DNA of 64,000 nucleotides from a virus, in IMG/VR virus record IMGVR_UViG_3300007760_000005, positions 27,175 to 91,174 of that record; one strand, given 5' to 3'. Below, one piece after another: positions 1-64,000 of the stretch. How positions within the stretch are numbered: position 1 is the first letter of the stretch; each line of letters starts with the position of its first letter. The notes beneath the pieces are model-generated. The model ran no database searches, was not told the DNA's origin, and saw only the letters and a list, made by a program, of their open reading frames with translations. Position numbers and translations under genes: made by a program.

Positions 1-591
1 GGTTTCACTGAGAGTAGTTCAGCTCTTCGCATTTTGCATATCGGTGTTCGTAATACCGTTGGTGTACTTTGTGACGATGCTTTCACTCAGGCGAACCCCC
101 CAATCGTTACCACAGCGGCTACGATCTCCGATCAGACCGACACCTCTACTTTAGGTGTTCTGAGCGGTAGCGTAGCTTTCACCCGTGACGCAGGCAGCGG
201 CGGCGGATCGAACCAAATCGGAGGCCCCTCGGCCACCGCTACGGCTCTTCCCCTCGGTTGCTTCATTAACACCGCAAACGGAAACAGTTTCGAGAACACC
301 CCTGGCACCGCCAGTGGTAAGGGACCGTATGTTTCTGCACAGGGCTGTTACGCAAACGCACTTTTTGAGACGCAGAACTTGGATACGACTGACGACTTGA
401 CCTACGCATGTGGCGAAGAGTTGGTTGCTTCCCAGAACGGCTATCTCACGAATGTTGCAGATGCTAACAACTCGCACCTTCAGGCCAATGGCTATGCTGG
501 TGCAGGTGGCGCAACGGATATCGTTATCGGCGTTCTCAAGATGCCTGCTGACGCAACCCAAGACGAAATCGTCTACGACCAGCGGGTATAA
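1..591 (+). CDS. Probable capsid decoration protein, 5' end outside window
   Basis: The frame is open from base 1, so the gene begins before the window; an internal TTG at 34 is not a convincing start. The visible 196 residues are rich in Gly, Ala, Ser, Thr and Asn with few charges, as expected of a virion surface protein. The end (around VLKMPADATQDEIVYDQ) is more polar. The stop overlaps the Shine-Dalgarno of the major capsid gene, so the two are probably co-translated. Position directly before the capsid gene fits a decoration or cement protein, but no family motif was recognised; a scaffold or protease is less likely from composition. Role is inferred from context only. Confidence 0.6.
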   Translation, partial: GFTESSSALRILHIGVRNTVGVLCDDAFTQANPPIVTTAATISDQTDTSTLGVLSGSVAFTRDAGSGGGSNQIGGPSATATALPLGCFINTANGNSFENTPGTASGKGPYVSAQGCYANALFETQNLDTTDDLTYACGEELVASQNGYLTNVADANNSHLQANGYAGAGGATDIVIGVLKMPADATQDEIVYDQRV

Positions 592-601
592 GGAGGTTAT
601 C

Positions 602-1471
602 ATGTCGAACGTATCAAATGCCGTAAAGCAGCGTATCATCAGTGAGTACATCAAGACCCCTCAGGGTCGTGCCAAGCTCGCAGCTTCGATGACACAGCCG
701 CTCCGTACCCGTCGAGATTACACCGCCGTTGGCCGTAAGACCTTTTTGGTCGAGCAGTTGCCGGATGGTGCTTTGCCGATCTACGATAAAGACCCCGATG
801 TGACTGCGTATGTGGTTGGTGAGGAAGGCGAGAATATCGTCGCTGTCACCAAGCCTCGTCGTGTGATCTTCCCTCTTTTCGAGATCGCCAGTAATCCCGA
901 AATTCCACTAACCCAGATCAAGGAACGTCGATTCGACCTCATTGAACGTGCTCAGGACTTGGCCCGTGCCCAGATCCAGGCCGCTGAAGATGAGCGAGTA
1001 TTCGCAGTTCTTGACACCATTGCTTCCAATGGTTTTGACTCCATTCAGGTTGAGCAGAATCAGTCCGTCGTTGCCCCGATTAGTGGCTCCGTGCTGGCTG
1101 ACGCTTTCGCCCTGATTGAGCGTCACGACCTTCGTGTTGCTCGTGTGTTCATGAACGCTCGTGACTATGCTGACCTTCGTAAGTTTGGTCGGGACATTCT
1201 GGACATCGAGAGCCAAGCGGCTCTCCTCAAGACTGGTCTCATGGGAACCCTTTGGGGTGCTCAGGTGATCGTGTCTCGTTTGGTTCCTAACGGCGTGACT
1301 TATGTCTGCTGTGAGCCAGAGATGTTCGGTCGTATCCCGGTTCGTACCGAGCTTACCGTGCTCAGTGCCGATGATCCCAAGGCTCGTACTATCGGATTCT
1401 CCGTGTTCGAGAACCTTGGACTTGGTGCCTTCAACCCCCGTGGGTTGACACGACTCAGCATTACTCGCTAA
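602..1471 (+). CDS. Major capsid protein, HK97 fold
   Basis: 289 residues. The ATG at 602 follows a perfect AGGAGG at 591-596; a longer in-frame extension to 410 runs through the upstream gene and is rejected. The protein has a basic, helical N-terminus, a middle segment with ERAQDLARAQIQAAEDE resembling the HK97 spine helix, and a C-terminal half with motifs typical of phage capsid subunits (VFMNARDYADLRKFG, ETQ-like IESQAALLKTGLMGTLWGAQVIVS, then FGRIPVRTELTVL). It would form the icosahedral shell. It has no obvious long N-terminal delta domain, so scaffolding is either short or supplied in trans. A strong terminator follows directly, as is usual for a very highly expressed gene. Confidence 0.88.
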   Translation: MSNVSNAVKQRIISEYIKTPQGRAKLAASMTQPLRTRRDYTAVGRKTFLVEQLPDGALPIYDKDPDVTAYVVGEEGENIVAVTKPRRVIFPLFEIASNPEIPLTQIKERRFDLIERAQDLARAQIQAAEDERVFAVLDTIASNGFDSIQVEQNQSVVAPISGSVLADAFALIERHDLRVARVFMNARDYADLRKFGRDILDIESQAALLKTGLMGTLWGAQVIVSRLVPNGVTYVCCEPEMFGRIPVRTELTVLSADDPKARTIGFSVFENLGLGAFNPRGLTRLSITR

Positions 1472-1500
1472 GTCGAGCTTCGGTTCTAAACCGAGATTCA

Positions 1501-1542
1501 AGCCCCCTCATGCCCTTGTGGTGTGAGGGGGCTTCTTTTTTT
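1501..1542 (+). terminator. Rho-independent terminator after capsid gene
   Basis: A 10-bp perfect stem (AGCCCCCTCA at 1501-1510 with TGAGGGGGCT at 1524-1533) has a 13-base loop and is followed by a run of T (1536-1542). It lies 30 bases after the capsid stop. Confidence 0.9.
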
Positions 1543-1546
1543 GTGT

Positions 1547-1555
1547 GGGTACAAT
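1547..1555 (+). promoter_or_regulatory. Possible -10-like element GGGTACAAT
   Basis: GGGTACAAT lies between the capsid terminator and the lipoprotein ATG at 1561. The same GGGTAnAnT pattern recurs in several other gaps ahead of plus-strand genes. Here it is only 5 bases before the ATG, so transcription from it would be nearly leaderless. No convincing -35 was seen. Confidence 0.25.
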
Positions 1556-1560
1556 CCAGT

Positions 1561-1845
1561 ATGAGGATTGCCTTCCTGTCCATCTTGCTTGCTTGTGTGG
1601 GGTGTGCTCACACCTCTGCTCTTGAAAAGCGTTGCCGCCCCCTTGTGGGGGAGATTTTAGCTGTACAAGCTGAAAGGGACAGGCTTTCTGGTCAGATGGG
1701 TATGGCAACCCAAGCGTTCGAGGCAGGTACAATTACCCGCCAAGAACATGAGTCAGAGTTTCAGACTTGGTTAGCTTCGGAAAGAAGGCTTCACCAGCAC
1801 GTGACCAGCTTATACGACCACGCTTACGCTACTGGTTGTCTTTAG
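1561..1845 (+). CDS. Small lipoprotein with helical body, possible outer spanin
   Basis: 94 residues. A short hydrophobic signal (MRIAFLSILLACVGC) ends in Cys residues at 11 and 15; LLAC fits a lenient lipobox. The mature part is helical and charged, with EKRC, ERDRLSGQ and a Cys near the end. The ATG at 1561 is chosen because it places the signal peptide at the N-terminus; the open frame upstream to 1510 runs through the terminator. Its 3' end overlaps the convergent regulator gene by 17 bases. Candidate roles are an outer-membrane spanin, a superinfection-exclusion lipoprotein or another host-envelope protein. No partner inner spanin lies beside it. Confidence 0.6.
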   Translation: MRIAFLSILLACVGCAHTSALEKRCRPLVGEILAVQAERDRLSGQMGMATQAFEAGTITRQEHESEFQTWLASERRLHQHVTSLYDHAYATGCL

Positions 1846-2425
1846 GTGGGATGTCCAACACCCCTTCTGAAAGAGTCTTGGCGTTCTCATTGAATCGCCG
1901 CACCCACGGAAGCCATCGCTCGATAGTGGCCTTACGAGGAACGGTCTTGCCATTGATCCACTGGTTTACCGTGGGAGTGCTCGACTCAAGCTGCTTCGCC
2001 AGCCAGCTTTGAGAGATGCCGAGGATCTTGGAATGGCGGCGAAAGCCTTCCATTTCATACATCCATTCTTCCTCGATAGGGGATTGGTTGATCATAGCGG
2101 CAATCTTCAAAAGACTGTTGCGCTTTGGGGCGGCCTCTTCTCGAACCCAACGGCGAACGGAATCCCGTTCCATACCCAACTTGTTAGCGACATCTACCAA
2201 GTTCAGACCGTTGTCCTCTTGGTATTGGCGCAAAGCGGCAGCAACATCCCCGTCCCCCGTAATGGACTCCGCTGTTTGGATGACACGGGTAAATCGTTCG
2301 TAGGTGTGGTGGGGAAGAGTCCCCTGTCCTGAAAGGATCTTTTCCACATCGGGTTCGGGGACATTGAAGATCCGTCCGAACTCCTCCGCACTGATTTGCC
2401 AGTGCTTGCAGACAATGGAGAGCAT
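1829..2425 (-). CDS. Three-HTH DNA-binding regulator
   Basis: 198 residues from the ATG at 2425, which has an AAGAGGA Shine-Dalgarno; the TTG at 2461 lacks one. Three helix-turn-helix-like units of about 45-50 residues occur in a row: roughly 5-50 (SAEEFGRIFNVPEPDVEKIL), 63-110 (VDVANKLGMERDSVRRWV, XRE/Cro-like) and 126-172 (QSWLAKQLESSTPTVNQWI, also XRE/Cro-like). There is no obvious effector or oligomerisation domain. Phage Cro/CI-type proteins usually carry one HTH, so this tandem form could contact an extended or repeated operator. Two 19-bp palindromic repeats lie in the divergent gap (2557-2595), and a TACC-N16-GGCCCCC element points at this gene. Likely a transcription regulator; repressor or activator cannot be told. 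Confidence 0.8.
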   Translation of the reverse strand: MLSIVCKHWQISAEEFGRIFNVPEPDVEKILSGQGTLPHHTYERFTRVIQTAESITGDGDVAAALRQYQEDNGLNLVDVANKLGMERDSVRRWVREEAAPKRNSLLKIAAMINQSPIEEEWMYEMEGFRRHSKILGISQSWLAKQLESSTPTVNQWINGKTVPRKATIERWLPWVRRFNENAKTLSEGVLDIPPKDNQ

Positions 2426-2503
2426 AAGTCTATTCCTCTTAGAGTAGTTATTCACCAGCAACCGCTGGCTACTATCTTACTGATAAACATGCGGAAAGGT
2501 CAG

Positions 2504-2531
2504 GGGGGGCCGATTTTACGGTTCAGCGGTA
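2504..2531 (-). promoter_or_regulatory. TACC-N16-RGCCCCC element, copy A
   Basis: Read on the minus strand: TACC, 16 bases ending AAAATC, then GGCCCCCC. It points toward the HTH regulator, whose ATG is about 80 bases downstream. It is one of five copies with exactly the same 16-base spacing. A promoter for this gene is the simplest reading. Confidence 0.5.
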
Positions 2532-2556
2532 GTTTGAATATGCGGGGATAATCCCC

Positions 2557-2595
2557 AACTTTAAGGCGCAAAGTTGAACTTTAAGGCGCAAAGTT
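2557..2595 (+). promoter_or_regulatory. Twin palindromic operator-like repeats
   Basis: Two identical 19-bp copies of AACTTT-N7-AAAGTT (2557-2575 and 2577-2595) are separated by one base, giving a 20-bp repeat period, close to two helical turns. They end just before the AGAGG Shine-Dalgarno of the gene at 2610, so a bound protein would block that gene. The divergent three-HTH regulator is the obvious candidate ligand (inference). Confidence 0.65.
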
Positions 2596-2609
2596 AGAAA
2601 GAGGTGAGT

Positions 2610-2921
2610 ATGGCGAAACGAGTAATAACCCAAGTACGGGAGTCAATTTTTGAGGTGTTCGAGGGGTATATCCCAGGCAACACCAAAGCCGAGAAGATGG
2701 CCGTTATCCGTAAGGCTACCTTTACAGGGAAAGGCGACCCTGGAGGTTGGTCCCCGACCGCAGCGGTCGTGATTCACACCGAGTCAGGCATCCCTAACCC
2801 TGCCTATGAGTGTGGTGGTGGTTGGCCGATCACTGAAGGCTGGACCAAAGTTACGGAGTCCTTGAACGGGTATCACTGCGAAACCTACAATGGGGCTGTG
2901 ATGGCCGTGTACGAGTCCTAA
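2610..2921 (+). CDS. Small protein of unknown function under the operator-like repeats
   Basis: 103 residues. The ATG at 2610 is preferred over GTG 2604 because AGAGG at 2600-2604 is correctly spaced for it. The N-terminal 40 residues are basic and helical (VRESIFEVFEGYIPGNTKAEKMAVIRKATF). The remainder is rich in Gly, Trp and Thr, with two Cys and several aromatic residues, suggesting a small beta-rich fold. No family was recognised. It is divergent from the three-HTH regulator and sits directly behind the twin palindromes, so it is probably tightly controlled. Its stop overlaps the convergent lipase stop by three bases. Confidence 0.65.
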   Translation: MAKRVITQVRESIFEVFEGYIPGNTKAEKMAVIRKATFTGKGDPGGWSPTAAVVIHTESGIPNPAYECGGGWPITEGWTKVTESLNGYHCETYNGAVMAVYES

Positions 2922-3976
2922 TCGCAATCCGACATGCCGTGGTGCATCTTTTCAAGGATGCCCACCATTTCGGTACGAGCACTTTCTCGCCCCGCCTCAA
3001 ACATATCGTGAAGGGCCTCTAATGGGGCATCGAATCGCAGCAACCATTTCCAATGTCGCTCTGGAGTGCGGGACCACATAGTAAAGCATGGGTTCCCGGC
3101 CATATCTTCACGATCTTCATTTGCGTTCGCTCTTAAGGCCCCCCAACAAGAGTTGAAGAATTTGGTAAGGGCTGGCCGTTCCATAAAGTTTGGGTCGTAT
3201 GGAGGCTGTGGGTCATCTAAGACAACCGCCAAAGTTAAAGGCATTTCGTGGCGGATCTCAACATCATCGATTTCGGATTGGACCCACATAGGAGGGTCGT
3301 CTCGGTGGCCGTCTTCGGGGGGATATAACTCCCCAACATCTAAACACATATCGTAAGGGCAATAAGATGATGTCCCCCCATCTCCGAAACAAGAAACCCC
3401 ATGTGTTCGGTATTCGGGGGGGATATGGAGCGTGTCGAATTCGTTGTCCAAGATAAGTTGGTTTGGGATTACCATGGGGCATAGTGCTCCCGGCAAAGCC
3501 ATGGAAGCAAAGATAGGCATGGCCCAATGATCTCTGGTGTCCCGATGCAGTGCCATTTTGTGTACTGGAAACACCACTTCTCTTTCCGAAGATAAGGACC
3601 AAGCATAGGCGTAGCATGGGATTTTCGGTTGGTGCGGCTCGATGGCGACCTTGCCGATTTCTTCGTACAGCTTGTTCGCTTGAAGGAATCCCCCGTATTT
3701 GAAGAAGTTGTAGAAGGCGTTGATCCAACCAATAAAGCTTCCGCCAATCTTCGCCCCTTTGAGGCGATGGCCGTGGTCGTTGATCCAAGTGATAGGATCA
3801 ACGTCTGCTGCGAGCATGGCGGCGACTAAAGCACCCCCGGAGTCTCCCCCGACCGCTATGAGGTTGTAGCCATTTTCTTGAAGGATTTTGCGAGTCTCAT
3901 ATGCTGTCCCCAATAGCAAAGGCCACCGTCCAGCGGACGGGCCTAATACCATGACGACATTTTTGAGATCGCCCAT
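2918..3976 (-). CDS. Patatin-like phospholipase
   Basis: 352 residues. Patatin hallmarks are present: the nucleophile elbow GGDSGG (residues 43-48, Ser46, GxSxG), the segment ASMALPGALCPM (157-168, matching the patatin A-S-x-A-x-P-G region), and the catalytic Asp motif FGDGG (Asp199). The usual glycine-rich oxyanion loop is replaced by GPSAG at 12-16. Patatins use a Ser-Asp dyad to hydrolyse acyl lipids. No signal peptide or membrane segment is seen, so a cytoplasmic or membrane-surface enzyme is expected. It starts at an ATG with AGGAGA upstream. No nucleotide cyclase lies beside it, so a CBASS effector is not supported. It may alter host membrane lipids during infection (inference). Confidence 0.82.
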   Translation of the reverse strand: MGDLKNVVMVLGPSAGRWPLLLGTAYETRKILQENGYNLIAVGGDSGGALVAAMLAADVDPITWINDHGHRLKGAKIGGSFIGWINAFYNFFKYGGFLQANKLYEEIGKVAIEPHQPKIPCYAYAWSLSSEREVVFPVHKMALHRDTRDHWAMPIFASMALPGALCPMVIPNQLILDNEFDTLHIPPEYRTHGVSCFGDGGTSSYCPYDMCLDVGELYPPEDGHRDDPPMWVQSEIDDVEIRHEMPLTLAVVLDDPQPPYDPNFMERPALTKFFNSCWGALRANANEDREDMAGNPCFTMWSRTPERHWKWLLRFDAPLEALHDMFEAGRESARTEMVGILEKMHHGMSDCD

Positions 3977-4122
3977 TCAAGTCTCCTATACAGTAGTTGC
4001 TCCACACTAACCAAAAGATTGCCACTTTACCGAGGACTTTTGAGGTCGCTCTCCGTTGGAAGGTCTATAGCCCACTATCCATAGAACAGGGGCTTCATCT
4101 GGCCTTGTGAATGGAGGCGACC

Positions 4123-7100
4123 GTGGCTGACGATAAATTTTACTATGGGAAGAGCACAGGCAACCGCCTTTCTGGGGGTGCGAGTATCGGGAAAGCGGTA
4201 TTCAACCCAAACACGATGAGTGCCACCCACGAAAATTTGTTGAAGGTTCCTTTCAAGCCGGGCGTTGATACAGATTCCGCTACGGCGAATGGTTTTCCCC
4301 AAGCTACTATTTATGGCCATATTGTCCCCCCTCGAAAAGATGTGGATCTTCAGGCCCCAAGGATTTTGGCCACCGTTCCGTCAGATCAAGGCTTTTTCAA
4401 CGGAGCCTATCTTCTCAACAATGGGATTCGAGTCATCTTTACGGAAGCCGTGCAAAATGCGGAACTGGTCAGCAACTACCTTTTTCAAGGTAGTGTAGGG
4501 ATTGGAAGTCTCTATATTGAACGTGTTGTGGTGTCCCCTGACAGGAGGTCCGCACACCTTATTTTTGCGGGGAGTGTGTTTGAGCCTGACGGGACTTTTA
4601 GCTTCCCCGATCAATATCTGACTTTGACGCTCAACCACCCTTCGTATTCTCGAAGCCCCATTCAAGACGATGCTGGGAACATGCTTCAAACAGAATCCGT
4701 GGATTGGTATGCGGAGCATATTACACCATGGATTGAATACCTCTACCCCGACCCACAGTTAGCCACCCTTATGACAAACACCTTTAATTGGGTGTTTGAG
4801 ATGCGGTTTTCGGAACATTTGCCGAATAATTCTTGGAGTGCCAATTCTCAGTGGGGGTTTACGCTGAAAGCGAGTGGGGGCCAACAGGCCCCTCTTGATG
4901 TTAAGTTGAAAGCGGTAGAGGCTCTTGATTGGGATTCCGGGAACTTCGGCCCTGAAGACGGGTTCCTTAAAATCGGTCTTTATACCGTAGACCCCTTCGA
5001 GTATTACGGCATACCTGCGGATGCGGCGGCCTTTTATGACAGGTTAGAGCTTGTCTTGAGGCACCCTTATACGATGACAGATCGGGCGGGGAACAGCTTT
5101 CAACCAGAGAGTTCAGTTTATGTTTGGAATGTGAAGTGGGTGTCTTCGGACACGACCTCCCCCGTGGCGACTTTCATCAACCCTTCACCAGTCGTTACAT
5201 ATATTGGTAATGTTGCTCGAACTTCGGACAACGCTTTGATCTCAAACGTGCGGTCAGTGTTGGTAGGGTTTGATGAAGCGGTTGAAAACCCCACCGATCC
5301 AAGTATGTGGAGCGTAAATGGGGAGTCTGGCCTAACCATTTCGGAAGTACATTTGGTGGATAGCCACGAGCATGTCCAAGCCATTACTGTGAAGTTTGAG
5401 GCTAACGCCACAACAGCACCAAACGCAAAGTTCAAACTGTCGCACTTTTTAACAGATGCTAACGGCAACACAGCTACGGAATTGCCTTTAGTGTTGATGG
5501 AAGCTCAGTACCCACAGTTGGCTCAAACTGGGGCGCAAGGGGTTTACCACATCAACCATGAAACTAACGGCGATTGGGACGGTGAGGCACCCGTCCAATT
5601 TACGACTGCCGTTAAACATATGGAGCCAAACGCTCTCTTGGCCTTTTACGAGGGGGCTGGAGTTACAGTTTATACGGTTGGCACCAATGGCGTAGAGACT
5701 GTCGCAACAGATGTGGTTGCTTCTCTTAAGTTTGTTCAACCAATGAAGGACTCCCACCCACGATTTGCGGAACTGACAGACGAGCAGAAGAAGGACGTTT
5801 CCGAACAGATTTGGGCGCACAAACTATCGTTCGACCTTACAACCGTGAGCGGAACCCCGATTCCTTACGGGGATGGGCTGTATCGAATTCGACTCACATT
5901 GAAGCCTTTGTACACTTATGATGGCAAAGGCTACCCTCAGGTTCCTCGTGGCAACCCAAGTGAAACAAACCCCGACGCTCTCGCCCCGCACATGCAGTGT
6001 GCAGGTTGGGGTAACCCACTGTCTTCGGGCCTCTACTCGGACATTTTTTCCGATAGCTGGGACGGTGTGGTTTATATCGATGTTCAAAACCACCCCGAAC
6101 CTGTACCCCCCTTGGAAGTATTGAGTGTTACTCCTTCAGAGGGGAGCACAATCTCGAACGACGGTGGTGTGACCACCTTCACATTCAACCAAGCAATCAC
6201 CAGCATCAATTCTGCGTATGTGAAGGTCAAGGACGCAAACGGTGATTGGGTGCTGTACGACCCTCAAGAGTATGTAAATGTCATTATTAGCGGGTCATCC
6301 GCATCTCTTACTTATTACGGGCCTAATGGTGGTCTGTACCCTGCGGGAGAGGCAGTTAAATTCTGTGTTGATGAGATTACTTTAGCCGCTGACGGTTCGC
6401 TTGCTTACGGCCCGTGGGAAGCCGAGTACGTTTTCGTGGACGGTGAGATTGCAATCACAGATTTGGTCAAAAACGACAACAAGGTCACCCTTTCTGTTTC
6501 CCTTGGCGCAGATGTAAGTAATTGGCGGGTGAAGATCATTTCTTGGGAGGATGAAGATCAATATTTCTACATGGATTGGGATTGGTCTACTGCTAATACG
6601 GAAGTGGAGATCCCTTGGGACTTTGATTTGACAGGAGCCTATACAATCGCAGTTGAGACACAAGTGGTTGGTGGCTGGTCTGGTTTTGAAGCCACCGCTA
6701 CGGTTGACTTCGATTACTCAATTGAAGTCTTTTACAATGTTATTTATGAGCAAGTAGAAGCTAACCAGACCCCCGAACCCACTAAGATCGATCTTGCGTT
6801 TGGGGCGGGCGAAGATGTTTCTTTCTTGGTCCGAACAGGGTCCAACCCAACGGCGACATACAACTTCCCCATCGTAGAGATTCCGTTTGGAAGTGTTGGG
6901 AACGAAACTGACTTTGCGGGGCTGGAGAACTATGCCCGTCAGTATTCCTTTACCGTAGACCAGCCTTTTGATGATGCTTTGGGTCAGATGGTTCCAGGCA
7001 CATATATTTTCACCACTCAAGGGAGCTTTGACTCTTCAGGCACGGTTACCTGTGGGGTGCCGACAGGGGTTTCCTTTGATATTGAGGAAATCGGAGACAC

Positions 7101-10100
7101 TTGGTTTCAACATGGCCGCCATGGGATCAAGCTCGCCCCGGCGGGTGTGTCTTACATGAGCACCTGCCTACTGACACTTGAAACGCCTGACGGAGATAAA
7201 AGTTTCAGTGGGGCATACAGCCATTCGGTTACGGATAGTGGGAAACCCGCTTTCATTTTTGGTCCTTTCCATTGGGATGTGGACACAAATGGTGGTGAGG
7301 ATTTGGACACTTCCTATGCTTATGGGAACAACCCCCCGAACGCCCAAACTGGAACACCTACTCATGTTTTGGCGGGGGTTCATAAGGCGACCTTTGCTTG
7401 GTCAAGCGGAACTACAGAGATCATGGATGTTGAGATCAAGGATCACGGCCTCCATGTAGTGTTCAACGAAATCGGAGACGATGGCCGAGTTGAAGTCACT
7501 GTTACGGAAGATGACCCGAACGGTAAGATGGACACGATTTGGTTGTACAACGATATCCTACTCCCTGTGGGCGGTAGCGCAGCAATGGATGTGGGGTCTA
7601 CCTACACCACCAGTGAGCTTGAGAACGGCACCTACAACTATGTGGTTGAGGGTTACAGCGACACTGAGGAGAGTGGGGCAACTTCACCTTTTGCAGATTA
7701 CGCCATGTATCGTTGGGAAGGCACTTTTGAAGTTCAGAACAAGAAGCCTACGGTTTACAGTTGGGATGCTGAGTACCGCACAGACAGTGGGGATACTTAT
7801 TATGTGCCTTCCTACAACCCAAATGAAGAACTGCCCGTAAAGCAAGGTTCAACAAGCAGTGCTGGAACCATTTACATCAAGTTCAGCCCTAAAGCGGATC
7901 AGGAGACTTATACAAACCCTCCTTGGGTTCATTACAAGCTCGAACCTCTCAATGGCTCTCTCGTAATCGATGAGGGGTATGTGGACCTTACTGCGGAAGG
8001 GGAGGTTGAAAAGTCGTGGTCTCACGAGAATTTCCCTCTCCTAACTAAAGGGACATACAGGCTTTGGCTGACAATGCGGGAAGCGGATAAAACCACGCTA
8101 ATCGGCGGTCTTAATTACAAAGACTACACGATTGATGTGATGGCTCCACGGTATTCAAATACAGGGGCCGTCTCCGGGGCCATTACCCAAAACTACGGGA
8201 GTGAGGAAAATGGCGACCAATACACCACCACAAGTATGTGGAGGTTCCTCGCTTCAGGAGACCATTACGCCCCTCAACATTCTTTTTATGATCCCGCCTT
8301 CAACGCTTTGACTCTTCATTATGACGAGGCGATGGATACAGACACCTTGAAGGTTAAGTCACTTCCCGACCCTCGAACCTCAACTGGTTGGGACGATTGG
8401 AAGAAACACGTGGATTGGGGGATTTTCAGTAGTGATGATAACTACCAATACCGCAAAATTAGGGAGACTGCCGCCGCAGATATTTATGGGAACCGTCAAA
8501 ACAGTTGGACTTCTCAAAAGGTATTCATGGAGAAGATCGACAAGCCTATTTTGGTCGATGTTAGGAACCTCACCCCGGAGGATGTAAATATCGATGCGGC
8601 CCCTCAAGATTATGTGTACAAGGGTCGATTTGGTGGGATCATCCATATGGAGGGGGATGTTTCAACATGGACTGTTGATGGAGATCAACAATGGTCGGAT
8701 GTTGTTAACAGATCGACACAACATTTCTCATATGAAGCCACAGGCAACTCTTATGCCCTTCCTGGAGTAGATCACTGGAAGCAGTATGCGACAGACACTT
8801 TTTACGAAGCGAGTTGTTCTACGAAGACAGTGGTTCTTGAGCTTCATTATTCAGAGGCGTTGGAGCATTCGCCAGAGGTTATCCTTCATGGTGAGCACTT
8901 TGCTCCGATCCTCCCATGGCCCATGCTTGGTGGAGACTTCAGCGGCCCCAAAACCCCCACCTATTTCTTTGGGGTGCCAAAACCACTGGTCCCTAAAGTA
9001 CAGATGAACGCAGGGAAAGGTGGCAGCTATTTTGATCCCTACCCCGTGAGCACCCCTTGGAGTACGGAGCTAAAAGACATTTCGCAGACCTATGTTATCC
9101 ATCGAGCAAGTCTTGATGGGGTTACGGTTGCTTCGGATGAAATGTGCTTTATCAAGCTCTGTGAGAAGGGGTTGGAAACGGCGACTGCTGACTTCAACTA
9201 CTATGCGGGATCGATGGGAACGTATGATCCCCCATCCGAAGTTGGTGGCATCTCACGAACAGACCGAGGGGATACCCGTCTTTGGACATCCGAAGGAACG
9301 GTGGGCAAGGTCGTTCGAGTAGCATTGAACTTTGAGAGTATGTTGTTCGGGAAGGTTTCGGTGATGCCAGTTCCGGGACACCCCGATCAATACGGGATTC
9401 CTATCTGCTTGGAGATTCGGCAAAAGGAAGGCCCTTACGACACAACCCTTGGCCCTGATCGCATAACCTTCTGGTTGCTATGGAACGGGATTAGTGATGA
9501 AGGGGTTGATCTCACAGATAGTTGGGATGTCGATTGGTGGGCGCACAACGATGTTGAGTCCACTGACCGAAGTGTTTATTGGCCCAACAACGATACTGCG
9601 TTGGGTCGGACATTCGAGTTCGCCAATGCGGATCTTAACCTCACACAACACTCGAATCGCAAATCGTTTGTGTGGGATCGTCAAGCCATTGTGGGCTACA
9701 CCCCGCATGTTTATGTGGCCTCGATTGATGTGACTACGGCTGATGGGAGCGACACCGCTTCATTAGAAGAGGGTTCAACGCTTCAGCTAAAGGTCACGGC
9801 TACTTATTCAGATGGGAGCACTGGCGATATTACAAGTTCCACTGGCCTCCAGTGGAACAGTTCATCTGAGACAAATGCTTTGGTTGACGATAATGGTTTG
9901 GTGACAGGCGTTCTTGCTTCGACCTTTGCGACCGAGATTTCTGCTAAAGTGATGGACGCATCAGACAGTATTGCCATTACCGTGACTGACCCTGTTGTGA
10001 CGCTTAGTTCTATCCATATTGTGGATGCCGATGGCCATTTTGACTTCGCAGCGACCGTGGGGGATGCGCTTCAACTAAAGGCTCTTGGGACTTACAGCGA

Positions 10101-11061
10101 TAGCTCCCAAGCCGCTCTCAACGGCACTGACCTTTCTTGGTCCGTGTCGGACAGCGGGGCTTTTACTATTGATAACTACGACGATATCTCTGGGATCGTT
10201 ACTTTGAAGGCGAGCGTAGAGGGTAGTGAAACTGTGTACGCCACATACGGCACCAAGACGACAGATGTGGCTCTTACCGCAAAAGCAGCACAACCGATCA
10301 TGACGAGCATTAGGATTGAGGATAGTGCTACGAACACGGTTCCCACGCAGATTGACCAAGCGGGCCAGTTGGATCTGACCGTCGTTGGGATTTGGAACAA
10401 TGGCATGGAGCAAAATCTCGAAACTGCGGCTTACACCACCAGTTGGTCTATCAGCCCTGCGGGGGCTGGAACCATTACGGCAGATGGTGTTTATACCGCC
10501 AACACAGACGAGACGGTGGTTGATATAACAGCTACGGTTGACGGTAGCTTCAACGACACGGTTTCTTTAGCGGTTATCACCGCTCCGGCAGCTACCATAA
10601 CAACACTCACGATTAAGGATCTTCAAGGTAAGGATTCCGGTTTCGCTGTCCCTGCGGGTCAAGACCTTATTCTCAAAGCGGAAGCTGTGTGGTCTGACGG
10701 CTTCGTACAGACTTTGACGACAACGCACGGCATTCTTTGGAATAGTAGTGATCCAACTACGGCGACCATATCATCAGATGGGGTGGTGACAGGGAAGAGG
10801 GCAGGTACGGCGACCATTAAGGTGTCCGTAACAGTGGGTCTGAACCAGTCTGAAGCCTCCGCTCCTGTCTTGGTGCTCCAAGAAGGGGGTGCTCCTGATG
10901 GCGGCGACACTGGCGGTGACGATAGCGGCGACACTGGCGGTGACGATAGCGGCGACACTGGCGGTGACGATAGCGGCGACACTGGCGGTGACGATAGCGG
11001 CCTGAACGACGATTTTACTAACCCCGATGATCCCGACACAGATCACGATGCCCTTGGGTAG
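4123..11061 (+). CDS. Giant virion adhesin/fibre protein with Ig-like domains
   Basis: 2312 residues from GTG 4123, chosen over ATG 4111 because GGAGG (4113-4117) sits five bases before it. Several SbsA/BIG5-like Ig modules occur in the first 700 residues (recurring P-x-x-A-x-x-P-x-x-G patterns such as VLSVTPSEGSTI and FTEAVQNAELV). The middle is long and rich in Asp, Gly, Tyr and Trp. Four BIG2-type bacterial Ig repeats occupy about 1866-2250 (each with YSDGS or W-x-S-x-x-x-x-x-A-x-V/I-D/S-x-x-G-x-V-T-G). A GDTGGDDS linker in four exact copies follows (2261-2292), then an Asp-rich tail. Such Ig-rich proteins are typically exposed on phage tails or capsids and bind cell surfaces. Probably a tail fibre or a decoration appendage; the exact place is unknown. 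Confidence 0.75.
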   Translation: MADDKFYYGKSTGNRLSGGASIGKAVFNPNTMSATHENLLKVPFKPGVDTDSATANGFPQATIYGHIVPPRKDVDLQAPRILATVPSDQGFFNGAYLLNNGIRVIFTEAVQNAELVSNYLFQGSVGIGSLYIERVVVSPDRRSAHLIFAGSVFEPDGTFSFPDQYLTLTLNHPSYSRSPIQDDAGNMLQTESVDWYAEHITPWIEYLYPDPQLATLMTNTFNWVFEMRFSEHLPNNSWSANSQWGFTLKASGGQQAPLDVKLKAVEALDWDSGNFGPEDGFLKIGLYTVDPFEYYGIPADAAAFYDRLELVLRHPYTMTDRAGNSFQPESSVYVWNVKWVSSDTTSPVATFINPSPVVTYIGNVARTSDNALISNVRSVLVGFDEAVENPTDPSMWSVNGESGLTISEVHLVDSHEHVQAITVKFEANATTAPNAKFKLSHFLTDANGNTATELPLVLMEAQYPQLAQTGAQGVYHINHETNGDWDGEAPVQFTTAVKHMEPNALLAFYEGAGVTVYTVGTNGVETVATDVVASLKFVQPMKDSHPRFAELTDEQKKDVSEQIWAHKLSFDLTTVSGTPIPYGDGLYRIRLTLKPLYTYDGKGYPQVPRGNPSETNPDALAPHMQCAGWGNPLSSGLYSDIFSDSWDGVVYIDVQNHPEPVPPLEVLSVTPSEGSTISNDGGVTTFTFNQAITSINSAYVKVKDANGDWVLYDPQEYVNVIISGSSASLTYYGPNGGLYPAGEAVKFCVDEITLAADGSLAYGPWEAEYVFVDGEIAITDLVKNDNKVTLSVSLGADVSNWRVKIISWEDEDQYFYMDWDWSTANTEVEIPWDFDLTGAYTIAVETQVVGGWSGFEATATVDFDYSIEVFYNVIYEQVEANQTPEPTKIDLAFGAGEDVSFLVRTGSNPTATYNFPIVEIPFGSVGNETDFAGLENYARQYSFTVDQPFDDALGQMVPGTYIFTTQGSFDSSGTVTCGVPTGVSFDIEEIGDTWFQHGRHGIKLAPAGVSYMSTCLLTLETPDGDKSFSGAYSHSVTDSGKPAFIFGPFHWDVDTNGGEDLDTSYAYGNNPPNAQTGTPTHVLAGVHKATFAWSSGTTEIMDVEIKDHGLHVVFNEIGDDGRVEVTVTEDDPNGKMDTIWLYNDILLPVGGSAAMDVGSTYTTSELENGTYNYVVEGYSDTEESGATSPFADYAMYRWEGTFEVQNKKPTVYSWDAEYRTDSGDTYYVPSYNPNEELPVKQGSTSSAGTIYIKFSPKADQETYTNPPWVHYKLEPLNGSLVIDEGYVDLTAEGEVEKSWSHENFPLLTKGTYRLWLTMREADKTTLIGGLNYKDYTIDVMAPRYSNTGAVSGAITQNYGSEENGDQYTTTSMWRFLASGDHYAPQHSFYDPAFNALTLHYDEAMDTDTLKVKSLPDPRTSTGWDDWKKHVDWGIFSSDDNYQYRKIRETAAADIYGNRQNSWTSQKVFMEKIDKPILVDVRNLTPEDVNIDAAPQDYVYKGRFGGIIHMEGDVSTWTVDGDQQWSDVVNRSTQHFSYEATGNSYALPGVDHWKQYATDTFYEASCSTKTVVLELHYSEALEHSPEVILHGEHFAPILPWPMLGGDFSGPKTPTYFFGVPKPLVPKVQMNAGKGGSYFDPYPVSTPWSTELKDISQTYVIHRASLDGVTVASDEMCFIKLCEKGLETATADFNYYAGSMGTYDPPSEVGGISRTDRGDTRLWTSEGTVGKVVRVALNFESMLFGKVSVMPVPGHPDQYGIPICLEIRQKEGPYDTTLGPDRITFWLLWNGISDEGVDLTDSWDVDWWAHNDVESTDRSVYWPNNDTALGRTFEFANADLNLTQHSNRKSFVWDRQAIVGYTPHVYVASIDVTTADGSDTASLEEGSTLQLKVTATYSDGSTGDITSSTGLQWNSSSETNALVDDNGLVTGVLASTFATEISAKVMDASDSIAITVTDPVVTLSSIHIVDADGHFDFAATVGDALQLKALGTYSDSSQAALNGTDLSWSVSDSGAFTIDNYDDISGIVTLKASVEGSETVYATYGTKTTDVALTAKAAQPIMTSIRIEDSATNTVPTQIDQAGQLDLTVVGIWNNGMEQNLETAAYTTSWSISPAGAGTITADGVYTANTDETVVDITATVDGSFNDTVSLAVITAPAATITTLTIKDLQGKDSGFAVPAGQDLILKAEAVWSDGFVQTLTTTHGILWNSSDPTTATISSDGVVTGKRAGTATIKVSVTVGLNQSEASAPVLVLQEGGAPDGGDTGGDDSGDTGGDDSGDTGGDDSGDTGGDDSGLNDDFTNPDDPDTDHDALG
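10903..10998 (+). repeat. Four exact 24-bp tandem repeats in fibre gene
   Basis: The 24-base unit begins ggcgacactggcggtgac and ends gatagc. It repeats four times without a mismatch and encodes GDTGGDDS each time. Copy number is likely to vary between relatives by slippage. Confidence 0.95.
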
Positions 11062-11070
11062 GAGTAAGAA

Positions 11071-12417
11071 ATGGCTACCAATTATGTGAACAAGTACAAG
11101 GATGCCGACATAGACTTCGATCAGGCTATGACCGAAGCGAAGTTAGTTGCCACCACTTTCTTACAGTTGGGAGGTCGAGGGGATGAGCATGAGATCCTTC
11201 TCAAACTCAACACAGAGATTGCGGATATCGAACGCACCTTGGAAAAGGTAAAAGAAGAAGGGGCGAAAGCATCGGCGGAAACTCAGGCGGCCATTAAAGC
11301 CGCCCAAGCGGAATTAGCGTCCGTCCAAGAGGAATTAAGCAAGTCGCTTCAGGAAAAAGATCAACAAATCTATGCTCTTCATATGAGCATAAAGGCCCTT
11401 CAAGAGAGCCATAAACTCCAGATGATGGCCTTTGACAATACGAAGGCTTCTTTAGAGCAACAATTGAAAGCCGCTCATGTGGCGGGCGACACAACCCTAA
11501 TTGAGTCCCTTCAAAACAGCATAAAAGACCTTGATCAACAGATCGCAGAGGCGATGAGTTTTTATCAGGCTTCTATGGACAAGAAGCATAAGCAGATACA
11601 ACTGCTCCAAAAGGAGTCCGAGGATATAAAAGCCACTCTGAGTAAGAAGATGGCGGTGCTACAGCACCAGATCGTTGAGCACAAAACGAAGCTCAAAGAG
11701 CTTCAACATGAAATCGCATCGCAGGTCGAAAAGCACCAAAAGCACATACTGTATCTATATGAGAAGGTGTATGAGACGATTGAGGATCTATCCGCAAGCA
11801 TACAAAAAGGCGGCCTCTCGCACCCTCAACAGTTCCTATTGCAGTTTCAAGGTAAAGATTCCCGATTGGTTTCTACGGTAACGGCATCCAAGGACCGAAG
11901 ATGGGATGCTTCAAATTGGGATAGGTGGACGAGGATCTTTTCTGGAAAGCCCCCTTCCCAAAAAGACTTCCTTGATGTGGTTCTGGACATTATGAAGAAC
12001 AACGGGTGGGAGATACCCGATGTTGGCGGCCAAGGAAAGTACAAGCACTATCTCGGCACACCCATTCGCCCGTGGGACGGTATTTATTCGATCAATGGTG
12101 TAGCAACTGTTTCTGACTCTCAGAAGAAGCGGCTTATCAATGATTGTGACCTTGGGTTAGACTTCATCATGTCAGTAAGGCCCGTATCCTATAAATTCCG
12201 AGCGGGAGCAGATGATGATCGCCACTACGGATTTCTTGGAGATCAAGTAAAGACCGCACTGAAAGGGAAGGCTTTTGCCGGGGTATCTGAATCGGAAGAA
12301 GGAATCGGCATGATTTACACCGAATTGCTTGCCCCTTTGGTCAAAGCTGTCCAAGAACAACAAGATCAGATCGAAACCCTCAAAGCGGAGATTAGACTCC
12401 TTCGGCAAACCCGCTGA
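11071..12417 (+). CDS. Coiled-coil fibre with S74 self-cleaving chaperone end
   Basis: 448 residues; ATG 11071 with GGAG upstream. Residues about 40-240 form a long heptad-rich coiled coil (alternating E, K, Q, L and A). The C-terminal 110 residues match the intramolecular chaperone of endosialidase-type fibres (peptidase S74): TVSDSQKKRL with the cleavage-region Ser-Asp, VRPVSYKF, HYGFLGDQV in place of the usual H-x-G-F-x-A-Q-E-V, and YTELLAPLVKAVQEQ, then a terminal coiled coil. In this family the chaperone trimerises the fibre and then cuts itself off. It sits nine bases after the Ig-rich giant protein, so the two may form one appendage, but this is inference. Confidence 0.82.
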   Translation: MATNYVNKYKDADIDFDQAMTEAKLVATTFLQLGGRGDEHEILLKLNTEIADIERTLEKVKEEGAKASAETQAAIKAAQAELASVQEELSKSLQEKDQQIYALHMSIKALQESHKLQMMAFDNTKASLEQQLKAAHVAGDTTLIESLQNSIKDLDQQIAEAMSFYQASMDKKHKQIQLLQKESEDIKATLSKKMAVLQHQIVEHKTKLKELQHEIASQVEKHQKHILYLYEKVYETIEDLSASIQKGGLSHPQQFLLQFQGKDSRLVSTVTASKDRRWDASNWDRWTRIFSGKPPSQKDFLDVVLDIMKNNGWEIPDVGGQGKYKHYLGTPIRPWDGIYSINGVATVSDSQKKRLINDCDLGLDFIMSVRPVSYKFRAGADDDRHYGFLGDQVKTALKGKAFAGVSESEEGIGMIYTELLAPLVKAVQEQQDQIETLKAEIRLLRQTR

Positions 12418-12441
12418 TATCCTTATCTACCGTTTTGGGGT

Positions 12442-12450
12442 GGGTATGAT
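12442..12450 (+). promoter_or_regulatory. Possible -10-like element GGGTATGAT
   Basis: GGGTATGAT lies 33 bases before the ATG at 12484, with TACC beginning 16 bases upstream of its G, the same spacing as at 47907. It is a candidate promoter for the downstream virion genes. Confidence 0.3.
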
Positions 12451-12483
12451 ATGGCAAGATTTTTTCCTTAGGAGGCATTCCCT

Positions 12484-13281
12484 ATGTCCAAGCACAATTT
12501 CGTAAAAGGTGAGTTCGAGACTTTCCGAGTCGTAACCCAAATCCATTTGGGGCGATTGGAGAGGTATCTTGAAAAGGACGAAGAGATTGAGTTTGACGGA
12601 CACACCTTGAAGTATGAGGGGGATAATCATGCCTTGCCTCAACTACGGGGGGCCGTCATGTCAGGTTGGCTCGTTCCATCCACGGACACAACTTCAACCT
12701 ACAAGCCGAAATCGGCCAATATCCATATCCGTCCCGCTCAAGCGGCCAACATTGAGGATCGGGGCAAGCCTATGCCCGTGACGCAAGCCTATGATGATAA
12801 TAAGGTAGTCGGCACGGTTCATTCGACATCGACGACTGAGGGCGGCGGTGAGGTTTCGGGAGAGGGGGAAACAGTAGGGAAAATCGCTACTCCCGCTCGC
12901 CAACGCACTACCCTGACGGACACTTCGGCAGCGCAACAAGAGATCAATCGGCTGTCGAATAACCCTCCTCCAGCGGTGACAAAGACTGCCACCGCTACGG
13001 GGGATGTCGATGAGGCGATTGTTGGAGACACTTTGGAAGATGTTTTGCCAAATGCGGCGACTGCTTCAAGCACCACTCCAAAAAAGACGGCTAAGACGGC
13101 GAAATCAAAGGTCGTTACTCTTTCTAATGGTGTTGAATGGGATATGGGTCGCCATTGGCGCACTCGTGGTCGTGATGCCACGAAGAGTTATGGTTCAGAC
13201 ACCGAAACCCTCTCTCTAATCCAAGCTGTTGAAGTTCCCTCTGTTGTCAAGATGATTACGGAACGCCTCTCGAAGTCCTGA
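12484..13281 (+). CDS. Putative virion protein of unknown function
   Basis: 265 residues with a strong TAGGAGG before ATG 12484. There are three parts: a folded N-terminal segment of about 75 residues (FETFRVVTQIHLGRLERYL, then IEFDGHTLKYEGD and LRGAVMSGWLVP), a low-complexity Thr/Ala/Gly/Glu linker (about 75-215), and a short C-terminal segment with VEWDMGRHWRTRGRD. This two-ends-plus-linker build is common in phage head proteins. No family with known activity was recognised. It lies between the fibre genes and a run of overlapping assembly genes, so a structural role is likely but unproven. Confidence 0.6.
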   Translation: MSKHNFVKGEFETFRVVTQIHLGRLERYLEKDEEIEFDGHTLKYEGDNHALPQLRGAVMSGWLVPSTDTTSTYKPKSANIHIRPAQAANIEDRGKPMPVTQAYDDNKVVGTVHSTSTTEGGGEVSGEGETVGKIATPARQRTTLTDTSAAQQEINRLSNNPPPAVTKTATATGDVDEAIVGDTLEDVLPNAATASSTTPKKTAKTAKSKVVTLSNGVEWDMGRHWRTRGRDATKSYGSDTETLSLIQAVEVPSVVKMITERLSKS

Positions 13282-13343
13282 AACGGTATCCTCCCTATTG
13301 GAGTTCACTGGTAGAACCATGTGTTGTGCCAAGGGAGAATGGC

Positions 13344-13760
13344 GTGTCAGAAAAAACAGCAAGTAGCCAAGCAGCGTGGGCACTATTGACGTGTGGTGTG
13401 GGTGAGTCCCGTGTGGAGGCCCACCGAATCCGTCATCTTGTGGACCGTTTGGTGAAGCTGGCGAATTCATCCGAGCACGACGAACTATTGTATCAGTATC
13501 TTGGAGATGTTCTGGAGGGGCTGCCCAACCGGATAGCTTCGTTGGAGCGTATTCTCGACAAGACCAGCTATGCCCTGTCGAAGATGGGGCAAGATTTCTT
13601 GCGTGGGCGGATTCCGATCCCAGATCGCACCCATGTCGATGAGGCGGTTCATGCCACTCAAGGCTTCTCAAAAGGAGTCTCCGTTTCTGCTCAAAAAGTG
13701 GCGTATCGACATCAAAAGAGGGTGGCGGCGAAGAAGGTCCACATAAATCGGGGGGAATAA
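13344..13760 (+). CDS. Small helical protein, unknown function
   Basis: 138 residues. GTG 13344 is chosen because AAGGGAG (13331-13337) is well spaced; the frame is open a little further upstream. The protein is mainly helical: ESRVEAHRIRHLVDRLVKLANS, then LLYQYLGDVLEGLPNRIASLERILDKTSYALSKMG. The C-terminus is basic (YRHQKRVAAKKVHI). No domain was recognised. Its stop overlaps the ATG of the large basic/SWIM protein by one base, so the two are translationally coupled and may act together. Confidence 0.65.
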   Translation: MSEKTASSQAAWALLTCGVGESRVEAHRIRHLVDRLVKLANSSEHDELLYQYLGDVLEGLPNRIASLERILDKTSYALSKMGQDFLRGRIPIPDRTHVDEAVHATQGFSKGVSVSAQKVAYRHQKRVAAKKVHINRGE

Positions 13761-16315
13761 TGGGGTATCGAAATCCTCAAAGTCTTCCCGGCCAAAAGAC
13801 TTGGGTTGATGAGGACAGCGAGAAAAACATCCCTCCTGATGCTCATAAAGAGCGATCTTTAGGGGATTCGGGAGGCGACCCAAGAAACCCTTCCTCAAAG
13901 CCCGACCAGCGGGAACAGGCTTTACCTGCACCACGAGGTCCAGGTAGGCAAGTTAACCGCCCCGCACAGCCCGTTTACAACGCTCCTGGGGAGTCTGGCT
14001 CCCACCCTGACGGTAACCTCCATGAGGACCGTGTGAGGACGAAGGGGAAGCCGGGGGATCAATACAAACCAGAGACTATCGATCAGTCCAAAGGTCTTTT
14101 CCGCCGTAGGACTCTTACGGGGGATGAGGACCACGAGGCGGGGTCGGCTATGGGGAAGAAACCCCCCGGTAAGGCCCGCCAAAGAAGTCAAAAGGGTCCA
14201 GCCAAGAAGAAGTCTCACCTTTGGTATTTGAAGAACCGAAAGCAGGTGATCCGAAAGCAAATGCTTCGGTATCGACGCATCCGTAAAAAGGGCCTGTTCA
14301 AGAGAGACAAAATGCTTCGTAGGAAGCACCCTCAATGGTTTGCTCGCAAACCCGGCGGGGGCTACAACTCCGCCAAACAACGAGCTTCGGATGCTCGTAA
14401 AGGCCGTGCTCGAACCACAACTAAGCACAACACCAAAAAGCAAGATGATAAGAAGAAGGCAAGTTTGGTCGAAAACCCTTCGTTCGTGATTTTTTACGAT
14501 ATCCCTGTTTACATGACAGGGGAGGGTCTTTGTCAGCTTCGAGGGGTGAACGGGGATACCGAAAAGGTCGTTTACGAATACAAGGGCAAGTTTCGTAAGA
14601 TCAGCCTTCAAGATTTCTTTTTGCGAAGCACCTTTCTTTACTCTTCCGATTTCCTTGAAGTCGTAGAAACGCTGGATTGCCTATATCTTGATTCTGAAGA
14701 GGTGTTGGCTATGGACAAAACCGCTTACAAAGCGCAGAGAAAAGGTTGGGGCCGTCGTAAGCGGAAGCGTGGGCTTGCGAGGGTTAAGTCTCGCAATTAC
14801 CGTAGGAAGAATAAGGGCAAGATCAAGGCCCGTCAGAGGATCTACCGAGCACGTTTGAAGCGAAACCCGAAGTTCAAGCGTATTCAAGCTGTCCGTAGGA
14901 AGCTCCAAAAGGCGAACCCCCGTCGATTCAAGGTCCGTACCGCCGAGGTTTTGACCACCCCAGAGATCGCTTTCGTCACTGGCGCAAAGCTGACTTTGGG
15001 CTTCGTCAGAAACATCTCGACCATGACGGGCTATGTTACTTATCGTTTGGAGTCTGGTCGGATCGCTTCTATGCCCCTACCTGCTTTTTGGCACTCGGTT
15101 GTTCTTTTGACCGAGGCCGATGTTGAGGCGATGTTTGATTTGATTGATGTAGAAGTCGGCCAAGAAGCCTTTGGGCTGGAGCTAAACGCCGATATGATGC
15201 GTATGTGCATGGAATTGCTGGAAGAAGGTGGCAATTCCGAAGAGTTCCAAGCCATGTGTATGACCGAAACAGGGGTAGCCAGCATCGACACGATGACCGC
15301 AGACCAGCTTGGGTCTGTAGCCTCAATCTTGATGCACAAGGTTTTAGTGGGCGGGAGCCGACAGATTACGAGGACTCCTGAGGGGGATCTTTTCCCACGA
15401 GACACCGAGGACGCTGATGCGGCTCTTGGAAAAGCCCCACTATATTTTGGACAGGTCTCCTTTCCTGAGGAAGACTCGGAGCCGATGCCAAACGGACCCG
15501 CCAGAGTAGCCAGCCGAGCCGCTGACTTAGAAAGGTTGGCTGATTTCTACTTTGAGAAGGCTGATCTGGCTCGAAGGGAAACTAACCCCAAAGAGAAGTC
15601 CCCCACGAGCTTGCCCGATGGCGAAGAAGAAGCGGCCCACGAAGGTCTGCCCACTTGGGTTGGACCAAACAAGCTCAAGGAAGAACGGGAGAACCGTAGC
15701 CCCGCACATGGGATGCCCGTGGACAGAGATCGTCCAGGTGCGCCGGGATCAGCGAAAGTGATTCCGAGAGGCCAAGGGTTCGTAGGCAAAACGGCCCGAC
15801 TCAAACAAGCACATCGAGAAATCGTAGCGGCGAAGATGGCCGAGATTATGTCGGGGTGTTCAGAGAACATCCACGAGCGATCTCGAAGCCTGAGTGTTGC
15901 AAGGCGGCGAGTCGATCCCAGAAATGCGGTTTGGCTTTTCGATGTAAGTGGTGGCGAAGACACCCATCGAGTGCGCCTCAAGGCCATTCGTAAGAACAAT
16001 TTGAGAACGCTGGCTAAAGCCGATGTCCTCGTGTCCTGTGATTGCAACTTTTGGCAATGGCAAGGACCGGAGCATTGGGCCAAGGTTGGTGGTTACTTAT
16101 ACGGTAAACCAAGAGGTACGGCGACCCGCCCCGATATGAAAGACCCCGAAGGGCAGCACAAAGCCTGCAAGCACGTTTTGGCAACTCTCTCCTATATGAG
16201 TTCCAAAAATGTATCTTTCAGAGCAAAACGGCCCGCCAAACCCCGTAGAAAGCTCCAGGGTGGGGAACTGAAGGCGGGTAACGTAGCTCATAGATATCTA
16301 ACGGGAAAAGACTGA
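13760..16315 (+). CDS. Large basic protein with SWIM-type zinc motif
   Basis: 851 residues. The N-terminus is disordered and rich in Pro, Asp and Gly. Two very basic stretches (about 145-230 and 325-395, Lys/Arg-rich with many Tyr) flank a small folded segment, and a second one (KLTLGFVRNISTMTGYVTYRLESG) follows. An acidic helical part lies near 465-520. Near 759-804 is a CxC followed by CKH, separated by about 40 residues including WQWQGPEHWAK and YGKPRGTA, which fits a SWIM zinc finger (CxC-Xn-CxH). SWIM fingers bind nucleic acid or protein. With the basic regions this suggests DNA binding inside the capsid or during packaging, but that is inference. One-base overlaps tie it to both neighbours. 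Confidence 0.7.
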   Translation: MGYRNPQSLPGQKTWVDEDSEKNIPPDAHKERSLGDSGGDPRNPSSKPDQREQALPAPRGPGRQVNRPAQPVYNAPGESGSHPDGNLHEDRVRTKGKPGDQYKPETIDQSKGLFRRRTLTGDEDHEAGSAMGKKPPGKARQRSQKGPAKKKSHLWYLKNRKQVIRKQMLRYRRIRKKGLFKRDKMLRRKHPQWFARKPGGGYNSAKQRASDARKGRARTTTKHNTKKQDDKKKASLVENPSFVIFYDIPVYMTGEGLCQLRGVNGDTEKVVYEYKGKFRKISLQDFFLRSTFLYSSDFLEVVETLDCLYLDSEEVLAMDKTAYKAQRKGWGRRKRKRGLARVKSRNYRRKNKGKIKARQRIYRARLKRNPKFKRIQAVRRKLQKANPRRFKVRTAEVLTTPEIAFVTGAKLTLGFVRNISTMTGYVTYRLESGRIASMPLPAFWHSVVLLTEADVEAMFDLIDVEVGQEAFGLELNADMMRMCMELLEEGGNSEEFQAMCMTETGVASIDTMTADQLGSVASILMHKVLVGGSRQITRTPEGDLFPRDTEDADAALGKAPLYFGQVSFPEEDSEPMPNGPARVASRAADLERLADFYFEKADLARRETNPKEKSPTSLPDGEEEAAHEGLPTWVGPNKLKEERENRSPAHGMPVDRDRPGAPGSAKVIPRGQGFVGKTARLKQAHREIVAAKMAEIMSGCSENIHERSRSLSVARRRVDPRNAVWLFDVSGGEDTHRVRLKAIRKNNLRTLAKADVLVSCDCNFWQWQGPEHWAKVGGYLYGKPRGTATRPDMKDPEGQHKACKHVLATLSYMSSKNVSFRAKRPAKPRRKLQGGELKAGNVAHRYLTGKD

Positions 16316-16707
16316 TGCCGATATACGCTTACCAATGCACAAACGACGAGTGCGAAAAGGAGTTTGAATTACATCTCCCTTTTGCTGAGTATGACAAAAC
16401 ACAGGTTTGTCCTGTGTGTGAAACATCCGCCGACAAACAGATCACTCCCGTAGGGTTTGTCCTGAAAGGCGACTCGTGGCCGGGTAAGAATCTTCGGATC
16501 AAAAGTCAAATGGCAGCGAAGAATCAACGATTGGCGGGGAAAGAAAACGAGAAGAAAAGGGATGCTCCTCCCGTTCAACTTGCTCCGAATGTAGAGGGTG
16601 AGCGAGTGGCTTCTTGGTCGGATGCGAAAAAGTTGGCTGGCTCGAAAGGGAAAGACACATCATCCTACGATTCCTTGATCCGTAAAGAAAAAAGAGGTGA
16701 CGCATGA
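16315..16707 (+). CDS. FmdB-type zinc-ribbon protein
   Basis: 130 residues. The N-terminus MPIYAYQCTNDECEKEFE, followed by CPVCETSA, is the classic FmdB/CxxC regulatory zinc ribbon, with the first knuckle carrying CTNDEC rather than CxxC. The remaining 85 residues are basic and low in complexity (KNQRLAGKENEKKRD, then SKGKDTSSYDSLIRKEKRGD). FmdB-like proteins are found in many phages but their role is not known. Its ATG overlaps the previous stop by one base and its stop overlaps the next ATG by four, so it is part of one translationally coupled run. A second FmdB-type gene lies at 37652. Confidence 0.8.
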   Translation: MPIYAYQCTNDECEKEFELHLPFAEYDKTQVCPVCETSADKQITPVGFVLKGDSWPGKNLRIKSQMAAKNQRLAGKENEKKRDAPPVQLAPNVEGERVASWSDAKKLAGSKGKDTSSYDSLIRKEKRGDA

Positions 16708-17453
16708 GAGGGGTAATTGGCAACGTCCGAGAGCGCCAGAACAACTATATCGACATGATGCTCTCGCAAGAGGGTGGGGTGTCACAGTATCGAGTTAGTG
16801 CTGCGAACACCTTGGATCATGCGTATGGCAACACTAACGGCGTAGGTGGTTCAGGAACAGAAAGCCTATTCACGGCTCCCGCTGGTGTGGGGTTCCGTTC
16901 ACATTCGATTAAGAAGAACAAGCGTCATGTGGTTCACGGGGCTGGTCGAGATCGAGGGGTCACACGGATGATCTTCGATCCCGACGATTTCTTCGACCCT
17001 GTTGGTGCTCCGCTGATTCCGAGTGATGACCAGATCATGTTCATGCGGATCGAGAAGTTCTCGGATGCTTTGGATGATTTTGAGGCCCAAGGTCCGATCA
17101 ACATCGTTTTGCCGAAGGACTATATTCAAGGGGTGCGGCCAGTTCTAACTTTGCACGGGACCGCACCAGGGCTTGCTTCATCGCCGGGGGATTTCCCCCC
17201 CGAAGCGGCGATGCACTTCCATTTGCCGATGTTTTCCTCTTCGATCTGGATCAAGAATCTGGGTGCGGCGGGTGAGGATCTTCATGTGGCCTTCCATCCG
17301 GGGATGCCGATGATCCAACTTACTTCGGGCGAAGAACTCGGCTTATACGATGTCAATGCTATGGAGGTGTTGGTATCCAGCAATAGAAATGCGGGGGGTG
17401 CGGAAAGCGTACCTACCTTCAACATGGTTTTTGGGCTTCAAAACGGCCCTTGA
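16704..17453 (+). CDS. Putative virion structural protein
   Basis: 249 residues beginning at an ATGA overlap with the FmdB-type gene. The N-terminal 50 residues are polar and Gly/Asn-rich. The rest looks like a beta-rich single domain with many Pro, Phe and Gly residues (IMFMRIEKFSDALDDFEAQGPINIVLP, then FHLPMFSSSIWIKNLGAAGEDLHVAFHPG). No signal peptide, coiled coil or enzyme motif was seen. Composition and position suggest a capsid or neck accessory protein. No family was recognised. Confidence 0.6.
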   Translation: MRGVIGNVRERQNNYIDMMLSQEGGVSQYRVSAANTLDHAYGNTNGVGGSGTESLFTAPAGVGFRSHSIKKNKRHVVHGAGRDRGVTRMIFDPDDFFDPVGAPLIPSDDQIMFMRIEKFSDALDDFEAQGPINIVLPKDYIQGVRPVLTLHGTAPGLASSPGDFPPEAAMHFHLPMFSSSIWIKNLGAAGEDLHVAFHPGMPMIQLTSGEELGLYDVNAMEVLVSSNRNAGGAESVPTFNMVFGLQNGP

Positions 17454-17471
17454 TCGATAAGCTACCGATAG

Positions 17472-17497
17472 GCTCCCCCATTTGTATAGGGGAGGCT
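17472..17497 (+). terminator. Weak hairpin, possible attenuator
   Basis: CTCCCC pairs with GGGGAG around a 10-base loop. There is no T-run directly after the stem (five T occur about 20 bases later), so it is either a weak terminator or a processing site. Confidence 0.35.
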
Positions 17498-17529
17498 GGA
17501 GATAACATGACCCCTTTTTGGAGAACCTT

Positions 17530-17772
17530 ATGAGCGAGCCAGTAGAAGAAAGGCGTTACCGAACGTCCGACTTGTATTATGCCGCTTATCTGCGGGTTGC
17601 AGGGGTTTCGCTAATTGAAACGATTCGAGATCAAAATCGGGTGTTCTTTATCTTTGAGCACACTCCAAATATTCGTGATCTCAAGAACGACTACTTCAAC
17701 CGAAAAGCGAAAGTGCCTGCGCTGACCTATGCTGATGAGATTAGGAATATGAAGGCACTGACTCATATGTAA
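17530..17772 (+). CDS. DUF5659-like small protein
   Basis: 80 residues. ATG 17530 follows TTGGAGAA; a TTG twelve bases upstream is less likely. The sequence pattern (RYRTSDLYYAAYLRVAG, then VFFIFEHTP, then KNDYFNRKAKVPALTYADEIRNMKAL) resembles the DUF5659 family of short phage proteins by overall shape: a small alpha/beta fold with aromatic positions. This is recognition from memory, not a search. Function unknown. Its stop overlaps the next ATG by one base. Confidence 0.6.
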   Translation: MSEPVEERRYRTSDLYYAAYLRVAGVSLIETIRDQNRVFFIFEHTPNIRDLKNDYFNRKAKVPALTYADEIRNMKALTHM

Positions 17773-18113
17773 TGGCGAATACGGCGGTTGAAGTTCTGCT
17801 TCGAGAAATCGAAATCCTTGATGGGGGTGTCCGAGGGATTTCCGATCAACGAGAGCACTATCAACAAGAAGCTGTTGATAAGATCAAAGAAATCGATGTT
17901 GAGATCACCAAGCTCCTTCAGCGAGCGGGGATCTATCAAGAACACCAAGACTTACGGCATCGAAAAGTTCTTCTCCGACAAGAGATGGATAAGCAACTCC
18001 AACGGTTGAACGGCCAGAAGGATCAAATCCTTCTTATTAGAAACTATTTGGCCGACCGTTTGAAAGCCTACCGAGCGGAAGAAGCGGGCGAGAAAACGTC
18101 CCTAAAAGACTGA
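17772..18113 (+). CDS. Small coiled-coil protein
   Basis: 113 residues, almost wholly helical with heptad-like spacing. Highly charged segments such as QQEAVDKIKEIDVEITKLLQR are followed by HRKVLLRQEMDKQLQRLNGQ and a final lysine/glutamate tail. It has no signal peptide or Cys. It starts at a one-base overlap with the DUF5659-like gene, so co-translation is expected. It could be a scaffold, chaperone or structural linker. No family was recognised. Confidence 0.6.
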   Translation: MANTAVEVLLREIEILDGGVRGISDQREHYQQEAVDKIKEIDVEITKLLQRAGIYQEHQDLRHRKVLLRQEMDKQLQRLNGQKDQILLIRNYLADRLKAYRAEEAGEKTSLKD

Positions 18114-18241
18114 CCGGGAAGCCTTTTCCCCGTCAGTGCGGCACAAACCCACTTTATTTCAATCCGTGCCCGATACGGGATTCCTATAGGTGACTCGTAT
18201 AGGTGCGGGTGCGGTCCACGACCCACCAACCCTATTAATGA

Positions 18242-18269
18242 GGCCCCAACCACCCACAGGGGCTTTTTT
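18242..18269 (+). terminator. Rho-independent terminator
   Basis: GCCCC pairs with GGGGC across an 11-base loop and is followed by six T. It closes the overlapping run that ends at 18113. Confidence 0.75.
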
Positions 18270-18385
18270 CTAAGTCGTGTTCTGGGTCTGAAATAGACAG
18301 ATGGTGAGTTGCAGAGACACGAAGCTACGGCTTCCGATCTCTAAACCTCGATCTTAAGGAACAGACAACACACGAAAACAAACAT

Positions 18386-18415
18386 GCGTAGGTTCGCACG
18401 GTGCGAAACCTATGC
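18386..18415 (+). promoter_or_regulatory. Leader hairpin upstream of giant fibre gene
   Basis: GCGTAGGTT pairs with AACCTATGC (one G-T pair). After a bulged A, an inner CGC/GCG stem continues. The hairpin ends 34 bases before the ATG at 18450, leaving the AAAAAGGAG free. It is likely to stabilise the mRNA or assist initiation (inference). Confidence 0.55.
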
Positions 18416-18449
18416 CTCACAATTCTTACTCAAAAAGGAGTCATTAATT

Positions 18450-21400
18450 ATGGCTATTTTAATCATTAACGGGATTTCCGTTGATCTTGAGAATCAAGAA
18501 CTTCAGGTTGATTTTACAATCGATAATGAAGGGGTTGATTTTCTGGACAACGGGGACATTCCCGAAAATATCACACAGTTCTATCTGGCAACCGCTGACG
18601 GTAACGAAACCGCCCAAGCGATTATGGATAACAACTTCCTCAATTTGGACGGCCTTGTGCGGAGTGTAGATTACACCGTTTCCCTTCAGGATGCCTCTGG
18701 CATCGTCATGATGGGCGGCGACGTGGGAGCTACCTTTGCTGTTTACAGCTACACTCTTCCGTTGGCAGGTACTGTACCTTACATGGACGGGGATGCCGAG
18801 GTAGCACTTCGGGCTGCTCTTGTTCCTACTGCTGGTCTTGATCAAGGGCCTGACGACGGTTCTGCTCTCGCAGCGGTGGATAACGGTATCGTTACCCCAT
18901 CTTTCGATAGCAATGGCGAAACTGTCGAGGTTGTTGCTCCCGCCCTTACCAACTTCGTAAGCGTTCTCGCTCGCAAGATGGTTGGACAGGATGCCCCAAA
19001 CCCACGGATGCCTACTGATTGCAAACCCCATCTTGGCGACATTCTCGCTTTGGGTAGTTTGAACATCATTGGTGCAGACCAAACCACGATGGGTAAAAGG
19101 ATTCCATTCTTTTCCTTTACGGATGAAACTGTATCTGAGGCGGATGACGCTATCTTAAGCGCAAACCCCAAAAGCCTCACATTAGGCGATGGGCGTTTCA
19201 CTTATGACCGAAATGCGGCATCGACTTCCATCACCGATACCAATGTAACTATTACAGCGGATCAGTTGAATTTGGAGTCAAGCAACGCTTCTGCGGCGCA
19301 GTTGTCTCTAAGTGCTGACGCAATCATTCAGAGTGCGGCTAATTCTATTGCTCTTGATACAAGTGCAGCGTCTTCCGCTATTACTTTGAATGTGTCTGGC
19401 GCAGGCAGTCAGATTTTATTGGCTAACTCACAGGCGATTTTCACACAGGATGTTGCTCTTACCAACCTTATGGGATTGATTACTCTTGATGGTGCTGGCT
19501 TGGCTGGCGAAATCGGAGACGGAGAAACCCCTGGTGATGTGCAACTCTTGGTCAATGTTCAAGAAGCGTTCCCCGCCACCTCTCCTGATGGCTATTCTCA
19601 GCAATCTGCCCCGGCGGTTGCTTATTCGGGATCTGCTGCGTTTATTGACAATGGCGATGGCACCATCATTTTCTCTACTATGGTAGAGGATGGGGCAGCC
19701 TTCCAAGCGGATCTTCGAGGTCTACGAGAAGCCGCCTCTTGGCAGCGTGAGCTTATCATTACGATGGTTTACACCGATGGTCATTCAGAGACCCAGATGG
19801 CAGATGTGGTCACTCTTTTTGATGACCAATTTAGTAGAGGCGTAGCTGGTGTCGCTATTATTGCGGAAAATGAAGCTATTCGTAAGTCTGTTGCGATTGC
19901 CGCCCCAACCACTTCGGTTGATGGCGACTTTTACGTCAAACATGCGGATGCGCTGGCCCAAGAGGAAATGCTCGCAATCATTTCTTTGAGAGATGGTGAC
20001 GACACTATTCTCAGTTCAATGTCGATGGCCGCTGGCTTTGTCCACATTTCCAACAACGCCCGACTCAATGAGTTCATGGTTGCTGACGGAAAACTTAGAG
20101 TGGATACGGCGGAGAACACTGCTGATAATGGATACGTCAAGATTTCAGGCGAACTGGCGGATTCTTTCCCCGCTTCGATCCAATACGACCTTGGCGCTCC
20201 AATCGGTGTGCAGACGATGGTTCTTGAGAGCTTTACGGTTGATAACGATCCCAGTGTGGGATGGGTAACAACGCAGGGCGATGATTGGATTTACGAAGCA
20301 GATAAGGATCTTCGTCGGTTGATGGAAGAAGATTCTTCCTATCGGGAGATCCCTCTGACTGCGACCTACGTTTACTCTGGGGATGGGTCTACTACGACTC
20401 AATCAGCTACGTTTGATCCCGGTCTTTTGGCACAGGTCGATCCTTCCATGATTTTGGAAGAGACTTACGCTACGATTGATCGTGTTGACTTAGAGGCCAG
20501 CGAAATCAAGCTCAATGCTTCTTATCTTGACCTTAAAGGCGACACTCGACTTTCGGGCGACCTAAAGGTTGAGGCAGAGAAAATCGACCTCCAATCTTCG
20601 ATTGGTGTGAACGTAGAATCCTCCGTAGGAGCACAAGTTAAAGGTGACCTTGTAAGGGTCGCAGCCGACAGTGCTATGGAACTGAAAGCTCCTGGCTTCC
20701 ATGTTCGGACTGGTGAGACTCAGAAAATCCGTTTAGGAGAGTTTGACTCTCTTGATGAAACCGCTTGGCCCATGACTGCCGCCGCAGATATGTTGGTTGT
20801 TGGTTGGATTGAAGCACGGGAAACCATAAGCAGCAGCGGCGGTTTCCGAGCCGATAACTTTCAAGTCTCCAAGAGTGTAGATGCTATTTGGGACGGTTCT
20901 GAGTTCTTGTTCAAGTTGGACAAGCGACTGGACAATGAGGGCCACAATCACCACCTGTACCTCAAGGGCGACCTTGATATGTATTCCCATGGGAATTCAG
21001 ATGGTCATTTGAACATCCACGATGGCGGTTTGTTCGTAGGCGCATCCGGTGCTCAGGTTCATGCTGAATTCGGTAGTGTTTATGCAGACGGGCTTCTCCA
21101 AGCTGGTCACAGCTTGAAGATCCGTCCGAATGAAGGCGGCACAGGTATCCATGGCTTCTATGTTCCAGTGTTGGAAGCAAACAACGGTGTTCAGGCTACA
21201 ATGCCCTTAGAATACGATGAGGGCGGGAACGTCATTGGTGGTGGTGAGCTTCTTTATTCGGATGCTGAAGGCATCGCAACTACGGAAGCTGATAACGGAT
21301 TAAGCGGCGAAGAGTTCGTTGCATTCGATCCAATCATGGAAGGTGCTCGTCCTGCTGATGATGCTGTTCACAACATGCTTTCTACCCGTGGTTTAGACCT

Positions 21401-24400
21401 CGCTGGTAGTTTGGGTGTCGGTGGTTTGGCTACCTTTGGTACACCAGCAAACGCTGGTGATGCCCAGTGGCACTCCATTGTGACGCAGAAGTCCATCAAG
21501 GCTGACGGCGACATTGTTACTCTTGAGTCTTTGAAGGCCGACAAGCGCATCATGCTTCCATCACAGGGGAGTGCGAGCTTTCAGGTGTTGGCAGCGGGTG
21601 CGACGGGCAACGATAACGCCTACACTCTCCTTCAGTTGACTGGTCGGACTGAGTTGACTGGTGATCTCACCGTTGAAGGTGTCACTGACCTGACAGGTAA
21701 TCTCACGATTAATGAGGGTCGGGTTCGGATCGAGGACAACCTCGCTGAAGGGTCTGAGACTTATGCACTTGAAGTGCCGATGTTGGCTCTTGTAAGTGTA
21801 GATGCCATACCTGCCAGTACAGTTGTTGAGGGCAGCCTCGCAGAAGCTAATGGTGGATACCTCAACCCTGTAAGCAGCCCCGCTGTTGGAACGCTTACGA
21901 CAAATGAGGGGCCTTCGACTTGGAAGTATGAGGCACCTTTTGAGGATCTTACAGCGATTCCGGTAGAAGATCGTACCTTTACTATTGAGTACATGGTGGC
22001 CGCACAGCCAGCACAAGGCGACTATGAGCTTGGCTATTCTATTGGACAAGCCTTTCAGCTTTCAGGTGAGGCCGATTTCTCGACTTGGTTGTTCGGCAGC
22101 GAGTTTTCTGAGTATGATATGTGGCAAGGAAATCCGCAATTTGACCAAGGCGTAAGCCATGGTCAAGCCGCTGATCCAGGCGAACCTGTCAACTCGATGT
22201 TCTATTCGGAAAACGAAGACACGTCGATTGATCCAGCTAACCCCCCTGCGGGAAGTAGCTCGGTGTCAATCGCCGGACAAGACGCTGGCAGCGAGCAATC
22301 CGATGCGGCTGATGACCAGAACAGGATTTCATCCTCTCGTGGTTTGAATCTGAGTGGTGGCCTTGCGGTCGCTGGAAACATGACCCTAACGGGTGATCTC
22401 GTCGTAAATGGCACTCAGACCGCTGTAAATACAGAGGTGACTACGCTTGAAGACAATGTGATTCACCTGGCACGAAAAGCTGACGGCTCACAGGCTGATA
22501 TTGACCCCTTCTTCGCTGGACTTCGTGTTGAGCGAGGGTTGCACGATGCAGCAATGCTTTGGGTAATGGACCCTCTGGATTCCTCTGAGGGGGATGCCCT
22601 TGAAAACGGCGATCCAGCGATTCGTGGTGGTCACTGGAGATTTGGACAGATTACTACTCCAGAAACCACAGCAGGTGCTTTGCTTGATCTTGAAGCTCGT
22701 ACCTTCCGTGGTGGTATTTCGAGTATTTCGGAATACTTGCCAGTAGGTAGCAATACGCCTGTTCGTCATAGCACTGCGGGTTTGGATGAAGATCCAAATG
22801 CGTCGGTTACTTCGGGAACCATGTACTTCACGGCTGCTCGTGTTCACACTGCCACTGTCGCTGACGGAAACGCCATCGATGAATTGATTGCGAATAATGT
22901 CAAAACTCTCAGTCTTACGATTGATTCGTATGCGGCTGCTGTAAGTGCTGGCTCAGGATCGGGCGACCCACAAGAACAAGCTGATTACGACAGCGGTCAC
23001 GCTGCTGGGGTTCAGTGGTTGAGTTTGGGAAGTCCCGGATCTGGAGTCTTATGGCTCAGTGAGAATGGGTACGATATTATGACCAGCAATACGGCCTTCA
23101 TGGACGGTTTTGCTGACGGTGCTGGTGGGGTTGCAGCTAACGAGAGCTACAATGGGTATGTTCCCCCAACATCCGCATCGGAGGAGTCTGGTACTCAGAT
23201 TCCACTGACTGCTGGTGTGGACGGTCTATACGCTTCGTACTCGCTTAGTGTTTCAAGTGCAGATGCACCTGAAGGCTATACAGTGGATGCGGCTGATTTT
23301 GGTAGCTTGGCCTATGCCCCCTCTACGGGTGCTCTTACGGCTGTGTTGCCAACAAACCATGATGTTTGGGGTACTTTCAGTGCGGCTGATGCTGTAGCTA
23401 CCGAGGGCGACACTGCTCATGGTGGTCTTGCGTTCAGTGAGGGTGTGATCACTCTGACTCGTGTTACGAATCGAATGATTCGTGGCGATGTGTCTGGCGG
23501 TAACGCCATTCAGTATGCGGGTGCGGATGATCAGGATGCGGTAGTTCAGTCTGAAGGGGTTCCGGGCAAACTTGCTCTAAGCGCAGGTCAGTTCGGTCTT
23601 TACATCGATGCTGATAGCACTTTCCCACTTACAGATGGCACTTACGGACTGAAAGCCTTGGCTTCTGGTTCTAACTCCATTCAGTATGGTAGTGTGGACG
23701 GTCAATCCGCAGTTACTTATCAGGCAGCGGTTTACGACGAGGAGACCGGCGAAGAGGTGAGTGCGGAGGTTCTCCAGAAACTCGCTTTGGGTGTCGGTCA
23801 GTTTGCGCTTCAGGTTGATCCTACCAACACTTTCCAGATGACGGATGGTGTGGGTGGACTGAAAGCACTGATGGACGCTGGTGATGCTGCTGAGTCTGAA
23901 AAGACTTATGGCTCACTTGCTTTCGCTGTCTCTGAGAATGTCAACACGCATACCCTTACACGGGTCAAGGCTACTGAAATCCATGTGGATATTCTCGTAG
24001 AGGATCTTCACAAGGATGGCGGTGAGGTTGACGAGAATGGTGACCTCACAGGTGTCGCTCAGGTGTTCGCTGGAACGGCTGAAGACAACACTATTCGGGT
24101 TGCTGTGCTTGAGAAGGTGCTGGACGCTACCGTTGGCAGCGAAACCATGACCAATCGACTGAAGTCGTTCAATGTTGGTGATGTCCGTGCGATGCAAAGT
24201 CTGACTGCGGCTGATGTGCCACCACTCGTGGCTGAATCCGGTGTAGAAGGTCAAGAGGGCTATGTTGAGGAAGTTGCCGATGTGTCTTTTGGTGGATTGT
24301 CTTACGATGCCACCACTGGTGCTTGGGTATTCACTGGCGTTACTGGTGCAAACATCAAAGGTTTGTTTGGTGCGGAAGTCAATGATGCTCAAAGCGACGG

Positions 24401-24977
24401 GGCAGGTTCAACAAGTGGTCTGTCTTATGATCCAATCACAGGTCGGTTCACCTATGAAGGTTCCTTTGAGGATGACATCAAGGTCGGTTCTCTGACTCAG
24501 AGCAAACTCATTGATAACTGTTTGAACCTCGTAGCGGATGGAAATATCGATGCACTCGCATTGGTAGACCACTCCGGTAAGATGGCGAAAGCACGAGTCA
24601 ACGACTGGCAACTTGCTGGTCAGGCCATGGAAGGTGCGCTTGATGAAGCATCCTTGTTGGGTAAAATCCACATGATGCCTAAGCGTTCTTGCATCTCGGT
24701 TCTCGCTGAAAGTGGGATGACCTTGGTAGACGGGGACCATGTGTTCTTGTCGGCTATGGAAGCTGGCCGTGTGACTAATGTCCTGCCTGACAATGACACC
24801 TTGGGAATCACCGATGGTGTTGCTGTTTTGGTTGGTCGGATGATTTCACAGCAAAAGAGAGACGCTTCTGGCGCACCTCTTTTCTTGGACGGTCAAACTG
24901 AGACTACGACTGATACCGGAACTAAGGCTATGGAACTTAAGTGTATCGTTGCCGATCAGTTCTTGTTTGATGCCTAA
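18450..24977 (+). CDS. Giant tail-fibre-like protein
   Basis: 2175 residues from ATG 18450 with AAAAAGGAG upstream; the longer frame to 18384 runs through the leader hairpin and is rejected. The N-terminal about 270 residues are distinct and probably anchor to the virion. A long beta-rich shaft follows, including TGDLTVEGVTDLTGNLTI and TLTGDLVVNGTQTAVNTEV, then LEDNVIHLARKADG and FAGLRVERG. That is the 'new/old value' pattern seen in many phage fibres. Between about 1700 and 1830 there are repeats of the type KLAL-x-x-GQF-x-L-x-x-D-x-x-x-x-F-x-x-TDG-x-x-GLKAL. There is no S74 chaperone here. Likely a receptor-binding or side fibre; its size rivals the adhesin at 4123. Confidence 0.78.
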   Translation: MAILIINGISVDLENQELQVDFTIDNEGVDFLDNGDIPENITQFYLATADGNETAQAIMDNNFLNLDGLVRSVDYTVSLQDASGIVMMGGDVGATFAVYSYTLPLAGTVPYMDGDAEVALRAALVPTAGLDQGPDDGSALAAVDNGIVTPSFDSNGETVEVVAPALTNFVSVLARKMVGQDAPNPRMPTDCKPHLGDILALGSLNIIGADQTTMGKRIPFFSFTDETVSEADDAILSANPKSLTLGDGRFTYDRNAASTSITDTNVTITADQLNLESSNASAAQLSLSADAIIQSAANSIALDTSAASSAITLNVSGAGSQILLANSQAIFTQDVALTNLMGLITLDGAGLAGEIGDGETPGDVQLLVNVQEAFPATSPDGYSQQSAPAVAYSGSAAFIDNGDGTIIFSTMVEDGAAFQADLRGLREAASWQRELIITMVYTDGHSETQMADVVTLFDDQFSRGVAGVAIIAENEAIRKSVAIAAPTTSVDGDFYVKHADALAQEEMLAIISLRDGDDTILSSMSMAAGFVHISNNARLNEFMVADGKLRVDTAENTADNGYVKISGELADSFPASIQYDLGAPIGVQTMVLESFTVDNDPSVGWVTTQGDDWIYEADKDLRRLMEEDSSYREIPLTATYVYSGDGSTTTQSATFDPGLLAQVDPSMILEETYATIDRVDLEASEIKLNASYLDLKGDTRLSGDLKVEAEKIDLQSSIGVNVESSVGAQVKGDLVRVAADSAMELKAPGFHVRTGETQKIRLGEFDSLDETAWPMTAAADMLVVGWIEARETISSSGGFRADNFQVSKSVDAIWDGSEFLFKLDKRLDNEGHNHHLYLKGDLDMYSHGNSDGHLNIHDGGLFVGASGAQVHAEFGSVYADGLLQAGHSLKIRPNEGGTGIHGFYVPVLEANNGVQATMPLEYDEGGNVIGGGELLYSDAEGIATTEADNGLSGEEFVAFDPIMEGARPADDAVHNMLSTRGLDLAGSLGVGGLATFGTPANAGDAQWHSIVTQKSIKADGDIVTLESLKADKRIMLPSQGSASFQVLAAGATGNDNAYTLLQLTGRTELTGDLTVEGVTDLTGNLTINEGRVRIEDNLAEGSETYALEVPMLALVSVDAIPASTVVEGSLAEANGGYLNPVSSPAVGTLTTNEGPSTWKYEAPFEDLTAIPVEDRTFTIEYMVAAQPAQGDYELGYSIGQAFQLSGEADFSTWLFGSEFSEYDMWQGNPQFDQGVSHGQAADPGEPVNSMFYSENEDTSIDPANPPAGSSSVSIAGQDAGSEQSDAADDQNRISSSRGLNLSGGLAVAGNMTLTGDLVVNGTQTAVNTEVTTLEDNVIHLARKADGSQADIDPFFAGLRVERGLHDAAMLWVMDPLDSSEGDALENGDPAIRGGHWRFGQITTPETTAGALLDLEARTFRGGISSISEYLPVGSNTPVRHSTAGLDEDPNASVTSGTMYFTAARVHTATVADGNAIDELIANNVKTLSLTIDSYAAAVSAGSGSGDPQEQADYDSGHAAGVQWLSLGSPGSGVLWLSENGYDIMTSNTAFMDGFADGAGGVAANESYNGYVPPTSASEESGTQIPLTAGVDGLYASYSLSVSSADAPEGYTVDAADFGSLAYAPSTGALTAVLPTNHDVWGTFSAADAVATEGDTAHGGLAFSEGVITLTRVTNRMIRGDVSGGNAIQYAGADDQDAVVQSEGVPGKLALSAGQFGLYIDADSTFPLTDGTYGLKALASGSNSIQYGSVDGQSAVTYQAAVYDEETGEEVSAEVLQKLALGVGQFALQVDPTNTFQMTDGVGGLKALMDAGDAAESEKTYGSLAFAVSENVNTHTLTRVKATEIHVDILVEDLHKDGGEVDENGDLTGVAQVFAGTAEDNTIRVAVLEKVLDATVGSETMTNRLKSFNVGDVRAMQSLTAADVPPLVAESGVEGQEGYVEEVADVSFGGLSYDATTGAWVFTGVTGANIKGLFGAEVNDAQSDGAGSTSGLSYDPITGRFTYEGSFEDDIKVGSLTQSKLIDNCLNLVADGNIDALALVDHSGKMAKARVNDWQLAGQAMEGALDEASLLGKIHMMPKRSCISVLAESGMTLVDGDHVFLSAMEAGRVTNVLPDNDTLGITDGVAVLVGRMISQQKRDASGAPLFLDGQTETTTDTGTKAMELKCIVADQFLFDA

Positions 24978-25020
24978 TCCAATCAAGTGCTTGCACTTGT
25001 AAGATAAGCAAAACTCTTTC

Positions 25021-25055
25021 AGCCCCCCTTTCCTTCGGGAGAGGGGGGCTTTTTT
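25021..25055 (+). terminator. Strong rho-independent terminator
   Basis: AGCCCCCC at 25021-25028 pairs with GGGGGGCT at 25043-25050 and is followed by T-rich sequence. It ends the giant fibre transcript. Confidence 0.92.
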
Positions 25056-25110
25056 ATTGTCTTTCGGTGCGGGCCTTATACTTCACCATGGTTACGTTGG
25101 GAGGTTAGTA

Positions 25111-25413
25111 GTGGCTTCAAATAAATTCGAGAAACAGATGCGTATGGGGTTGGGCGAAGCGGTACGCCGCCTTCTTGCGGTAGAGATCCGATATCGTAAT
25201 GGTGGAAGAACTGAAGAACTGACCACGGAACGGGATCTGCTTCTTGATGCCCTAAACCGAGTTGAGATTGATCTCGGCTTCGATTGTAACGAAGACGGGA
25301 TGCCCGATACCGTAGAGATTTTCCAAAAGGCGGCGGCCACTTCATGCTGCCGAATTATGCCAACGAAACCCGCAGGTAAGGGAACCCGTCGTGTCCGTAA
25401 GGGCAAAAAATAG
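25111..25413 (+). CDS. Small protein with EF-hand-like loop
   Basis: 100 residues. GTG 25111 is chosen because GGGAGG at 25099-25104 is correctly spaced; the frame is open further upstream but without a ribosome site. The N-terminal helical part is basic (KQMRMGLGEAVRRLLAVEIRYRN). Then DCNEDGMPDTVE matches a 12-position EF-hand calcium loop (acidic or Asn at 1, 3, 5, Gly at 6, Asp at 9, Glu at 12). A CC pair and a very basic end (KGTRRVRKGKK) follow. One loop with only partial flanking helices makes real calcium binding uncertain. No family was recognised. Confidence 0.6.
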   Translation: MASNKFEKQMRMGLGEAVRRLLAVEIRYRNGGRTEELTTERDLLLDALNRVEIDLGFDCNEDGMPDTVEIFQKAAATSCCRIMPTKPAGKGTRRVRKGKK

Positions 25414-25421
25414 AGGTGAAC

Positions 25422-25733
25422 ATGGATATCGTACTTTTCATTATGCTGTCTTACGGCTTGTGCTTCGGACTCGCAAACAAACTGCCCTTTCTTTATAGCC
25501 AGACCTTCCGTGAGGAAGCGATTGCTGAAACCTTCATCGACCGCCTGTTGAACTGCGCCTATTGCTTGGGCTTCCATACGGGTTGGATGTCTTTAGGGCT
25601 TCTATGGCTGTGTAAGGGCGTTCCTACGCTGGATTGGACAGCAGCCCCAACTGTGGTGGTGGCTTGCTTCGTATCCGCCGCTGCTTGCTATGTGGCCGAC
25701 ACCGCTGTCCGATGGTTGGAGGGGAATATCTGA
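25422..25733 (+). CDS. Small membrane protein, DUF1360-like
   Basis: 103 residues with ATG 25422 following GAGG. Hydrophobic segments lie at about 3-20, 50-65 and 74-92. Between the first two is CAYCLGFHTGW, similar to the C-x-x-C-x-G-[FW] signature of the DUF1360 membrane family seen in bacteria and phages. It would lie in the host inner membrane. A holin role is possible from size and segment number but not shown. The stop overlaps the next ATG by one base, which is odd for a membrane protein inside a virion-gene run. Confidence 0.65.
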   Translation: MDIVLFIMLSYGLCFGLANKLPFLYSQTFREEAIAETFIDRLLNCAYCLGFHTGWMSLGLLWLCKGVPTLDWTAAPTVVVACFVSAAACYVADTAVRWLEGNI

Positions 25734-26245
25734 TGGCCGTAGGTCGCCCACCGTTTGCCCAAGCAGCAGGGACATCTGTTGTGTTGATCGCTACGGGCGT
25801 GGTGATCCCAGATAACCAGACCGTGACAGTGATCGACCCTGAAACAGGGGAATTCATTACTATCGAGCAACCCGTTATCTTCGGCCCCGGTAAGGCGGTT
25901 GCTGTAGTTGAGAACGAAGATGGAGATGAGGAGTACCGTTTATGTGGGGCGTTCCAAGATACGGGGATGCCACAAGCGTTTCTCGGCTTCCAAACCAATA
26001 TCATCGATGGAGAGGGTATCCGACCCATTGTGACGGCTTCCAGAGGGTCAAGAGTGATGAACCCTGCGGTAACTGAAGGGGTAGAGTTGAGGGCGGGCGA
26101 AGATGTTTTTCTGTCCATTATTCCGGGTGAGGTCACACAAGATCGTGCCTTTTACGATATGCGGGGGTCCGTAATGCTGAGAGTCGGCTACGCTGTTGGT
26201 GCGACAAAATTGATACTGGCTACCGATGGTCGGATGGAGTTGTAA
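25733..26245 (+). CDS. Putative virion protein, beta-rich
   Basis: 170 residues from the ATG overlapping the membrane-protein stop. It is rich in Val, Gly, Ile, Glu and Pro with short beta-like runs (SVVLIATGVVIPDNQTVTVIDP, shown in part), a central EDGDEEYRLCGAF and an ending ATKLILATDGRMEL. No signal peptide, coiled coil or enzyme motif was recognised. It overlaps the next gene by one base. By position it could be a neck, head-completion or decoration protein. Confidence 0.55.
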   Translation: MAVGRPPFAQAAGTSVVLIATGVVIPDNQTVTVIDPETGEFITIEQPVIFGPGKAVAVVENEDGDEEYRLCGAFQDTGMPQAFLGFQTNIIDGEGIRPIVTASRGSRVMNPAVTEGVELRAGEDVFLSIIPGEVTQDRAFYDMRGSVMLRVGYAVGATKLILATDGRMEL

Positions 26246-27138
26246 TGGCTATTGCATTTTCACCAGGACAAGAACTGAGCCGTGGCGACTTAGATATCTT
26301 TCTGACAAACAATAGCGGGGCCGTTTCAAACGCCGCCTCGATTTCCTTCGCCATTTATTTCTACGACCCCGATACCGATGAAGAGGTCTTGATCGGAGAC
26401 GCTGCGAGAACTCCCGTGAACCCCGCAGTCGGGGAATACTATGCGGCTCTCTTGATCCCACCGAGCGCAGAGCCAGGAGAATATCGAATCCGCTGGTCTT
26501 TTCGGGAGTTTGCGGGAAGTCCCATCCAACAGGTCGTTATGCGCTTCGCTGTGGTGGAGTCGTCGGCTCTAATAGCGAACACTTATACAGATCAGGAGCA
26601 ATCCATGATCGATAAGCTCCGATTGCTTTTGAGGGATCAAAACCCCGATAAGTTCTATCATTTCAGGCCGCCCGAACATGAAGGGGCTATCGGCACCTAC
26701 AACCGAGTGTTTGGTCAGATTTGGGAAGATGCCGAGCTATTTGAGTATTTGGAACGGGCGTTGGATTGGTGGAATATGTTCCCGCCTGAAACAGAAGAAC
26801 TCAACAACCTGACAAAGCTGGTAGGCAGTAAACCCGTTTGGCGAACTTGCGTCCTATGGGGAGCTATTTCCCACGCCTGCTTCGCATTGATGGCGAACTG
26901 GACCGCCGATGAGTTTGATTACTCCATCGGGGGTGTAAGTTTAACCTTGGAAAAATCCAGCAAGTACGAAAGTATGAAGTCCTCTTCGGACATGCAGTTC
27001 GATAAAGCAACGGAAGCCAAGATGATGACCGTCAAGATTATGCGGGGTTTACGCCAACCAAAGTACGGTGTTGGTATCAGGTCGGCTTTTGGACCGCATG
27101 TGGGTCGAGGTGTTCTTGGCCCTCGGAACTTTCTATAG
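26245..27138 (+). CDS. Putative neck/connector protein with Ig-like N-terminus
   Basis: 297 residues. The first about 105 resemble an Ig-like beta-sandwich (SISFAIYFYDPDTDEEV, then PAVGEYYAALLIPPSAEPGEYRI, a common motif in phage accessory domains). Residues about 115-260 are helical: MIDKLRLLLRDQNPDKFYHFRPPE, then LFEYLERALDWWNMFPPE and WRTCVLWGAISHACFALMANW. The end is basic and Gly-rich. The Ig-plus-helix arrangement and position fit a head-tail connector or baseplate protein. Its last 62 bases overlap the convergent ABC-GNAT gene. Confidence 0.6.
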   Translation: MAIAFSPGQELSRGDLDIFLTNNSGAVSNAASISFAIYFYDPDTDEEVLIGDAARTPVNPAVGEYYAALLIPPSAEPGEYRIRWSFREFAGSPIQQVVMRFAVVESSALIANTYTDQEQSMIDKLRLLLRDQNPDKFYHFRPPEHEGAIGTYNRVFGQIWEDAELFEYLERALDWWNMFPPETEELNNLTKLVGSKPVWRTCVLWGAISHACFALMANWTADEFDYSIGGVSLTLEKSSKYESMKSSSDMQFDKATEAKMMTVKIMRGLRQPKYGVGIRSAFGPHVGRGVLGPRNFL

Positions 27139-28225
27139 ATCCCAGATATTCGTGCGCCCAACAGACACGGTTCGTGTCGTGCTTCCAGTTGTGGAAGAAC
27201 TCCTCTTCAGGTCGGTCTTTCTGGTCTGTCCGTAGCTGATAGCTGTGGGCGGTAGCTTTCCATTTGGGGGAGGCTTCTCGGTACTGACCAAGGCGAGGGT
27301 GGGCTGTGCGACTAAAGAAGCGGCCTCCCCTTTCAAGGTAAATCTCCCCAAGCATCTCTGAAAAGCGGGGGCCGATACCCATGCCCTGATATTGGGGCAG
27401 CACGACCGTCCTGTGCTCTCTCCAGCCGCCTTTCACGACTGCGTGGGGGAAACATAGCACCGAGCCGAAAACCACAGGAGCGTTCTCCCACAGCCCCACG
27501 TAGCAATGTGAGGATTTGCTGATTTCTGCCGTCAGATAGTGAGCCGACGCAAAAAGGGGCCATACATCATGGCGACATCGGTGGACGTCCAGTTTGATGG
27601 TCGGTCGATGAAGCCACCTCCCCACGGTGAGGGAACCATCCACCGTGTTAAACACCCAATCTGGTTGAAGCCAAGGAAGTATATCTTCGTGGCATGTTGC
27701 CACTATGATATTCGTCCACCCTTTATTCGTTGCGATCCGTTTGAGGGATCTGGAACAGCTTTTCGCCGTTTCTCGGTCAACGACCGAAGTAAACTCATCG
27801 AAGACCGCACCGTCCCCCATACTCCGAGCCAAATCTGCCCGAAAAGACTCCCCTACGGAGAGCACATGGTACGGCTTCATCCAAGAGGGGATTGAGTTTA
27901 GACCCACAGCGGAAAGACGTTGTAGAGCCTCTTCTGGGGTCTTGAAATGAGACACAATCGCTCGATCCCGATCCCATGTGTGCTGCACAGGCTTTCCAAA
28001 GTTGTTCAGAAATAAGGACTTACCTGTTCCGCTTGGGCCTACAACAGCACCAATCGTAAAGGTTTCTGGCAAATCCTGAGGCACCGCCCAAGGCTCAAAA
28101 GAAATGGTGCCATCGAACTCATAGTCAAAAGCGGCAGAGGCGTGTTTCGTAAACTCGTCTACCTGAACATGAGAGACAACAGGCTCCTTTTTAGTTTGCT
28201 CCCCGAAGAGATCGAGTATTGACAT
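27077..28225 (-). CDS. ABC-type ATPase fused to GNAT acetyltransferase
   Basis: 382 residues; ATG 28225 follows AAAAGGAT. Residues 1-205 form an ABC-type nucleotide-binding domain: Walker A GPSGTGKS (63-70), signature-like LSVGE (122-126), Walker B AVFDEF (140-145) and a switch His in ATCHEDI (179). Residues about 210-375 look like a GNAT domain: HYLTAEISKSSHCYVGLW, then HRTVVLPQYQGMGIG (acetyl-CoA pyrophosphate loop Q-x-x-G-x-G) and RFFSRTAHPRL. No membrane segments occur, so this is not a transporter. The target is unknown; GNAT proteins modify proteins, small molecules and, in phage Mu Mom, DNA bases. A DNA- or protein-modifying role for the phage is inference. Confidence 0.82.
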   Translation of the reverse strand: MSILDLFGEQTKKEPVVSHVQVDEFTKHASAAFDYEFDGTISFEPWAVPQDLPETFTIGAVVGPSGTGKSLFLNNFGKPVQHTWDRDRAIVSHFKTPEEALQRLSAVGLNSIPSWMKPYHVLSVGESFRADLARSMGDGAVFDEFTSVVDRETAKSCSRSLKRIATNKGWTNIIVATCHEDILPWLQPDWVFNTVDGSLTVGRWLHRPTIKLDVHRCRHDVWPLFASAHYLTAEISKSSHCYVGLWENAPVVFGSVLCFPHAVVKGGWREHRTVVLPQYQGMGIGPRFSEMLGEIYLERGGRFFSRTAHPRLGQYREASPKWKATAHSYQLRTDQKDRPEEEFFHNWKHDTNRVCWAHEYLGSIESSEGQEHLDPHAVQKPT

Positions 28226-28293
28226 AGCGTATCCTTTTGTTCCCCTCATACTACCCGTCCCTTACTGAAAGACAGGTAGGTTTAGCCCCCCTT

Positions 28294-28521
28294 CTATGGG
28301 ACGTTTTCTCGACACTTACAATGAAAAGCTGTGACTTGTTCCACCTGCCCCGCCCCACAAGTTTCGACACACAGCCGCACATAGTCGTCGTTCAAAGTGA
28401 TGTGTAAAATGAGCCATATCAACCCCACAAGGGCGATTAGACTTACAATTACCCAACCGATGGTACGCCACCTCGCCGCCCCCTCGTACTCTTTTTTGTG
28501 GTTGGGTATGTTGTATGACAA
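28294..28521 (-). CDS. Tiny single-pass membrane protein with Cys-rich tail
   Basis: 75 residues starting at TTG 28521 (no ATG is available; AAGGA lies about 12 bases upstream). A basic N-terminus (HKKEYEGAARWRTIG) precedes one hydrophobic helix (WVIVSLIALVGLIWLILHI, about 23-41). The 34-residue outer part carries four Cys (CVETCG, then CKC). The charge pattern predicts the N-terminus inside and the Cys part in the periplasm, where two disulfides could form. No family was recognised. Possible roles include exclusion or lysis control. It shares its strand with the ABC-GNAT gene. Confidence 0.55.
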   Translation of the reverse strand: MSYNIPNHKKEYEGAARWRTIGWVIVSLIALVGLIWLILHITLNDDYVRLCVETCGAGQVEQVTAFHCKCRENVP

Positions 28522-28638
28522 GAGAAACCCGTCCTTCGGTAATAAGAGACTTTACCTGTGGGCGGGGTAGCAAACGATTCGTGCGATCAAGTGCGATAAA
28601 AGCCTTATCCTCTTGCTGTAATAAAGGTAGGGGTTCAC

Positions 28639-28995
28639 ATGGCTCAAGTTGGCGACACATATACCTTCACGGTTGCGTTCTTTGATGGCTTCAATGCTCC
28701 ACTGATTGTGCCCGATCCAGAAATCGAAATCTTTTCTTTCGATGCGAATGGGACAAAGGTGGTGTTGGTTGCGGCGGGTACAGAAATGGTCGCCGTAGAA
28801 GATGATATCGGTCGATATGCGTATACGTATCAGATTGATCTTGAATACTCCTTAGCCCCTACCATATTTGCAATGATGTCAGGAACCGACCCTGAGAGTG
28901 CGAGTCCGATTATCGTGGAAGAACAACTCCACCTTGTCTCTGGCTCTGGCTCTGGGGGGAATCAGATGGTCGCTCGGTTTGTAAAGGGCGGCTGA
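28639..28995 (+). CDS. Small beta-rich virion-type protein
   Basis: 118 residues with ATG 28639 after GGTAGGGG. It reads as one Ig-like domain (GDTYTFTVAFFDGFNAPLIVP, shown in part, followed by EDDIGRYAYTYQIDLEY) ending in a SGSGSGG linker and a short basic end. The central motif resembles the Ig-like N-terminal region of the gene at 26245 (GEYYAALLIP and GRYAYTYQI). It is likely a virion accessory protein. It lies alone on the plus strand among accessory genes, directly before the tRNA-like element. Confidence 0.55.
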   Translation: MAQVGDTYTFTVAFFDGFNAPLIVPDPEIEIFSFDANGTKVVLVAAGTEMVAVEDDIGRYAYTYQIDLEYSLAPTIFAMMSGTDPESASPIIVEEQLHLVSGSGSGGNQMVARFVKGG

Positions 28996-29001
28996 TCTCT
29001 C

Positions 29002-29103
29002 GGTGGGGCGACCTTGGTCAAAAGGTGGTGACCAGAGGTAAAGCATGGTTATGCCGGGTCGAGCGACCCTCGACCGTGGGTGCAATTCCCACCCTCACCG
29101 CCA
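29002..29103 (+). ncRNA. tRNA-like element with CCA end, non-canonical core
   Basis: GGTGGGG (29002-29008) pairs with CCTCACC (29093-29099) as a 7-bp acceptor stem with one G-T pair, followed by a G discriminator and encoded CCA. Directly before the 3' acceptor is a 17-base T-arm: GTGGG, loop TGCAATT, CCCAC. The loop fits TTCRANY except for G at position 55. The 67 bases between the halves are too long for a normal tRNA (about 41 to 52) and fold as separate hairpins (a stem around TGGTCA/TGACCA, GCAT/ATGC, and GGTCGAG/CTCGACC) instead of a D-arm and anticodon arm. No convincing anticodon loop with T33 was found. It could be a tRNA-like structure, a decayed tRNA or one with an insertion. Confidence 0.55.
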
Positions 29104-29170
29104 TTGGACGGTTTCTTAGACCCCATATTAGGCTTTACCATTTATAGTTTCAGTAGGTTGGGAGGATAAC

Positions 29171-29752
29171 ATGCTTCCTTTAGCCTACTGGCCTGATGAG
29201 CGGCTTACTAAAAGATGCGAACCCGTAGAGCGGATGGACGATTCGCTTTTGCTTTTCATCGAATCTTTGAAGAAGACTATGCGAGAAGAACAGGGGATCG
29301 GGATCGCCGCCCCCCAAGTCGGAGTCCATCTTCGAGTATGTTTGGTTCAAGAACGCTTTGACGAAGAGCCATTGGTCCTAATCAACCCTGTCGTAGAAGC
29401 GTCTTCTAAAAAGAAAACTTGGTTCGGTGAGGGCTGTCTTTCTTTTCCGGGGCTGTTCATAGAAATCGCCCGACCCCGTTGGGTTGATGTGGCGTATCTT
29501 GATCTCAATATGAAACGGCATGTTCGTCGGTTTGATGGCTTACCTTTGGCCGTCTGCGTCCAACACGAAATAGACCACCTCAATGGGATTACTTTTTTGG
29601 ATCGTGTTTCCCGTCAGGAGCGTCGGAAAGCACTTCGGACTTGGAAGCAACCTTGGACGGAGTTTCCCCCACCCCGTAATACTCAAGCAAAGTCGGATGG
29701 TCCGAAAGCCTCTCGCAAGAAAAGGCGGGCGGGCGGTCGAAAGAAGAAATGA
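29171..29752 (+). CDS. def: Peptide deformylase
   Basis: 193 residues; ATG 29171 follows GGGAGG. All three peptide-deformylase motifs are intact: GIGIAAPQ (42-49), EGCLS with metal-binding Cys89 (87-91) and QHEIDH with the two metal His and catalytic Glu (131-136). The enzyme removes the formyl group from new proteins. The catalytic core ends near 150; after it comes an unusual lysine/arginine-rich tail (ending RKKRRAGGRKKK) not normal for the family. Phage deformylases are known from several large marine phages. The tRNA-like element lies just upstream. Its 3' end overlaps a minus-strand zinc-knuckle gene by about 160 bases, and the odd tail is the overlapped part. Confidence 0.93.
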   Translation: MLPLAYWPDERLTKRCEPVERMDDSLLLFIESLKKTMREEQGIGIAAPQVGVHLRVCLVQERFDEEPLVLINPVVEASSKKKTWFGEGCLSFPGLFIEIARPRWVDVAYLDLNMKRHVRRFDGLPLAVCVQHEIDHLNGITFLDRVSRQERRKALRTWKQPWTEFPPPRNTQAKSDGPKASRKKRRAGGRKKK

Positions 29753-29864
29753 TCTTCTCCACTCTTTGATCCCCAACAGGGCAGTCACAGTACACACGAA
29801 GAACTCGCCCATAACGGTAGATGAGCAGTTCCCCGAAACCGTGGCAGTGAGCGCAATTCGACAT
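29589..29864 (-). CDS. Zinc-knuckle-like small protein antisense to deformylase end
   Basis: 91 residues. ATG 29864 has a well-spaced AGAGG; the frame is open two residues or more upstream with no better site. The N-terminus has CAHCHGFGELL and then VYCDCPVG, a CxxCxGxG plus CxC layout like DnaJ-type zinc knuckles. The C-terminal half is polar. About 160 bases overlap the deformylase tail on the other strand, so it could be a shadow ORF. The Cys pattern, glycine spacing and ribosome site argue that it is real. The non-overlapped part encodes the zinc-type segment. Confidence 0.55.
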   Translation of the reverse strand: MSNCAHCHGFGELLIYRYGRVLRVYCDCPVGDQRVEKIISSFDRPPAFSCERLSDHPTLLEYYGVGETPSKVASKSEVLSDAPDGKHDPKK

Positions 29865-29916
29865 TCGCCTACCTCTCAATGGGGAGGCTATGCAGACACC
29901 ATTGATGAGGGTTTAT

Positions 29917-30267
29917 ATGTATGATCAAAACAAGTATGTGGCGACGATTGTTCGTTGGGTAGATGGGGATACGGTGGAGTTGAGCGTGGACCTTGGGCAG
30001 AGCGTCCATGTCGTGAACAAGTACCGTCTTGCTCGGATAGATGCGCCGGAAATCCGCCGAAAGGCGGGGGTGACAGCTTCCGAGAAAAAGGCTGGCCTCA
30101 AACTACTGGAAGACTTGAAAGAAGAGTTCCCTGTCGGCACCAAGTTTTTCGTGTCCACCAATAAAGCAGGGAAGTATGGCCGCTACTTGGTGGAGATGTA
30201 CTTGCCTGAAACGGGGGAGTGTTTGAACGACCTTCTCGTGGAAAGAGGTCGGGTCAAATACTATTAG
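29917..30267 (+). CDS. Staphylococcal-nuclease-like enzyme
   Basis: 116 residues. ATG 29917 is picked since GAGG (29907-29910) is six bases upstream; earlier ATGs at 29890 and 29905 are badly spaced. Motifs of the SNase/thermonuclease family are seen: VDGDTVELSVDLG, YRLARIDAPE (containing the Arg35/Asp40/Glu43-equivalent region), KYGRYLVEMY (Arg87 equivalent) and LNDLLVERG. The enzyme would cleave DNA or RNA using calcium. No signal peptide is present, so it acts inside the cell or within the virion. Host DNA breakdown is the obvious use (inference). Its stop overlaps that of the convergent gene. Confidence 0.88.
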   Translation: MYDQNKYVATIVRWVDGDTVELSVDLGQSVHVVNKYRLARIDAPEIRRKAGVTASEKKAGLKLLEDLKEEFPVGTKFFVSTNKAGKYGRYLVEMYLPETGECLNDLLVERGRVKYY

Positions 30268-30620
30268 TGTTCGGAATGTATTTCCTGCCACTTCGATAGA
30301 ATCTCTTCGTACCCGGCATGTGGACCCCCTGTGAGCCACATTTTGTTAGGCTCTTGGTAGGGGGAGATCACAAGTCGTGAGTAGCCTCCGTTTGAGAGGT
30401 ACACAATCCAATCAAAAGAATTGTGCTCGATCAAAGCGGCGGCTGCTTCTTTGTCCATTATTTCTGTGGCAGCGTCTCGCTTGTCTTTACCTGTTAGGTA
30501 GAGGTCGATGGTGTTGACCGCTGAAACAAGGACACTCTCCGCATTTGCGGGAGGTCTTTGAAGTTCCAGAGCGGTACAAACTTTTAGAATGTTTTGAACG
30601 GCTTCTTTTGCTTTATCCAT
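30264..30620 (-). CDS. Small protein of unknown function
   Basis: 118 residues, ATG 30620, overlapping the upstream gene's stop by eight bases, so the two are co-translated. It is soluble, helical in the N-terminal half (AKEAVQNILKVCTALELQRPP, shown in part) and mixed in the C-terminal half with many aromatic residues (FDWIVYLSNGGYSRLVISPYQEPNKMW in outline). No catalytic motif was recognised. It is convergent with the nuclease gene. Confidence 0.6.
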   Translation of the reverse strand: MDKAKEAVQNILKVCTALELQRPPANAESVLVSAVNTIDLYLTGKDKRDAATEIMDKEAAAALIEHNSFDWIVYLSNGGYSRLVISPYQEPNKMWLTGGPHAGYEEILSKWQEIHSEH

Positions 30621-31332
30621 TAGAGGACTCCTTTACGCCTTCGATGAATTTACCCATCTGCGAAGCCAAGGCTTCACGAGCCGCTTGAGCGATGGGGGCG
30701 GCGGTACTGTCATCCTCCCACATGGTCATTTCCCACAAGTTTTCGGAGATGGCGGATTCAGTGGCTTCTTTGACGTTTCTGTGGACCATGAACCACTCAA
30801 ACTCATCTGCTTGGCACCATGCTCGAATCAAGGCGACACAGTCTTCGCCCCAAGGGTGTTCTTCGTGGGGGTTGGAGCGGTGATACCGAAGGTAGTCCTC
30901 TGGATCGTGATCGTACTCATCAACAGCTTCTTTCTGCGCTTCGGTGAGCACCTTTTCGATTTCCGCAATCAAACCCTTTACGGTGACAGGGTACTTGGAG
31001 TTCGCTTCGTCAGCCCATGAGGTGGCTTTACCCTCATTTTGAGAGTGTATCGAGTAATTGAAGGAGTAGAAGTCGCTTTGCGCTCCCGCAAGGATACGAG
31101 AAGGGATGTCATATCCGTACTCCCAAGCTAAAATGTAAGACAGGCCCATATTGAACCAGACACAAGGGAGGTTTTCGATCCGAGAGTCACGAGCCGTGAA
31201 GTAGGCCCGCTTTGCCCGTGAGCAGAAAAGCTCGAACATATCGGGATGCTTGCGAACAAACTCCGTTGTCCATTTGGAAAAAAGTTGTGACCGTTCATCC
31301 ATCGGTGGTTTGGCTATTGCTTTTACATTCAT
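30613..31332 (-). CDS. Unknown soluble protein, partner of the 30264 gene
   Basis: 239 residues from ATG 31332, which follows GAGAGGG; a longer open frame to 31383 has no ribosome site. Mostly helical and acidic, with many Trp, Tyr and Phe: FSKWTTEFVRKHPDMFELF, CVWFNMGLSYILAWEYGYD, then an acidic centre (DEYDHDPEDYLRYHRSNPHEEHPW in outline) and EWFMVHRNVKEATES. The His/Asp/Glu cluster in the middle could bind a metal, but no known motif was matched. The upstream gap also holds a TACC-N16-AGCCCCC element on the other strand. Confidence 0.6.
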   Translation of the reverse strand: MNVKAIAKPPMDERSQLFSKWTTEFVRKHPDMFELFCSRAKRAYFTARDSRIENLPCVWFNMGLSYILAWEYGYDIPSRILAGAQSDFYSFNYSIHSQNEGKATSWADEANSKYPVTVKGLIAEIEKVLTEAQKEAVDEYDHDPEDYLRYHRSNPHEEHPWGEDCVALIRAWCQADEFEWFMVHRNVKEATESAISENLWEMTMWEDDSTAAPIAQAAREALASQMGKFIEGVKESSNG

Positions 31333-31389
31333 GGTTCCCTCTCTATAGGGCCGCCTATTGTTTGGACGGGCCTGCATCCTCAATGGGAT

Positions 31390-31417
31390 TACCGTTAGAG
31401 GTTGAAATTAGCCCCCC
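31390..31417 (+). promoter_or_regulatory. TACC-N16-RGCCCCC element, copy B
   Basis: TACC, 16 bases ending GAAATT, then AGCCCCCC. Fifteen bases after its last C is the GTG of the spanin-like gene, with AAGGAG in between. If transcription starts at the AG, the leader would be about 20 bases. This tight fit supports a promoter role. Confidence 0.55.
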
Positions 31418-31431
31418 CGAAGGAGATTCTT

Positions 31432-31713
31432 GTGAGTAACAGCCACGCACTGATTGACACAGCCAGCAAGATTTTAGCGATCTTGGTGATCCCCCTTATT
31501 TTATGGGCGGTTAGGCTGGAAGTTCAGTTGGCGACGGCGGAGGTCGAACGGCAGAATCTCCAAGTTCAAGTGAAGCAGTTGTCGGACGACAACGCTTCGG
31601 TTTTGGCCTCTCTCCAATCAAATACGGTAGCTTTAGAACGCCTGTCCGAAGCGATGGGTTATGTGAAGCTCCGAGTAGACGAGATTAAAGCGGAGATGAA
31701 CCATGAAAGGTAA
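31432..31713 (+). CDS. Single-pass membrane coiled-coil protein, candidate inner spanin
   Basis: 93 residues from GTG 31432 (AAGGAG six bases upstream). A hydrophobic helix (about 12-29, ILAILVIPLILWAV) near the N-terminus is followed by an entirely helical, charged coiled-coil segment to the end (LEVQLATAEVERQNLQVQVKQ in outline). This is the build of Rz-type inner-membrane spanins. The next gene overlaps by 11 bases and encodes a short protein with a signal peptide ending in Cys, the usual Rz1-type arrangement. Spanins fuse inner and outer membranes at the end of lysis. Role inferred from architecture; no endolysin is visible nearby. Confidence 0.6.
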   Translation: MSNSHALIDTASKILAILVIPLILWAVRLEVQLATAEVERQNLQVQVKQLSDDNASVLASLQSNTVALERLSEAMGYVKLRVDEIKAEMNHER

Positions 31714-31936
31714 GCGAATATACGGGGCCATTTTCTTCGCCTTGGTTTTGTCTTGCGTTTTCTCTTTCCGTGAGACAAGCCCCGCACCAGCCCCGAAAGC
31801 TGAGATCGTGCCATCCGCAAGGGCGGAAACACGACGGGTAGTGTTAGAGCAAAGAGCTATTGTGGACGAACTTCAACGCACGGCAGATTCTCTTGAAAAG
31901 GATGTTGATGCCATACATAACGAAATTTGTCCTTGA
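31703..31936 (+). CDS. Short exported protein, candidate outer spanin
   Basis: 77 residues, ATG 31703 with GGAG seven bases upstream, overlapping the previous gene by 11 bases. It has a basic start, a hydrophobic segment ending LVLSC (Cys18, lenient lipobox), then a Pro/Ala-rich stretch (TSPAPAPKAE) and a helical end. Pro-rich linkers after a lipid-anchored Cys are common in Rz1-type outer spanins. If the Cys is not lipidated, the segment is simply a signal anchor. A Cys also lies next to the C-terminus. The pairing with the gene before is the main support. Confidence 0.55.
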   Translation: MKGKRIYGAIFFALVLSCVFSFRETSPAPAPKAEIVPSARAETRRVVLEQRAIVDELQRTADSLEKDVDAIHNEICP

Positions 31937-31961
31937 GTTTCAGTAAGCCCTCTATGGACGG

Positions 31962-31970
31962 GGGTAAAGT
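31962..31970 (+). promoter_or_regulatory. Possible -10-like element GGGTAAAGT
   Basis: It matches the GGGTAnAnT pattern found in other gaps and lies about 50 bases before the ATG at 32022. Confidence 0.25.
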
Positions 31971-32021
31971 AAGGCGCACCGAAGCTGGTGCTTGGCTTTT
32001 ACCCGATAGGAGAGTTCAATA

Positions 32022-32474
32022 ATGTTTGGAAAGAAAAAGTCCAAGAATACTGATGATGGTGCAGTTGAGACAGCCACCGAAGCAGTTGAGGAAACCGTAA
32101 CCGCCGAAGCTGATGGTACTGAAACCGCTTCGGTATCTGCACCTGAAGATGTCGCTAAAGCAACGGAAGAAGCCGTGTCAGCGACAACTGAAACCCTGAC
32201 CGTACCCGAAGCGGATATGGCGGTTTTGAACCGTTTCCGCATGGCGGGCGAGGATTGTGTGAAGGAGCTTGGGAATATTGAAATTCGCAAGGCTCGGATC
32301 ATCGCTTCTTATGGTCAGTTGGAATCCGCCTCGCAAAACAAGCTCCGAGAAATCGGGGAATCCTTGGGGATCGCTGAAGGGTCAGGCTGGTCTGTGAATC
32401 CAGATGGCACTGTAGTTGTTCAAAGCACCCCTGGAGCCATGGGAGAGGCAGCCGAAGCACCCTCAGAAGGGTAG
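32022..32474 (+). CDS. Acidic virion-type protein, unknown
   Basis: 150 residues; ATG 32022 after AGGAGAG. A short basic start (FGKKKSKN) is followed by about 60 acidic low-complexity residues rich in Glu, Ala, Thr and Val. A helical segment of about 55 residues follows (LNRFRMAGEDCVKELGNIEIRKARIIASYGQLESASQ in outline), then a Gly/Pro-rich tail. The helical part resembles small phage proteins that sit at vertices or act as assembly helpers. No family was recognised. It is followed closely by the next virion gene. Confidence 0.55.
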   Translation: MFGKKKSKNTDDGAVETATEAVEETVTAEADGTETASVSAPEDVAKATEEAVSATTETLTVPEADMAVLNRFRMAGEDCVKELGNIEIRKARIIASYGQLESASQNKLREIGESLGIAEGSGWSVNPDGTVVVQSTPGAMGEAAEAPSEG

Positions 32475-32486
32475 TAGGAGGTTGCT

Positions 32487-33851
32487 TTGACTGCTGGCTG
32501 GGAGACATCGACGGGAGATAAGCCTTCTCCGCCTCAAAACGGGATGGCTTTTAGCCCCTATAAAGTAGGGGTTTATGATCTTCGATGGGACAACCCCGCC
32601 CTACTGTCAGCTAATACTCCTTGGACTATCCTTGGGGTAAATGTGTATCGGTCTGACGCATCAGACCGTGGCCCCTATCGTCGGGTCAACGAAGTCCCCG
32701 TTGGAGGGGCTTTCTATCGGGACAGAACAGTTAATGTTTTGGTGCGGCAAGAGGTTGTCGATTTCGACAATTCTTGGGTCAATAAGGGCGATGCCTCGAA
32801 CAGTCGTAGGTGGTCCTTTCGCAGTAAGCACCCTATGGTCAAAAAAGATGGCCGTGGGGTATTTGCGAATTCGCCCTCGGATCTTGTTGTTGAGATTGCT
32901 GGCGAGCCTGTTGAGGTTCAGCAAGTGTTTGGTCGCACGGGTGAGGTAATCCTGACCAACCATGCGACTTATGATGTTGGACGAGAGAAGTACGCAGACC
33001 CAACCACCATAGACGAAAACACATCGGTCACGGTTTCGTACTACCGAAACAAGAACCTTACGCCAGGGGTCGCCCTTGACCGTAAGGTTTTTTACCGTCT
33101 AACCACCGTTGCCGTCACCGAAAATGGGTTGGTTGAGACGGCTTTAGAGAACTGCCATCCTGTTACGCCAACGGCCATCGAGGAGTTGGATTACATTTGG
33201 AAAGAGGCTGTTCGCCGCAATCAGTGGATTCTTCAGCAAGGTGGCGAGCGAGTAAAGGCTTTTGTCCGAAAGACTACGGGAACGCATTGTTCTTGTGGGA
33301 TGGACGAGCAGGATCTTGAATACAACAAGCAAGCCTCCCAACGATGCCGTTTGTGTTTTGGCACGGGCTATATCGGGGGCTACGAAGGCCCTTACGACAT
33401 TATTATCGCCCCCGAAGATGGGGATCGTCGTGTGTCCCAAACCCCGATGGGCCGACGAGTGGAGATGCAGTACGAGGTTTTCATGGGGCCAAGCCCCATG
33501 CTTACGATGCGAGACTTTATCGTTAAGCAAACAAATGAGAGATACAGCGTAGGGGCCGTTCGTCGCCCCACTAATCGAGGGAATGTTTTACAGCAGCACT
33601 TTACGATTGGGATCATTGACCAACAGGACATTCGTTTTGAGGTTCCCATCGATGGAACTGATTCCATGGTCTTCCCTGAAACTCGATACAGCCACAGTGC
33701 TGTGGCTCCCGCTGCGGGACAGCATGACCATTCTCCCCCCTTTCCTATCGGCACTGATAGTACGACCCCCATGCAAACTGAAAAGAGCAATTTCCCCGAT
33801 GAGACGGAGAAACGAGGCCGTACCCCTGTGTGGGATAACATTGAGAAGTAG
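32487..33851 (+). CDS. Virion structural protein with Cys-knuckle
   Basis: 454 residues. TTG 32487 has AGGAGG five bases upstream and no better start exists. Residues about 20-230 are beta-rich, with a fibronectin-like beginning (YDLRWDNPALL, then GVNVYRSDASDRGPYRRVNE). Near 270-295 is CSCGMDEQ followed by CRLCFGTGYIGGYEGP, a four-Cys knuckle that probably binds zinc. A further beta domain (about 300-400) and a polar tail follow. The combination is known from minor virion proteins of large myoviruses near the neck (recognised from memory). No enzyme motif was seen. Confidence 0.65.
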   Translation: MTAGWETSTGDKPSPPQNGMAFSPYKVGVYDLRWDNPALLSANTPWTILGVNVYRSDASDRGPYRRVNEVPVGGAFYRDRTVNVLVRQEVVDFDNSWVNKGDASNSRRWSFRSKHPMVKKDGRGVFANSPSDLVVEIAGEPVEVQQVFGRTGEVILTNHATYDVGREKYADPTTIDENTSVTVSYYRNKNLTPGVALDRKVFYRLTTVAVTENGLVETALENCHPVTPTAIEELDYIWKEAVRRNQWILQQGGERVKAFVRKTTGTHCSCGMDEQDLEYNKQASQRCRLCFGTGYIGGYEGPYDIIIAPEDGDRRVSQTPMGRRVEMQYEVFMGPSPMLTMRDFIVKQTNERYSVGAVRRPTNRGNVLQQHFTIGIIDQQDIRFEVPIDGTDSMVFPETRYSHSAVAPAAGQHDHSPPFPIGTDSTTPMQTEKSNFPDETEKRGRTPVWDNIEK

Positions 33852-33860
33852 GGGGGATAA

Positions 33861-34385
33861 GTGGCAGAGCAACCGTTTCGAGTCAAAGGTATTTACGGCG
33901 GCCCTTTAGCTAAGAAGGGTGGGTTCCGAACCAGCCCCTCCAATACAATTTTGGCGAAGTTGGGGGATAAGTGCATCGAGTTCATCAAGCAAGAAGCTAT
34001 GAAGGTAGCCGGTCGCTCCAAGTCGATCCCCCGCTCTGAAAAGTTCTTCAACTCTTTTTCGTGGTCTTTGAGAGGTAAAAGTACGATTGAGATTCAATCG
34101 TCTTGGCCTCATATGAAGCCTGAAGCATACATGGAGGGAAAGAAAGGCTGGCGAGTAGGTGCGCCGGGGAAGGTTATTCCGCTCATCGATAAGAAATCGG
34201 GAGAGTTAATCTTCCGAACCATGCCCGCCAAACTAAAGAAGGGGCCTTGTTCAGACAATATCTGGTGTCATCCAGGGATCGCTAAACACACCTTCATCCA
34301 GAGGGCTATCCAGAGGGCTAAGAAAGCCATCTTGGACGAATACGGGACCACAATGGTCGGCCATGCCTTAGGGAAGAAGCAATGA
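33861..34385 (+). CDS. Neck protein, HK97 gp10-like (tentative)
   Basis: 174 residues from GTG 33861 with GGGG upstream. It is basic; the middle part has SWSLRGKSTIEIQSSWPHM and the end has WCHPGIAKHTFIQRAIQRAKKAI. The H-P-G-x-x-x-H-x-F-I-x-x-A pattern near the C-terminus is typical of the HK97 gp10/neck family that joins head to tail. The family match is by motif only. It overlaps the next gene by four bases (ATGA) and follows a structural gene, which fits a neck role. Confidence 0.6.
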   Translation: MAEQPFRVKGIYGGPLAKKGGFRTSPSNTILAKLGDKCIEFIKQEAMKVAGRSKSIPRSEKFFNSFSWSLRGKSTIEIQSSWPHMKPEAYMEGKKGWRVGAPGKVIPLIDKKSGELIFRTMPAKLKKGPCSDNIWCHPGIAKHTFIQRAIQRAKKAILDEYGTTMVGHALGKKQ

Positions 34386-35017
34386 AAACCGTGATTTTAA
34401 CGTGTCGCATGGACAGGATTTCCCTGCCTGAATTTGGGGTTGTGCTAACGAGAGGAGAGCGGTTGGAGATCCCCGAACAGGACGCTATGCGCTCAGTTGA
34501 GGTTCAGCGGGCTATTCGGCTCGGAGGTTTATCCTTTAAGACGAAGCAAGCTCCTCGAATCCGAGACACTTCTCGAAGAAACGCCCCGAAGAAACGCAAG
34601 CCGAAGAACAAGATTCCGACACCAAATTTTGAAGATCGTATGAAAGAGATGATTTCTGGTGCTCTCCGGGATCATCTTGTTCAGATTTCGAGCACCCTTG
34701 AAAACCAAAAAGCTCCAGCGCCCGTAGTCGCTCCCGCCCCCGCTCCTCCAGCGGCCCAAGTCGATACGGAGGTTCTTGCATCCATGTTGAAAGAAATGTT
34801 GGGTAATTTACCCATTGTTCAAAACGCTGGTGCCGTCCAAGGTGGGCAGCACCCATCGGCTTTAGTCGATGATACGCCTATGTTTATTCCTGAGGGTATC
34901 GTGTCAGGTGAGTTGAAGGCTGATATCGATACCTCCAGCACATCTTCAAAGGGTTCCTCTGTGGATGCGGCTACTGAGGCATTAAGGCAACTCAGGAAAG
35001 CTAAGAAGAAAAAATAA
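34382..35017 (+). CDS. Unknown protein with basic linker and Ala/Pro hinge
   Basis: 211 residues beginning at an ATGA overlap with the neck gene. The N-terminal 55 residues form a small folded part (VILTCRMDRISLPEFGVVLTRGE in outline). A basic stretch (RNAPKKRKPKNK), a helix and an Ala/Pro hinge (APVVAPAPAPPAAQ) follow, then another helix, and the protein ends KAKKKK. Such linker-rich proteins often join virion parts. No family was recognised. It lies eleven bases before the actin-like ATPase. Confidence 0.55.
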   Translation: MKTVILTCRMDRISLPEFGVVLTRGERLEIPEQDAMRSVEVQRAIRLGGLSFKTKQAPRIRDTSRRNAPKKRKPKNKIPTPNFEDRMKEMISGALRDHLVQISSTLENQKAPAPVVAPAPAPPAAQVDTEVLASMLKEMLGNLPIVQNAGAVQGGQHPSALVDDTPMFIPEGIVSGELKADIDTSSTSSKGSSVDAATEALRQLRKAKKKK

Positions 35018-35028
35018 GGAGTCCTAAA

Positions 35029-36111
35029 ATGTCTGACGCAGAAACCCCAGAAACGCCCCAAGAAAAGCCTCAAGCAAAGCCTAAGGCGGCCTCGAAGAAG
35101 CCCGCCAAGGTGCTCCCTAAGGGCGTAGGGTTGGACATCGGGACAATGAATATCGTTTCGGCCCGTAGAAGCGGGTCGGGTGAGATTGAGTCCCGTCGAG
35201 TTCGAGATGCTTTCCTCGACCTTCCGCCAGACTCCAAGAAAATGTTGAAATTGTCGGGTGTGAGCTACGTTGAGCGACCTGACGAATTGATCATTATCGG
35301 TGATCCCGCATTGGAAACTGCCAATATCTTTGGCCGAGAAGCACGGCGACCACTACAAGCGGGCCTGATTTCTTCGGGTGAGACGGACGCTCTCGATGTT
35401 TTGGGGTTGCTCGTAAAGAATGTTTTGGGCGAGCCACGGGTAGAAAATGAAGCCTGTTACTTTTCGGTTCCCGCCGCCCCCATCGATCAGCCAGATAAAG
35501 ACATCATTTATCACCGAGGGGTTTTTGAGCGCATTGTGACGGAATGTGGCTATGAGCCTTATGCCTCGAATGAAGCGATGGCTATTATCTATGCCGAGAC
35601 TGCTAAGGAAGGTTTTTCGGGGATCGGAATCAGTTTCGGTTCAGGAATGACCAATATTGCCTTGGCTGTGAACACTATTGAAGGTTTGAGCTTTTCGGTC
35701 GCCCGTGGGGGGGATTGGATTGATGGTGGGGCCGCTCGAAGCATTGGGTCCACACAAGCCCGTATCTGCTCGATTAAGGAGCAGGGGATCGATTTGAACA
35801 GTCCTGAGGGGCGAGATCAAGAGGCGATTGTTTTCTATTACCGCAACTTGATTGAATATGCTTTAGATCAAATCGCCCTCCGCTTTAAGCAGATTGAGGG
35901 GCAGTTTTCTTTGCCCCGTCCGATTCCGATTGTGGTTTCAGGAGGCACCTCTTTAGCAGGGGGCTTCATGGAGTTCTTTCAGGCTGTTTTTAACAAGAAG
36001 CGTCGAAAGTTCCCCATTGAAGTATCGGAAATTCGACACGCAAACGAACCGCTAAACGCTGTGGCTTACGGAATGTTGGTTCAGGCCATGCAGGAGTATG
36101 ATGATGAGTAG
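35029..36111 (+). CDS. Actin/Hsp70-fold ATPase
   Basis: 360 residues; ATG 35029 with AAGGAG. A disordered Pro/Lys start (1-30) precedes the actin-like ATPase motifs: phosphate-1 GVGLDIGTMNIVSAR (32-46), phosphate-2 GIGISFGSGMTNIAL (198-212), adenosine motif PIVVSGGTSLAGGF (300-313) and connect-type NEPLNAVAYG (about 341-350). The usual Asp of phosphate-2 is replaced (ISFGSG instead of DIGGGT), so hydrolysis may be altered. Relatives include MreB, ParM and Hsp70. Found among virion genes, it could form filaments, position capsids or serve as an assembly chaperone (inference). It is not followed by a ParR-like gene, which argues against a plasmid-type segregation system. Confidence 0.82.
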   Translation: MSDAETPETPQEKPQAKPKAASKKPAKVLPKGVGLDIGTMNIVSARRSGSGEIESRRVRDAFLDLPPDSKKMLKLSGVSYVERPDELIIIGDPALETANIFGREARRPLQAGLISSGETDALDVLGLLVKNVLGEPRVENEACYFSVPAAPIDQPDKDIIYHRGVFERIVTECGYEPYASNEAMAIIYAETAKEGFSGIGISFGSGMTNIALAVNTIEGLSFSVARGGDWIDGGAARSIGSTQARICSIKEQGIDLNSPEGRDQEAIVFYYRNLIEYALDQIALRFKQIEGQFSLPRPIPIVVSGGTSLAGGFMEFFQAVFNKKRRKFPIEVSEIRHANEPLNAVAYGMLVQAMQEYDDE

Positions 36112-36403
36112 TAGTAAAGATTTTCTGGATGTCTTGGATGGCATCATCCCACCAGATCCCGATGCCCCGACAATTGGAAGTGGGGACGCTTTCAATGACT
36201 CAAAGGCAGGTATTCCAGCGATGGGGCCGCCTTTGATTCAAGTTACGATCCCAGAAGAGGATGGGGAAACCGTTGAGCACGGGCGAGGAAAGCTCGTTTA
36301 TTACGGCCAAGGGGGTCGCAAGTTTTTCGGCTACTACTCGACGATTTCTCTGACCAAAGAGGGCAGTACAATCACTCTGACGGGTACTCTGAAAGAGGAG
36401 TAA
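36104..36403 (+). CDS. Small acidic virion-type protein
   Basis: 99 residues. Three ATGs occur in a row (36098, 36101, 36104); the third has the best spacing from AGGAG at 36092-36096. The start overlaps the ATPase stop by eight bases, so the two are translationally coupled. The N-terminal half is acidic and Pro-rich; the C-terminal half is a small beta domain (LVYYGQGGRKFFGYYSTI, then GSTITLTGTL). No family was recognised. It might be a partner of the actin-like protein, by coupling only. Confidence 0.55.
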   Translation: MSSSKDFLDVLDGIIPPDPDAPTIGSGDAFNDSKAGIPAMGPPLIQVTIPEEDGETVEHGRGKLVYYGQGGRKFFGYYSTISLTKEGSTITLTGTLKEE

Positions 36404-36416
36404 CCTTGGAGTTGTC

Positions 36417-37601
36417 GTGTACTACGTTCTCACTCATGCTTTAACTCGAAGATTCATTCAGGAACTTCGTCGCTTCTGGTCTTATCATCCGAGGTACAGG
36501 GACGACCTTGTTGATAATATCCAAGGTAAGTATTCGTTTGCCGAACGCCCTCAACATGGGATCATTGTAAAGTCGTCGGGTGGCTCTATCGTCAAGATGG
36601 CCGCTGATAACTACATGGGAACTGTTCACAGTTATTGCTATCTGACGAAAGTAGATAGTTATCAAGGCACCTTTCTTGAGTGGATTCGGGAGGATGGGCT
36701 GGCCATCCAATCCAACGGAGGTTCTTTCCCCTCCCCCGCAGGGGTCTATTACATTGAGATTACGGCATACAATCAGAACACCAGTGAGGGCGAATTCTAT
36801 GTAGATCGTCTTTTAGAGGTTCGGAATGAAGCCGTAACTATGGTGAGTCCCAGTGAAGCGACTCTTCAGCGGAAGCCCTTGGATGGAACCTTATCTTTAT
36901 ATGAGGTTCCGAGCGGGATTCGGCTGCGTAACTTCACTTATGACCCCGAAACCGCTGGCATTACTTTAGTTCAGCCCTTGAAAGCAGGGATGAGCCTTTC
37001 AGCGGATTACCGATATGCCGTACCAAGCCTTGGCCCGATTCCTTTTAGGAGTATGCGGGCAGACAATACGGCGATTCCTGGTGTGGTCTTGGCGTTTGGG
37101 CGTGAGGTGGAGGCGGGGGATCGAGCAGCGGTTGTTGTGTCGAATCGGCGTGAGCCTGCATACCAAGAGTACGGCGGTCGTTGGACGCTGAATATGGAAT
37201 TCGATGTGATTTCCAGAGATGTTCACGCTCAGAGAGAGATTATTGATCGTACCTGCACATTCATTTTTGGTGTGCTTCGCCCACGACTTTCCACAGAAGG
37301 CATTGAGATCATGGATATGAGTCTCGGTGGAGAGGTGGAAGAAATCTACGACGAAACGGGCGACGACTACTTCTTCAACGGGAACTTCAACATTTCCTTG
37401 GAAACCGAGTGGTCTATTCATGTTCCTTTGGGGCCGTGGATGAGGTCTGTTTCAGCGATCAGCAGTGAAGATATGAAAGCGGCGGAGGCAGACCCCGCTA
37501 ATGCAACTGAAGAGAGCCTCGCCAACCGAAGTTTGGGGATCGAGCGGAGTCTTGATCCCTTCTTTTCCGGTCGGAGCGGGACTTACGAACTTATCAAATA
37601 G
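36417..37601 (+). CDS. Putative baseplate or tail-terminator structural protein
   Basis: 394 residues from GTG 36417 (GGAG five bases upstream). The N-terminus is helical and basic (THALTRRFIQELRRFW). The rest is beta-rich with segments like GVYYIEITAYNQNTSEGEFYVD, EPSGIRLRNFTYDPE-type strands, and a C-terminal domain containing RWTLNMEFDVISRDVHAQREIIDRTCTFIFG (all in outline). The last has the flavour of phage tail-terminator or neck domains that recur near the sheath gene. A mixed role at the tail end is plausible. No enzyme motif was seen. Confidence 0.6.
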   Translation: MYYVLTHALTRRFIQELRRFWSYHPRYRDDLVDNIQGKYSFAERPQHGIIVKSSGGSIVKMAADNYMGTVHSYCYLTKVDSYQGTFLEWIREDGLAIQSNGGSFPSPAGVYYIEITAYNQNTSEGEFYVDRLLEVRNEAVTMVSPSEATLQRKPLDGTLSLYEVPSGIRLRNFTYDPETAGITLVQPLKAGMSLSADYRYAVPSLGPIPFRSMRADNTAIPGVVLAFGREVEAGDRAAVVVSNRREPAYQEYGGRWTLNMEFDVISRDVHAQREIIDRTCTFIFGVLRPRLSTEGIEIMDMSLGGEVEEIYDETGDDYFFNGNFNISLETEWSIHVPLGPWMRSVSAISSEDMKAAEADPANATEESLANRSLGIERSLDPFFSGRSGTYELIK

Positions 37602-37604
37602 CGT

Positions 37605-37613
37605 GGGTACTCT
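37605..37613 (+). promoter_or_regulatory. Possible -10-like element GGGTACTCT
   Basis: A weaker member of the GGGTAnAnT set (last part CTCT instead of AAT). It lies 39 bases before the ATT start of the second FmdB-type gene. Confidence 0.2.
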
Positions 37614-37651
37614 GTCTATACTTACGCCACTTATTAGGATGGAGGTGCGTC

Positions 37652-38116
37652 ATTCCTTTGTATAATTATCAGTGTCAGGCTTGTGGCCTTCGCTTCGATG
37701 CTCACCGTACAGCGGCTATGGGGACCGACCCCTACCCCTGTCTGGGTTGCGATGCCGAAGCTCTTAGGCTCCCCCCTGAAACGATGACCTCCACCTACAT
37801 TCCGAATGGGGATGGCACGATCCGCCCACAGAACACGGGCGTATCTTCCTATGACGCAAATGTAGATCGAGTCATTGGCGACCATGCCAAGGGCAGCTAC
37901 GAACAAATTTCAAAACGACATGAGCGAAAGCGTGAGGTCATTCGAGACAATCCAGGCACTTCTGGACACGATCTTAGTAGGACGGACACTGGCGATTACC
38001 GAATTCTGAATAAAGACGAACGGTTGGCCGCAGAAACCGCCCGAAATCTCAATGCCGAGGCTATGGGAATGATTGATAGACACAAGAAGAAGCTGAAAGC
38101 TAAAGAGCGTCAATAG
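37652..38116 (+). CDS. FmdB-type zinc-ribbon protein with apparent ATT start
   Basis: 154 residues if begun at ATT 37652. Reading from there gives MPLYNYQCQACG, the family-standard N-terminus; GGAGG at 37641-37645 is spaced exactly six bases from the ATT. The first conventional start, TTG 37658, would drop two residues and be 12 bases from the ribosome site. No ATG is available. Cys pairs CQAC and CLGC form the zinc ribbon; the rest is basic and helical, ending KKKLKAKERQ. ATT starts are rare in bacteria (infC, pcnB) and are usually autoregulated. It is a paralogue of the gene at 16315. Function unknown. Confidence 0.75.
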   Translation: MPLYNYQCQACGLRFDAHRTAAMGTDPYPCLGCDAEALRLPPETMTSTYIPNGDGTIRPQNTGVSSYDANVDRVIGDHAKGSYEQISKRHERKREVIRDNPGTSGHDLSRTDTGDYRILNKDERLAAETARNLNAEAMGMIDRHKKKLKAKERQ

Positions 38117-38275
38117 ACGCATGAGGGTGGGTTCCCTCTCCGACCGTGATGGTCTGGTTAGAAAACAAGTATGGAAGCATGTGCATCAACCGAGCTTAAA
38201 ACCCCGTCAATACTGGCGTGGATTTGAAAGAAACACTGTTTTGTAACAGCCACTAACTGAGAAGGAGAACCCATC
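38117..38275 (+). other. Structured gap before the sheath gene
   Basis: No ORF. Small hairpins are visible: GAGGG/CCCTC, GACC/GGTC and CTGTT/AACAG. The last lies near the AAGGAG of the sheath gene. No terminator with a T-run and no tRNA were seen. It probably acts as a leader for the highly expressed sheath gene. Confidence 0.4.
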
Positions 38276-41200
38276 ATGGCTTTTGACTTTAAGAACCCCT
38301 ATGCCCCTCCCGGCGTGTACACGGAAACCGAGTACGAATCCGCCCTTGGAGGAGTCTTGGGATCAACAAACATTCCTATGTTGATTGGTCCTGGAAATGA
38401 AATTTTGACCCGAAACGGCCTTGAGGTTGTTCGGGGGTCTTCCCAATCCGTAGACCAGCGCATCCCCTTGGATGACATGGCTGGCCGTGCGGTGATTGAC
38501 GATGACGGCAATCTCGGAGATTTCAACGGTGAAGCTACCGTTGTTATGGTCCGTAATTTCCCCATTGTTGACGGTCAGGGGAATGGCCGAACCACTAACG
38601 ATCCTGCCGATGTGACAGCGTTTATCAATGGAGAACCTTCCGTTGTACTGGCTGTCAACGGTGCCAACGGCACTATTGAGCTTGCCGTGGCTGCGACCCT
38701 TGAGGATGAGGTGATGGTCACCTACTTCTTCAATCGCACAGACACCCAACAGACCGATGACTTGTCAGCACAAGTTTCGGGTGACGGTGCTGAAATCACT
38801 GGAACGGGTGCCGAAGGTGCTGGTTTTGAGATTGAAGCAGGTACAAACGACACCCTTGAACTGACGGTAGACGGCGAAAGTGCTTCTTTCGAGCTTCCTG
38901 AAGGTACTTGGACAGCCGTTCAGGTAATCGGTTTCATCAATGCTGAAGAAATCGGCTCCTTGGAGGCTTCCACCATTACAAACAACGAAGGGGATACTGT
39001 TATCCTCTTGTCTGCGGAACAAGGCATTGCGATTGGTGCTGGCCTCGCAAACGACACTCTTGGCATCGTCAATGGTGACGAGACTTCTCGAAATGCCCGC
39101 TTCTTTACCCATCAGCGTCCGATTGTGGACGGCACCAACGCTGGTCGCACCCTTGATACGGGAAGCACCACAGGCGTTGTAGTGACGGTAGACGGGGCAG
39201 AAGTTGAGGTTTCCGAAGTAGACGGAAAGAACGGTGGTATCACTTTGGCGGTTGCTCCCGCAGCGGGATCAACTTTAGAGGTGACCTACTTCTGGAACTC
39301 TTGGCAGGACACTTTCGACTATGTTTTCGACATTGGCGTAACTCGAATGTTGCGGTGTGGTCTTGAGCCGAGTCGTATGGACTACCTCGCAGGCAGTGAC
39401 TTCATCCTTCAGGACGACAAACTCCATTGGGGAACGGCGGCTATTATCGCTGCGGATTCCTCTTCGGAACTCGCCACGCCTTTTGATGACACTCAAATCA
39501 CGGCACAGTTGGCGGATTGCCGCACTCACATGGAGCTTTGCGAGCCTGTTACGGATGGTGGGGCGACGAGTCGAACGGCGTTCACTCTTAGCCGTATTCC
39601 AACTTCTGGTAATGGTGTGGGATCACCGGGGAATGAGTTTCCTCTAACTCCCGCAACCTTTAAGGCCATGACGAATGATCGTCGGGATGTGTGGTCAAAC
39701 CGCCCCGAACTGGTCACGGCTTTCGCTGGATATGATGTTCAGGATGCCTTGGATCGTGGTGCTGTCACGGTTGCCAGTGTGGATGCTAATACAAAGACGG
39801 TTACTTTGGCGGAAGCCATTGAGCCAGGTATGTCCTTGTTCGCTACCCATTGGTACAACGGCGTTGATGACGAGACCTTTACCCTCACCTGTGTTTCGGC
39901 AGGGGCTTCTTCAGTAGGCACCTACTCTATTACAGATAGTGGTGGAGACTCCGTTTTTGCTGCTCCTTTGACGGATAAGGGCGATGGTTTGGTTGAGGTT
40001 CTCCAGTTTGAGTCTGGAAACTCCAATCTTCCACAAGCTCGTTTTGAGGCGGTCGATTCCGACCTGTTTACGGGTCCAGTGGGCGAAATTGTCACGGTTA
40101 CTTTGGTGGATAAGGATGAAACCCCCGCCATGATGTCTTTTGGCAACCCTGGCCCATACTTCTTTGTGGACGGTTCCTCGGACAGTATGATTATCACCGT
40201 TGATGGTGGTGCTACTCGAACGATGCTCGGCGCAAGCCGCCCCGCTGCTGCGATGCTCGTATCAGCGAAGGCTCAGTATGATGAGGCCGCCCCCGATAAC
40301 AACACCTCTTGGACGATTGATGCGGGATCAAATGACACTCTTTCTTTGAGTGTTGATGGTCAGACGATTTCGGCCACGGTAGGTGCGGCGAACGCTGGCA
40401 TCGCAGATTTCGTAACGGCCCTTAACGCCGCTGCGGACGCTGTTCCTCCTCAGTACACCGCTTCAACTATGGTTCGGAATCGAGTCGAGATCGCCGCTGG
40501 CGTTTTTGACAACATTCGACTTCATTGGAATGACGATGCGGAAGGTGCCGAAACCATCAGTGTTGATATCGCCGCTGGCGTTTACACGAATGTTGGTGAC
40601 TTGGCGGCGGCTGTTCAGGCGGCCATCGAAGGCGGGATTACTACCGTTGTATTGGCTGGAACAACGGATGTTGACGATTATCCAACGGTAACTGTTGCTG
40701 CGAATGTCAGTAGTCAGTTGGTATTCACTTGTGCAAGGGCGGTAAATGCCACGCACGGGCGATTCTCCTTCTTGAGTTCCGTAGCGGCTAAGGCGGATTT
40801 CGCTGCAAATGTCGCAGGTATTGATACCGCCGCTCTTGCGGATACGGATCAGACCCAAATCCTTCATGGCCCGATTGCGAAGTTGGGTGACGGTGGAAAC
40901 GGCGACTCTGGTGCGGATTCCCATGATCGCTTGATTCTCCGCAACCGCATTATCCCTGGAAACGCTGGTTCGGTGAACCCTCGTGGACACACTGGTTTAG
41001 GTCTTGAGGTTCTTTCGGGAACCGCAATGAGCCTGTTCGGTTGGGAAGGTGGCGAAAGTGCAGAGCCTCGAAGCTCGGCTACTGTTCTCCCCGCAGCGGT
41101 TAAGGCTGATGTTGGGTTTGGTACAGGCCAAACGGCTGTCGGTGGCGGTGTAGATACAGACGGTCAGGCAGAACTCACTTTCTTCGATGGTGGTGTGGCG

Positions 41201-43195
41201 GCTAACCCCGCAAACGACACGCTTGATTTGACCATCGACGGAACCTCCGTAACGGTTGCGTTCACATCTTCTGATGTAGGTACGGCGACTCCTCTTGGAC
41301 CTGTTGGCGAACCCGCTTCGGTTTTGGGTCAGATTAGTGCAGCCCTTGTCGCCGCTGGTGTAGGTGCTTTGACCCAAGAAGGCGCAGCTTTCTGGATTGA
41401 AAGTGCCACGCAGGGTGCGAGTTCACGGGTTGCTATCGGTGAAGGAAGCGCAAACAACACGATTCGTCTTACCGACAATGAGTCTTCAGTTCGTGAAGGA
41501 GTCTCGGCGGCAGCGTTGGCGGCTTCGATGATGACGGAATCAACGGCTTCGTGGAAGGCGTTGTTTGCTGATGTGGCTGGCGATGGTTTGGATCAAGATG
41601 GTGCGATGGTGATGATCGTAACGGACGCTTCTGGCGACGATTATGTTCAGATTCAAAGCCCCACCTTGGGTCTTGCTTCAAGTGTTGCCGTGGGCGATTG
41701 CACCGCTTTCCGTTCGGGAACGGGCTTGCTCGGTACGAATGGGGATCAGGATAATGGTGAGTCGGGTCGCACTGGCTTCCATGTCACTTCTGATAACCCT
41801 GTTGGGTCAGGTTCTTCGGGATCTTCTGTCCTCAACGACGGTACTGGTCAAGATGGTGTTGTTGGTCAGACTTATCGTGATGAAGTCACGGGTCTTACCT
41901 TCACGCTTTTGGCTCCGCTTGGTGGTGGTAACTACTCATCTAACGCAACCTCAACCTTTGAGTTGACCTGTGCAGATGAGATTACCTGTGATGCCAATGT
42001 GCCGATTGACTCGATTCCTGGCGTTCAGTTGTTCGTTGCAAACACCAGTTCCGTTGGAGAAGGTGATACGGCAACGATCACGACTCACCATAAGGGTGGC
42101 AACGAGCCTGCGATTGGACAGAGCTATTACGCCTCGTATGAGTACGAGAAGCGTAACTACTCACCCCGTCTGTTTACGAAGGTTGCTTCGATTGAGGCTG
42201 CATTCGGATCAGTGGGGGCTACCAATCAGAGCAGTCTGGCTTCCTACCTCATGTTTATGAACGGTGCTACCGTTGTTGGCGTGAAGCAGGTACGGCGTGA
42301 AGAGGGCAAGGTAAACGGTTCTATCGCATCCTATTTGGATGCGGTCACGGAACTTGAAGGTCTGTTGCCCGGTCGTATTCGGCCATCGGTCCTCGTGCCT
42401 TTGCTTGAGTATTCACACGAGTTGGGAACTTTCCTTTCTCTCCATGTGGATGAGCAGTCCAATATCCGTAATCAAGCGGAGCGTACCTGTATTCTCGGCT
42501 TTAGTGCTGGAACGCAGCCTTCCGAGGCGGCGGATTTGGTCGCACAGCTTGATATGGGCGAGGATGAAAACGGCATGAAGGTTTCGGGTAACCCTCGAAT
42601 CCGTTGTCTGTATCCCGATATGTTGACGGTCACGACTACTGACGCACTCGGAAACGAGAAGGAAGAGTTGGTTGATGGTCGGTATCTGGCGGCTATGATG
42701 GCGGCACGGCAAGTTAGCCCGAACCGTGACCCCGCTACTCCATGGACGGGAACGTCCTTTGTGGGTACGAATGGGGTGGCTCGGAACTTGGATACCGTGA
42801 CCATGAATCAGGTTGCTTCGGCTGGTGTTACGGTTTGTGAAAACAAGCCTCCCTTTATTCGTGTGCGGCAGGGCCTCACTACGGACATGGGGAATGTTAT
42901 GACCAAGACTCCTTCCGTTGTTCAGATTGCCGACGAAGTTCAGCAGCAAACCCGTGACACTCTGGAAGGCTTCATTGGCGTGAAGTTTCTACCTCAGATT
43001 ATCTCACAGGTTGAGGGACGGTTGGCCGAGATGTACAAGCAGATGGTAAGCGCACAGATTGTTTCAGCGTACACCGGGATCAAGGCGAACATTAGCCCCA
43101 ACGATCCAACGGCGTGTGAGGTTGAATCTTTCTATCAGCCGATCTTCCCGTTGCTTTACATTATCCTGAAGTTCAACATTCGTAGCTCTCTCTAA
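38276..43195 (+). CDS. Contractile tail sheath protein, greatly expanded
   Basis: 1639 residues; ATG 38276 with AAGGAG. The N-terminus (NPYAPPGVYTETEYE, then MLIGPGNE) and the last about 380 residues (VASIEAAFG through LYIILKFNIRSSL, with DGRYLAAMMAARQVSPNRDP) match phage tail-sheath ends. Typical sheaths are about 350-700 residues; the extra length lies between about 95 and 1250. There, modules repeat: VDG-x-x-x-GRT ending EVTYF-x-N (near 98-160 and 283-350), and NDTL-x-L-x-VDG modules near 188, 684 and 978. These look like surface-exposed beta-sandwich additions. The sheath contracts to drive the tube through the envelope. Confidence in the assignment rests on both ends. Confidence 0.88.
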   Translation: MAFDFKNPYAPPGVYTETEYESALGGVLGSTNIPMLIGPGNEILTRNGLEVVRGSSQSVDQRIPLDDMAGRAVIDDDGNLGDFNGEATVVMVRNFPIVDGQGNGRTTNDPADVTAFINGEPSVVLAVNGANGTIELAVAATLEDEVMVTYFFNRTDTQQTDDLSAQVSGDGAEITGTGAEGAGFEIEAGTNDTLELTVDGESASFELPEGTWTAVQVIGFINAEEIGSLEASTITNNEGDTVILLSAEQGIAIGAGLANDTLGIVNGDETSRNARFFTHQRPIVDGTNAGRTLDTGSTTGVVVTVDGAEVEVSEVDGKNGGITLAVAPAAGSTLEVTYFWNSWQDTFDYVFDIGVTRMLRCGLEPSRMDYLAGSDFILQDDKLHWGTAAIIAADSSSELATPFDDTQITAQLADCRTHMELCEPVTDGGATSRTAFTLSRIPTSGNGVGSPGNEFPLTPATFKAMTNDRRDVWSNRPELVTAFAGYDVQDALDRGAVTVASVDANTKTVTLAEAIEPGMSLFATHWYNGVDDETFTLTCVSAGASSVGTYSITDSGGDSVFAAPLTDKGDGLVEVLQFESGNSNLPQARFEAVDSDLFTGPVGEIVTVTLVDKDETPAMMSFGNPGPYFFVDGSSDSMIITVDGGATRTMLGASRPAAAMLVSAKAQYDEAAPDNNTSWTIDAGSNDTLSLSVDGQTISATVGAANAGIADFVTALNAAADAVPPQYTASTMVRNRVEIAAGVFDNIRLHWNDDAEGAETISVDIAAGVYTNVGDLAAAVQAAIEGGITTVVLAGTTDVDDYPTVTVAANVSSQLVFTCARAVNATHGRFSFLSSVAAKADFAANVAGIDTAALADTDQTQILHGPIAKLGDGGNGDSGADSHDRLILRNRIIPGNAGSVNPRGHTGLGLEVLSGTAMSLFGWEGGESAEPRSSATVLPAAVKADVGFGTGQTAVGGGVDTDGQAELTFFDGGVAANPANDTLDLTIDGTSVTVAFTSSDVGTATPLGPVGEPASVLGQISAALVAAGVGALTQEGAAFWIESATQGASSRVAIGEGSANNTIRLTDNESSVREGVSAAALAASMMTESTASWKALFADVAGDGLDQDGAMVMIVTDASGDDYVQIQSPTLGLASSVAVGDCTAFRSGTGLLGTNGDQDNGESGRTGFHVTSDNPVGSGSSGSSVLNDGTGQDGVVGQTYRDEVTGLTFTLLAPLGGGNYSSNATSTFELTCADEITCDANVPIDSIPGVQLFVANTSSVGEGDTATITTHHKGGNEPAIGQSYYASYEYEKRNYSPRLFTKVASIEAAFGSVGATNQSSLASYLMFMNGATVVGVKQVRREEGKVNGSIASYLDAVTELEGLLPGRIRPSVLVPLLEYSHELGTFLSLHVDEQSNIRNQAERTCILGFSAGTQPSEAADLVAQLDMGEDENGMKVSGNPRIRCLYPDMLTVTTTDALGNEKEELVDGRYLAAMMAARQVSPNRDPATPWTGTSFVGTNGVARNLDTVTMNQVASAGVTVCENKPPFIRVRQGLTTDMGNVMTKTPSVVQIADEVQQQTRDTLEGFIGVKFLPQIISQVEGRLAEMYKQMVSAQIVSAYTGIKANISPNDPTACEVESFYQPIFPLLYIILKFNIRSSL

Positions 43196-43221
43196 TAGCT
43201 CCGAAGAAATCAGAGTAATAA

Positions 43222-43257
43222 AAAGCCCCCCGAAGGATCAGATCCTTCGGGGGGCTT
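43222..43257 (+). terminator. Bidirectional terminator between convergent genes
   Basis: A near-perfect palindrome (AAAGCCCCCCGAAGGATC with its complement) has an A-run before and a T-run after it. It can end both the sheath transcript and the convergent minus-strand gene that stops at 43274. Confidence 0.9.
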
Positions 43258-43273
43258 TGTTCTGAGAGGGTGT

Positions 43274-44590
43274 CTAAACTTCTCGGAAGGCGTAGGTTTG
43301 GGCTTCCTTCTTATCGTTCAGATCCCCGCACCACAGGGGCGGAATCCAATGGAAGATAAAGCCACGGGCCTCTGAAGGGATGGGGTTCCCATGATCGTCC
43401 AGTTTGCGGCCCGTTAGAAACTTGTGCCAATGACCTTTTCGGACATGCCCCTTACGAGCGGTGTGTTCCCTTTTCTTGTCAGAAGTGGCATTTCGAGAAC
43501 GCATCTTTTCTTCGACTTTTGGGCCAATCCAAACGACAGGGGATTTGTAGCGTTCAGCTTTTTGGGCCTTTCTTTTGGCTTCTCTCCGTAGCTTGCGCTG
43601 GCCTTTCCGATTCCCGTTTCGTGCGGCGATCTCCGTAAGGTCTTGGGCCTGTTGGAGTAGTCTGTCCCGCTTCACACTCCGAATGTGAGCAATGTCTGCT
43701 TTGGGGGAAGTCATGTATAGGGCAGAATTGATGATGATCCGAAGCACCCGACAAGCCGAACTAACCATAATGTCTCGGCCTTCCCCTTCATGTTGGATAC
43801 CCATACAGGCTTCTTGCCAATAGGTGCGAGTCGGGTCGTTGGGGTGGGGGTCGAAAACCTCTCGGTCAATATCGGTGTAAACCTCTCGGATCGTTTCTTC
43901 CAAATCTTGATCTGGAAGAAACCTCATCGTGAACCATTGGTGCGCCCAATCCAATCCAGTGTTGCCAGTTAGACCCAATTTGGCAGGACCGTTTTCAATC
44001 TCGTTGAGGCGTTTACGAATCTCAGGGTCTTCTGGTTCCGGTGCCCACATATGAACCAGTATGCCCTCTTTGCGGTTGACGATATAGGCTCCCTTTACCT
44101 TGTGCCAGCCCGTGCCGTAAGTGTTGAGCACTTCCCCATTGAGTTCATAGTTGGCAACTACCGCTTCGGGATCGCCACCATAGATACGGATGTCCTCATT
44201 GTCGGGGAGGGCAAGCCAGTAGCAAGGGAAGGGGAACTTCAGATGGCTGACGGGGACTTTCCCAAGTTCCGTATCCGCAAAGGCTTCTTGCATGTTTGGC
44301 CCAACCACAACGGTTTGCGAACCCCAATGGAGGTAGTCGATCATGGTACACAACTGAACATTCATGGAAGGGATGCTGTAATCCTGTCCATTATCATCCC
44401 GCATCATGGCACCATGATTCGGTTGAAGGCCCTCATCGAAACCGCTGTCAGCCGTTTGACCCGCCGAAGTTAGGGTTTCAATAATGGTCATCCATTGTCG
44501 GGCTTCGAGTTGCTTGATCCTTGAAGGAGCACATCTCGACAATTGGCGAACCCTGTCAAAATGGTTCCATGCTTGGTTGATAATACTCAT
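43274..44590 (-). CDS. Unknown protein co-transcribed with SNF2-type helicase
   Basis: 438 residues, starting 11 bases after the helicase stop on the same strand, so one operon. The N-terminal about 290 residues are mixed alpha/beta and contain WFTMRFLPDQDLEET and TRTYWQEACMGIQ. A basic stretch (about 330-375, RRKGQRKLRREAKRKAQKAERY in outline) comes next. The C-terminal motif KGHVRKGHWHKFLTGRK followed by FIFHWIPPLWCG resembles a V-R-G/A-H-W-x-x-Y motif that recurs in uncharacterised phage and plasmid proteins (from memory). The basic region could bind nucleic acid. No known catalytic motif was found. Confidence 0.6.
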   Translation of the reverse strand: MSIINQAWNHFDRVRQLSRCAPSRIKQLEARQWMTIIETLTSAGQTADSGFDEGLQPNHGAMMRDDNGQDYSIPSMNVQLCTMIDYLHWGSQTVVVGPNMQEAFADTELGKVPVSHLKFPFPCYWLALPDNEDIRIYGGDPEAVVANYELNGEVLNTYGTGWHKVKGAYIVNRKEGILVHMWAPEPEDPEIRKRLNEIENGPAKLGLTGNTGLDWAHQWFTMRFLPDQDLEETIREVYTDIDREVFDPHPNDPTRTYWQEACMGIQHEGEGRDIMVSSACRVLRIIINSALYMTSPKADIAHIRSVKRDRLLQQAQDLTEIAARNGNRKGQRKLRREAKRKAQKAERYKSPVVWIGPKVEEKMRSRNATSDKKREHTARKGHVRKGHWHKFLTGRKLDDHGNPIPSEARGFIFHWIPPLWCGDLNDKKEAQTYAFREV

Positions 44591-44601
44591 GGGGGGGCCT
44601 C

Positions 44602-46725
44602 CTAATACAGCGCAGGGAACCTGCTTTCACATTGACCTTGGTACTTGCGAAGGGTCCACCAGCAGAACTTGAGTAGGTCTTGGTCGCCAGCAAGTAGTTG
44701 AGATTCAGTAAGGGTGTTCATAATGGCGGCATCAGGGGCATTGAACCCTTGGAAGTCCTTTGCGTGTGCGCCATCACAGATGGATTGCATGTATTGAACA
44801 GCGTCAAGGATGTCCTTGATGATGGTAGGGCTGACTACGGTTTGTGAAAACCCGTTGGCCCGTGCCATCCACTTGCTCTTGTTTTGGCCGACTCGTTTCT
44901 GTGCTTTGAGCACAATGACCTTTTGGGCGGCGGCGGCAATACGAGCGTCCCGTTGCTCACGGGTTTCTTGAACGATGTTGACCCCACCGTTTCCTGTCTT
45001 TGCGGTACTGGTCAAGCCACCACACTCTTGTTCCACCGCTCCTTGGATCAAAGCGGCCTTCTTGTCGAGGGTGTTGAGGACATGCAAATCCATCGGGTGA
45101 TCGCTGACCAATCGAACATATTGGAGGTTGGAAGCCGTCTGGCCGATTCTGCAAATGCGGTCTTCGGCCTGAAGATTGAGGGCTGGATTCCATTCGAGGT
45201 CACAGAAAACCATTTTCGAGGCGTGGGTCAGGGTGATCCCGGTGCCACCAGCCTTGATGGTGCAAGCGATCCCTTTGAGGTCGCCAGCTTGGAAAGCATC
45301 GACCGCCTTCTGGCGGTTAGCCTGTGAAGTGTCACCGAGGATGGTAGCCCACCCCTCACGCTCTCCAAGGGCCTCTACGGGTGCTCTGTGGGCCGAGTAG
45401 ACCACCACAGGCTCATTGGCATCCTCGTAGGATTCCACAAGCTCCAAGAGGGCAGGGATACGGTCTTTAGCCAGTGCTGCTCGGACTTTGCTGAAAGCGG
45501 TGAACGAGGGAAGCTCACGGGCATCATATTCCTGCATTTGCGCCCAAGCCTTGTTGACCGTAGCGGTCAGCTTGGAGCCGAGATTGACAATGATGGTTTG
45601 GGTTTGCTTTGGGGGCAGATCGGTAAGGACTTCGGCCTTGGTGCGACGAAGCATGACTCGGCGCAACCGTTCGGGAACCGAAGGGTCGGGAGTGCCAAAG
45701 TGCCATCCGCCCCATCGGTCACGGCTTGTGTCCATGAGGTTGGTGAAGGTGCGGAACCCACCAAAGGTTTCTCTCGACAGCCCAAAGGTGGACAGAACGC
45801 CCCACAGGTCAAACCCTTTGGACATCAAAGGGGTTCCTGTCATGGCCCACGATTTGCCACAAACGGCGGAGAGAACCTTCGTGCGCTTGGATCGCATGGT
45901 TTTGTACGACTTGCACAGGTGCGCTTCGTCAGCGATCAAGGTGGTCTTAGCGAGAACCTTCAACCACAGTTCAGGAACCTTGTGTTCGTCGCCCCATTTG
46001 TCAGTGGGGGTAAATTCTTTGGGCAGAATGTCGTAGTTAATGATGACGACTTCGTTTTCAGCGGGAAGCTGAAAACCATTACGCCCCTTACATACGATGG
46101 GGGTCAGGTCAGGTCGCCATTTCTCGACTTCGTTTTTCCAGTTGAGTTTGATGGTGGCGGGGCAAAGGACGATGGCCCTGCCTTCGATAGCCATGAGGCT
46201 TTGAAAGGTCTTACCGAGGCCCATGTCGTCTCCCAACAGGCATCGGTCATGTTGTGCGAGGAACCGCACTCCGAATTGCTGGTAGCCGTAGGCACCGCCC
46301 ATCATGGCTCGTTTGACGGCTCCAAGGCTGGTAGTGTCCATTTCAACCTTGTTGAAGGCTTCGGGAACATCGAGGTTCAATCGCTCACACGAATTTAGGA
46401 TGCGTTCACGGTGTTTGGGGTCTGTGCTGACCACCCAACACTTTTTCTCACGGTCAAACTTCGCCTTGGGCATTCCACGGAGAATGGGGAGAGCGTCAGG
46501 CTCGTAAGGCATGTAAATCTCGCCCTCTACGGTAATCTCACGGCGAGGCTTTTCATTAGCCTTTACCCGTACTTCCGAGGGGGCATCTTCAATGCACACG
46601 GACGAGTTGCATACCGTCTTATAGCGACCGCCGGGGTTGCCATATGCGTATCCTTGATGCTCGCCCACGGCTTCGCCGCAAAACTCGCATTTCCCTGGAT
46701 ACCTATTATTGTAAACACGCAACAT
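44602..46725 (-). CDS. SNF2-family helicase, SMARCAL1/HARP-like
   Basis: 707 residues from ATG 46725. An N-terminal zinc finger has CEFC and then CNSSVC (about 13-44). A HARP-like segment (about 65-115, YEPDALPILRGMPKAKF and KKCWVVSTD) follows. The ATPase core has motif I GDDMGLGKT (165-173), DEAH (266-269), motif III MTGTPL, then the second half with motif V AGGTGITLTHAS and motif VI QAEDRICRIGQ (519-529). SMARCAL1-type enzymes reanneal DNA and remodel forks, so a role in phage replication, recombination or repair is likely. The C-terminal about 100 residues are helical and unassigned. A TACC-N16-RGCCCCC element faces this gene. Confidence 0.9.
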   Translation of the reverse strand: MLRVYNNRYPGKCEFCGEAVGEHQGYAYGNPGGRYKTVCNSSVCIEDAPSEVRVKANEKPRREITVEGEIYMPYEPDALPILRGMPKAKFDREKKCWVVSTDPKHRERILNSCERLNLDVPEAFNKVEMDTTSLGAVKRAMMGGAYGYQQFGVRFLAQHDRCLLGDDMGLGKTFQSLMAIEGRAIVLCPATIKLNWKNEVEKWRPDLTPIVCKGRNGFQLPAENEVVIINYDILPKEFTPTDKWGDEHKVPELWLKVLAKTTLIADEAHLCKSYKTMRSKRTKVLSAVCGKSWAMTGTPLMSKGFDLWGVLSTFGLSRETFGGFRTFTNLMDTSRDRWGGWHFGTPDPSVPERLRRVMLRRTKAEVLTDLPPKQTQTIIVNLGSKLTATVNKAWAQMQEYDARELPSFTAFSKVRAALAKDRIPALLELVESYEDANEPVVVYSAHRAPVEALGEREGWATILGDTSQANRQKAVDAFQAGDLKGIACTIKAGGTGITLTHASKMVFCDLEWNPALNLQAEDRICRIGQTASNLQYVRLVSDHPMDLHVLNTLDKKAALIQGAVEQECGGLTSTAKTGNGGVNIVQETREQRDARIAAAAQKVIVLKAQKRVGQNKSKWMARANGFSQTVVSPTIIKDILDAVQYMQSICDGAHAKDFQGFNAPDAAIMNTLTESQLLAGDQDLLKFCWWTLRKYQGQCESRFPALY

Positions 46726-46749
46726 CGTTGTCCTCTCTCCTATTCGTAG

Positions 46750-46777
46750 TACCGATTTGACCCGCAATCAGCCCCCC
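46750..46777 (+). promoter_or_regulatory. TACC-N16-RGCCCCC element, copy C
   Basis: TACC, 16 bases ending GCAATC, then AGCCCCCC, facing the tube gene on the plus strand. Its C-run can also pair with AGGGG a few bases later. Confidence 0.45.
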
Positions 46778-46809
46778 CTTGGAGGGGTTTCTTTGGGGTT
46801 CGATTGGAC

Positions 46810-46837
46810 TACCCGTGAGGGACAAAATTAGCCCCCC
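46810..46837 (+). promoter_or_regulatory. TACC-N16-RGCCCCC element, copy D
   Basis: TACC, 16 bases ending AAAATT, then AGCCCCCC. It is the left half of a large inverted repeat with copy E; the C- and G-runs can also form a hairpin in RNA. Confidence 0.5.
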
Positions 46838-46844
46838 CTTGAAG

Positions 46845-46872
46845 CGGGGGCTGATCTTCCCGTTCAACGGTA
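46845..46872 (-). promoter_or_regulatory. TACC-N16-RGCCCCC element, copy E
   Basis: On the minus strand: TACC, 16 bases ending AAGATC, then AGCCCCCG. It points at the helicase, about 120 bases away, and is the mirror image of copy D. Confidence 0.5.
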
Positions 46873-46966
46873 ATCTAATTAGGAGGATTTTTGTGCGTCG
46901 ATAGCTGGTCTATAGGCCAACCTTCATAGATGGACACCGCAACGTCTGACTATTGGAGATCGACTA

Positions 46967-47878
46967 ATGACCGCAAAGAACACAGATAAGAGTCCACAAA
47001 AAGGACTACAAGGCACCTCGTACCTGTATGACTACGGTACGTCCCCAAACACTCGAACGGCAGTTTCGCAGAAAGTGCGTATTCTGACTCCTGTGTACGG
47101 TGAAAACACTTCTCTACATCAGATGGGTGTTTTGTCCTCTTTTAACCCAAGTCAAAGTCGAACGGTTGAACCTGTTCGTGGTATCGGCTTCGGGGATCAG
47201 GTGGCGGAACTCGTGCCTTCCGTGACGGAGCCTACTACAGGCGACTTTGAGCGGGCGTTGCTTTATCTCTGCAACCTTTGGCAAGCCACTGGCTATGCTT
47301 CAGGTGTAGACGGTCCAGTTCGATCTCTTGCACACCACAGGTGGCCCTTCGACATTGAACAGCAGCTTGTGTTCTCCACGCTTGCGGATTGGGATCTGGC
47401 GGAAGCAAACTCAGGTGCGAGTGGCGCATCGGGCGATTTTGACGGCGGTGTCAAGCAAACAGCCTACGGACAAGTTACCCAAGACGGCAAGGCGGCGGGC
47501 GGATACGCTTCAGGGACGACCGCTTCAGGAACAACCGAAACCCCGAACCCCGACAGTGCGGCACCAGCGTCAAATGCTGGAAATACTAATGACCGAGGCC
47601 ATTCGGCCATCATCACCATGTACGAAGCCTGTTGGTTTACGGCATGGAGCGCATCCTTCGCTAAGGATGCTGGCATGATCATGGAAACAGGGTCGGTAAT
47701 CGTTTCTGATGTCCATGATTTCTCCAGCTACTACGGTGAGTTTCTTGCTACTGGTAATGACCCAACTCTCGGTCAGCTTGGTTCTGTTCGGTTTGGCTCT
47801 ACGCCGATTCGGGGTGGAAGCATGGTGGACGCTGGTGGCACAACGGGTCTTGAAGGCGATATCTCCACGCTCGGATAA
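46967..47878 (+). CDS. Probable tail tube protein
   Basis: 303 residues; ATG 46967 with TTGGAG eight bases upstream. The folded part has EPVRGIGFGDQVAELVPSV followed by FERALLYLCNLWQATGY and YEACWFTAWSASFAKDAGMIMETGSVIVSDVHD (in outline). The G-F-G-D-Q-[IV]-x-E-L-V-P pattern and the 'TGS-V-x-V-S-D' ending fit myovirus tube proteins, and the gene lies between sheath and tape measure as expected. Between is a Gly/Ala/Ser/Thr-rich loop (about 145-205). Tubes are normally 150-200 residues, so the loop is an extra exposed insertion. It would form the inner channel for DNA. Confidence 0.7.
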   Translation: MTAKNTDKSPQKGLQGTSYLYDYGTSPNTRTAVSQKVRILTPVYGENTSLHQMGVLSSFNPSQSRTVEPVRGIGFGDQVAELVPSVTEPTTGDFERALLYLCNLWQATGYASGVDGPVRSLAHHRWPFDIEQQLVFSTLADWDLAEANSGASGASGDFDGGVKQTAYGQVTQDGKAAGGYASGTTASGTTETPNPDSAAPASNAGNTNDRGHSAIITMYEACWFTAWSASFAKDAGMIMETGSVIVSDVHDFSSYYGEFLATGNDPTLGQLGSVRFGSTPIRGGSMVDAGGTTGLEGDISTLG

Positions 47879-47906
47879 GTCTCTCCATAGTTCTACCAAA
47901 GCATTA

Positions 47907-47915
47907 GGGGTAGAA
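47907..47915 (+). promoter_or_regulatory. Possible -10-like element GGGTAGAAT
   Basis: GGGTAGAAT lies 33 bases before the ATG at 47949, with TACC beginning 16 bases upstream of its G. TTCTACC and GGTAGAA around it also form an inverted repeat, so an operator is another reading. Confidence 0.3.
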
Positions 47916-47948
47916 TCTGAATGATGTATATCTATAAGGAGACGTCCA

Positions 47949-49064
47949 ATGCTCGATCTCGCCACCCTTAAAGCTACCCTTCAACCAATCAAGCAGATTG
48001 GTGAGGTTGAAGAACGCTTTGAAATTGATGGTATTGTTGTTGTAATGCGTGTGCTTTGTCCGGCGGAAGAGCTTGAAATTCAGAGGTGGGCGCAAGCAAA
48101 AATCTTGGCTACTCCCGAAGAGGATCAAGAAAAGGACAATTCCTTGGCGGTCGAGTATCTAAACCGTTTCAAGTTGGGTTGTCTTTCTTACTCTTTGGTT
48201 GAGATCAATGGTTTGGATCTTCGTAATGAAGATTACGTAGCCACCGGGGAAACTCTCCCGAACGGCCAGCCCGTTAAGGTCAAGCGAACTGAGGCGGTTC
48301 GTCAAATGTTGGAGACATGGCCTCGCCCATTATTGACAGCCGTTTTTCGGAAGTTCAACGAGATAATGGAACGCTGTGAACTACAGTCTGATAAGGCTGT
48401 TGAGTTTAATCCTCCAGATATTGAAACGGAAATCCAACGCCTCTTGGGGCGGTTGCAAACTTTGGAGGACATGAAGGTATCCAAAGCTACAACAGCGGTC
48501 TTGTCGGGAGACGGTCTTCCGATAACTGGTGAAGAAGCTGACCCCACCCCTTCACTAACACCCCAAACAAATCGGTGGGGTACAGCAACACTCCCGGCAA
48601 CTGACACAGCAACCGATACAGCAACCGATACAGCAACCGATACCGATGCGGTTTCCCATGCGACCCCAACAACCGATGGGGGTCGTGTTTCAGCTATCCC
48701 CACTTCGGCCACACCAGTAGAAAAGCAAGCGCCGATCTCTGAACCCCCATCACCACAAACCTCGAAGGAAGCCCCTACGGAAGCTGAAACCATTGTTTCA
48801 GCTACGGGTTCAGTAAGCAGTGCGGCGGCGGATGGTGGTTGGGTGGATAAGAGCGATGGGGATTCCATGGAAGCGGCAATGGCAGCAGAAACTCGACGCA
48901 TCCAAGAGCTTCGGTCAAGGCGAGTCCCCCCTCACGTAGCAGCGAAAACGGTGGCCGAAGAAGTTGCCGAAGCAGAGCCTTCGATAGCAGAGCCTTCGAT
49001 AGCAGAGCCTTCGGTAGCAGAGCCTTCGACGAACCCAAGGTTTACACCACCGAAGAAACGGTGA
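47949..49064 (+). CDS. Putative tail assembly chaperone, first part
   Basis: 371 residues; ATG 47949 with AAGGAG. The N-terminal about 185 residues form a helical domain (LKATLQPIKQIGEVEERFEIDG, shown in part, then LCPAEELEIQRWAQAKILATPEE and MLETWPRPLLTAVFRKFNEIM). The rest is low-complexity: TDTATDTATDT repeats, Pro/Thr/Ser-rich linker and AEPSI repeats, ending KKR. Position between tube and tape measure fits the two-gene chaperones (G and GT type) of tailed phages. The stop TGA at 49062 is followed by one codon and then the next ATG in the same frame, so readthrough would fuse the two. Chaperone role is inferred from place, not motif. Confidence 0.6.
   Translation: MLDLATLKATLQPIKQIGEVEERFEIDGIVVVMRVLCPAEELEIQRWAQAKILATPEEDQEKDNSLAVEYLNRFKLGCLSYSLVEINGLDLRNEDYVATGETLPNGQPVKVKRTEAVRQMLETWPRPLLTAVFRKFNEIMERCELQSDKAVEFNPPDIETEIQRLLGRLQTLEDMKVSKATTAVLSGDGLPITGEEADPTPSLTPQTNRWGTATLPATDTATDTATDTATDTDAVSHATPTTDGGRVSAIPTSATPVEKQAPISEPPSPQTSKEAPTEAETIVSATGSVSSAAADGGWVDKSDGDSMEAAMAAETRRIQELRSRRVPPHVAAKTVAEEVAEAEPSIAEPSIAEPSVAEPSTNPRFTPPKKR
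48606..48641 (+). repeat. 12-bp tandem repeat (three units)
   Basis: acagcaaccgat occurs three times in exact copies with partial units on both sides. It encodes the TDTA linker of the putative chaperone. Confidence 0.9.
48971..49030 (+). repeat. 15-bp tandem repeat (four units)
   Basis: agcagagccttcgat and close variants occur four times (the third and fourth copies differ near the 3' end). They encode AEPSI/AEPSV/AEPST near the C-terminus of the putative chaperone. Confidence 0.9.
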
Positions 49065-49067
49065 TCA

Positions 49068-50330
49068 ATGGCTCGGCTCCCTCCCACAACACAGGAGCAG
49101 CGTTTAGAGCTATTAGAAGACACCGAATCGTTGATTACGCCGGGGTTTCTTTCCGAAAGAATTACCGTAGGCGATCTCACTTTTAATATCCGCAGCCCTT
49201 TTCCGTCAGATTACTTCCTTTTAGAAAATGCGTTTTCTGTGCAGAAGGATGCGGTCGCCCAACGAAATTGGTCTATTGCGATGGTTGCTCGGCTGGTTTG
49301 GTTGATTGATGGCTTCCCTTATTTCAACACCCCTGGCAAAGAGCTGATGTTTCGAGAGGTGTTGAACTCATTACCGAGGGGGGCCTTCGACGCTCTCTTT
49401 TATTGTGTTTTGGGATTGATTCGGCGGATGTCGAAAGCGCAAGAAAACATCCTTTATTTTTTGTTTGAGGATCGCTCTCGTGACCTTTGGAGAGGTCTGG
49501 GAAGTGGCCCGCCCAATTTAGATACCTTAACAGGTATGACGGGGCTTGAAGGGTTGGGTTTGAACGCTTCCCAAAAGGTTTGGTTAGCGTGGAATTACGC
49601 AGAGGACCAGCGAATACGGGATGAATTTAATTGGACGCTGACGAAACAAACGATTGCCCCCCATGCTCCAAAAGCTGTTGAGAGGATGAATAAGCAAGAG
49701 AAGCAAAAGGAAGAGCTTCGTCTTCAAGATCGGGCCAAGAAATCGGACGAGTGGTACTACAAAGCAACGGGTGTTTTGGATGAAGACGGCAAACTGATCA
49801 CGAAAGACGGATCTGTTGTAGACCCTTATGTGGGAGATCAGGTCAGCATGGCGTACACCTCTGATGAGTTGGCCGATGAAATGCGCCGTTGGGTCACTGG
49901 GGATATGGACTTTCACGATAAGGTGGTTGCTGAATACAAAGATCAGATCAAAGAAAGGATGCTCCAAGAGCGTTCGGCACGAGATCAAGCGATGGCCGAA
50001 GCCCAACAGGAAATCCGAGAACGAGAAGAGAATCTTGGCACCCGTCCTCGAACCCGTTTGGTTGGGTACACAGGGGATCAAGTAGCTCAAATGATGCAAG
50101 AAGGGGGCTTTGATGCTGATCGGCCTGGAGCACGGACGGTTTCATATCCCACATCTCGGAAGCAGGCCGCCTTTGATAAGTGGGTAGATTCGGAAAAGGA
50201 TGCGGGAGCTTTAGTTGAAGAGGACGGCAAGTTAGTTGCTCGAAAAGAGATCCCGAAACCCAAAAAAGATGACCGCAACCTTCAAGATAAAATAACCTCT
50301 CGATTGCCTCGTTATAGTGGAGGCGACTGA
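49068..50330 (+). CDS. Putative tail assembly chaperone, second part
   Basis: 420 residues from ATG 49068, four bases after the upstream stop and in the same frame. The ribosome site is weak. The N-terminal about 190 residues are helical and hydrophobic (FNIRSPFPSDYFLLENAF, then WSIAMVARLVWLIDGFPYF and LPRGAFDALFYCVLGLIRRMS). The C-terminal part is a long charged helix and linker (KQEKQKEELRLQDRAKK, then QAMAEAQQEIREREENLGTRPR). Position directly before the tape measure fits the second chaperone of a G/GT pair or its fused form. Could also be a distinct virion protein. No family was identified by motif. Confidence 0.6.
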   Translation: MARLPPTTQEQRLELLEDTESLITPGFLSERITVGDLTFNIRSPFPSDYFLLENAFSVQKDAVAQRNWSIAMVARLVWLIDGFPYFNTPGKELMFREVLNSLPRGAFDALFYCVLGLIRRMSKAQENILYFLFEDRSRDLWRGLGSGPPNLDTLTGMTGLEGLGLNASQKVWLAWNYAEDQRIRDEFNWTLTKQTIAPHAPKAVERMNKQEKQKEELRLQDRAKKSDEWYYKATGVLDEDGKLITKDGSVVDPYVGDQVSMAYTSDELADEMRRWVTGDMDFHDKVVAEYKDQIKERMLQERSARDQAMAEAQQEIREREENLGTRPRTRLVGYTGDQVAQMMQEGGFDADRPGARTVSYPTSRKQAAFDKWVDSEKDAGALVEEDGKLVARKEIPKPKKDDRNLQDKITSRLPRYSGGD

Positions 50331-50332
50331 TC

Positions 50333-53300
50333 ATGGCTGGCGGCGGCAAAGTTGAACAACTTGAACTTGCATTTATGCTCAACGCAAAAAGCGTTGAGCA
50401 AGCAAGCAAGGCTTTGCAAACTGAGATCGAAAAAGGTCTTGGGGCGGTTAGTTTTGATGCCATGCGGCGAAATGCTGATGTTGCCTCAAAACAGATCGGG
50501 GAGACCCTTAAGAAGGCCCTGACACAAGAACTCACGGTAGATACTTCAAAGTTAGACAGGCAGCTTGCCGACTATCACTCGAAGCGGATCAAGATTGAGC
50601 AACAGGTAGCTACAGAGGTAGCTAAGTCGAGTTCTTCGGCTGCGAAGCAAGATGACAAGCAGGGCAAGAGCCGACTGTCTGCTATCCGCAATATTTTCAA
50701 GCAAGAGAAAATGCTTCTCACGGAACGCAAAAAAGCCTGGGCCGCAGTCAACAACATGGCCAAAAAGCATTTGGGCCTTCTCAATAAAATGGGGGGCAAA
50801 TCGGGCGGCCCCGGTGCGGTTGGCGGCAAAGGGAAAGCCAAGGGTGGTAAAAAGGGTGGCTTTTTAGGGAAGCTGGCTGGCGGTGGTAAAGCCATGGCCG
50901 GGATGGGTAAGGCCGCTGGAATGCTTGGCAAAGTGGGTGCCCTTCTGGGTCCAGTCGTCGGGATGTTAGGGGCTGTAGTTGCGGGTCTTGGGGCCGCAGC
51001 CGCCGCAATTGGGGCTGTGGTCGGCGTGATCATGGGCATTGTTGCTGTGATTATGGCTGCCGACTCGAAGATGAAGGAGTTTAACAAGTCCTTGCTGTCC
51101 ACCGTTGGTGGGGCGGATATGCTTGGACAAGGCTTCGATAGTGCGACCGATTCCATCGATGCCATGCGAGACGCTGCAATCAACATGCAGTTTTCGTTAC
51201 GTTCTCTTGCAAAAGACAACATTGAAGTTATCAAAACCCTTCACGAACATGGTTCGACCATTCGTGAAATGACCAATGATATGACAAGTGCCAAATCTGC
51301 TCTTACTGGATACGGGCAGGCGATGTCGTTGGTTATCAACACCAGCCGTATGATTGGTGAGAGCGCAAGCACCGTTGCTCAAAATATGGCTACCCAATCT
51401 GAAGAGTTGGGCCTCACCTTGGAAACCGTAGCTGAAAAGTTCAGCACTATTGGCCGTTTTGCGATGGAATCTGGTTTCTCAACCAAGCGGTTCTTTTCGA
51501 TGGTGATCCAAGCCACTTCTGGCATGTCCATGTACAACGTGCGTCTCGAAGAAGCCTCCGCTTTGTTGGTGCGGATCGGGAAGATCCTTGGTCAGAAAAC
51601 AGGTGGGGAGTTCCTTAGTACCCTATCTAAAGGTTTCGTAGATGAGTCTATGACGGCTCGCTTTAAGCGTGTCAAGCTGGCGGGAGTAGGCCGAACAAAA
51701 GCGACTGTTACCAGATCCGCAGAAAACACAGCGGACGCTTTCGTTAAGGATTTGGCGAAGAATAAGAAATTTGGGGACATAACGATGGGGTCCATTGGCC
51801 TTGCTGGGGGCGATAAGACCTTAGGAACAATGGATAAGAAAGAGTTGGTGAAGGTCTTGAAGGACTTGAGTCCGACCCAACAGAAAAAGATGCTCGCTAA
51901 ATTCCACATGGAAGCCACCAAACGGGATGCGGCGGCGGCTGACGGGATGCGAAACCGTTTGACGGTTTTGGCTAATATTTCGGAAGCCTCTAAGGGTGGG
52001 CTGACTAATATGGCGAAGAATCTCGATCAGTTGGATATGGGCGGGAAGCTCAACATGCTTCGAGATTCAATGAAAGGCATGTTCCCCGGTAAAGAAATCC
52101 ATGAATTAAGTGCGTTGCAATTGGCGGCTTTAGAAAGTGCCACAGGGATGCAAGGGGAACAGTTGCGTCAGATGCGAAATCTAACGCAAGCCTTTGACGG
52201 TAATTATGAAGTGATGAAAGACATGGCGAAGGAGGTAGAGAAGAATGGTTACACCGTTGAGAAAGATGGTGTCAAAAGAGATATGACTGCGAAGGAGATT
52301 TCAGCGAGTCAGCGAGCGCAGGTGAAAGCGTATGGTGCGGTCGTTGGGATGAATGGAAAGATGTTGGCAGCCACCTTGGACTCAAAAGGGAATGTTCAGA
52401 TCACTAAGGATGCTAACGGCGTTGAAAGGGTTGTCGGTTCCATTGAGGACTACTACCAGTCGCAGGGTGCCCGTGTTGAGCATCAAACACAGGTCGCTAA
52501 CTTCAGTGAAGATAAGGAGCTTTCCCGTGAGATTGCTGACAACACCTTCTCAATAGCGGATGCCTTGAATGCTGGGATCACAATGGTCTTAAACCAAATC
52601 TTCAAAGTGGTTCAGGGGATTCTCACATCAATCGTTGGGGACAATTCGTTCAAATCCACCCTTGAAGCGCAAAGCAGGTATTCAAAAGTAGCTACTAAAA
52701 CAAACCGTGACATCCAAATTTTGAGTCGTGAGATCAGGAAAAAAGAGAAAGCAGCCGCTCAAGAAAAAGACTTCAATAAAGCGCAGACGATGAAACAAGA
52801 AGTTGAGGAGATGAAAGACAAGCGGGAAACCATGAACATCAAATATCAGGGAGCTAAATATGCGGCGAACAATGCGTTTAATGCAGACGGCACCCCTAAT
52901 ATGAACGCTAACTTGGGTACAGGCGCTTCTGGTTTCATCTCCAGGACGCAAGGCTCATATGCGTCCTACGGGGATGGTGGCTTACCACGGGGAATGCTGA
53001 AGGAAGCCCAAGCCAACCCTGAGTTTATGGACATGCTCAAGCAGGCTGCTCCAAGAAGGTTCGCCCGACAAGAGGGCTGGAAAACCGAAGCCGAACAAAT
53101 GGGGTACACGGAGGAGCAAATTGCAACGTCCAAAGCTGCAAGGGTGACCACAGGGCGGAACATCCATAATGCCAACTTGGTTACCCAATCGATAAATGCT
53201 GATCAGGACATGACAGCGTTCACGATCAAAGACCCTGATCGGGCGGGCGGTTTTTCCAGCCCCGACAACCCCATGAGTGGGGACGCTGTCCATGGCTCGT

Positions 53301-54880
53301 TCCATACGCAGGATGTTCACGGCATCGATGTTCCTGGTCACGGAGCCATTACTAACAAGCAGAGGCAAGACGCATGGAAAGAAGATGCTCCTGAGGTGGT
53401 AACAGGGCGGATGCTTCATGATTTCAAAGACCCAAATCGGTCGAGGAAGGAAGCTGGGACGACCTGGACGGGAGCTTCCGATGCGCCCTCAAACATATCT
53501 GGTGTATCTATCACGGGAGAGGGGTCAACATATAAGCACCGTGGCATCGGCGTTTCCTCAGAGAACCTAAGGAACACCGATACAAGAAGGACTTTACGCA
53601 TCAGAGGTAGGGATGACGAAGTTACGTCCCATGGTCAGGCTTTGTCGGGAGGGGTTGCGGGCACATTTAGGACACACCAGCCGCAAGCGATAACAAGCAT
53701 CGGGCAAACAACAACCCATCTTGCTCCCAGCGATGCTTCGTATGCCACCTTTAATTCAGATGCCGCAGGTAACGCAACAAATCGAAGCGCCGAAGATATC
53801 AACGCTGAAATGGCTGAAATGGCTATTTGGATGCAGGGCCTTGGGTTGAACTTGGAGAAGGTGACCGACTCGATTGCTGTCACATACTCCCCCGGAGTTA
53901 CGGACGGTAAGCTGGACCGCAGAGGCCAAAGCACTACTGGATATGTAACGGCTGAACAAAGTAAGAAAGACAAGGACGGCAAAACGGCTGATGCCAGGGG
54001 TTCTGGCTATGCTCAGGCCAATCTTTCCAACGACATGAACACGAGCTTTAGGGGTGCCGAGGGCGGTGGGGACATTATCCATATGTTCAAGCTGCTCGAA
54101 AAGCAGGTAGCGGCTGGCTATGCAGGACAAAAGGAGGATGGCGACGACTACACCACTGAGGATTTGAAGAAAGACTTCGTGAAGGCGACCTTGGAGGTCG
54201 GGGCCGACAAAATGTCTCAGAAAAAGTTTGAGGATTGGATGGCGGCTAACCAAAGAGGCCCGTGGGACAACATCAAAAAATCAAAAGATGAACAGGAGAA
54301 GGTTAGGAAATACGCCAGGAACGCCGAGAAGGTCCGTAAAGAGATCAAGAAGCTGCTGGCAGAGGGCAAGACGGAAGAGGCCGAAGCAAAGAAGTCCGAA
54401 CTCTCTCGTAACGCTGCGACCTTCCTCGGTCTTGACCCCACTGGCGATGCCGCTAAGAATTTGGCGAAGGGTGAGGCTGGATCGCTCAACACCCCTGACA
54501 GCCCTGCTTCAATGTACAAACGGTTGGACAACGACGACCCTCGAAAAGCCCTTTTGTTAAAAGACTTTAAGTCGCTTGGGGTCGATATGAACACCCTACA
54601 AGACTTCATCTATCAAGGCGGGTCACAAGGCGGGGTTATCCGCCCAATCAACACCAAGGATGAGTTCATTGGTATGAAGCCCGGTGGTGCTGTCGATCAA
54701 GCGACGGGTGGTGTCGGTGGTGGTGGCAGTGTCTTTGTTTATGTTTGTCAAGAAATGGATCTCGAAAAGGTGAAGCAAGCCGTTTATGCGGGTGCTCGGA
54801 TGACGGGTCCGGGCGGGTCTAAGAAAGCGTGGGCTGGTAAGGGCAACTTCGGCCACCCCATGAAGAAGTTCAAAGCGTAG
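50333..54880 (+). CDS. Tail tape measure protein
   Basis: 1515 residues. The N-terminal 170 are helical and charged (QASKALQTEIEKGLGAV, then TSKLDRQLADYHSKRIKIEQQ). A strongly hydrophobic Gly/Ala/Val stretch lies at about 181-241 (LLGPVVGMLGAVVAGLGAA, shown in part), the membrane-insertion segment usual in tape measures. A long helical middle and a polar, Gly-rich C-terminal half with many short repeats follow. Near the end is GGGGSVFVYVCQEMD. It sets tail length (about 1.5 angstrom per residue gives a tail near 230 nm; rule of thumb, inference) and plugs the tube. No lysozyme or peptidase motif was seen. It is placed between the chaperone-like genes and the hub as expected. Confidence 0.88.
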   Translation: MAGGGKVEQLELAFMLNAKSVEQASKALQTEIEKGLGAVSFDAMRRNADVASKQIGETLKKALTQELTVDTSKLDRQLADYHSKRIKIEQQVATEVAKSSSSAAKQDDKQGKSRLSAIRNIFKQEKMLLTERKKAWAAVNNMAKKHLGLLNKMGGKSGGPGAVGGKGKAKGGKKGGFLGKLAGGGKAMAGMGKAAGMLGKVGALLGPVVGMLGAVVAGLGAAAAAIGAVVGVIMGIVAVIMAADSKMKEFNKSLLSTVGGADMLGQGFDSATDSIDAMRDAAINMQFSLRSLAKDNIEVIKTLHEHGSTIREMTNDMTSAKSALTGYGQAMSLVINTSRMIGESASTVAQNMATQSEELGLTLETVAEKFSTIGRFAMESGFSTKRFFSMVIQATSGMSMYNVRLEEASALLVRIGKILGQKTGGEFLSTLSKGFVDESMTARFKRVKLAGVGRTKATVTRSAENTADAFVKDLAKNKKFGDITMGSIGLAGGDKTLGTMDKKELVKVLKDLSPTQQKKMLAKFHMEATKRDAAAADGMRNRLTVLANISEASKGGLTNMAKNLDQLDMGGKLNMLRDSMKGMFPGKEIHELSALQLAALESATGMQGEQLRQMRNLTQAFDGNYEVMKDMAKEVEKNGYTVEKDGVKRDMTAKEISASQRAQVKAYGAVVGMNGKMLAATLDSKGNVQITKDANGVERVVGSIEDYYQSQGARVEHQTQVANFSEDKELSREIADNTFSIADALNAGITMVLNQIFKVVQGILTSIVGDNSFKSTLEAQSRYSKVATKTNRDIQILSREIRKKEKAAAQEKDFNKAQTMKQEVEEMKDKRETMNIKYQGAKYAANNAFNADGTPNMNANLGTGASGFISRTQGSYASYGDGGLPRGMLKEAQANPEFMDMLKQAAPRRFARQEGWKTEAEQMGYTEEQIATSKAARVTTGRNIHNANLVTQSINADQDMTAFTIKDPDRAGGFSSPDNPMSGDAVHGSFHTQDVHGIDVPGHGAITNKQRQDAWKEDAPEVVTGRMLHDFKDPNRSRKEAGTTWTGASDAPSNISGVSITGEGSTYKHRGIGVSSENLRNTDTRRTLRIRGRDDEVTSHGQALSGGVAGTFRTHQPQAITSIGQTTTHLAPSDASYATFNSDAAGNATNRSAEDINAEMAEMAIWMQGLGLNLEKVTDSIAVTYSPGVTDGKLDRRGQSTTGYVTAEQSKKDKDGKTADARGSGYAQANLSNDMNTSFRGAEGGGDIIHMFKLLEKQVAAGYAGQKEDGDDYTTEDLKKDFVKATLEVGADKMSQKKFEDWMAANQRGPWDNIKKSKDEQEKVRKYARNAEKVRKEIKKLLAEGKTEEAEAKKSELSRNAATFLGLDPTGDAAKNLAKGEAGSLNTPDSPASMYKRLDNDDPRKALLLKDFKSLGVDMNTLQDFIYQGGSQGGVIRPINTKDEFIGMKPGGAVDQATGGVGGGGSVFVYVCQEMDLEKVKQAVYAGARMTGPGGSKKAWAGKGNFGHPMKKFKA

Positions 54881-54893
54881 GGGATGGTGAGAA

Positions 54894-55559
54894 GTGGCGA
54901 GGGAGTACGAACAGATCATCAAGTCGGCTTTTACCGACGAATATGATGAGATCACAGATAAGGGCATCCGCCCTGTTATCTTTGATATCCTCGCTCCCGA
55001 TGGCGTGACCAGTATGCTCCCTGAGGGGATGCGGCTTGTTTTGCATGTGAACCCGAAGTCGATGAGCATCAGCATGACGAAGCTCATTGAGCGCATCCAG
55101 ACGATGGGTGGGTGGGTCGAACAGCATTGGGGTGACATCCCTTCCGAGATTAGCTTCGAGGCGGCCACAGGCGGCTTTATGAGGCTCTATTCGGGTCTTT
55201 CCAACACCACAGGGCCGACCTTCCACAACGACCGCTTACCGAGCCGTATGCAAGCGTTAGACACGGGGGGTACTCGCCGCCAGACGATTGCCTATGACAA
55301 GTTCTTAGACCTCTTGGCTTTGTTCCATTGTAACGGTGCGATTTACGATGCTTACGGAACGATCATTACCCGTGGAAAGATCAAGTGTTCCTTTGACGGT
55401 CATCACTGGTTTGGGTGGTTCAGTAACTTCACCGTCCAAGAAGAAGCCGAAAAGCCATACGAGTTTTCGATTTCGGCATCCTTTACAGTTGAGAGTGAGC
55501 GACACGAATTCAAATCTCTTGCTGGCAGCTTTGATGACTATTCGAGGGGGGCGGGATAA
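54894..55559 (+). CDS. Baseplate protein A (hub-adjacent)
   Basis: 221 residues from GTG 54894 (GGTGAGAA upstream). It reads as one beta-rich domain: GMRLVLHVNPKSMSISMTKLIERIQTMGGWVEQHWGDIP (in outline), FEAATGGFMRLYSG, WFGWFSNFTVQEEAEKPYEFSISASFTVESER. 'NPxSMSI' with 'MGGWVEQHWGD' recurs in the next gene (NPTSMNVTYAKIQSFQERTRYGYIYQAWGEQL), so the two are related by duplication. Proteins of this kind sit at the inner baseplate next to the hub in large myoviruses. LysM-like domain use is possible but not seen. It overlaps the next gene by one base. Confidence 0.7.
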   Translation: MAREYEQIIKSAFTDEYDEITDKGIRPVIFDILAPDGVTSMLPEGMRLVLHVNPKSMSISMTKLIERIQTMGGWVEQHWGDIPSEISFEAATGGFMRLYSGLSNTTGPTFHNDRLPSRMQALDTGGTRRQTIAYDKFLDLLALFHCNGAIYDAYGTIITRGKIKCSFDGHHWFGWFSNFTVQEEAEKPYEFSISASFTVESERHEFKSLAGSFDDYSRGAG

Positions 55560-57430
55560 TGGGTGCCATTACACTTACCCCCGACCAGGTTTCGATCCAG
55601 AAAGAGGAGCTTCAAAAAATCCAAGAAGCGGCTCTGTTGGAGAACTCGGTAGTCAATGCTGTGGGGTTACAGCCCGAAGCGGCTGAATATGCGGTTCAAG
55701 TTTCGGAGTCCTACGGGGAAGAAAGCGGGATCACAATATCGAGAGCCACCGCTACTTCCGAGGACGCTATGTTGGTAGCGTTTGAGATCGCCGCCGAGGA
55801 AGGGTCGTTCACTATTGGTACAGTGGAAACGGCTGAACAGGCGGTTGGGGAAGCAGAAGTTCCACCTGCGGTTTCCACGCCAGCGGGGTTTGATTCAGGC
55901 GGGATTTTGCCAGACGTGTCGGACCCTATTCCGACAGGTGTTGTGGGTATGTTTGGGGAGGCGAGCATTTACGAGCACCAACCCCTTCATGTTTTTAGTG
56001 GGTTGTCGGCTGAAAGGGCTTCTTGGAGTGTGGAGGATCAACAGAATCCTCCTATGGATGCCTCAAACAAGAACATCCGTCATCTAAGCCCTTTTACGAT
56101 TAGTTTGTTACCTCCCAAGGAAGTGGGGGCAGCTACGGCTTCAGATCCTTACTCGTGGACAGGGTTGGGTAATCTTTCGGTTAAGACTCAAGCGTTGATG
56201 GGAATGGCGAATCCAACGGCAACAACTTCCTTTTGGACCCCTGGCAGCGATGCAAAATCGGCGGCGGATCGAGCGGCGGCGGATATAGGTTTTAAGGCGG
56301 TTATCAGCAACTTGGAGATGATGGTTTACAACGGCCAGATCACCTCTGCGACAGAGGGCACCCTTTCAAACGACTTGGCCGGGGTTCAAGACACGATCCC
56401 CTTATTTGGGCAAGCGAATGTCGCTGATATCTACATGCAGTTGATCCAAATGATGAGGACTCCGCCCTTGATCCTTTTGATCAACCCCACTTCGATGAAT
56501 GTTACCTATGCCAAGATCCAATCGTTCCAAGAACGAACTCGGTACGGCTATATTTATCAGGCGTGGGGCGAGCAGCTTCCAACAATCAACTTTTCAGGTC
56601 GTATTGGAGCCTATTACGGAGGGGAAAGCCCATCGGCCCTTACTGGCCCTGCGGTATCTGGCTCACTGGCTACTTCATCAGGTTTTGGAGATAGCGCAAC
56701 GACACACCCATCGGGTGTTCAAGAGGCGTGTCGCAGGGTGTCCCCCGCCTACCAGAACTTGATGAACCTGTTCATGTTGTACCGAAACAACGGCTACATT
56801 CGAGACACAGTTGGGGGAAGTCAGGCGAACTGGATGATCGGTATGGTCGAGATCGCCTATGACGGTGTTCGATATATCGGGCAGTTCGATAAGTTGGAGT
56901 GGACCTTTGAAGAAGCGAACAACCTTGGTGGGGTGAACTTCTCCTTTGACTTTACCGCTACAGAAATCCGACACACCGACGAACGCTCAAACAGCGTTTT
57001 GAGGATGAACAATCCGAACAACGGCTCTCGGTTTGGAGACGATCCCAACGAGATCCGAACAATGGCTTCCTTTATTCAATCCGTTCAGAATCAAGGGCAA
57101 GAGGGGGGCGATGCCTTTTTCAATGTACAAACAAGTGAGGGCGCACAGGATAGTTGGAACGCTCAAGTAGGTCTTGATGGTTGGGGGTCCAATACAGGGG
57201 TAGACCCCACCGCACAGTCTACCGCTGGCTGGGGCCTTCAAGGTATTCAGACAGCCCCCGAAGACGACGAAGCGGGTTGGTGGGACAGCACTCTTTCAGG
57301 CGACAATAACGAAGTCATTGCGGGTGCCGTAGTCGGTGCCGCAGTCGGGAGTCTCGCTGGTCCTTGGGGTGCCGTGGCGGGCGGCGTGGCGGGAGCCGGT
57401 GTAGGCGAGGCGGTAGACGATGATGATTAG
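55559..57430 (+). CDS. Baseplate protein B with glycine-zipper end
   Basis: 623 residues starting at a one-base overlap. The N-terminal 120 are low in complexity (many Glu, Ala, Thr, Ile). The core repeats the fold of the preceding protein (PPLILLINPTSMNVTYAKIQSF, then WGEQLPTINFSGRIGAYYGG and YIGQFDKLEWTFEEANN). The C-terminus has a glycine-zipper hydrophobic segment (VIAGAVVGAAVGSLAGPW, then VAGGVAGAGVG), which may insert in a membrane or pack against the tube. Adjacent duplicated baseplate genes are usual in myoviruses with elaborate baseplates. Confidence 0.68.
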   Translation: MGAITLTPDQVSIQKEELQKIQEAALLENSVVNAVGLQPEAAEYAVQVSESYGEESGITISRATATSEDAMLVAFEIAAEEGSFTIGTVETAEQAVGEAEVPPAVSTPAGFDSGGILPDVSDPIPTGVVGMFGEASIYEHQPLHVFSGLSAERASWSVEDQQNPPMDASNKNIRHLSPFTISLLPPKEVGAATASDPYSWTGLGNLSVKTQALMGMANPTATTSFWTPGSDAKSAADRAAADIGFKAVISNLEMMVYNGQITSATEGTLSNDLAGVQDTIPLFGQANVADIYMQLIQMMRTPPLILLINPTSMNVTYAKIQSFQERTRYGYIYQAWGEQLPTINFSGRIGAYYGGESPSALTGPAVSGSLATSSGFGDSATTHPSGVQEACRRVSPAYQNLMNLFMLYRNNGYIRDTVGGSQANWMIGMVEIAYDGVRYIGQFDKLEWTFEEANNLGGVNFSFDFTATEIRHTDERSNSVLRMNNPNNGSRFGDDPNEIRTMASFIQSVQNQGQEGGDAFFNVQTSEGAQDSWNAQVGLDGWGSNTGVDPTAQSTAGWGLQGIQTAPEDDEAGWWDSTLSGDNNEVIAGAVVGAAVGSLAGPWGAVAGGVAGAGVGEAVDDDD

Positions 57431-57441
57431 GAGGACGGCTG

Positions 57442-60400
57442 ATGGGAGTCTTTGATCGACCACACGCTGGTAATTGGGTGCCGAACCGCAAAGGAGTGAT
57501 CCGATACACGCCAGATGCCGTCCTGTTTCTGAACGGCGATGTTTCCGTTACGTCTTCAAAAGCAGAGTCTACGAAACAAAAGAAGATCGATATCCAGCGG
57601 TATATCACGCAGATTTCTGTGGATTCTGGTGTGGAGGCGGGTTCCTGTTCTGGTTCCTTCACCATGTCTATTCCCAATGACATTGGGAGTTCTCTATTTT
57701 CGGACGGGCATTCAGTTTTCCAGCCAGGATTGGAAGTTCATATTTATATGAGAGGCTACTTTCCTGTGGAGGGGATGGCGAATACTTTAGATGCTACAGA
57801 AGTGAAAGCACTGCGGGATGCTCTTGGGGATAATGCCACGGATTTAGCCCTCCGACCCTATTACCACTGCTTTCATGGGGTCACGACTACCGCCAACATT
57901 GATTACAGCGGTGGTTTCTACTCGATCAATATGTCGTGTACTGGAATGTTGCATTTTTGGCAGTACCACGACATCAGTACAAACGCTTCGTTGTTTGGTA
58001 CTCGGCCTACGGGATCAAAGCTCAAAATGAGTTTGGTGGGCCACAACTTTACCAACATGACCCCGTTTTCGATCATCTACTCGCTTTACAAGGATACGGC
58101 GGGGGCAGCGGGAGGTGTGGCGTTTGCGTTGAGTGCTTCCAGCAACCAAGCCAAGAAGTTCTTTGGGACAGGTAACTCTCTATTTGAGATGACCCAAAAG
58201 TATTGGGAGCAACGCTTCCGAAGTAAAGTGTACAACCTACGCATGTTTGGTGTGAACGGAGAGCAGTTGAATTCGGTCCAGACGGCCATGATTGGTCGTA
58301 TGACGACTAAGCAATTGAACACGGCGGCAGAGATCAACTTGCGACATACTGGAAACACACAGACGGAGCCTTCAGATCTTTTTCGAGGAAACGAAGATAT
58401 CTGGAAAATGGCAACTGATGTGAAGGATGCAAGAAGGTACACCCAAGGTTCTTTCCCTGCGGATAGGCTTCAATACATGCCGAGAGCGGGCGAAAAGTCG
58501 GGTGTGGCTGTATCAGCAGCCCAACTGAAAGCCTTTGTGCATGATATTAGTCAGTGGGGCAACGTCAACTTGTGGGAAGCCTCGTACACCTCCAAGTTGG
58601 ATATTGCCAGCGCAGCCGCTACCGCCGTGGGTTACGAGTTCTATCAAGATGTGGATGGGGATTTGGTGTTCAAGCCACCTCTTTACAATCTGGATACTCG
58701 TAATTTGGAGGCGTACAGGATTGCTCCCCAAGACCTCATCTCAATCACCAGAGCCGCTGCCGAACCTACTGCTACATATATGACAGTCAAATCGAGTGCC
58801 TTCTCGAACATGACGGGTGTGGGTCTTGATGGCGAATGGGGTATTCGAGGACAGTATATCGATTACCCTTTGGTGGCAAAGTTTGGGTGGCGACCCGGAG
58901 ACTTGGACGCACAGTTTTATAGTAGTGCTCGTGGGGCGTTTTGGGCTGCGGTTGCTCGGATTGATATTCTTAATGAGGCGATGAACTCGGCCAACATTAC
59001 GATCCCATTACGTCCTGAACTACGACCGGGCTTTCCCGTGTATGTGGAGCACTTAGATTGCTTTTATTACATCAAGTCCATGTCTCACAGCTTTAGTTAT
59101 GGGGGTCAATGTACAACTTCTCTTCAATGCGTGGCGAGGCGAGAGAAGTTTATGGCTCCGGGGGACAGCAACCAATCAGCGAGCGGGGATGCTAATGGGA
59201 TAAACGGGGTGCGATTAGATCGTGTCGATTTGCCGAATTTTCCATTAGTGATGGAGGATAAAGGTTCTGGAGAAGGTGCAGTAAAGTTTGCTGGCTTTCC
59301 GAATGTGGTCATGGCCCTCGATCCCGCTGGAATAAGCCCTTTTGCGTGGGCTTTGGGCCAAGATGTTTTGGACCTGTCAAATGCACAAAATGTCCGAAAC
59401 ATGGTCCTGCTCCTTTGCGGGCACGACAGCAAACAAACGCTGGCATCATTCAAAGACCCCGCTCAAAAAGAACCCTTGATCCGAGAATCCTCTTCATCTC
59501 TCGCTACAACCTCCACTTCTGGTGCCGGGGCTGCATTGAGTGAAACTAAAGCTAAAGCTCTTTTTGATACCACCTCTACAGTGGGTGCAGCGGATTTGTG
59601 GGTTCGGGTTCCGAGACTTGGATCAGGGTCGTCGAAATACGTGACGAAAAACGGCTCTATTGTATGGGACTACAAACAGCTTAAAATTTCGGAAATTGAG
59701 AAGCAGGTCGAGACCTACAAAGACTTTATGGAAAAACAAAAGGAGGATGTCGGTAAAGGGGGGGCGGATTTCGATGTTACGGGCGATTGGCAAGACACCC
59801 TCACAGACTACATCAAAGCATATGAAAAGAAAGCTATCGGGACCGTCCCTAAGGGGACAGCGGATATCTTTGACCTTTTGACTTCTGTGCTTTGGGTTCT
59901 TGGGAACCAAGCACATGAGCCAGACAAGTTAGATTCGGCACAGATTTTGAATCTCTTGGGAGATAAGAAATCTAATTTCAGCAACGCCTCTACCCCCGGC
60001 TATTACCGATATTATTCATCGGCACACCCCGTAGGAGAGAATCAAGCTCCGACTCGATACACTTTCACAATGCCGGGTTCGGGGGGTGCAAACATAAAAG
60101 ACGCTTACGACGATATGGCAGATGCTTCCCATGGGATGTTCCATGCGGGAAGTAATGCGGATAAAGTTCCAAAAGCTATTCAAGGAATGGATAACTTGAA
60201 GAAGCGGTTTGCGGCATGGGACGACTCAAAACAAAGTAAGGTAAGGGCCTTTCGAGTTGCTAAGGCTGGATCGAGAACAGAGGACTTGCCTACAGATCAA
60301 ATCTACACGCTTGTTTTTTCGCAGTTGGGGATAGACTTGAAGGCCATGGTGCCGTCATCCCACACAGGCGCACCATCCCCAGCCAGCGGGCTTGAAAAAG

Positions 60401-62325
60401 CCCTTGCAGAAGCACTTGTGAAACGCTGGGGAATTAAATACGGCCCGCCAGCAGCAACCGATACGATGGAGGATTGGTTCGGGCCGATTCTTGCGGAGTT
60501 GGATTCTCTTGCGATTCCTGGTGCAGGAACGTGGTGGACGGCGGCGAACAACCCTTTCGGCAAGCACACTCCGCCACCTACGTCAGTTACGGCAAAATGG
60601 GACGGCGCACTTTCGGCTCTTAGTTGGGGCTTAGAGGAAGAGTTTGGTAGTAACGTCAGAGCGGACTTCCCCCACAGTGACTTGGATGCCTCTCAAAACA
60701 AAGACAAAACCGTGGATATGAGCAAAGTCAAAGCCTCCCACTACTTTTTGCACAACTACTGTAAAGGCGGCAAATCTCCCAAGGGCAACGACAAATGTAA
60801 GTGCTATAAAAAGGGTAGGCGGCAGATACAAAGAGCGGACAGACCGAGGTTTGACGAAAAAGAAGTCGATATGAAGAAGCTGTCGCACGGGGTTTACACG
60901 TTAGCGGCTAAGGCGGTTGCTTTCAGACTATATTACATACTGAAGTATTCGGCGGTAGCGTGGGGGAAAATATTCAAAACCAAAGCGCAAAGGAATACAG
61001 ATGCGGCGAAAGATGGCTTCCTCGAACTGAATTCTTTCCAGAAGGCCATATGTGACACATTCAATCTTAGTGGTGAGAAGTGGCTAAAGCCTTGGGCCAT
61101 TAGTGCAAGCGGGCATTACAATGCAACCGGGTCGTTTCGACGGAAAACAAAGGTGCTGTCCCCCGTCTTTCCGATCAGCGATGCGGGTGGATATCGGCAT
61201 TATGGAAGCTATGCGTATGGGCGTGGGTTGCGGATTGGTGAAGAGGGCCAAGGCTTCGAGAAGCTGCTGGCCCAAGACCCTCTTGAAACCCTCGACGACA
61301 CTGTTATTGATAAGTTTGTTCGAGACATATTGAAGGAAGGCTCCACAAAGTTGGCTCTTCTGTCAGGGTTTGGAACGGCGACCGCAGCCACAGGTGCAGC
61401 AACTCCGACGATGCTCGATGCTTTGATGTTGATGCAAACAACAAACCCTGCGGCTTTCTCAAGACTTCAACGAACTCTAAAAGTAGCTACGGATGACGAC
61501 AAGGCCATCGTTTCTACGGCGCAGTATATTGAGCAAAAGGGGATTACGGGCAGTGCGGCCACACGGAAAGTCATGGCGGCGGGTCTCATTAACTATTTCC
61601 AACGAGAAGACACTCCCGGCAGCACCACAGATCCCCTAAACGCTGCGTATAACATTGTGGATATCTTCCCCGGTGGTGGGCTTGATCCCGTGGCGGGGAA
61701 TGAAATCTTATACGATTCCATGGTCCGAATGATTGCCACAGACGAGTCCAAATTTATTTATGTTTCCCCAGACGGCAAAGATGGGGATCTGCAAACGAAT
61801 GTGGTCAAAACGGTTCAGCAGCAAGTTGTAGAATCCTCAATAGATCACACAATCATTCAGGACGCTCTGCGGGGTCAGATCGAGAAGCCACGAGACGCTA
61901 TCGATTTTGCCAATATGTTCGATAATTGGGGCGGGGATGGGAATTGGGAGAACAGCGCAGCGGGCCAAGCATTCCAGAAATTAGCTACGGCGTTTAGTGA
62001 CGCTCCCGACGATCCCAGATTGGCTGATTTGTACGATAAGCTCAATGAGGTCGGGTCAACCCAACACAATAGGTGGATGGAAATCTTTGATGGGGATGCT
62101 GATGAGTGGCACAACCCCGCTCAGGCCCAAGATGACTTAAACGAGTCCGTAGCCGAACACATGACGGACTGGGAGGAGGGTAAAGCGACTTCGTGGCCGA
62201 ATGATGAAACGGGATGGTATTACCAAACCTTCAAAGGCGATGCTCCCCCAGAAGAGGAAGATATGTACACCGATCAAGGTGGGAATGTCGGGTCTTCCGA
62301 AGAGGTTGATGAGGGGGACGAGTAG
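57442..62325 (+). CDS. Baseplate hub protein with very long C-terminal extension
   Basis: 1627 residues; ATG 57442 with AGGAGG. The first about 560 resemble a hub (gp27/late-control-D type): VDSGVEAGSCSGSFTMSIPNDIG, VHIYMRGYFPVEGM, and later AFWAAVARIDILNEAMNSANITIPLRPELRPGFPVYVEHLDCFYYIKSMSHSFSYGG (outline). The next thousand residues are unassigned, mixed and polar, with a small Cys cluster (NYCKGGKSPKGNDKCKCYKKG) and GGYRHYGSYAYGRGLRIG. The end is acidic. Hubs are usually 350-450 residues, so the tail half is an added module; its task (wall degradation, adhesion) is unknown. No lysozyme catalytic Glu context was recognised. Confidence 0.75.
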   Translation: MGVFDRPHAGNWVPNRKGVIRYTPDAVLFLNGDVSVTSSKAESTKQKKIDIQRYITQISVDSGVEAGSCSGSFTMSIPNDIGSSLFSDGHSVFQPGLEVHIYMRGYFPVEGMANTLDATEVKALRDALGDNATDLALRPYYHCFHGVTTTANIDYSGGFYSINMSCTGMLHFWQYHDISTNASLFGTRPTGSKLKMSLVGHNFTNMTPFSIIYSLYKDTAGAAGGVAFALSASSNQAKKFFGTGNSLFEMTQKYWEQRFRSKVYNLRMFGVNGEQLNSVQTAMIGRMTTKQLNTAAEINLRHTGNTQTEPSDLFRGNEDIWKMATDVKDARRYTQGSFPADRLQYMPRAGEKSGVAVSAAQLKAFVHDISQWGNVNLWEASYTSKLDIASAAATAVGYEFYQDVDGDLVFKPPLYNLDTRNLEAYRIAPQDLISITRAAAEPTATYMTVKSSAFSNMTGVGLDGEWGIRGQYIDYPLVAKFGWRPGDLDAQFYSSARGAFWAAVARIDILNEAMNSANITIPLRPELRPGFPVYVEHLDCFYYIKSMSHSFSYGGQCTTSLQCVARREKFMAPGDSNQSASGDANGINGVRLDRVDLPNFPLVMEDKGSGEGAVKFAGFPNVVMALDPAGISPFAWALGQDVLDLSNAQNVRNMVLLLCGHDSKQTLASFKDPAQKEPLIRESSSSLATTSTSGAGAALSETKAKALFDTTSTVGAADLWVRVPRLGSGSSKYVTKNGSIVWDYKQLKISEIEKQVETYKDFMEKQKEDVGKGGADFDVTGDWQDTLTDYIKAYEKKAIGTVPKGTADIFDLLTSVLWVLGNQAHEPDKLDSAQILNLLGDKKSNFSNASTPGYYRYYSSAHPVGENQAPTRYTFTMPGSGGANIKDAYDDMADASHGMFHAGSNADKVPKAIQGMDNLKKRFAAWDDSKQSKVRAFRVAKAGSRTEDLPTDQIYTLVFSQLGIDLKAMVPSSHTGAPSPASGLEKALAEALVKRWGIKYGPPAATDTMEDWFGPILAELDSLAIPGAGTWWTAANNPFGKHTPPPTSVTAKWDGALSALSWGLEEEFGSNVRADFPHSDLDASQNKDKTVDMSKVKASHYFLHNYCKGGKSPKGNDKCKCYKKGRRQIQRADRPRFDEKEVDMKKLSHGVYTLAAKAVAFRLYYILKYSAVAWGKIFKTKAQRNTDAAKDGFLELNSFQKAICDTFNLSGEKWLKPWAISASGHYNATGSFRRKTKVLSPVFPISDAGGYRHYGSYAYGRGLRIGEEGQGFEKLLAQDPLETLDDTVIDKFVRDILKEGSTKLALLSGFGTATAATGAATPTMLDALMLMQTTNPAAFSRLQRTLKVATDDDKAIVSTAQYIEQKGITGSAATRKVMAAGLINYFQREDTPGSTTDPLNAAYNIVDIFPGGGLDPVAGNEILYDSMVRMIATDESKFIYVSPDGKDGDLQTNVVKTVQQQVVESSIDHTIIQDALRGQIEKPRDAIDFANMFDNWGGDGNWENSAAGQAFQKLATAFSDAPDDPRLADLYDKLNEVGSTQHNRWMEIFDGDADEWHNPAQAQDDLNESVAEHMTDWEEGKATSWPNDETGWYYQTFKGDAPPEEEDMYTDQGGNVGSSEEVDEGDE

Positions 62326-62357
62326 CTTCCTCGGTTGAACAGCCTATATCCGCCACA

Positions 62358-62366
62358 GGGTAGAGT
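62358..62366 (+). promoter_or_regulatory. Possible -10-like element GGGTAGAGT
   Basis: GGGTAGAGT matches the GGGTAnAnT set and lies just before the AGGAGG of the gene at 62382. No good -35 was seen. Confidence 0.25.
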
Positions 62367-62381
62367 CCTTAGGAGGCACCC

Positions 62382-64000
62382 ATGGCAGATACCTATCTCG
62401 ATCTACTCTACCGAAAAGAAACCGAACTTGAAGGGATGAAGACAGGCTCCGGCTGGTCTGCGTGGTCCTTAGCTGTCGCTAAAGTCATCTTCGTTGAATA
62501 TGAGTCACATCATGTGACTCTTCAAATGCTTACGGGCAACCCTGAAAACAACCAGTTGGCCCCCGTACCTATCACTTATGCAGGTGGCGGTAGGCGTTCT
62601 TTCTTGGGGTCGATGCCATCCATAGGCGATTACTGTGTGGTTGGCTGGATCTCCTCAAATTCATCGGGCCAAGCCTCTGCAAAACGCCCTATGGTTTTAA
62701 GTTGGTTCCCGCCTCCTCCAATGCTTGCTCGTGATTGGGTTCCCGCTCAGGAGTTTGAGCGGGGTGAGGGAATGGACACCACTGGTGTTCGGCAGATGGT
62801 TAAGGGCATTTCTGATCGAGAGCGGTTCAAATTACGCCATATGGAGCCGGGACATATTGTTGCGTCTTCGGCACAAGGTTCAGATTTAGTCTTAGACGAG
62901 TCCGTTACTTTGGCGAACCGAAGGGGCAACGAGATCCGATTACAAGATCAGGATCAAGCCTTGATCACTCGTTCAGTAGTCACGCACATGGCGATGTCTG
63001 GCACCCGTGTTTATGCGGGGCCAATTCAACGAGACGCTAATATCTTGCCTACGGAGATGTTCTCGGACGGACAAGATTGGGAACATGCCGATCTCTTGAA
63101 CTACTTAGACAAGCTCCCAAGTGCCGAAGCCGATGGTCGTTTTGGTCTTCAGGAAGACGGCTATTTGAACCCCGCTCTTCCTTTCCGAAGGGACGAAGAT
63201 GAAAAAAATATCTTTATAGTTGAAATGCAAGGCAAAGGGGTGCCGTTCGGTGCTTTAGACCCGTTTGGCTTTTTAGAAGCTGGTGGGTTTATCAATGATG
63301 AAGGTAGGGCGAAAAATGTTTCCGAGGACTTCGCTTACTATGGAGGCAAAGGATTCTGGCGGTACGGGGCGCACGTGGGGTCCAAGGCGGCTCCGATGGG
63401 GGAACCACACAATGCTGCCGCTCTCGGTATGTGGGGGTTTGACCCTGAGTTTCGAGTAGAGGTCGCAGAAACGACAGACGCTACGCTTCCCGTTACGGAA
63501 GCGACAGACAACTTTGATGCGGATCGTCTTCCCATGGGAGGGACTGCGATGCCCCCCATGGTTGAGTTCGTGTTGGGGTCAGTGGTTGGGAATGATTTTT
63601 ACGGTGACCCGGACCTTTACGGAAAGCCAATTGCTCCAAAAATCGTCAATGGGGAAGGAATTCTGTCTTCAGGTGTAGGAAAGCCCATAGGCGAACACGC
63701 CTCCATGATGCTGAAAGTAAACCCTGCGACAGTTACGGCGAGGTCGGGTTCCTCTTGGGTGGCTTCTCGTAAAGACGGCAAGATGCTTGTGTGGATCGAG
63801 AACGGCCTTCAAGTGTTTGTCAAAGGTGGTTACTCCTTCCGAACGGCCAGCCCGTACTCTATTGAGAGCACTGAAAAGATGAGTGTTGTGGGGGAAGGCG
63901 GGGAAGGGGTGTCATTAGATGCTCCCGCTGGACCAGTAACGATCAATGCGGCTCGCCCCATGTTTGGTGGTGATGCCATCATGTCCTCGGCGGGAGGGAG
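62382..64000 (+). CDS. Baseplate central spike-like protein, 3' end outside window
   Basis: At least 539 residues, open to the window end. ATG 62382 follows AGGAGG. Early on, VEYESHHVTLQMLTG then TYAGGGRRSFLGSMPSIGDYCVVGW reads like the OB-fold start of phage spike proteins (gp5/gpV class). The middle has RHMEPGHIVASSAQGSDLVLDESVTLANRRGNEIRLQDQDQ (outline), the usual stretch that precedes a beta-helical spike. The last visible part (SVVGEGGEGVSLDAPAGPVTI) is beta-repeat-like. It would be the needle at the end of the tube. The catalytic parts of a T4-gp5 lysozyme were not seen in the visible portion. Confidence 0.7.
   Translation, partial: MADTYLDLLYRKETELEGMKTGSGWSAWSLAVAKVIFVEYESHHVTLQMLTGNPENNQLAPVPITYAGGGRRSFLGSMPSIGDYCVVGWISSNSSGQASAKRPMVLSWFPPPPMLARDWVPAQEFERGEGMDTTGVRQMVKGISDRERFKLRHMEPGHIVASSAQGSDLVLDESVTLANRRGNEIRLQDQDQALITRSVVTHMAMSGTRVYAGPIQRDANILPTEMFSDGQDWEHADLLNYLDKLPSAEADGRFGLQEDGYLNPALPFRRDEDEKNIFIVEMQGKGVPFGALDPFGFLEAGGFINDEGRAKNVSEDFAYYGGKGFWRYGAHVGSKAAPMGEPHNAAALGMWGFDPEFRVEVAETTDATLPVTEATDNFDADRLPMGGTAMPPMVEFVLGSVVGNDFYGDPDLYGKPIAPKIVNGEGILSSGVGKPIGEHASMMLKVNPATVTARSGSSWVASRKDGKMLVWIENGLQVFVKGGYSFRTASPYSIESTEKMSVVGEGGEGVSLDAPAGPVTINAARPMFGGDAIMSSAGG

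Follow-up and report, generated by a model that had tools for sequence, protein, structure and literature searches.

A repeated two-box element of a huge phage as a likely phage-specific sigma-type promoter, read opposite to the direction first proposed

What is the function of the short element that is repeated between the genes of this phage, three times within positions 46,750 to 46,872, and toward which genes does it point? The first-pass annotation of the window (the whole 64,000-nt stretch analyzed here) had listed five copies of TACC-N16-RGCCCC, all between genes, and had compared them with either a single-subunit RNA polymerase promoter or a dedicated sigma/activator site. Our search recovered exactly these five copies at the same coordinates and on the same strands, compared with 0.22 ± 0.48 in dinucleotide shuffles of the window (maximum, 2). 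The count stays at five in the full 91,174-bp record (G000), where the backwards pattern, used as a control, gave zero. A position weight matrix built from the five copies scored them at 38.6–45.0 and the next site at 11.0, a gap that marks the copies as a discrete class. All five indeed lie between genes, each in a divergent gene pair, and the conserved box is longer than first reported, with an extended consensus of YTACCGAY-N10-AATYRGCCCCCC.

G000 represents part of a huge-phage genome, with a major head protein and a terminase that are 85% and 66% identical to those of LR745208, an uncultured phage of 485 kb; the head protein also has 38% identity to that of Bacillus phage G. At its right end, positions 74228-91174 overlap G026 (IMGVR_UViG_3300007512_000021) over 16.9 kb at 99.97%, and positions 1-63714 of G026 overlap G042 (IMGVR_UViG_3300007760_000001; 152,523 bp) over 63.7 kb at 99.96%, so that the three contigs represent one phage of at least 243 kb. 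A fourth contig, G044 (36,851 bp), comes from the same metagenome and has the same GC content (0.513); none of its genes is shared at length by the other pieces, and clade homologues exist for roughly half of them. Based on motif, GC content and metagenome rather than overlap, G044 is probably a further piece of the same genome. The known sequence of this incomplete genome amounts to ~281 kb and includes, in G042, predicted proteins of 4345 aa (99851-112888) and 4164 aa (138658-151152).

Exact copies of the element total 26 (17 in G042, 5 in G000 and 4 in G044), with three near copies, all in G044 and each with one mismatch; G026 taken alone has no copy. The fixed spacing noticed at first pass holds throughout, being 16 in 26/26 exact copies and in the three near copies, and other spacings in the range 13 to 20 gave 0–3 chance matches (none at 13, 17, 18 or 20). 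The element was also recovered by a blind search for 4-mer pairs upstream of genes (17 regions; score, 47; best of ten shuffles, 11). When viral contigs were scanned with the correct spacing, G042 came up with multiple copies spread over several stretches, G044 was also returned, and other contigs had single copies; scans at a wrong spacing, which serve as negative controls, gave 16 single-copy chance stretches and 0, with no multi-copy contigs. Across 84,980 cellular species genomes, the motif occurred only once, as a single chance-like copy.

The direction first proposed, toward the genes past the C-run, proved to be reversed. With start codons taken from a home-made gene caller, a gene start lies past the TACC end in 24/24 scorable intergenic copies; at the C-run end, 13 of these copies face a gene start and 11 a stop. 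Tandem-gene contexts favor genes starting beyond the TACC end by 11 to 0. Given this polarity, the functional reading is the reverse complement, GGGGGGGCTRATT-N10-TCGGTA-NNYY, followed by the start codon, with the −10 side proximal to the gene. Shine-Dalgarno sequences come after GGTA, as with GGTACTACGAATAGGAGAGAGGACAACGATG before the helicase gene, and in four copies an ATG follows just 8–9 nt past GGTA, which would place GGTA in the −10 region and make the messages near-leaderless. A translation signal can be dismissed, since one of the G042 copies lies in front of a tRNA-Ala gene. The copies in the window, the genes around them and two sites of a second promoter-like class (class B, discussed below) are as follows.

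2503..2531, functional strand +: site 1, predicted promoter GGGGGGGCCGATTTTACGGTTCAGCGGTA of the 103-aa gene at 2610
31390..31418, functional strand -: site 2, predicted promoter GGGGGGGCTAATTTCAACCTCTAACGGTA of the 239-aa gene ending at 30613
46750..46778, functional strand -: site 3, promoter-proximal copy for the SNF2-type helicase gene
46810..46838, functional strand -: site 4, the helicase gene's second copy, lying further upstream and paired back to back with site 5
46846..46872, functional strand +: site 5, predicted promoter GGGGGCTGATCTTCCCGTTCAACGGTA of the gene at 46967
1829..2425, strand -: regulator gene with two HTH stretches (PHROG 2967 transcriptional regulator, E = 5e-14)
2610..2921, strand +: 103-aa gene downstream of site 1, no PHROG match
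30613..31332, strand -: 239-aa gene downstream of site 2
31432..31713, strand +: Rz-like spanin gene (PHROG 214, E = 0.0019)
44602..46725, strand -: SNF2/helicase gene of 707 aa downstream of sites 3 and 4 (PHROG 62 DNA helicase, E = 5e-89)
46967..47878, strand +: 303-aa gene that huge phages conserve, preceded by site 5 and a class-B promoter-like site
31342..31348, strand +: class-B TCTATAG, 90 nt before the spanin-like gene
46909..46914, strand +: class-B CTATAG of TCGATAGCTGGTCTATAG, 58 nt before the gene at 46967

Since the direction was wrong, the assignment of target genes (regulator, spanin-like, tube and helicase) was affected as well. The helicase gene stands as a predicted target, behind sites 3 and 4, but the regulator and spanin-like genes are on the wrong side, the regulator gene on the upstream, C-run side of site 1 and the spanin-like gene on that of site 2, and neither is an inferred target. 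The TCTATAG located 90 nt before the spanin-like gene is likely its own promoter, making site 2 unneeded for that gene. Sites 3 and 4 form predicted tandem promoters of the helicase gene, whose start codon is 25 nt beyond the GGTA of site 3, with AGGAGAG in between. The leader of the gene at 2610, just past site 1, holds two identical tandem 19-nt repeats that are partly palindromic (AACTTTAAGGCGCAAAGTT; window 2557-2575 and 2577-2595) and possibly serve as an operator.

Sites 4 and 5 form a divergent pair with adjoining −35 boxes, and two more pairs resembling it occur in G042 and G044. This back-to-back placement accounts for the inverted repeat at 46803-46879, which, together with a G-run that faces a C-run in some copies, might suggest a regulator operator, a terminator hairpin or a small mobile element instead of a promoter. 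Such an origin is very unlikely, because copies that stand alone (sites 1 and 2 and the majority in G042) are non-palindromic and form no hairpin, the copies lie upstream rather than downstream of the genes they point to, and flanking duplications were not seen. A terminator or mobile element at sites 4 and 5 was rejected specifically, as the two sites in the functional direction read as two divergent predicted promoters.

Read in the functional direction, the element has two boxes, with GGGGCY at 16 from GGTA and at 18 bp from the TANNNY hexamer, and it differs from the ordinary TTGACA/TATAAT, consistent with the initial remark that it does not follow the host pattern. The fixed spacing and phage-restricted distribution could also be expected of a promoter for a T7/N4-type single-subunit phage RNA polymerase pointing away from TACC, as had first been suggested, but we consider this extremely improbable. 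The gene polarity is opposite, and about ten unconserved bases split two boxes at −35/−10, rather than one contiguous block of ~20–23 bp being conserved. In the known contigs we found no match to PF00940 in a search whose controls also gave no match, an absence of little weight, and the DFDGD/DxDGD motif of multi-subunit RNA polymerases had only chance matches there, none in a plausible protein. An N4-type hairpin promoter was likewise rejected, with inner dyads present in some copies only and not conserved.

The exact motif is absent from related phages. While this first looked like a negative result, a de novo two-box search (any 4-mer pair with constant separation in the regions before genes, no motif being given in advance) then found each relative's own version, giving analogous sets in seven relatives with shuffle maxima of 11–13 each. 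The boxes and scores of these sets are listed here.

LR745208: CTAAAA/CGATAG, score 118
G039: GGCTTA/AGTAGTCT, spaced as GGCTTA-N16-AGTAG, score 81
G012: GACTTAC/GCGTAGA, score 35
G053: GTAAACTT/GCGTAGA, score 30
G040: GGTAAC/GTAG, score 109
G036: GGTAAC/GTAG, score 45
G013: TGCTTA/CGTAG, score 43

The −10-like box contains GTAG or GATAG in all seven, and the −35-like box is lineage-specific. Tandem contexts pooled over the relatives, leaving this phage's set aside, comprised 84 forward versus 6 backward, and the start codon lay a median of 16–39 nt from the box. No two-box set was found in the first 200 kb of G008, though G008 encodes an ECF-like sigma, nor in the 50 kb examined of isolate Tunturi_5, which is too little sequence to conclude. 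G011, a more distant relative (376 kb), contains a different compact motif, TAGT-N4-TTAT, in 40/142 upstream regions. In LR745208.1, CTAAAA-N16-CGATAG occurs about 40 times; this version closely resembles the sigma-28 promoter consensus, generally given as TAAA-N15-GCCGATAA.

This resemblance raises the question of whether a host alternative sigma factor reads the promoters, with the phage merely carrying many host-type copies. The architecture is that of an ordinary sigma-70-family promoter, and sigma region 2 was not detected in the known part of this phage, both of which would suit a host factor. We nevertheless regard this as unlikely: the −35 box differs from phage to phage even though the phages are related, the relatives encode their own ECF-like sigma, and the single occurrence of the motif among the species genomes also points away from a host regulon, although the host may be unsampled.

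The search for a phage sigma factor was productive in part, revealing two sigma-like families, of which the ECF-like one was found only in relatives and not in the known sequence of this phage. The first family is represented by a 199-aa protein encoded outside the window (G000 6997-7596, strand +; window -20178 to -19579), which combines sigma-70 region 4 with a second HTH (Pfam Sigma70_r4, E = 5e-12; PHROG sigma factor, E = 3e-13). Region 2 was not detected in this protein, which is present in 22/29 related records. Directly before it, the gene at 6415-6948 (L006, strand +) is weakly NusG/KOW-like (PHROG transcription antiterminator, E = 1e-5).

Given a Sigma70_r4 protein that lacks region 2 and is widespread among related records, together with the TANNNY hexamer of the element, an appropriation of the T4 middle type might be expected, with a small phage factor such as the 199-aa protein contacting the G-rich −35 box and TANNNY being recognized by the primary sigma of the host. 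T4 middle promoters (MotA box plus sigma-70 −10) likewise pair a phage-specific box at about −30 to −35 with a −10 hexamer, but no MotA/AsiA was identified here, the −10 is TCGGTANNYY rather than TATAAT and the region-4 protein, the sole candidate examined, has no helix that co-varies with the box. Its recognition helix (SQPTVCYRLQRA) instead hardly varies across phages that have completely different −35 boxes, so that −35 specificity could not come from it by the usual route, and the protein is unlikely to set the specificity of the present element (class A); on this ground it was ruled out as the class-A specificity factor. An appropriation of this kind is accordingly rather improbable, and the region-4 protein would fit the conserved CTATAG class better.

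That second promoter-like class, [TC]CTATAG or class B, is enriched upstream of genes here, with CTATAG in 16 upstream regions versus 0.9 expected, and a class-B-like sequence is also present upstream of orthologues of the gene at 46967. Class-B sites precede late or structural genes, with further sites in G042, and the CGGT-N7-CTAT form of the class is also found in G036 and G008.

The second sigma-like family is divergent and ECF-like. It is encoded by LR745208, G039, G012, G053 and G040, and thus by 5/7 relatives with two-box sets, as well as by G008 and G056. In LR745208 its gene lies at 74,153-74,953 of the record. Its members are 267–434 aa long, with long N-terminal extensions, a C-terminal HTH and the region-2 motif GYDPEDVLQEVYKGLL...KSSFGHYVHMV...NYHRK, and the family profile matches the PDB sigma-H factor 3mzy over both regions (E = 1e-9); the proteins themselves are below Pfam cut-offs, save for one region-2 match in G052. 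The HTH varies between phages, as do the −35 boxes. Within the ~281 kb of this incomplete genome that are known, no ECF-like sigma gene was found, and a check of 48 further sigma loci for the motif did not reveal this phage's own. The only local candidate, in G044 at 6294-7457 behind a near copy of the element, is weakly sigma-like, and AlphaFold models of two candidate proteins, made without alignments, were uninformative (pLDDT 38 and 43).

The best overall explanation, to which we assign a probability of roughly 0.82, is that the element is a phage-specific sigma-type promoter in the reversed direction, likely read by a phage ECF-like sigma, and the dedicated sigma/activator site of the first-pass annotation was therefore the right class of explanation. 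The promoter would consist of a −35 box GGGGGGCTRATT, a fixed spacing and a −10 region TCGGTA-NNYY (with the TANNNY hexamer), and transcription would start about 8 nt after GGTA. It would use the host RNA polymerase core and probably drive an early/middle or accessory gene class, with an ECF-like sigma factor encoded by the phage as the most likely source of the −35/−10 specificity; within the clade, this factor would diverge from phage to phage along with the −35 box. Such a promoter is supported by what the sequence shows: the element is repeated with exact spacing, gene starts have a consistent polarity, 26 exact copies occur in what appears to be one genome, and diverged analogous sets exist in seven relatives, five of them with ECF-like sigma genes. 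From these sequence patterns we infer transcription from the element, its start point and temporal class, and a phage rather than a host sigma as its reader.

Several known systems resemble this arrangement in part. Phage-specific sigma promoters have been described for phiEco32 and 7-11 (PMC4331800), where the lytic phiEco32-type phage's own sigma, a distant sigma-A relative, recruits the host RNA polymerase, and where short repeated intergenic promoters were likewise found by comparing intergenic regions (PMC4331800). The phiEco32 promoters have a single extended −10-like box, TAATGTATA, whereas here there are two boxes of different sequence, with exact spacing, a G-run −35 box, 26 or more copies and another −35 box in each relative; the cognate sigma was not found in this phage's known contigs. 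Promoters of ECF (group 4) sigma factors share the −35 and −10 boxes and the narrow spacer, and the relatives' −10 (CGTAG, GCGTAGA) and −35 (GGTAAC, GTAAAC) boxes look ECF-like, as do their proteins with region 2 and region 4 that match sigma-H 3mzy. The boxes of G040, G036 and G053 are nearer to the ECF type than those of this phage, whose −35 box lacks the AAC core and whose −10 is TCGGTA, not CGTA/CGTC, so we did not file the element as an ECF regulon.

Among jumbo phages, minimal sigma factors have been reported for group 2 (T4-like), and group 3, which includes phage G, was said there to have none (Iyer et al. 2021; PMC7824862). The 199-aa protein is comparable to the single-HTH sigma-like proteins of RNA polymerase-less phages in that study, but the present clade, with its phage-G-like capsid protein (38% identity), differs in encoding two sigma-like families. 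Jumbo phages without their own RNA polymerase are expected to use sigma factors at phage-specific promoters (PMC13282480). In the literature that we searched, which is not the whole literature, we found no description of this promoter family.

Transcription in phage-G-like huge phages is, to our knowledge, essentially uncharacterized. Here, sequence alone gives predicted promoters for about 25 genes of one huge phage, and equivalent promoter sets in seven relatives, along with two phage-encoded sigma-like families, can be read in the same way, which offers a route to annotating operons and time classes in uncultured huge phages. With divergent boxes paired with divergent sigma factors, the matching of box and reader can be tested directly in vitro, and the clade would also provide a natural series of sigma/promoter pairs that differ from one another. 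We tentatively suggest, as a possibility that we hold with less than even confidence, that phages of this clade have private promoter codes, each with its own fast-diverging ECF-like sigma and its own −35 box on a shared −10 and spacing, beside a conserved class read by a conserved, region-4-only minimal sigma. If true, promoter specificity would diverge between related phages much like immunity specificities do.
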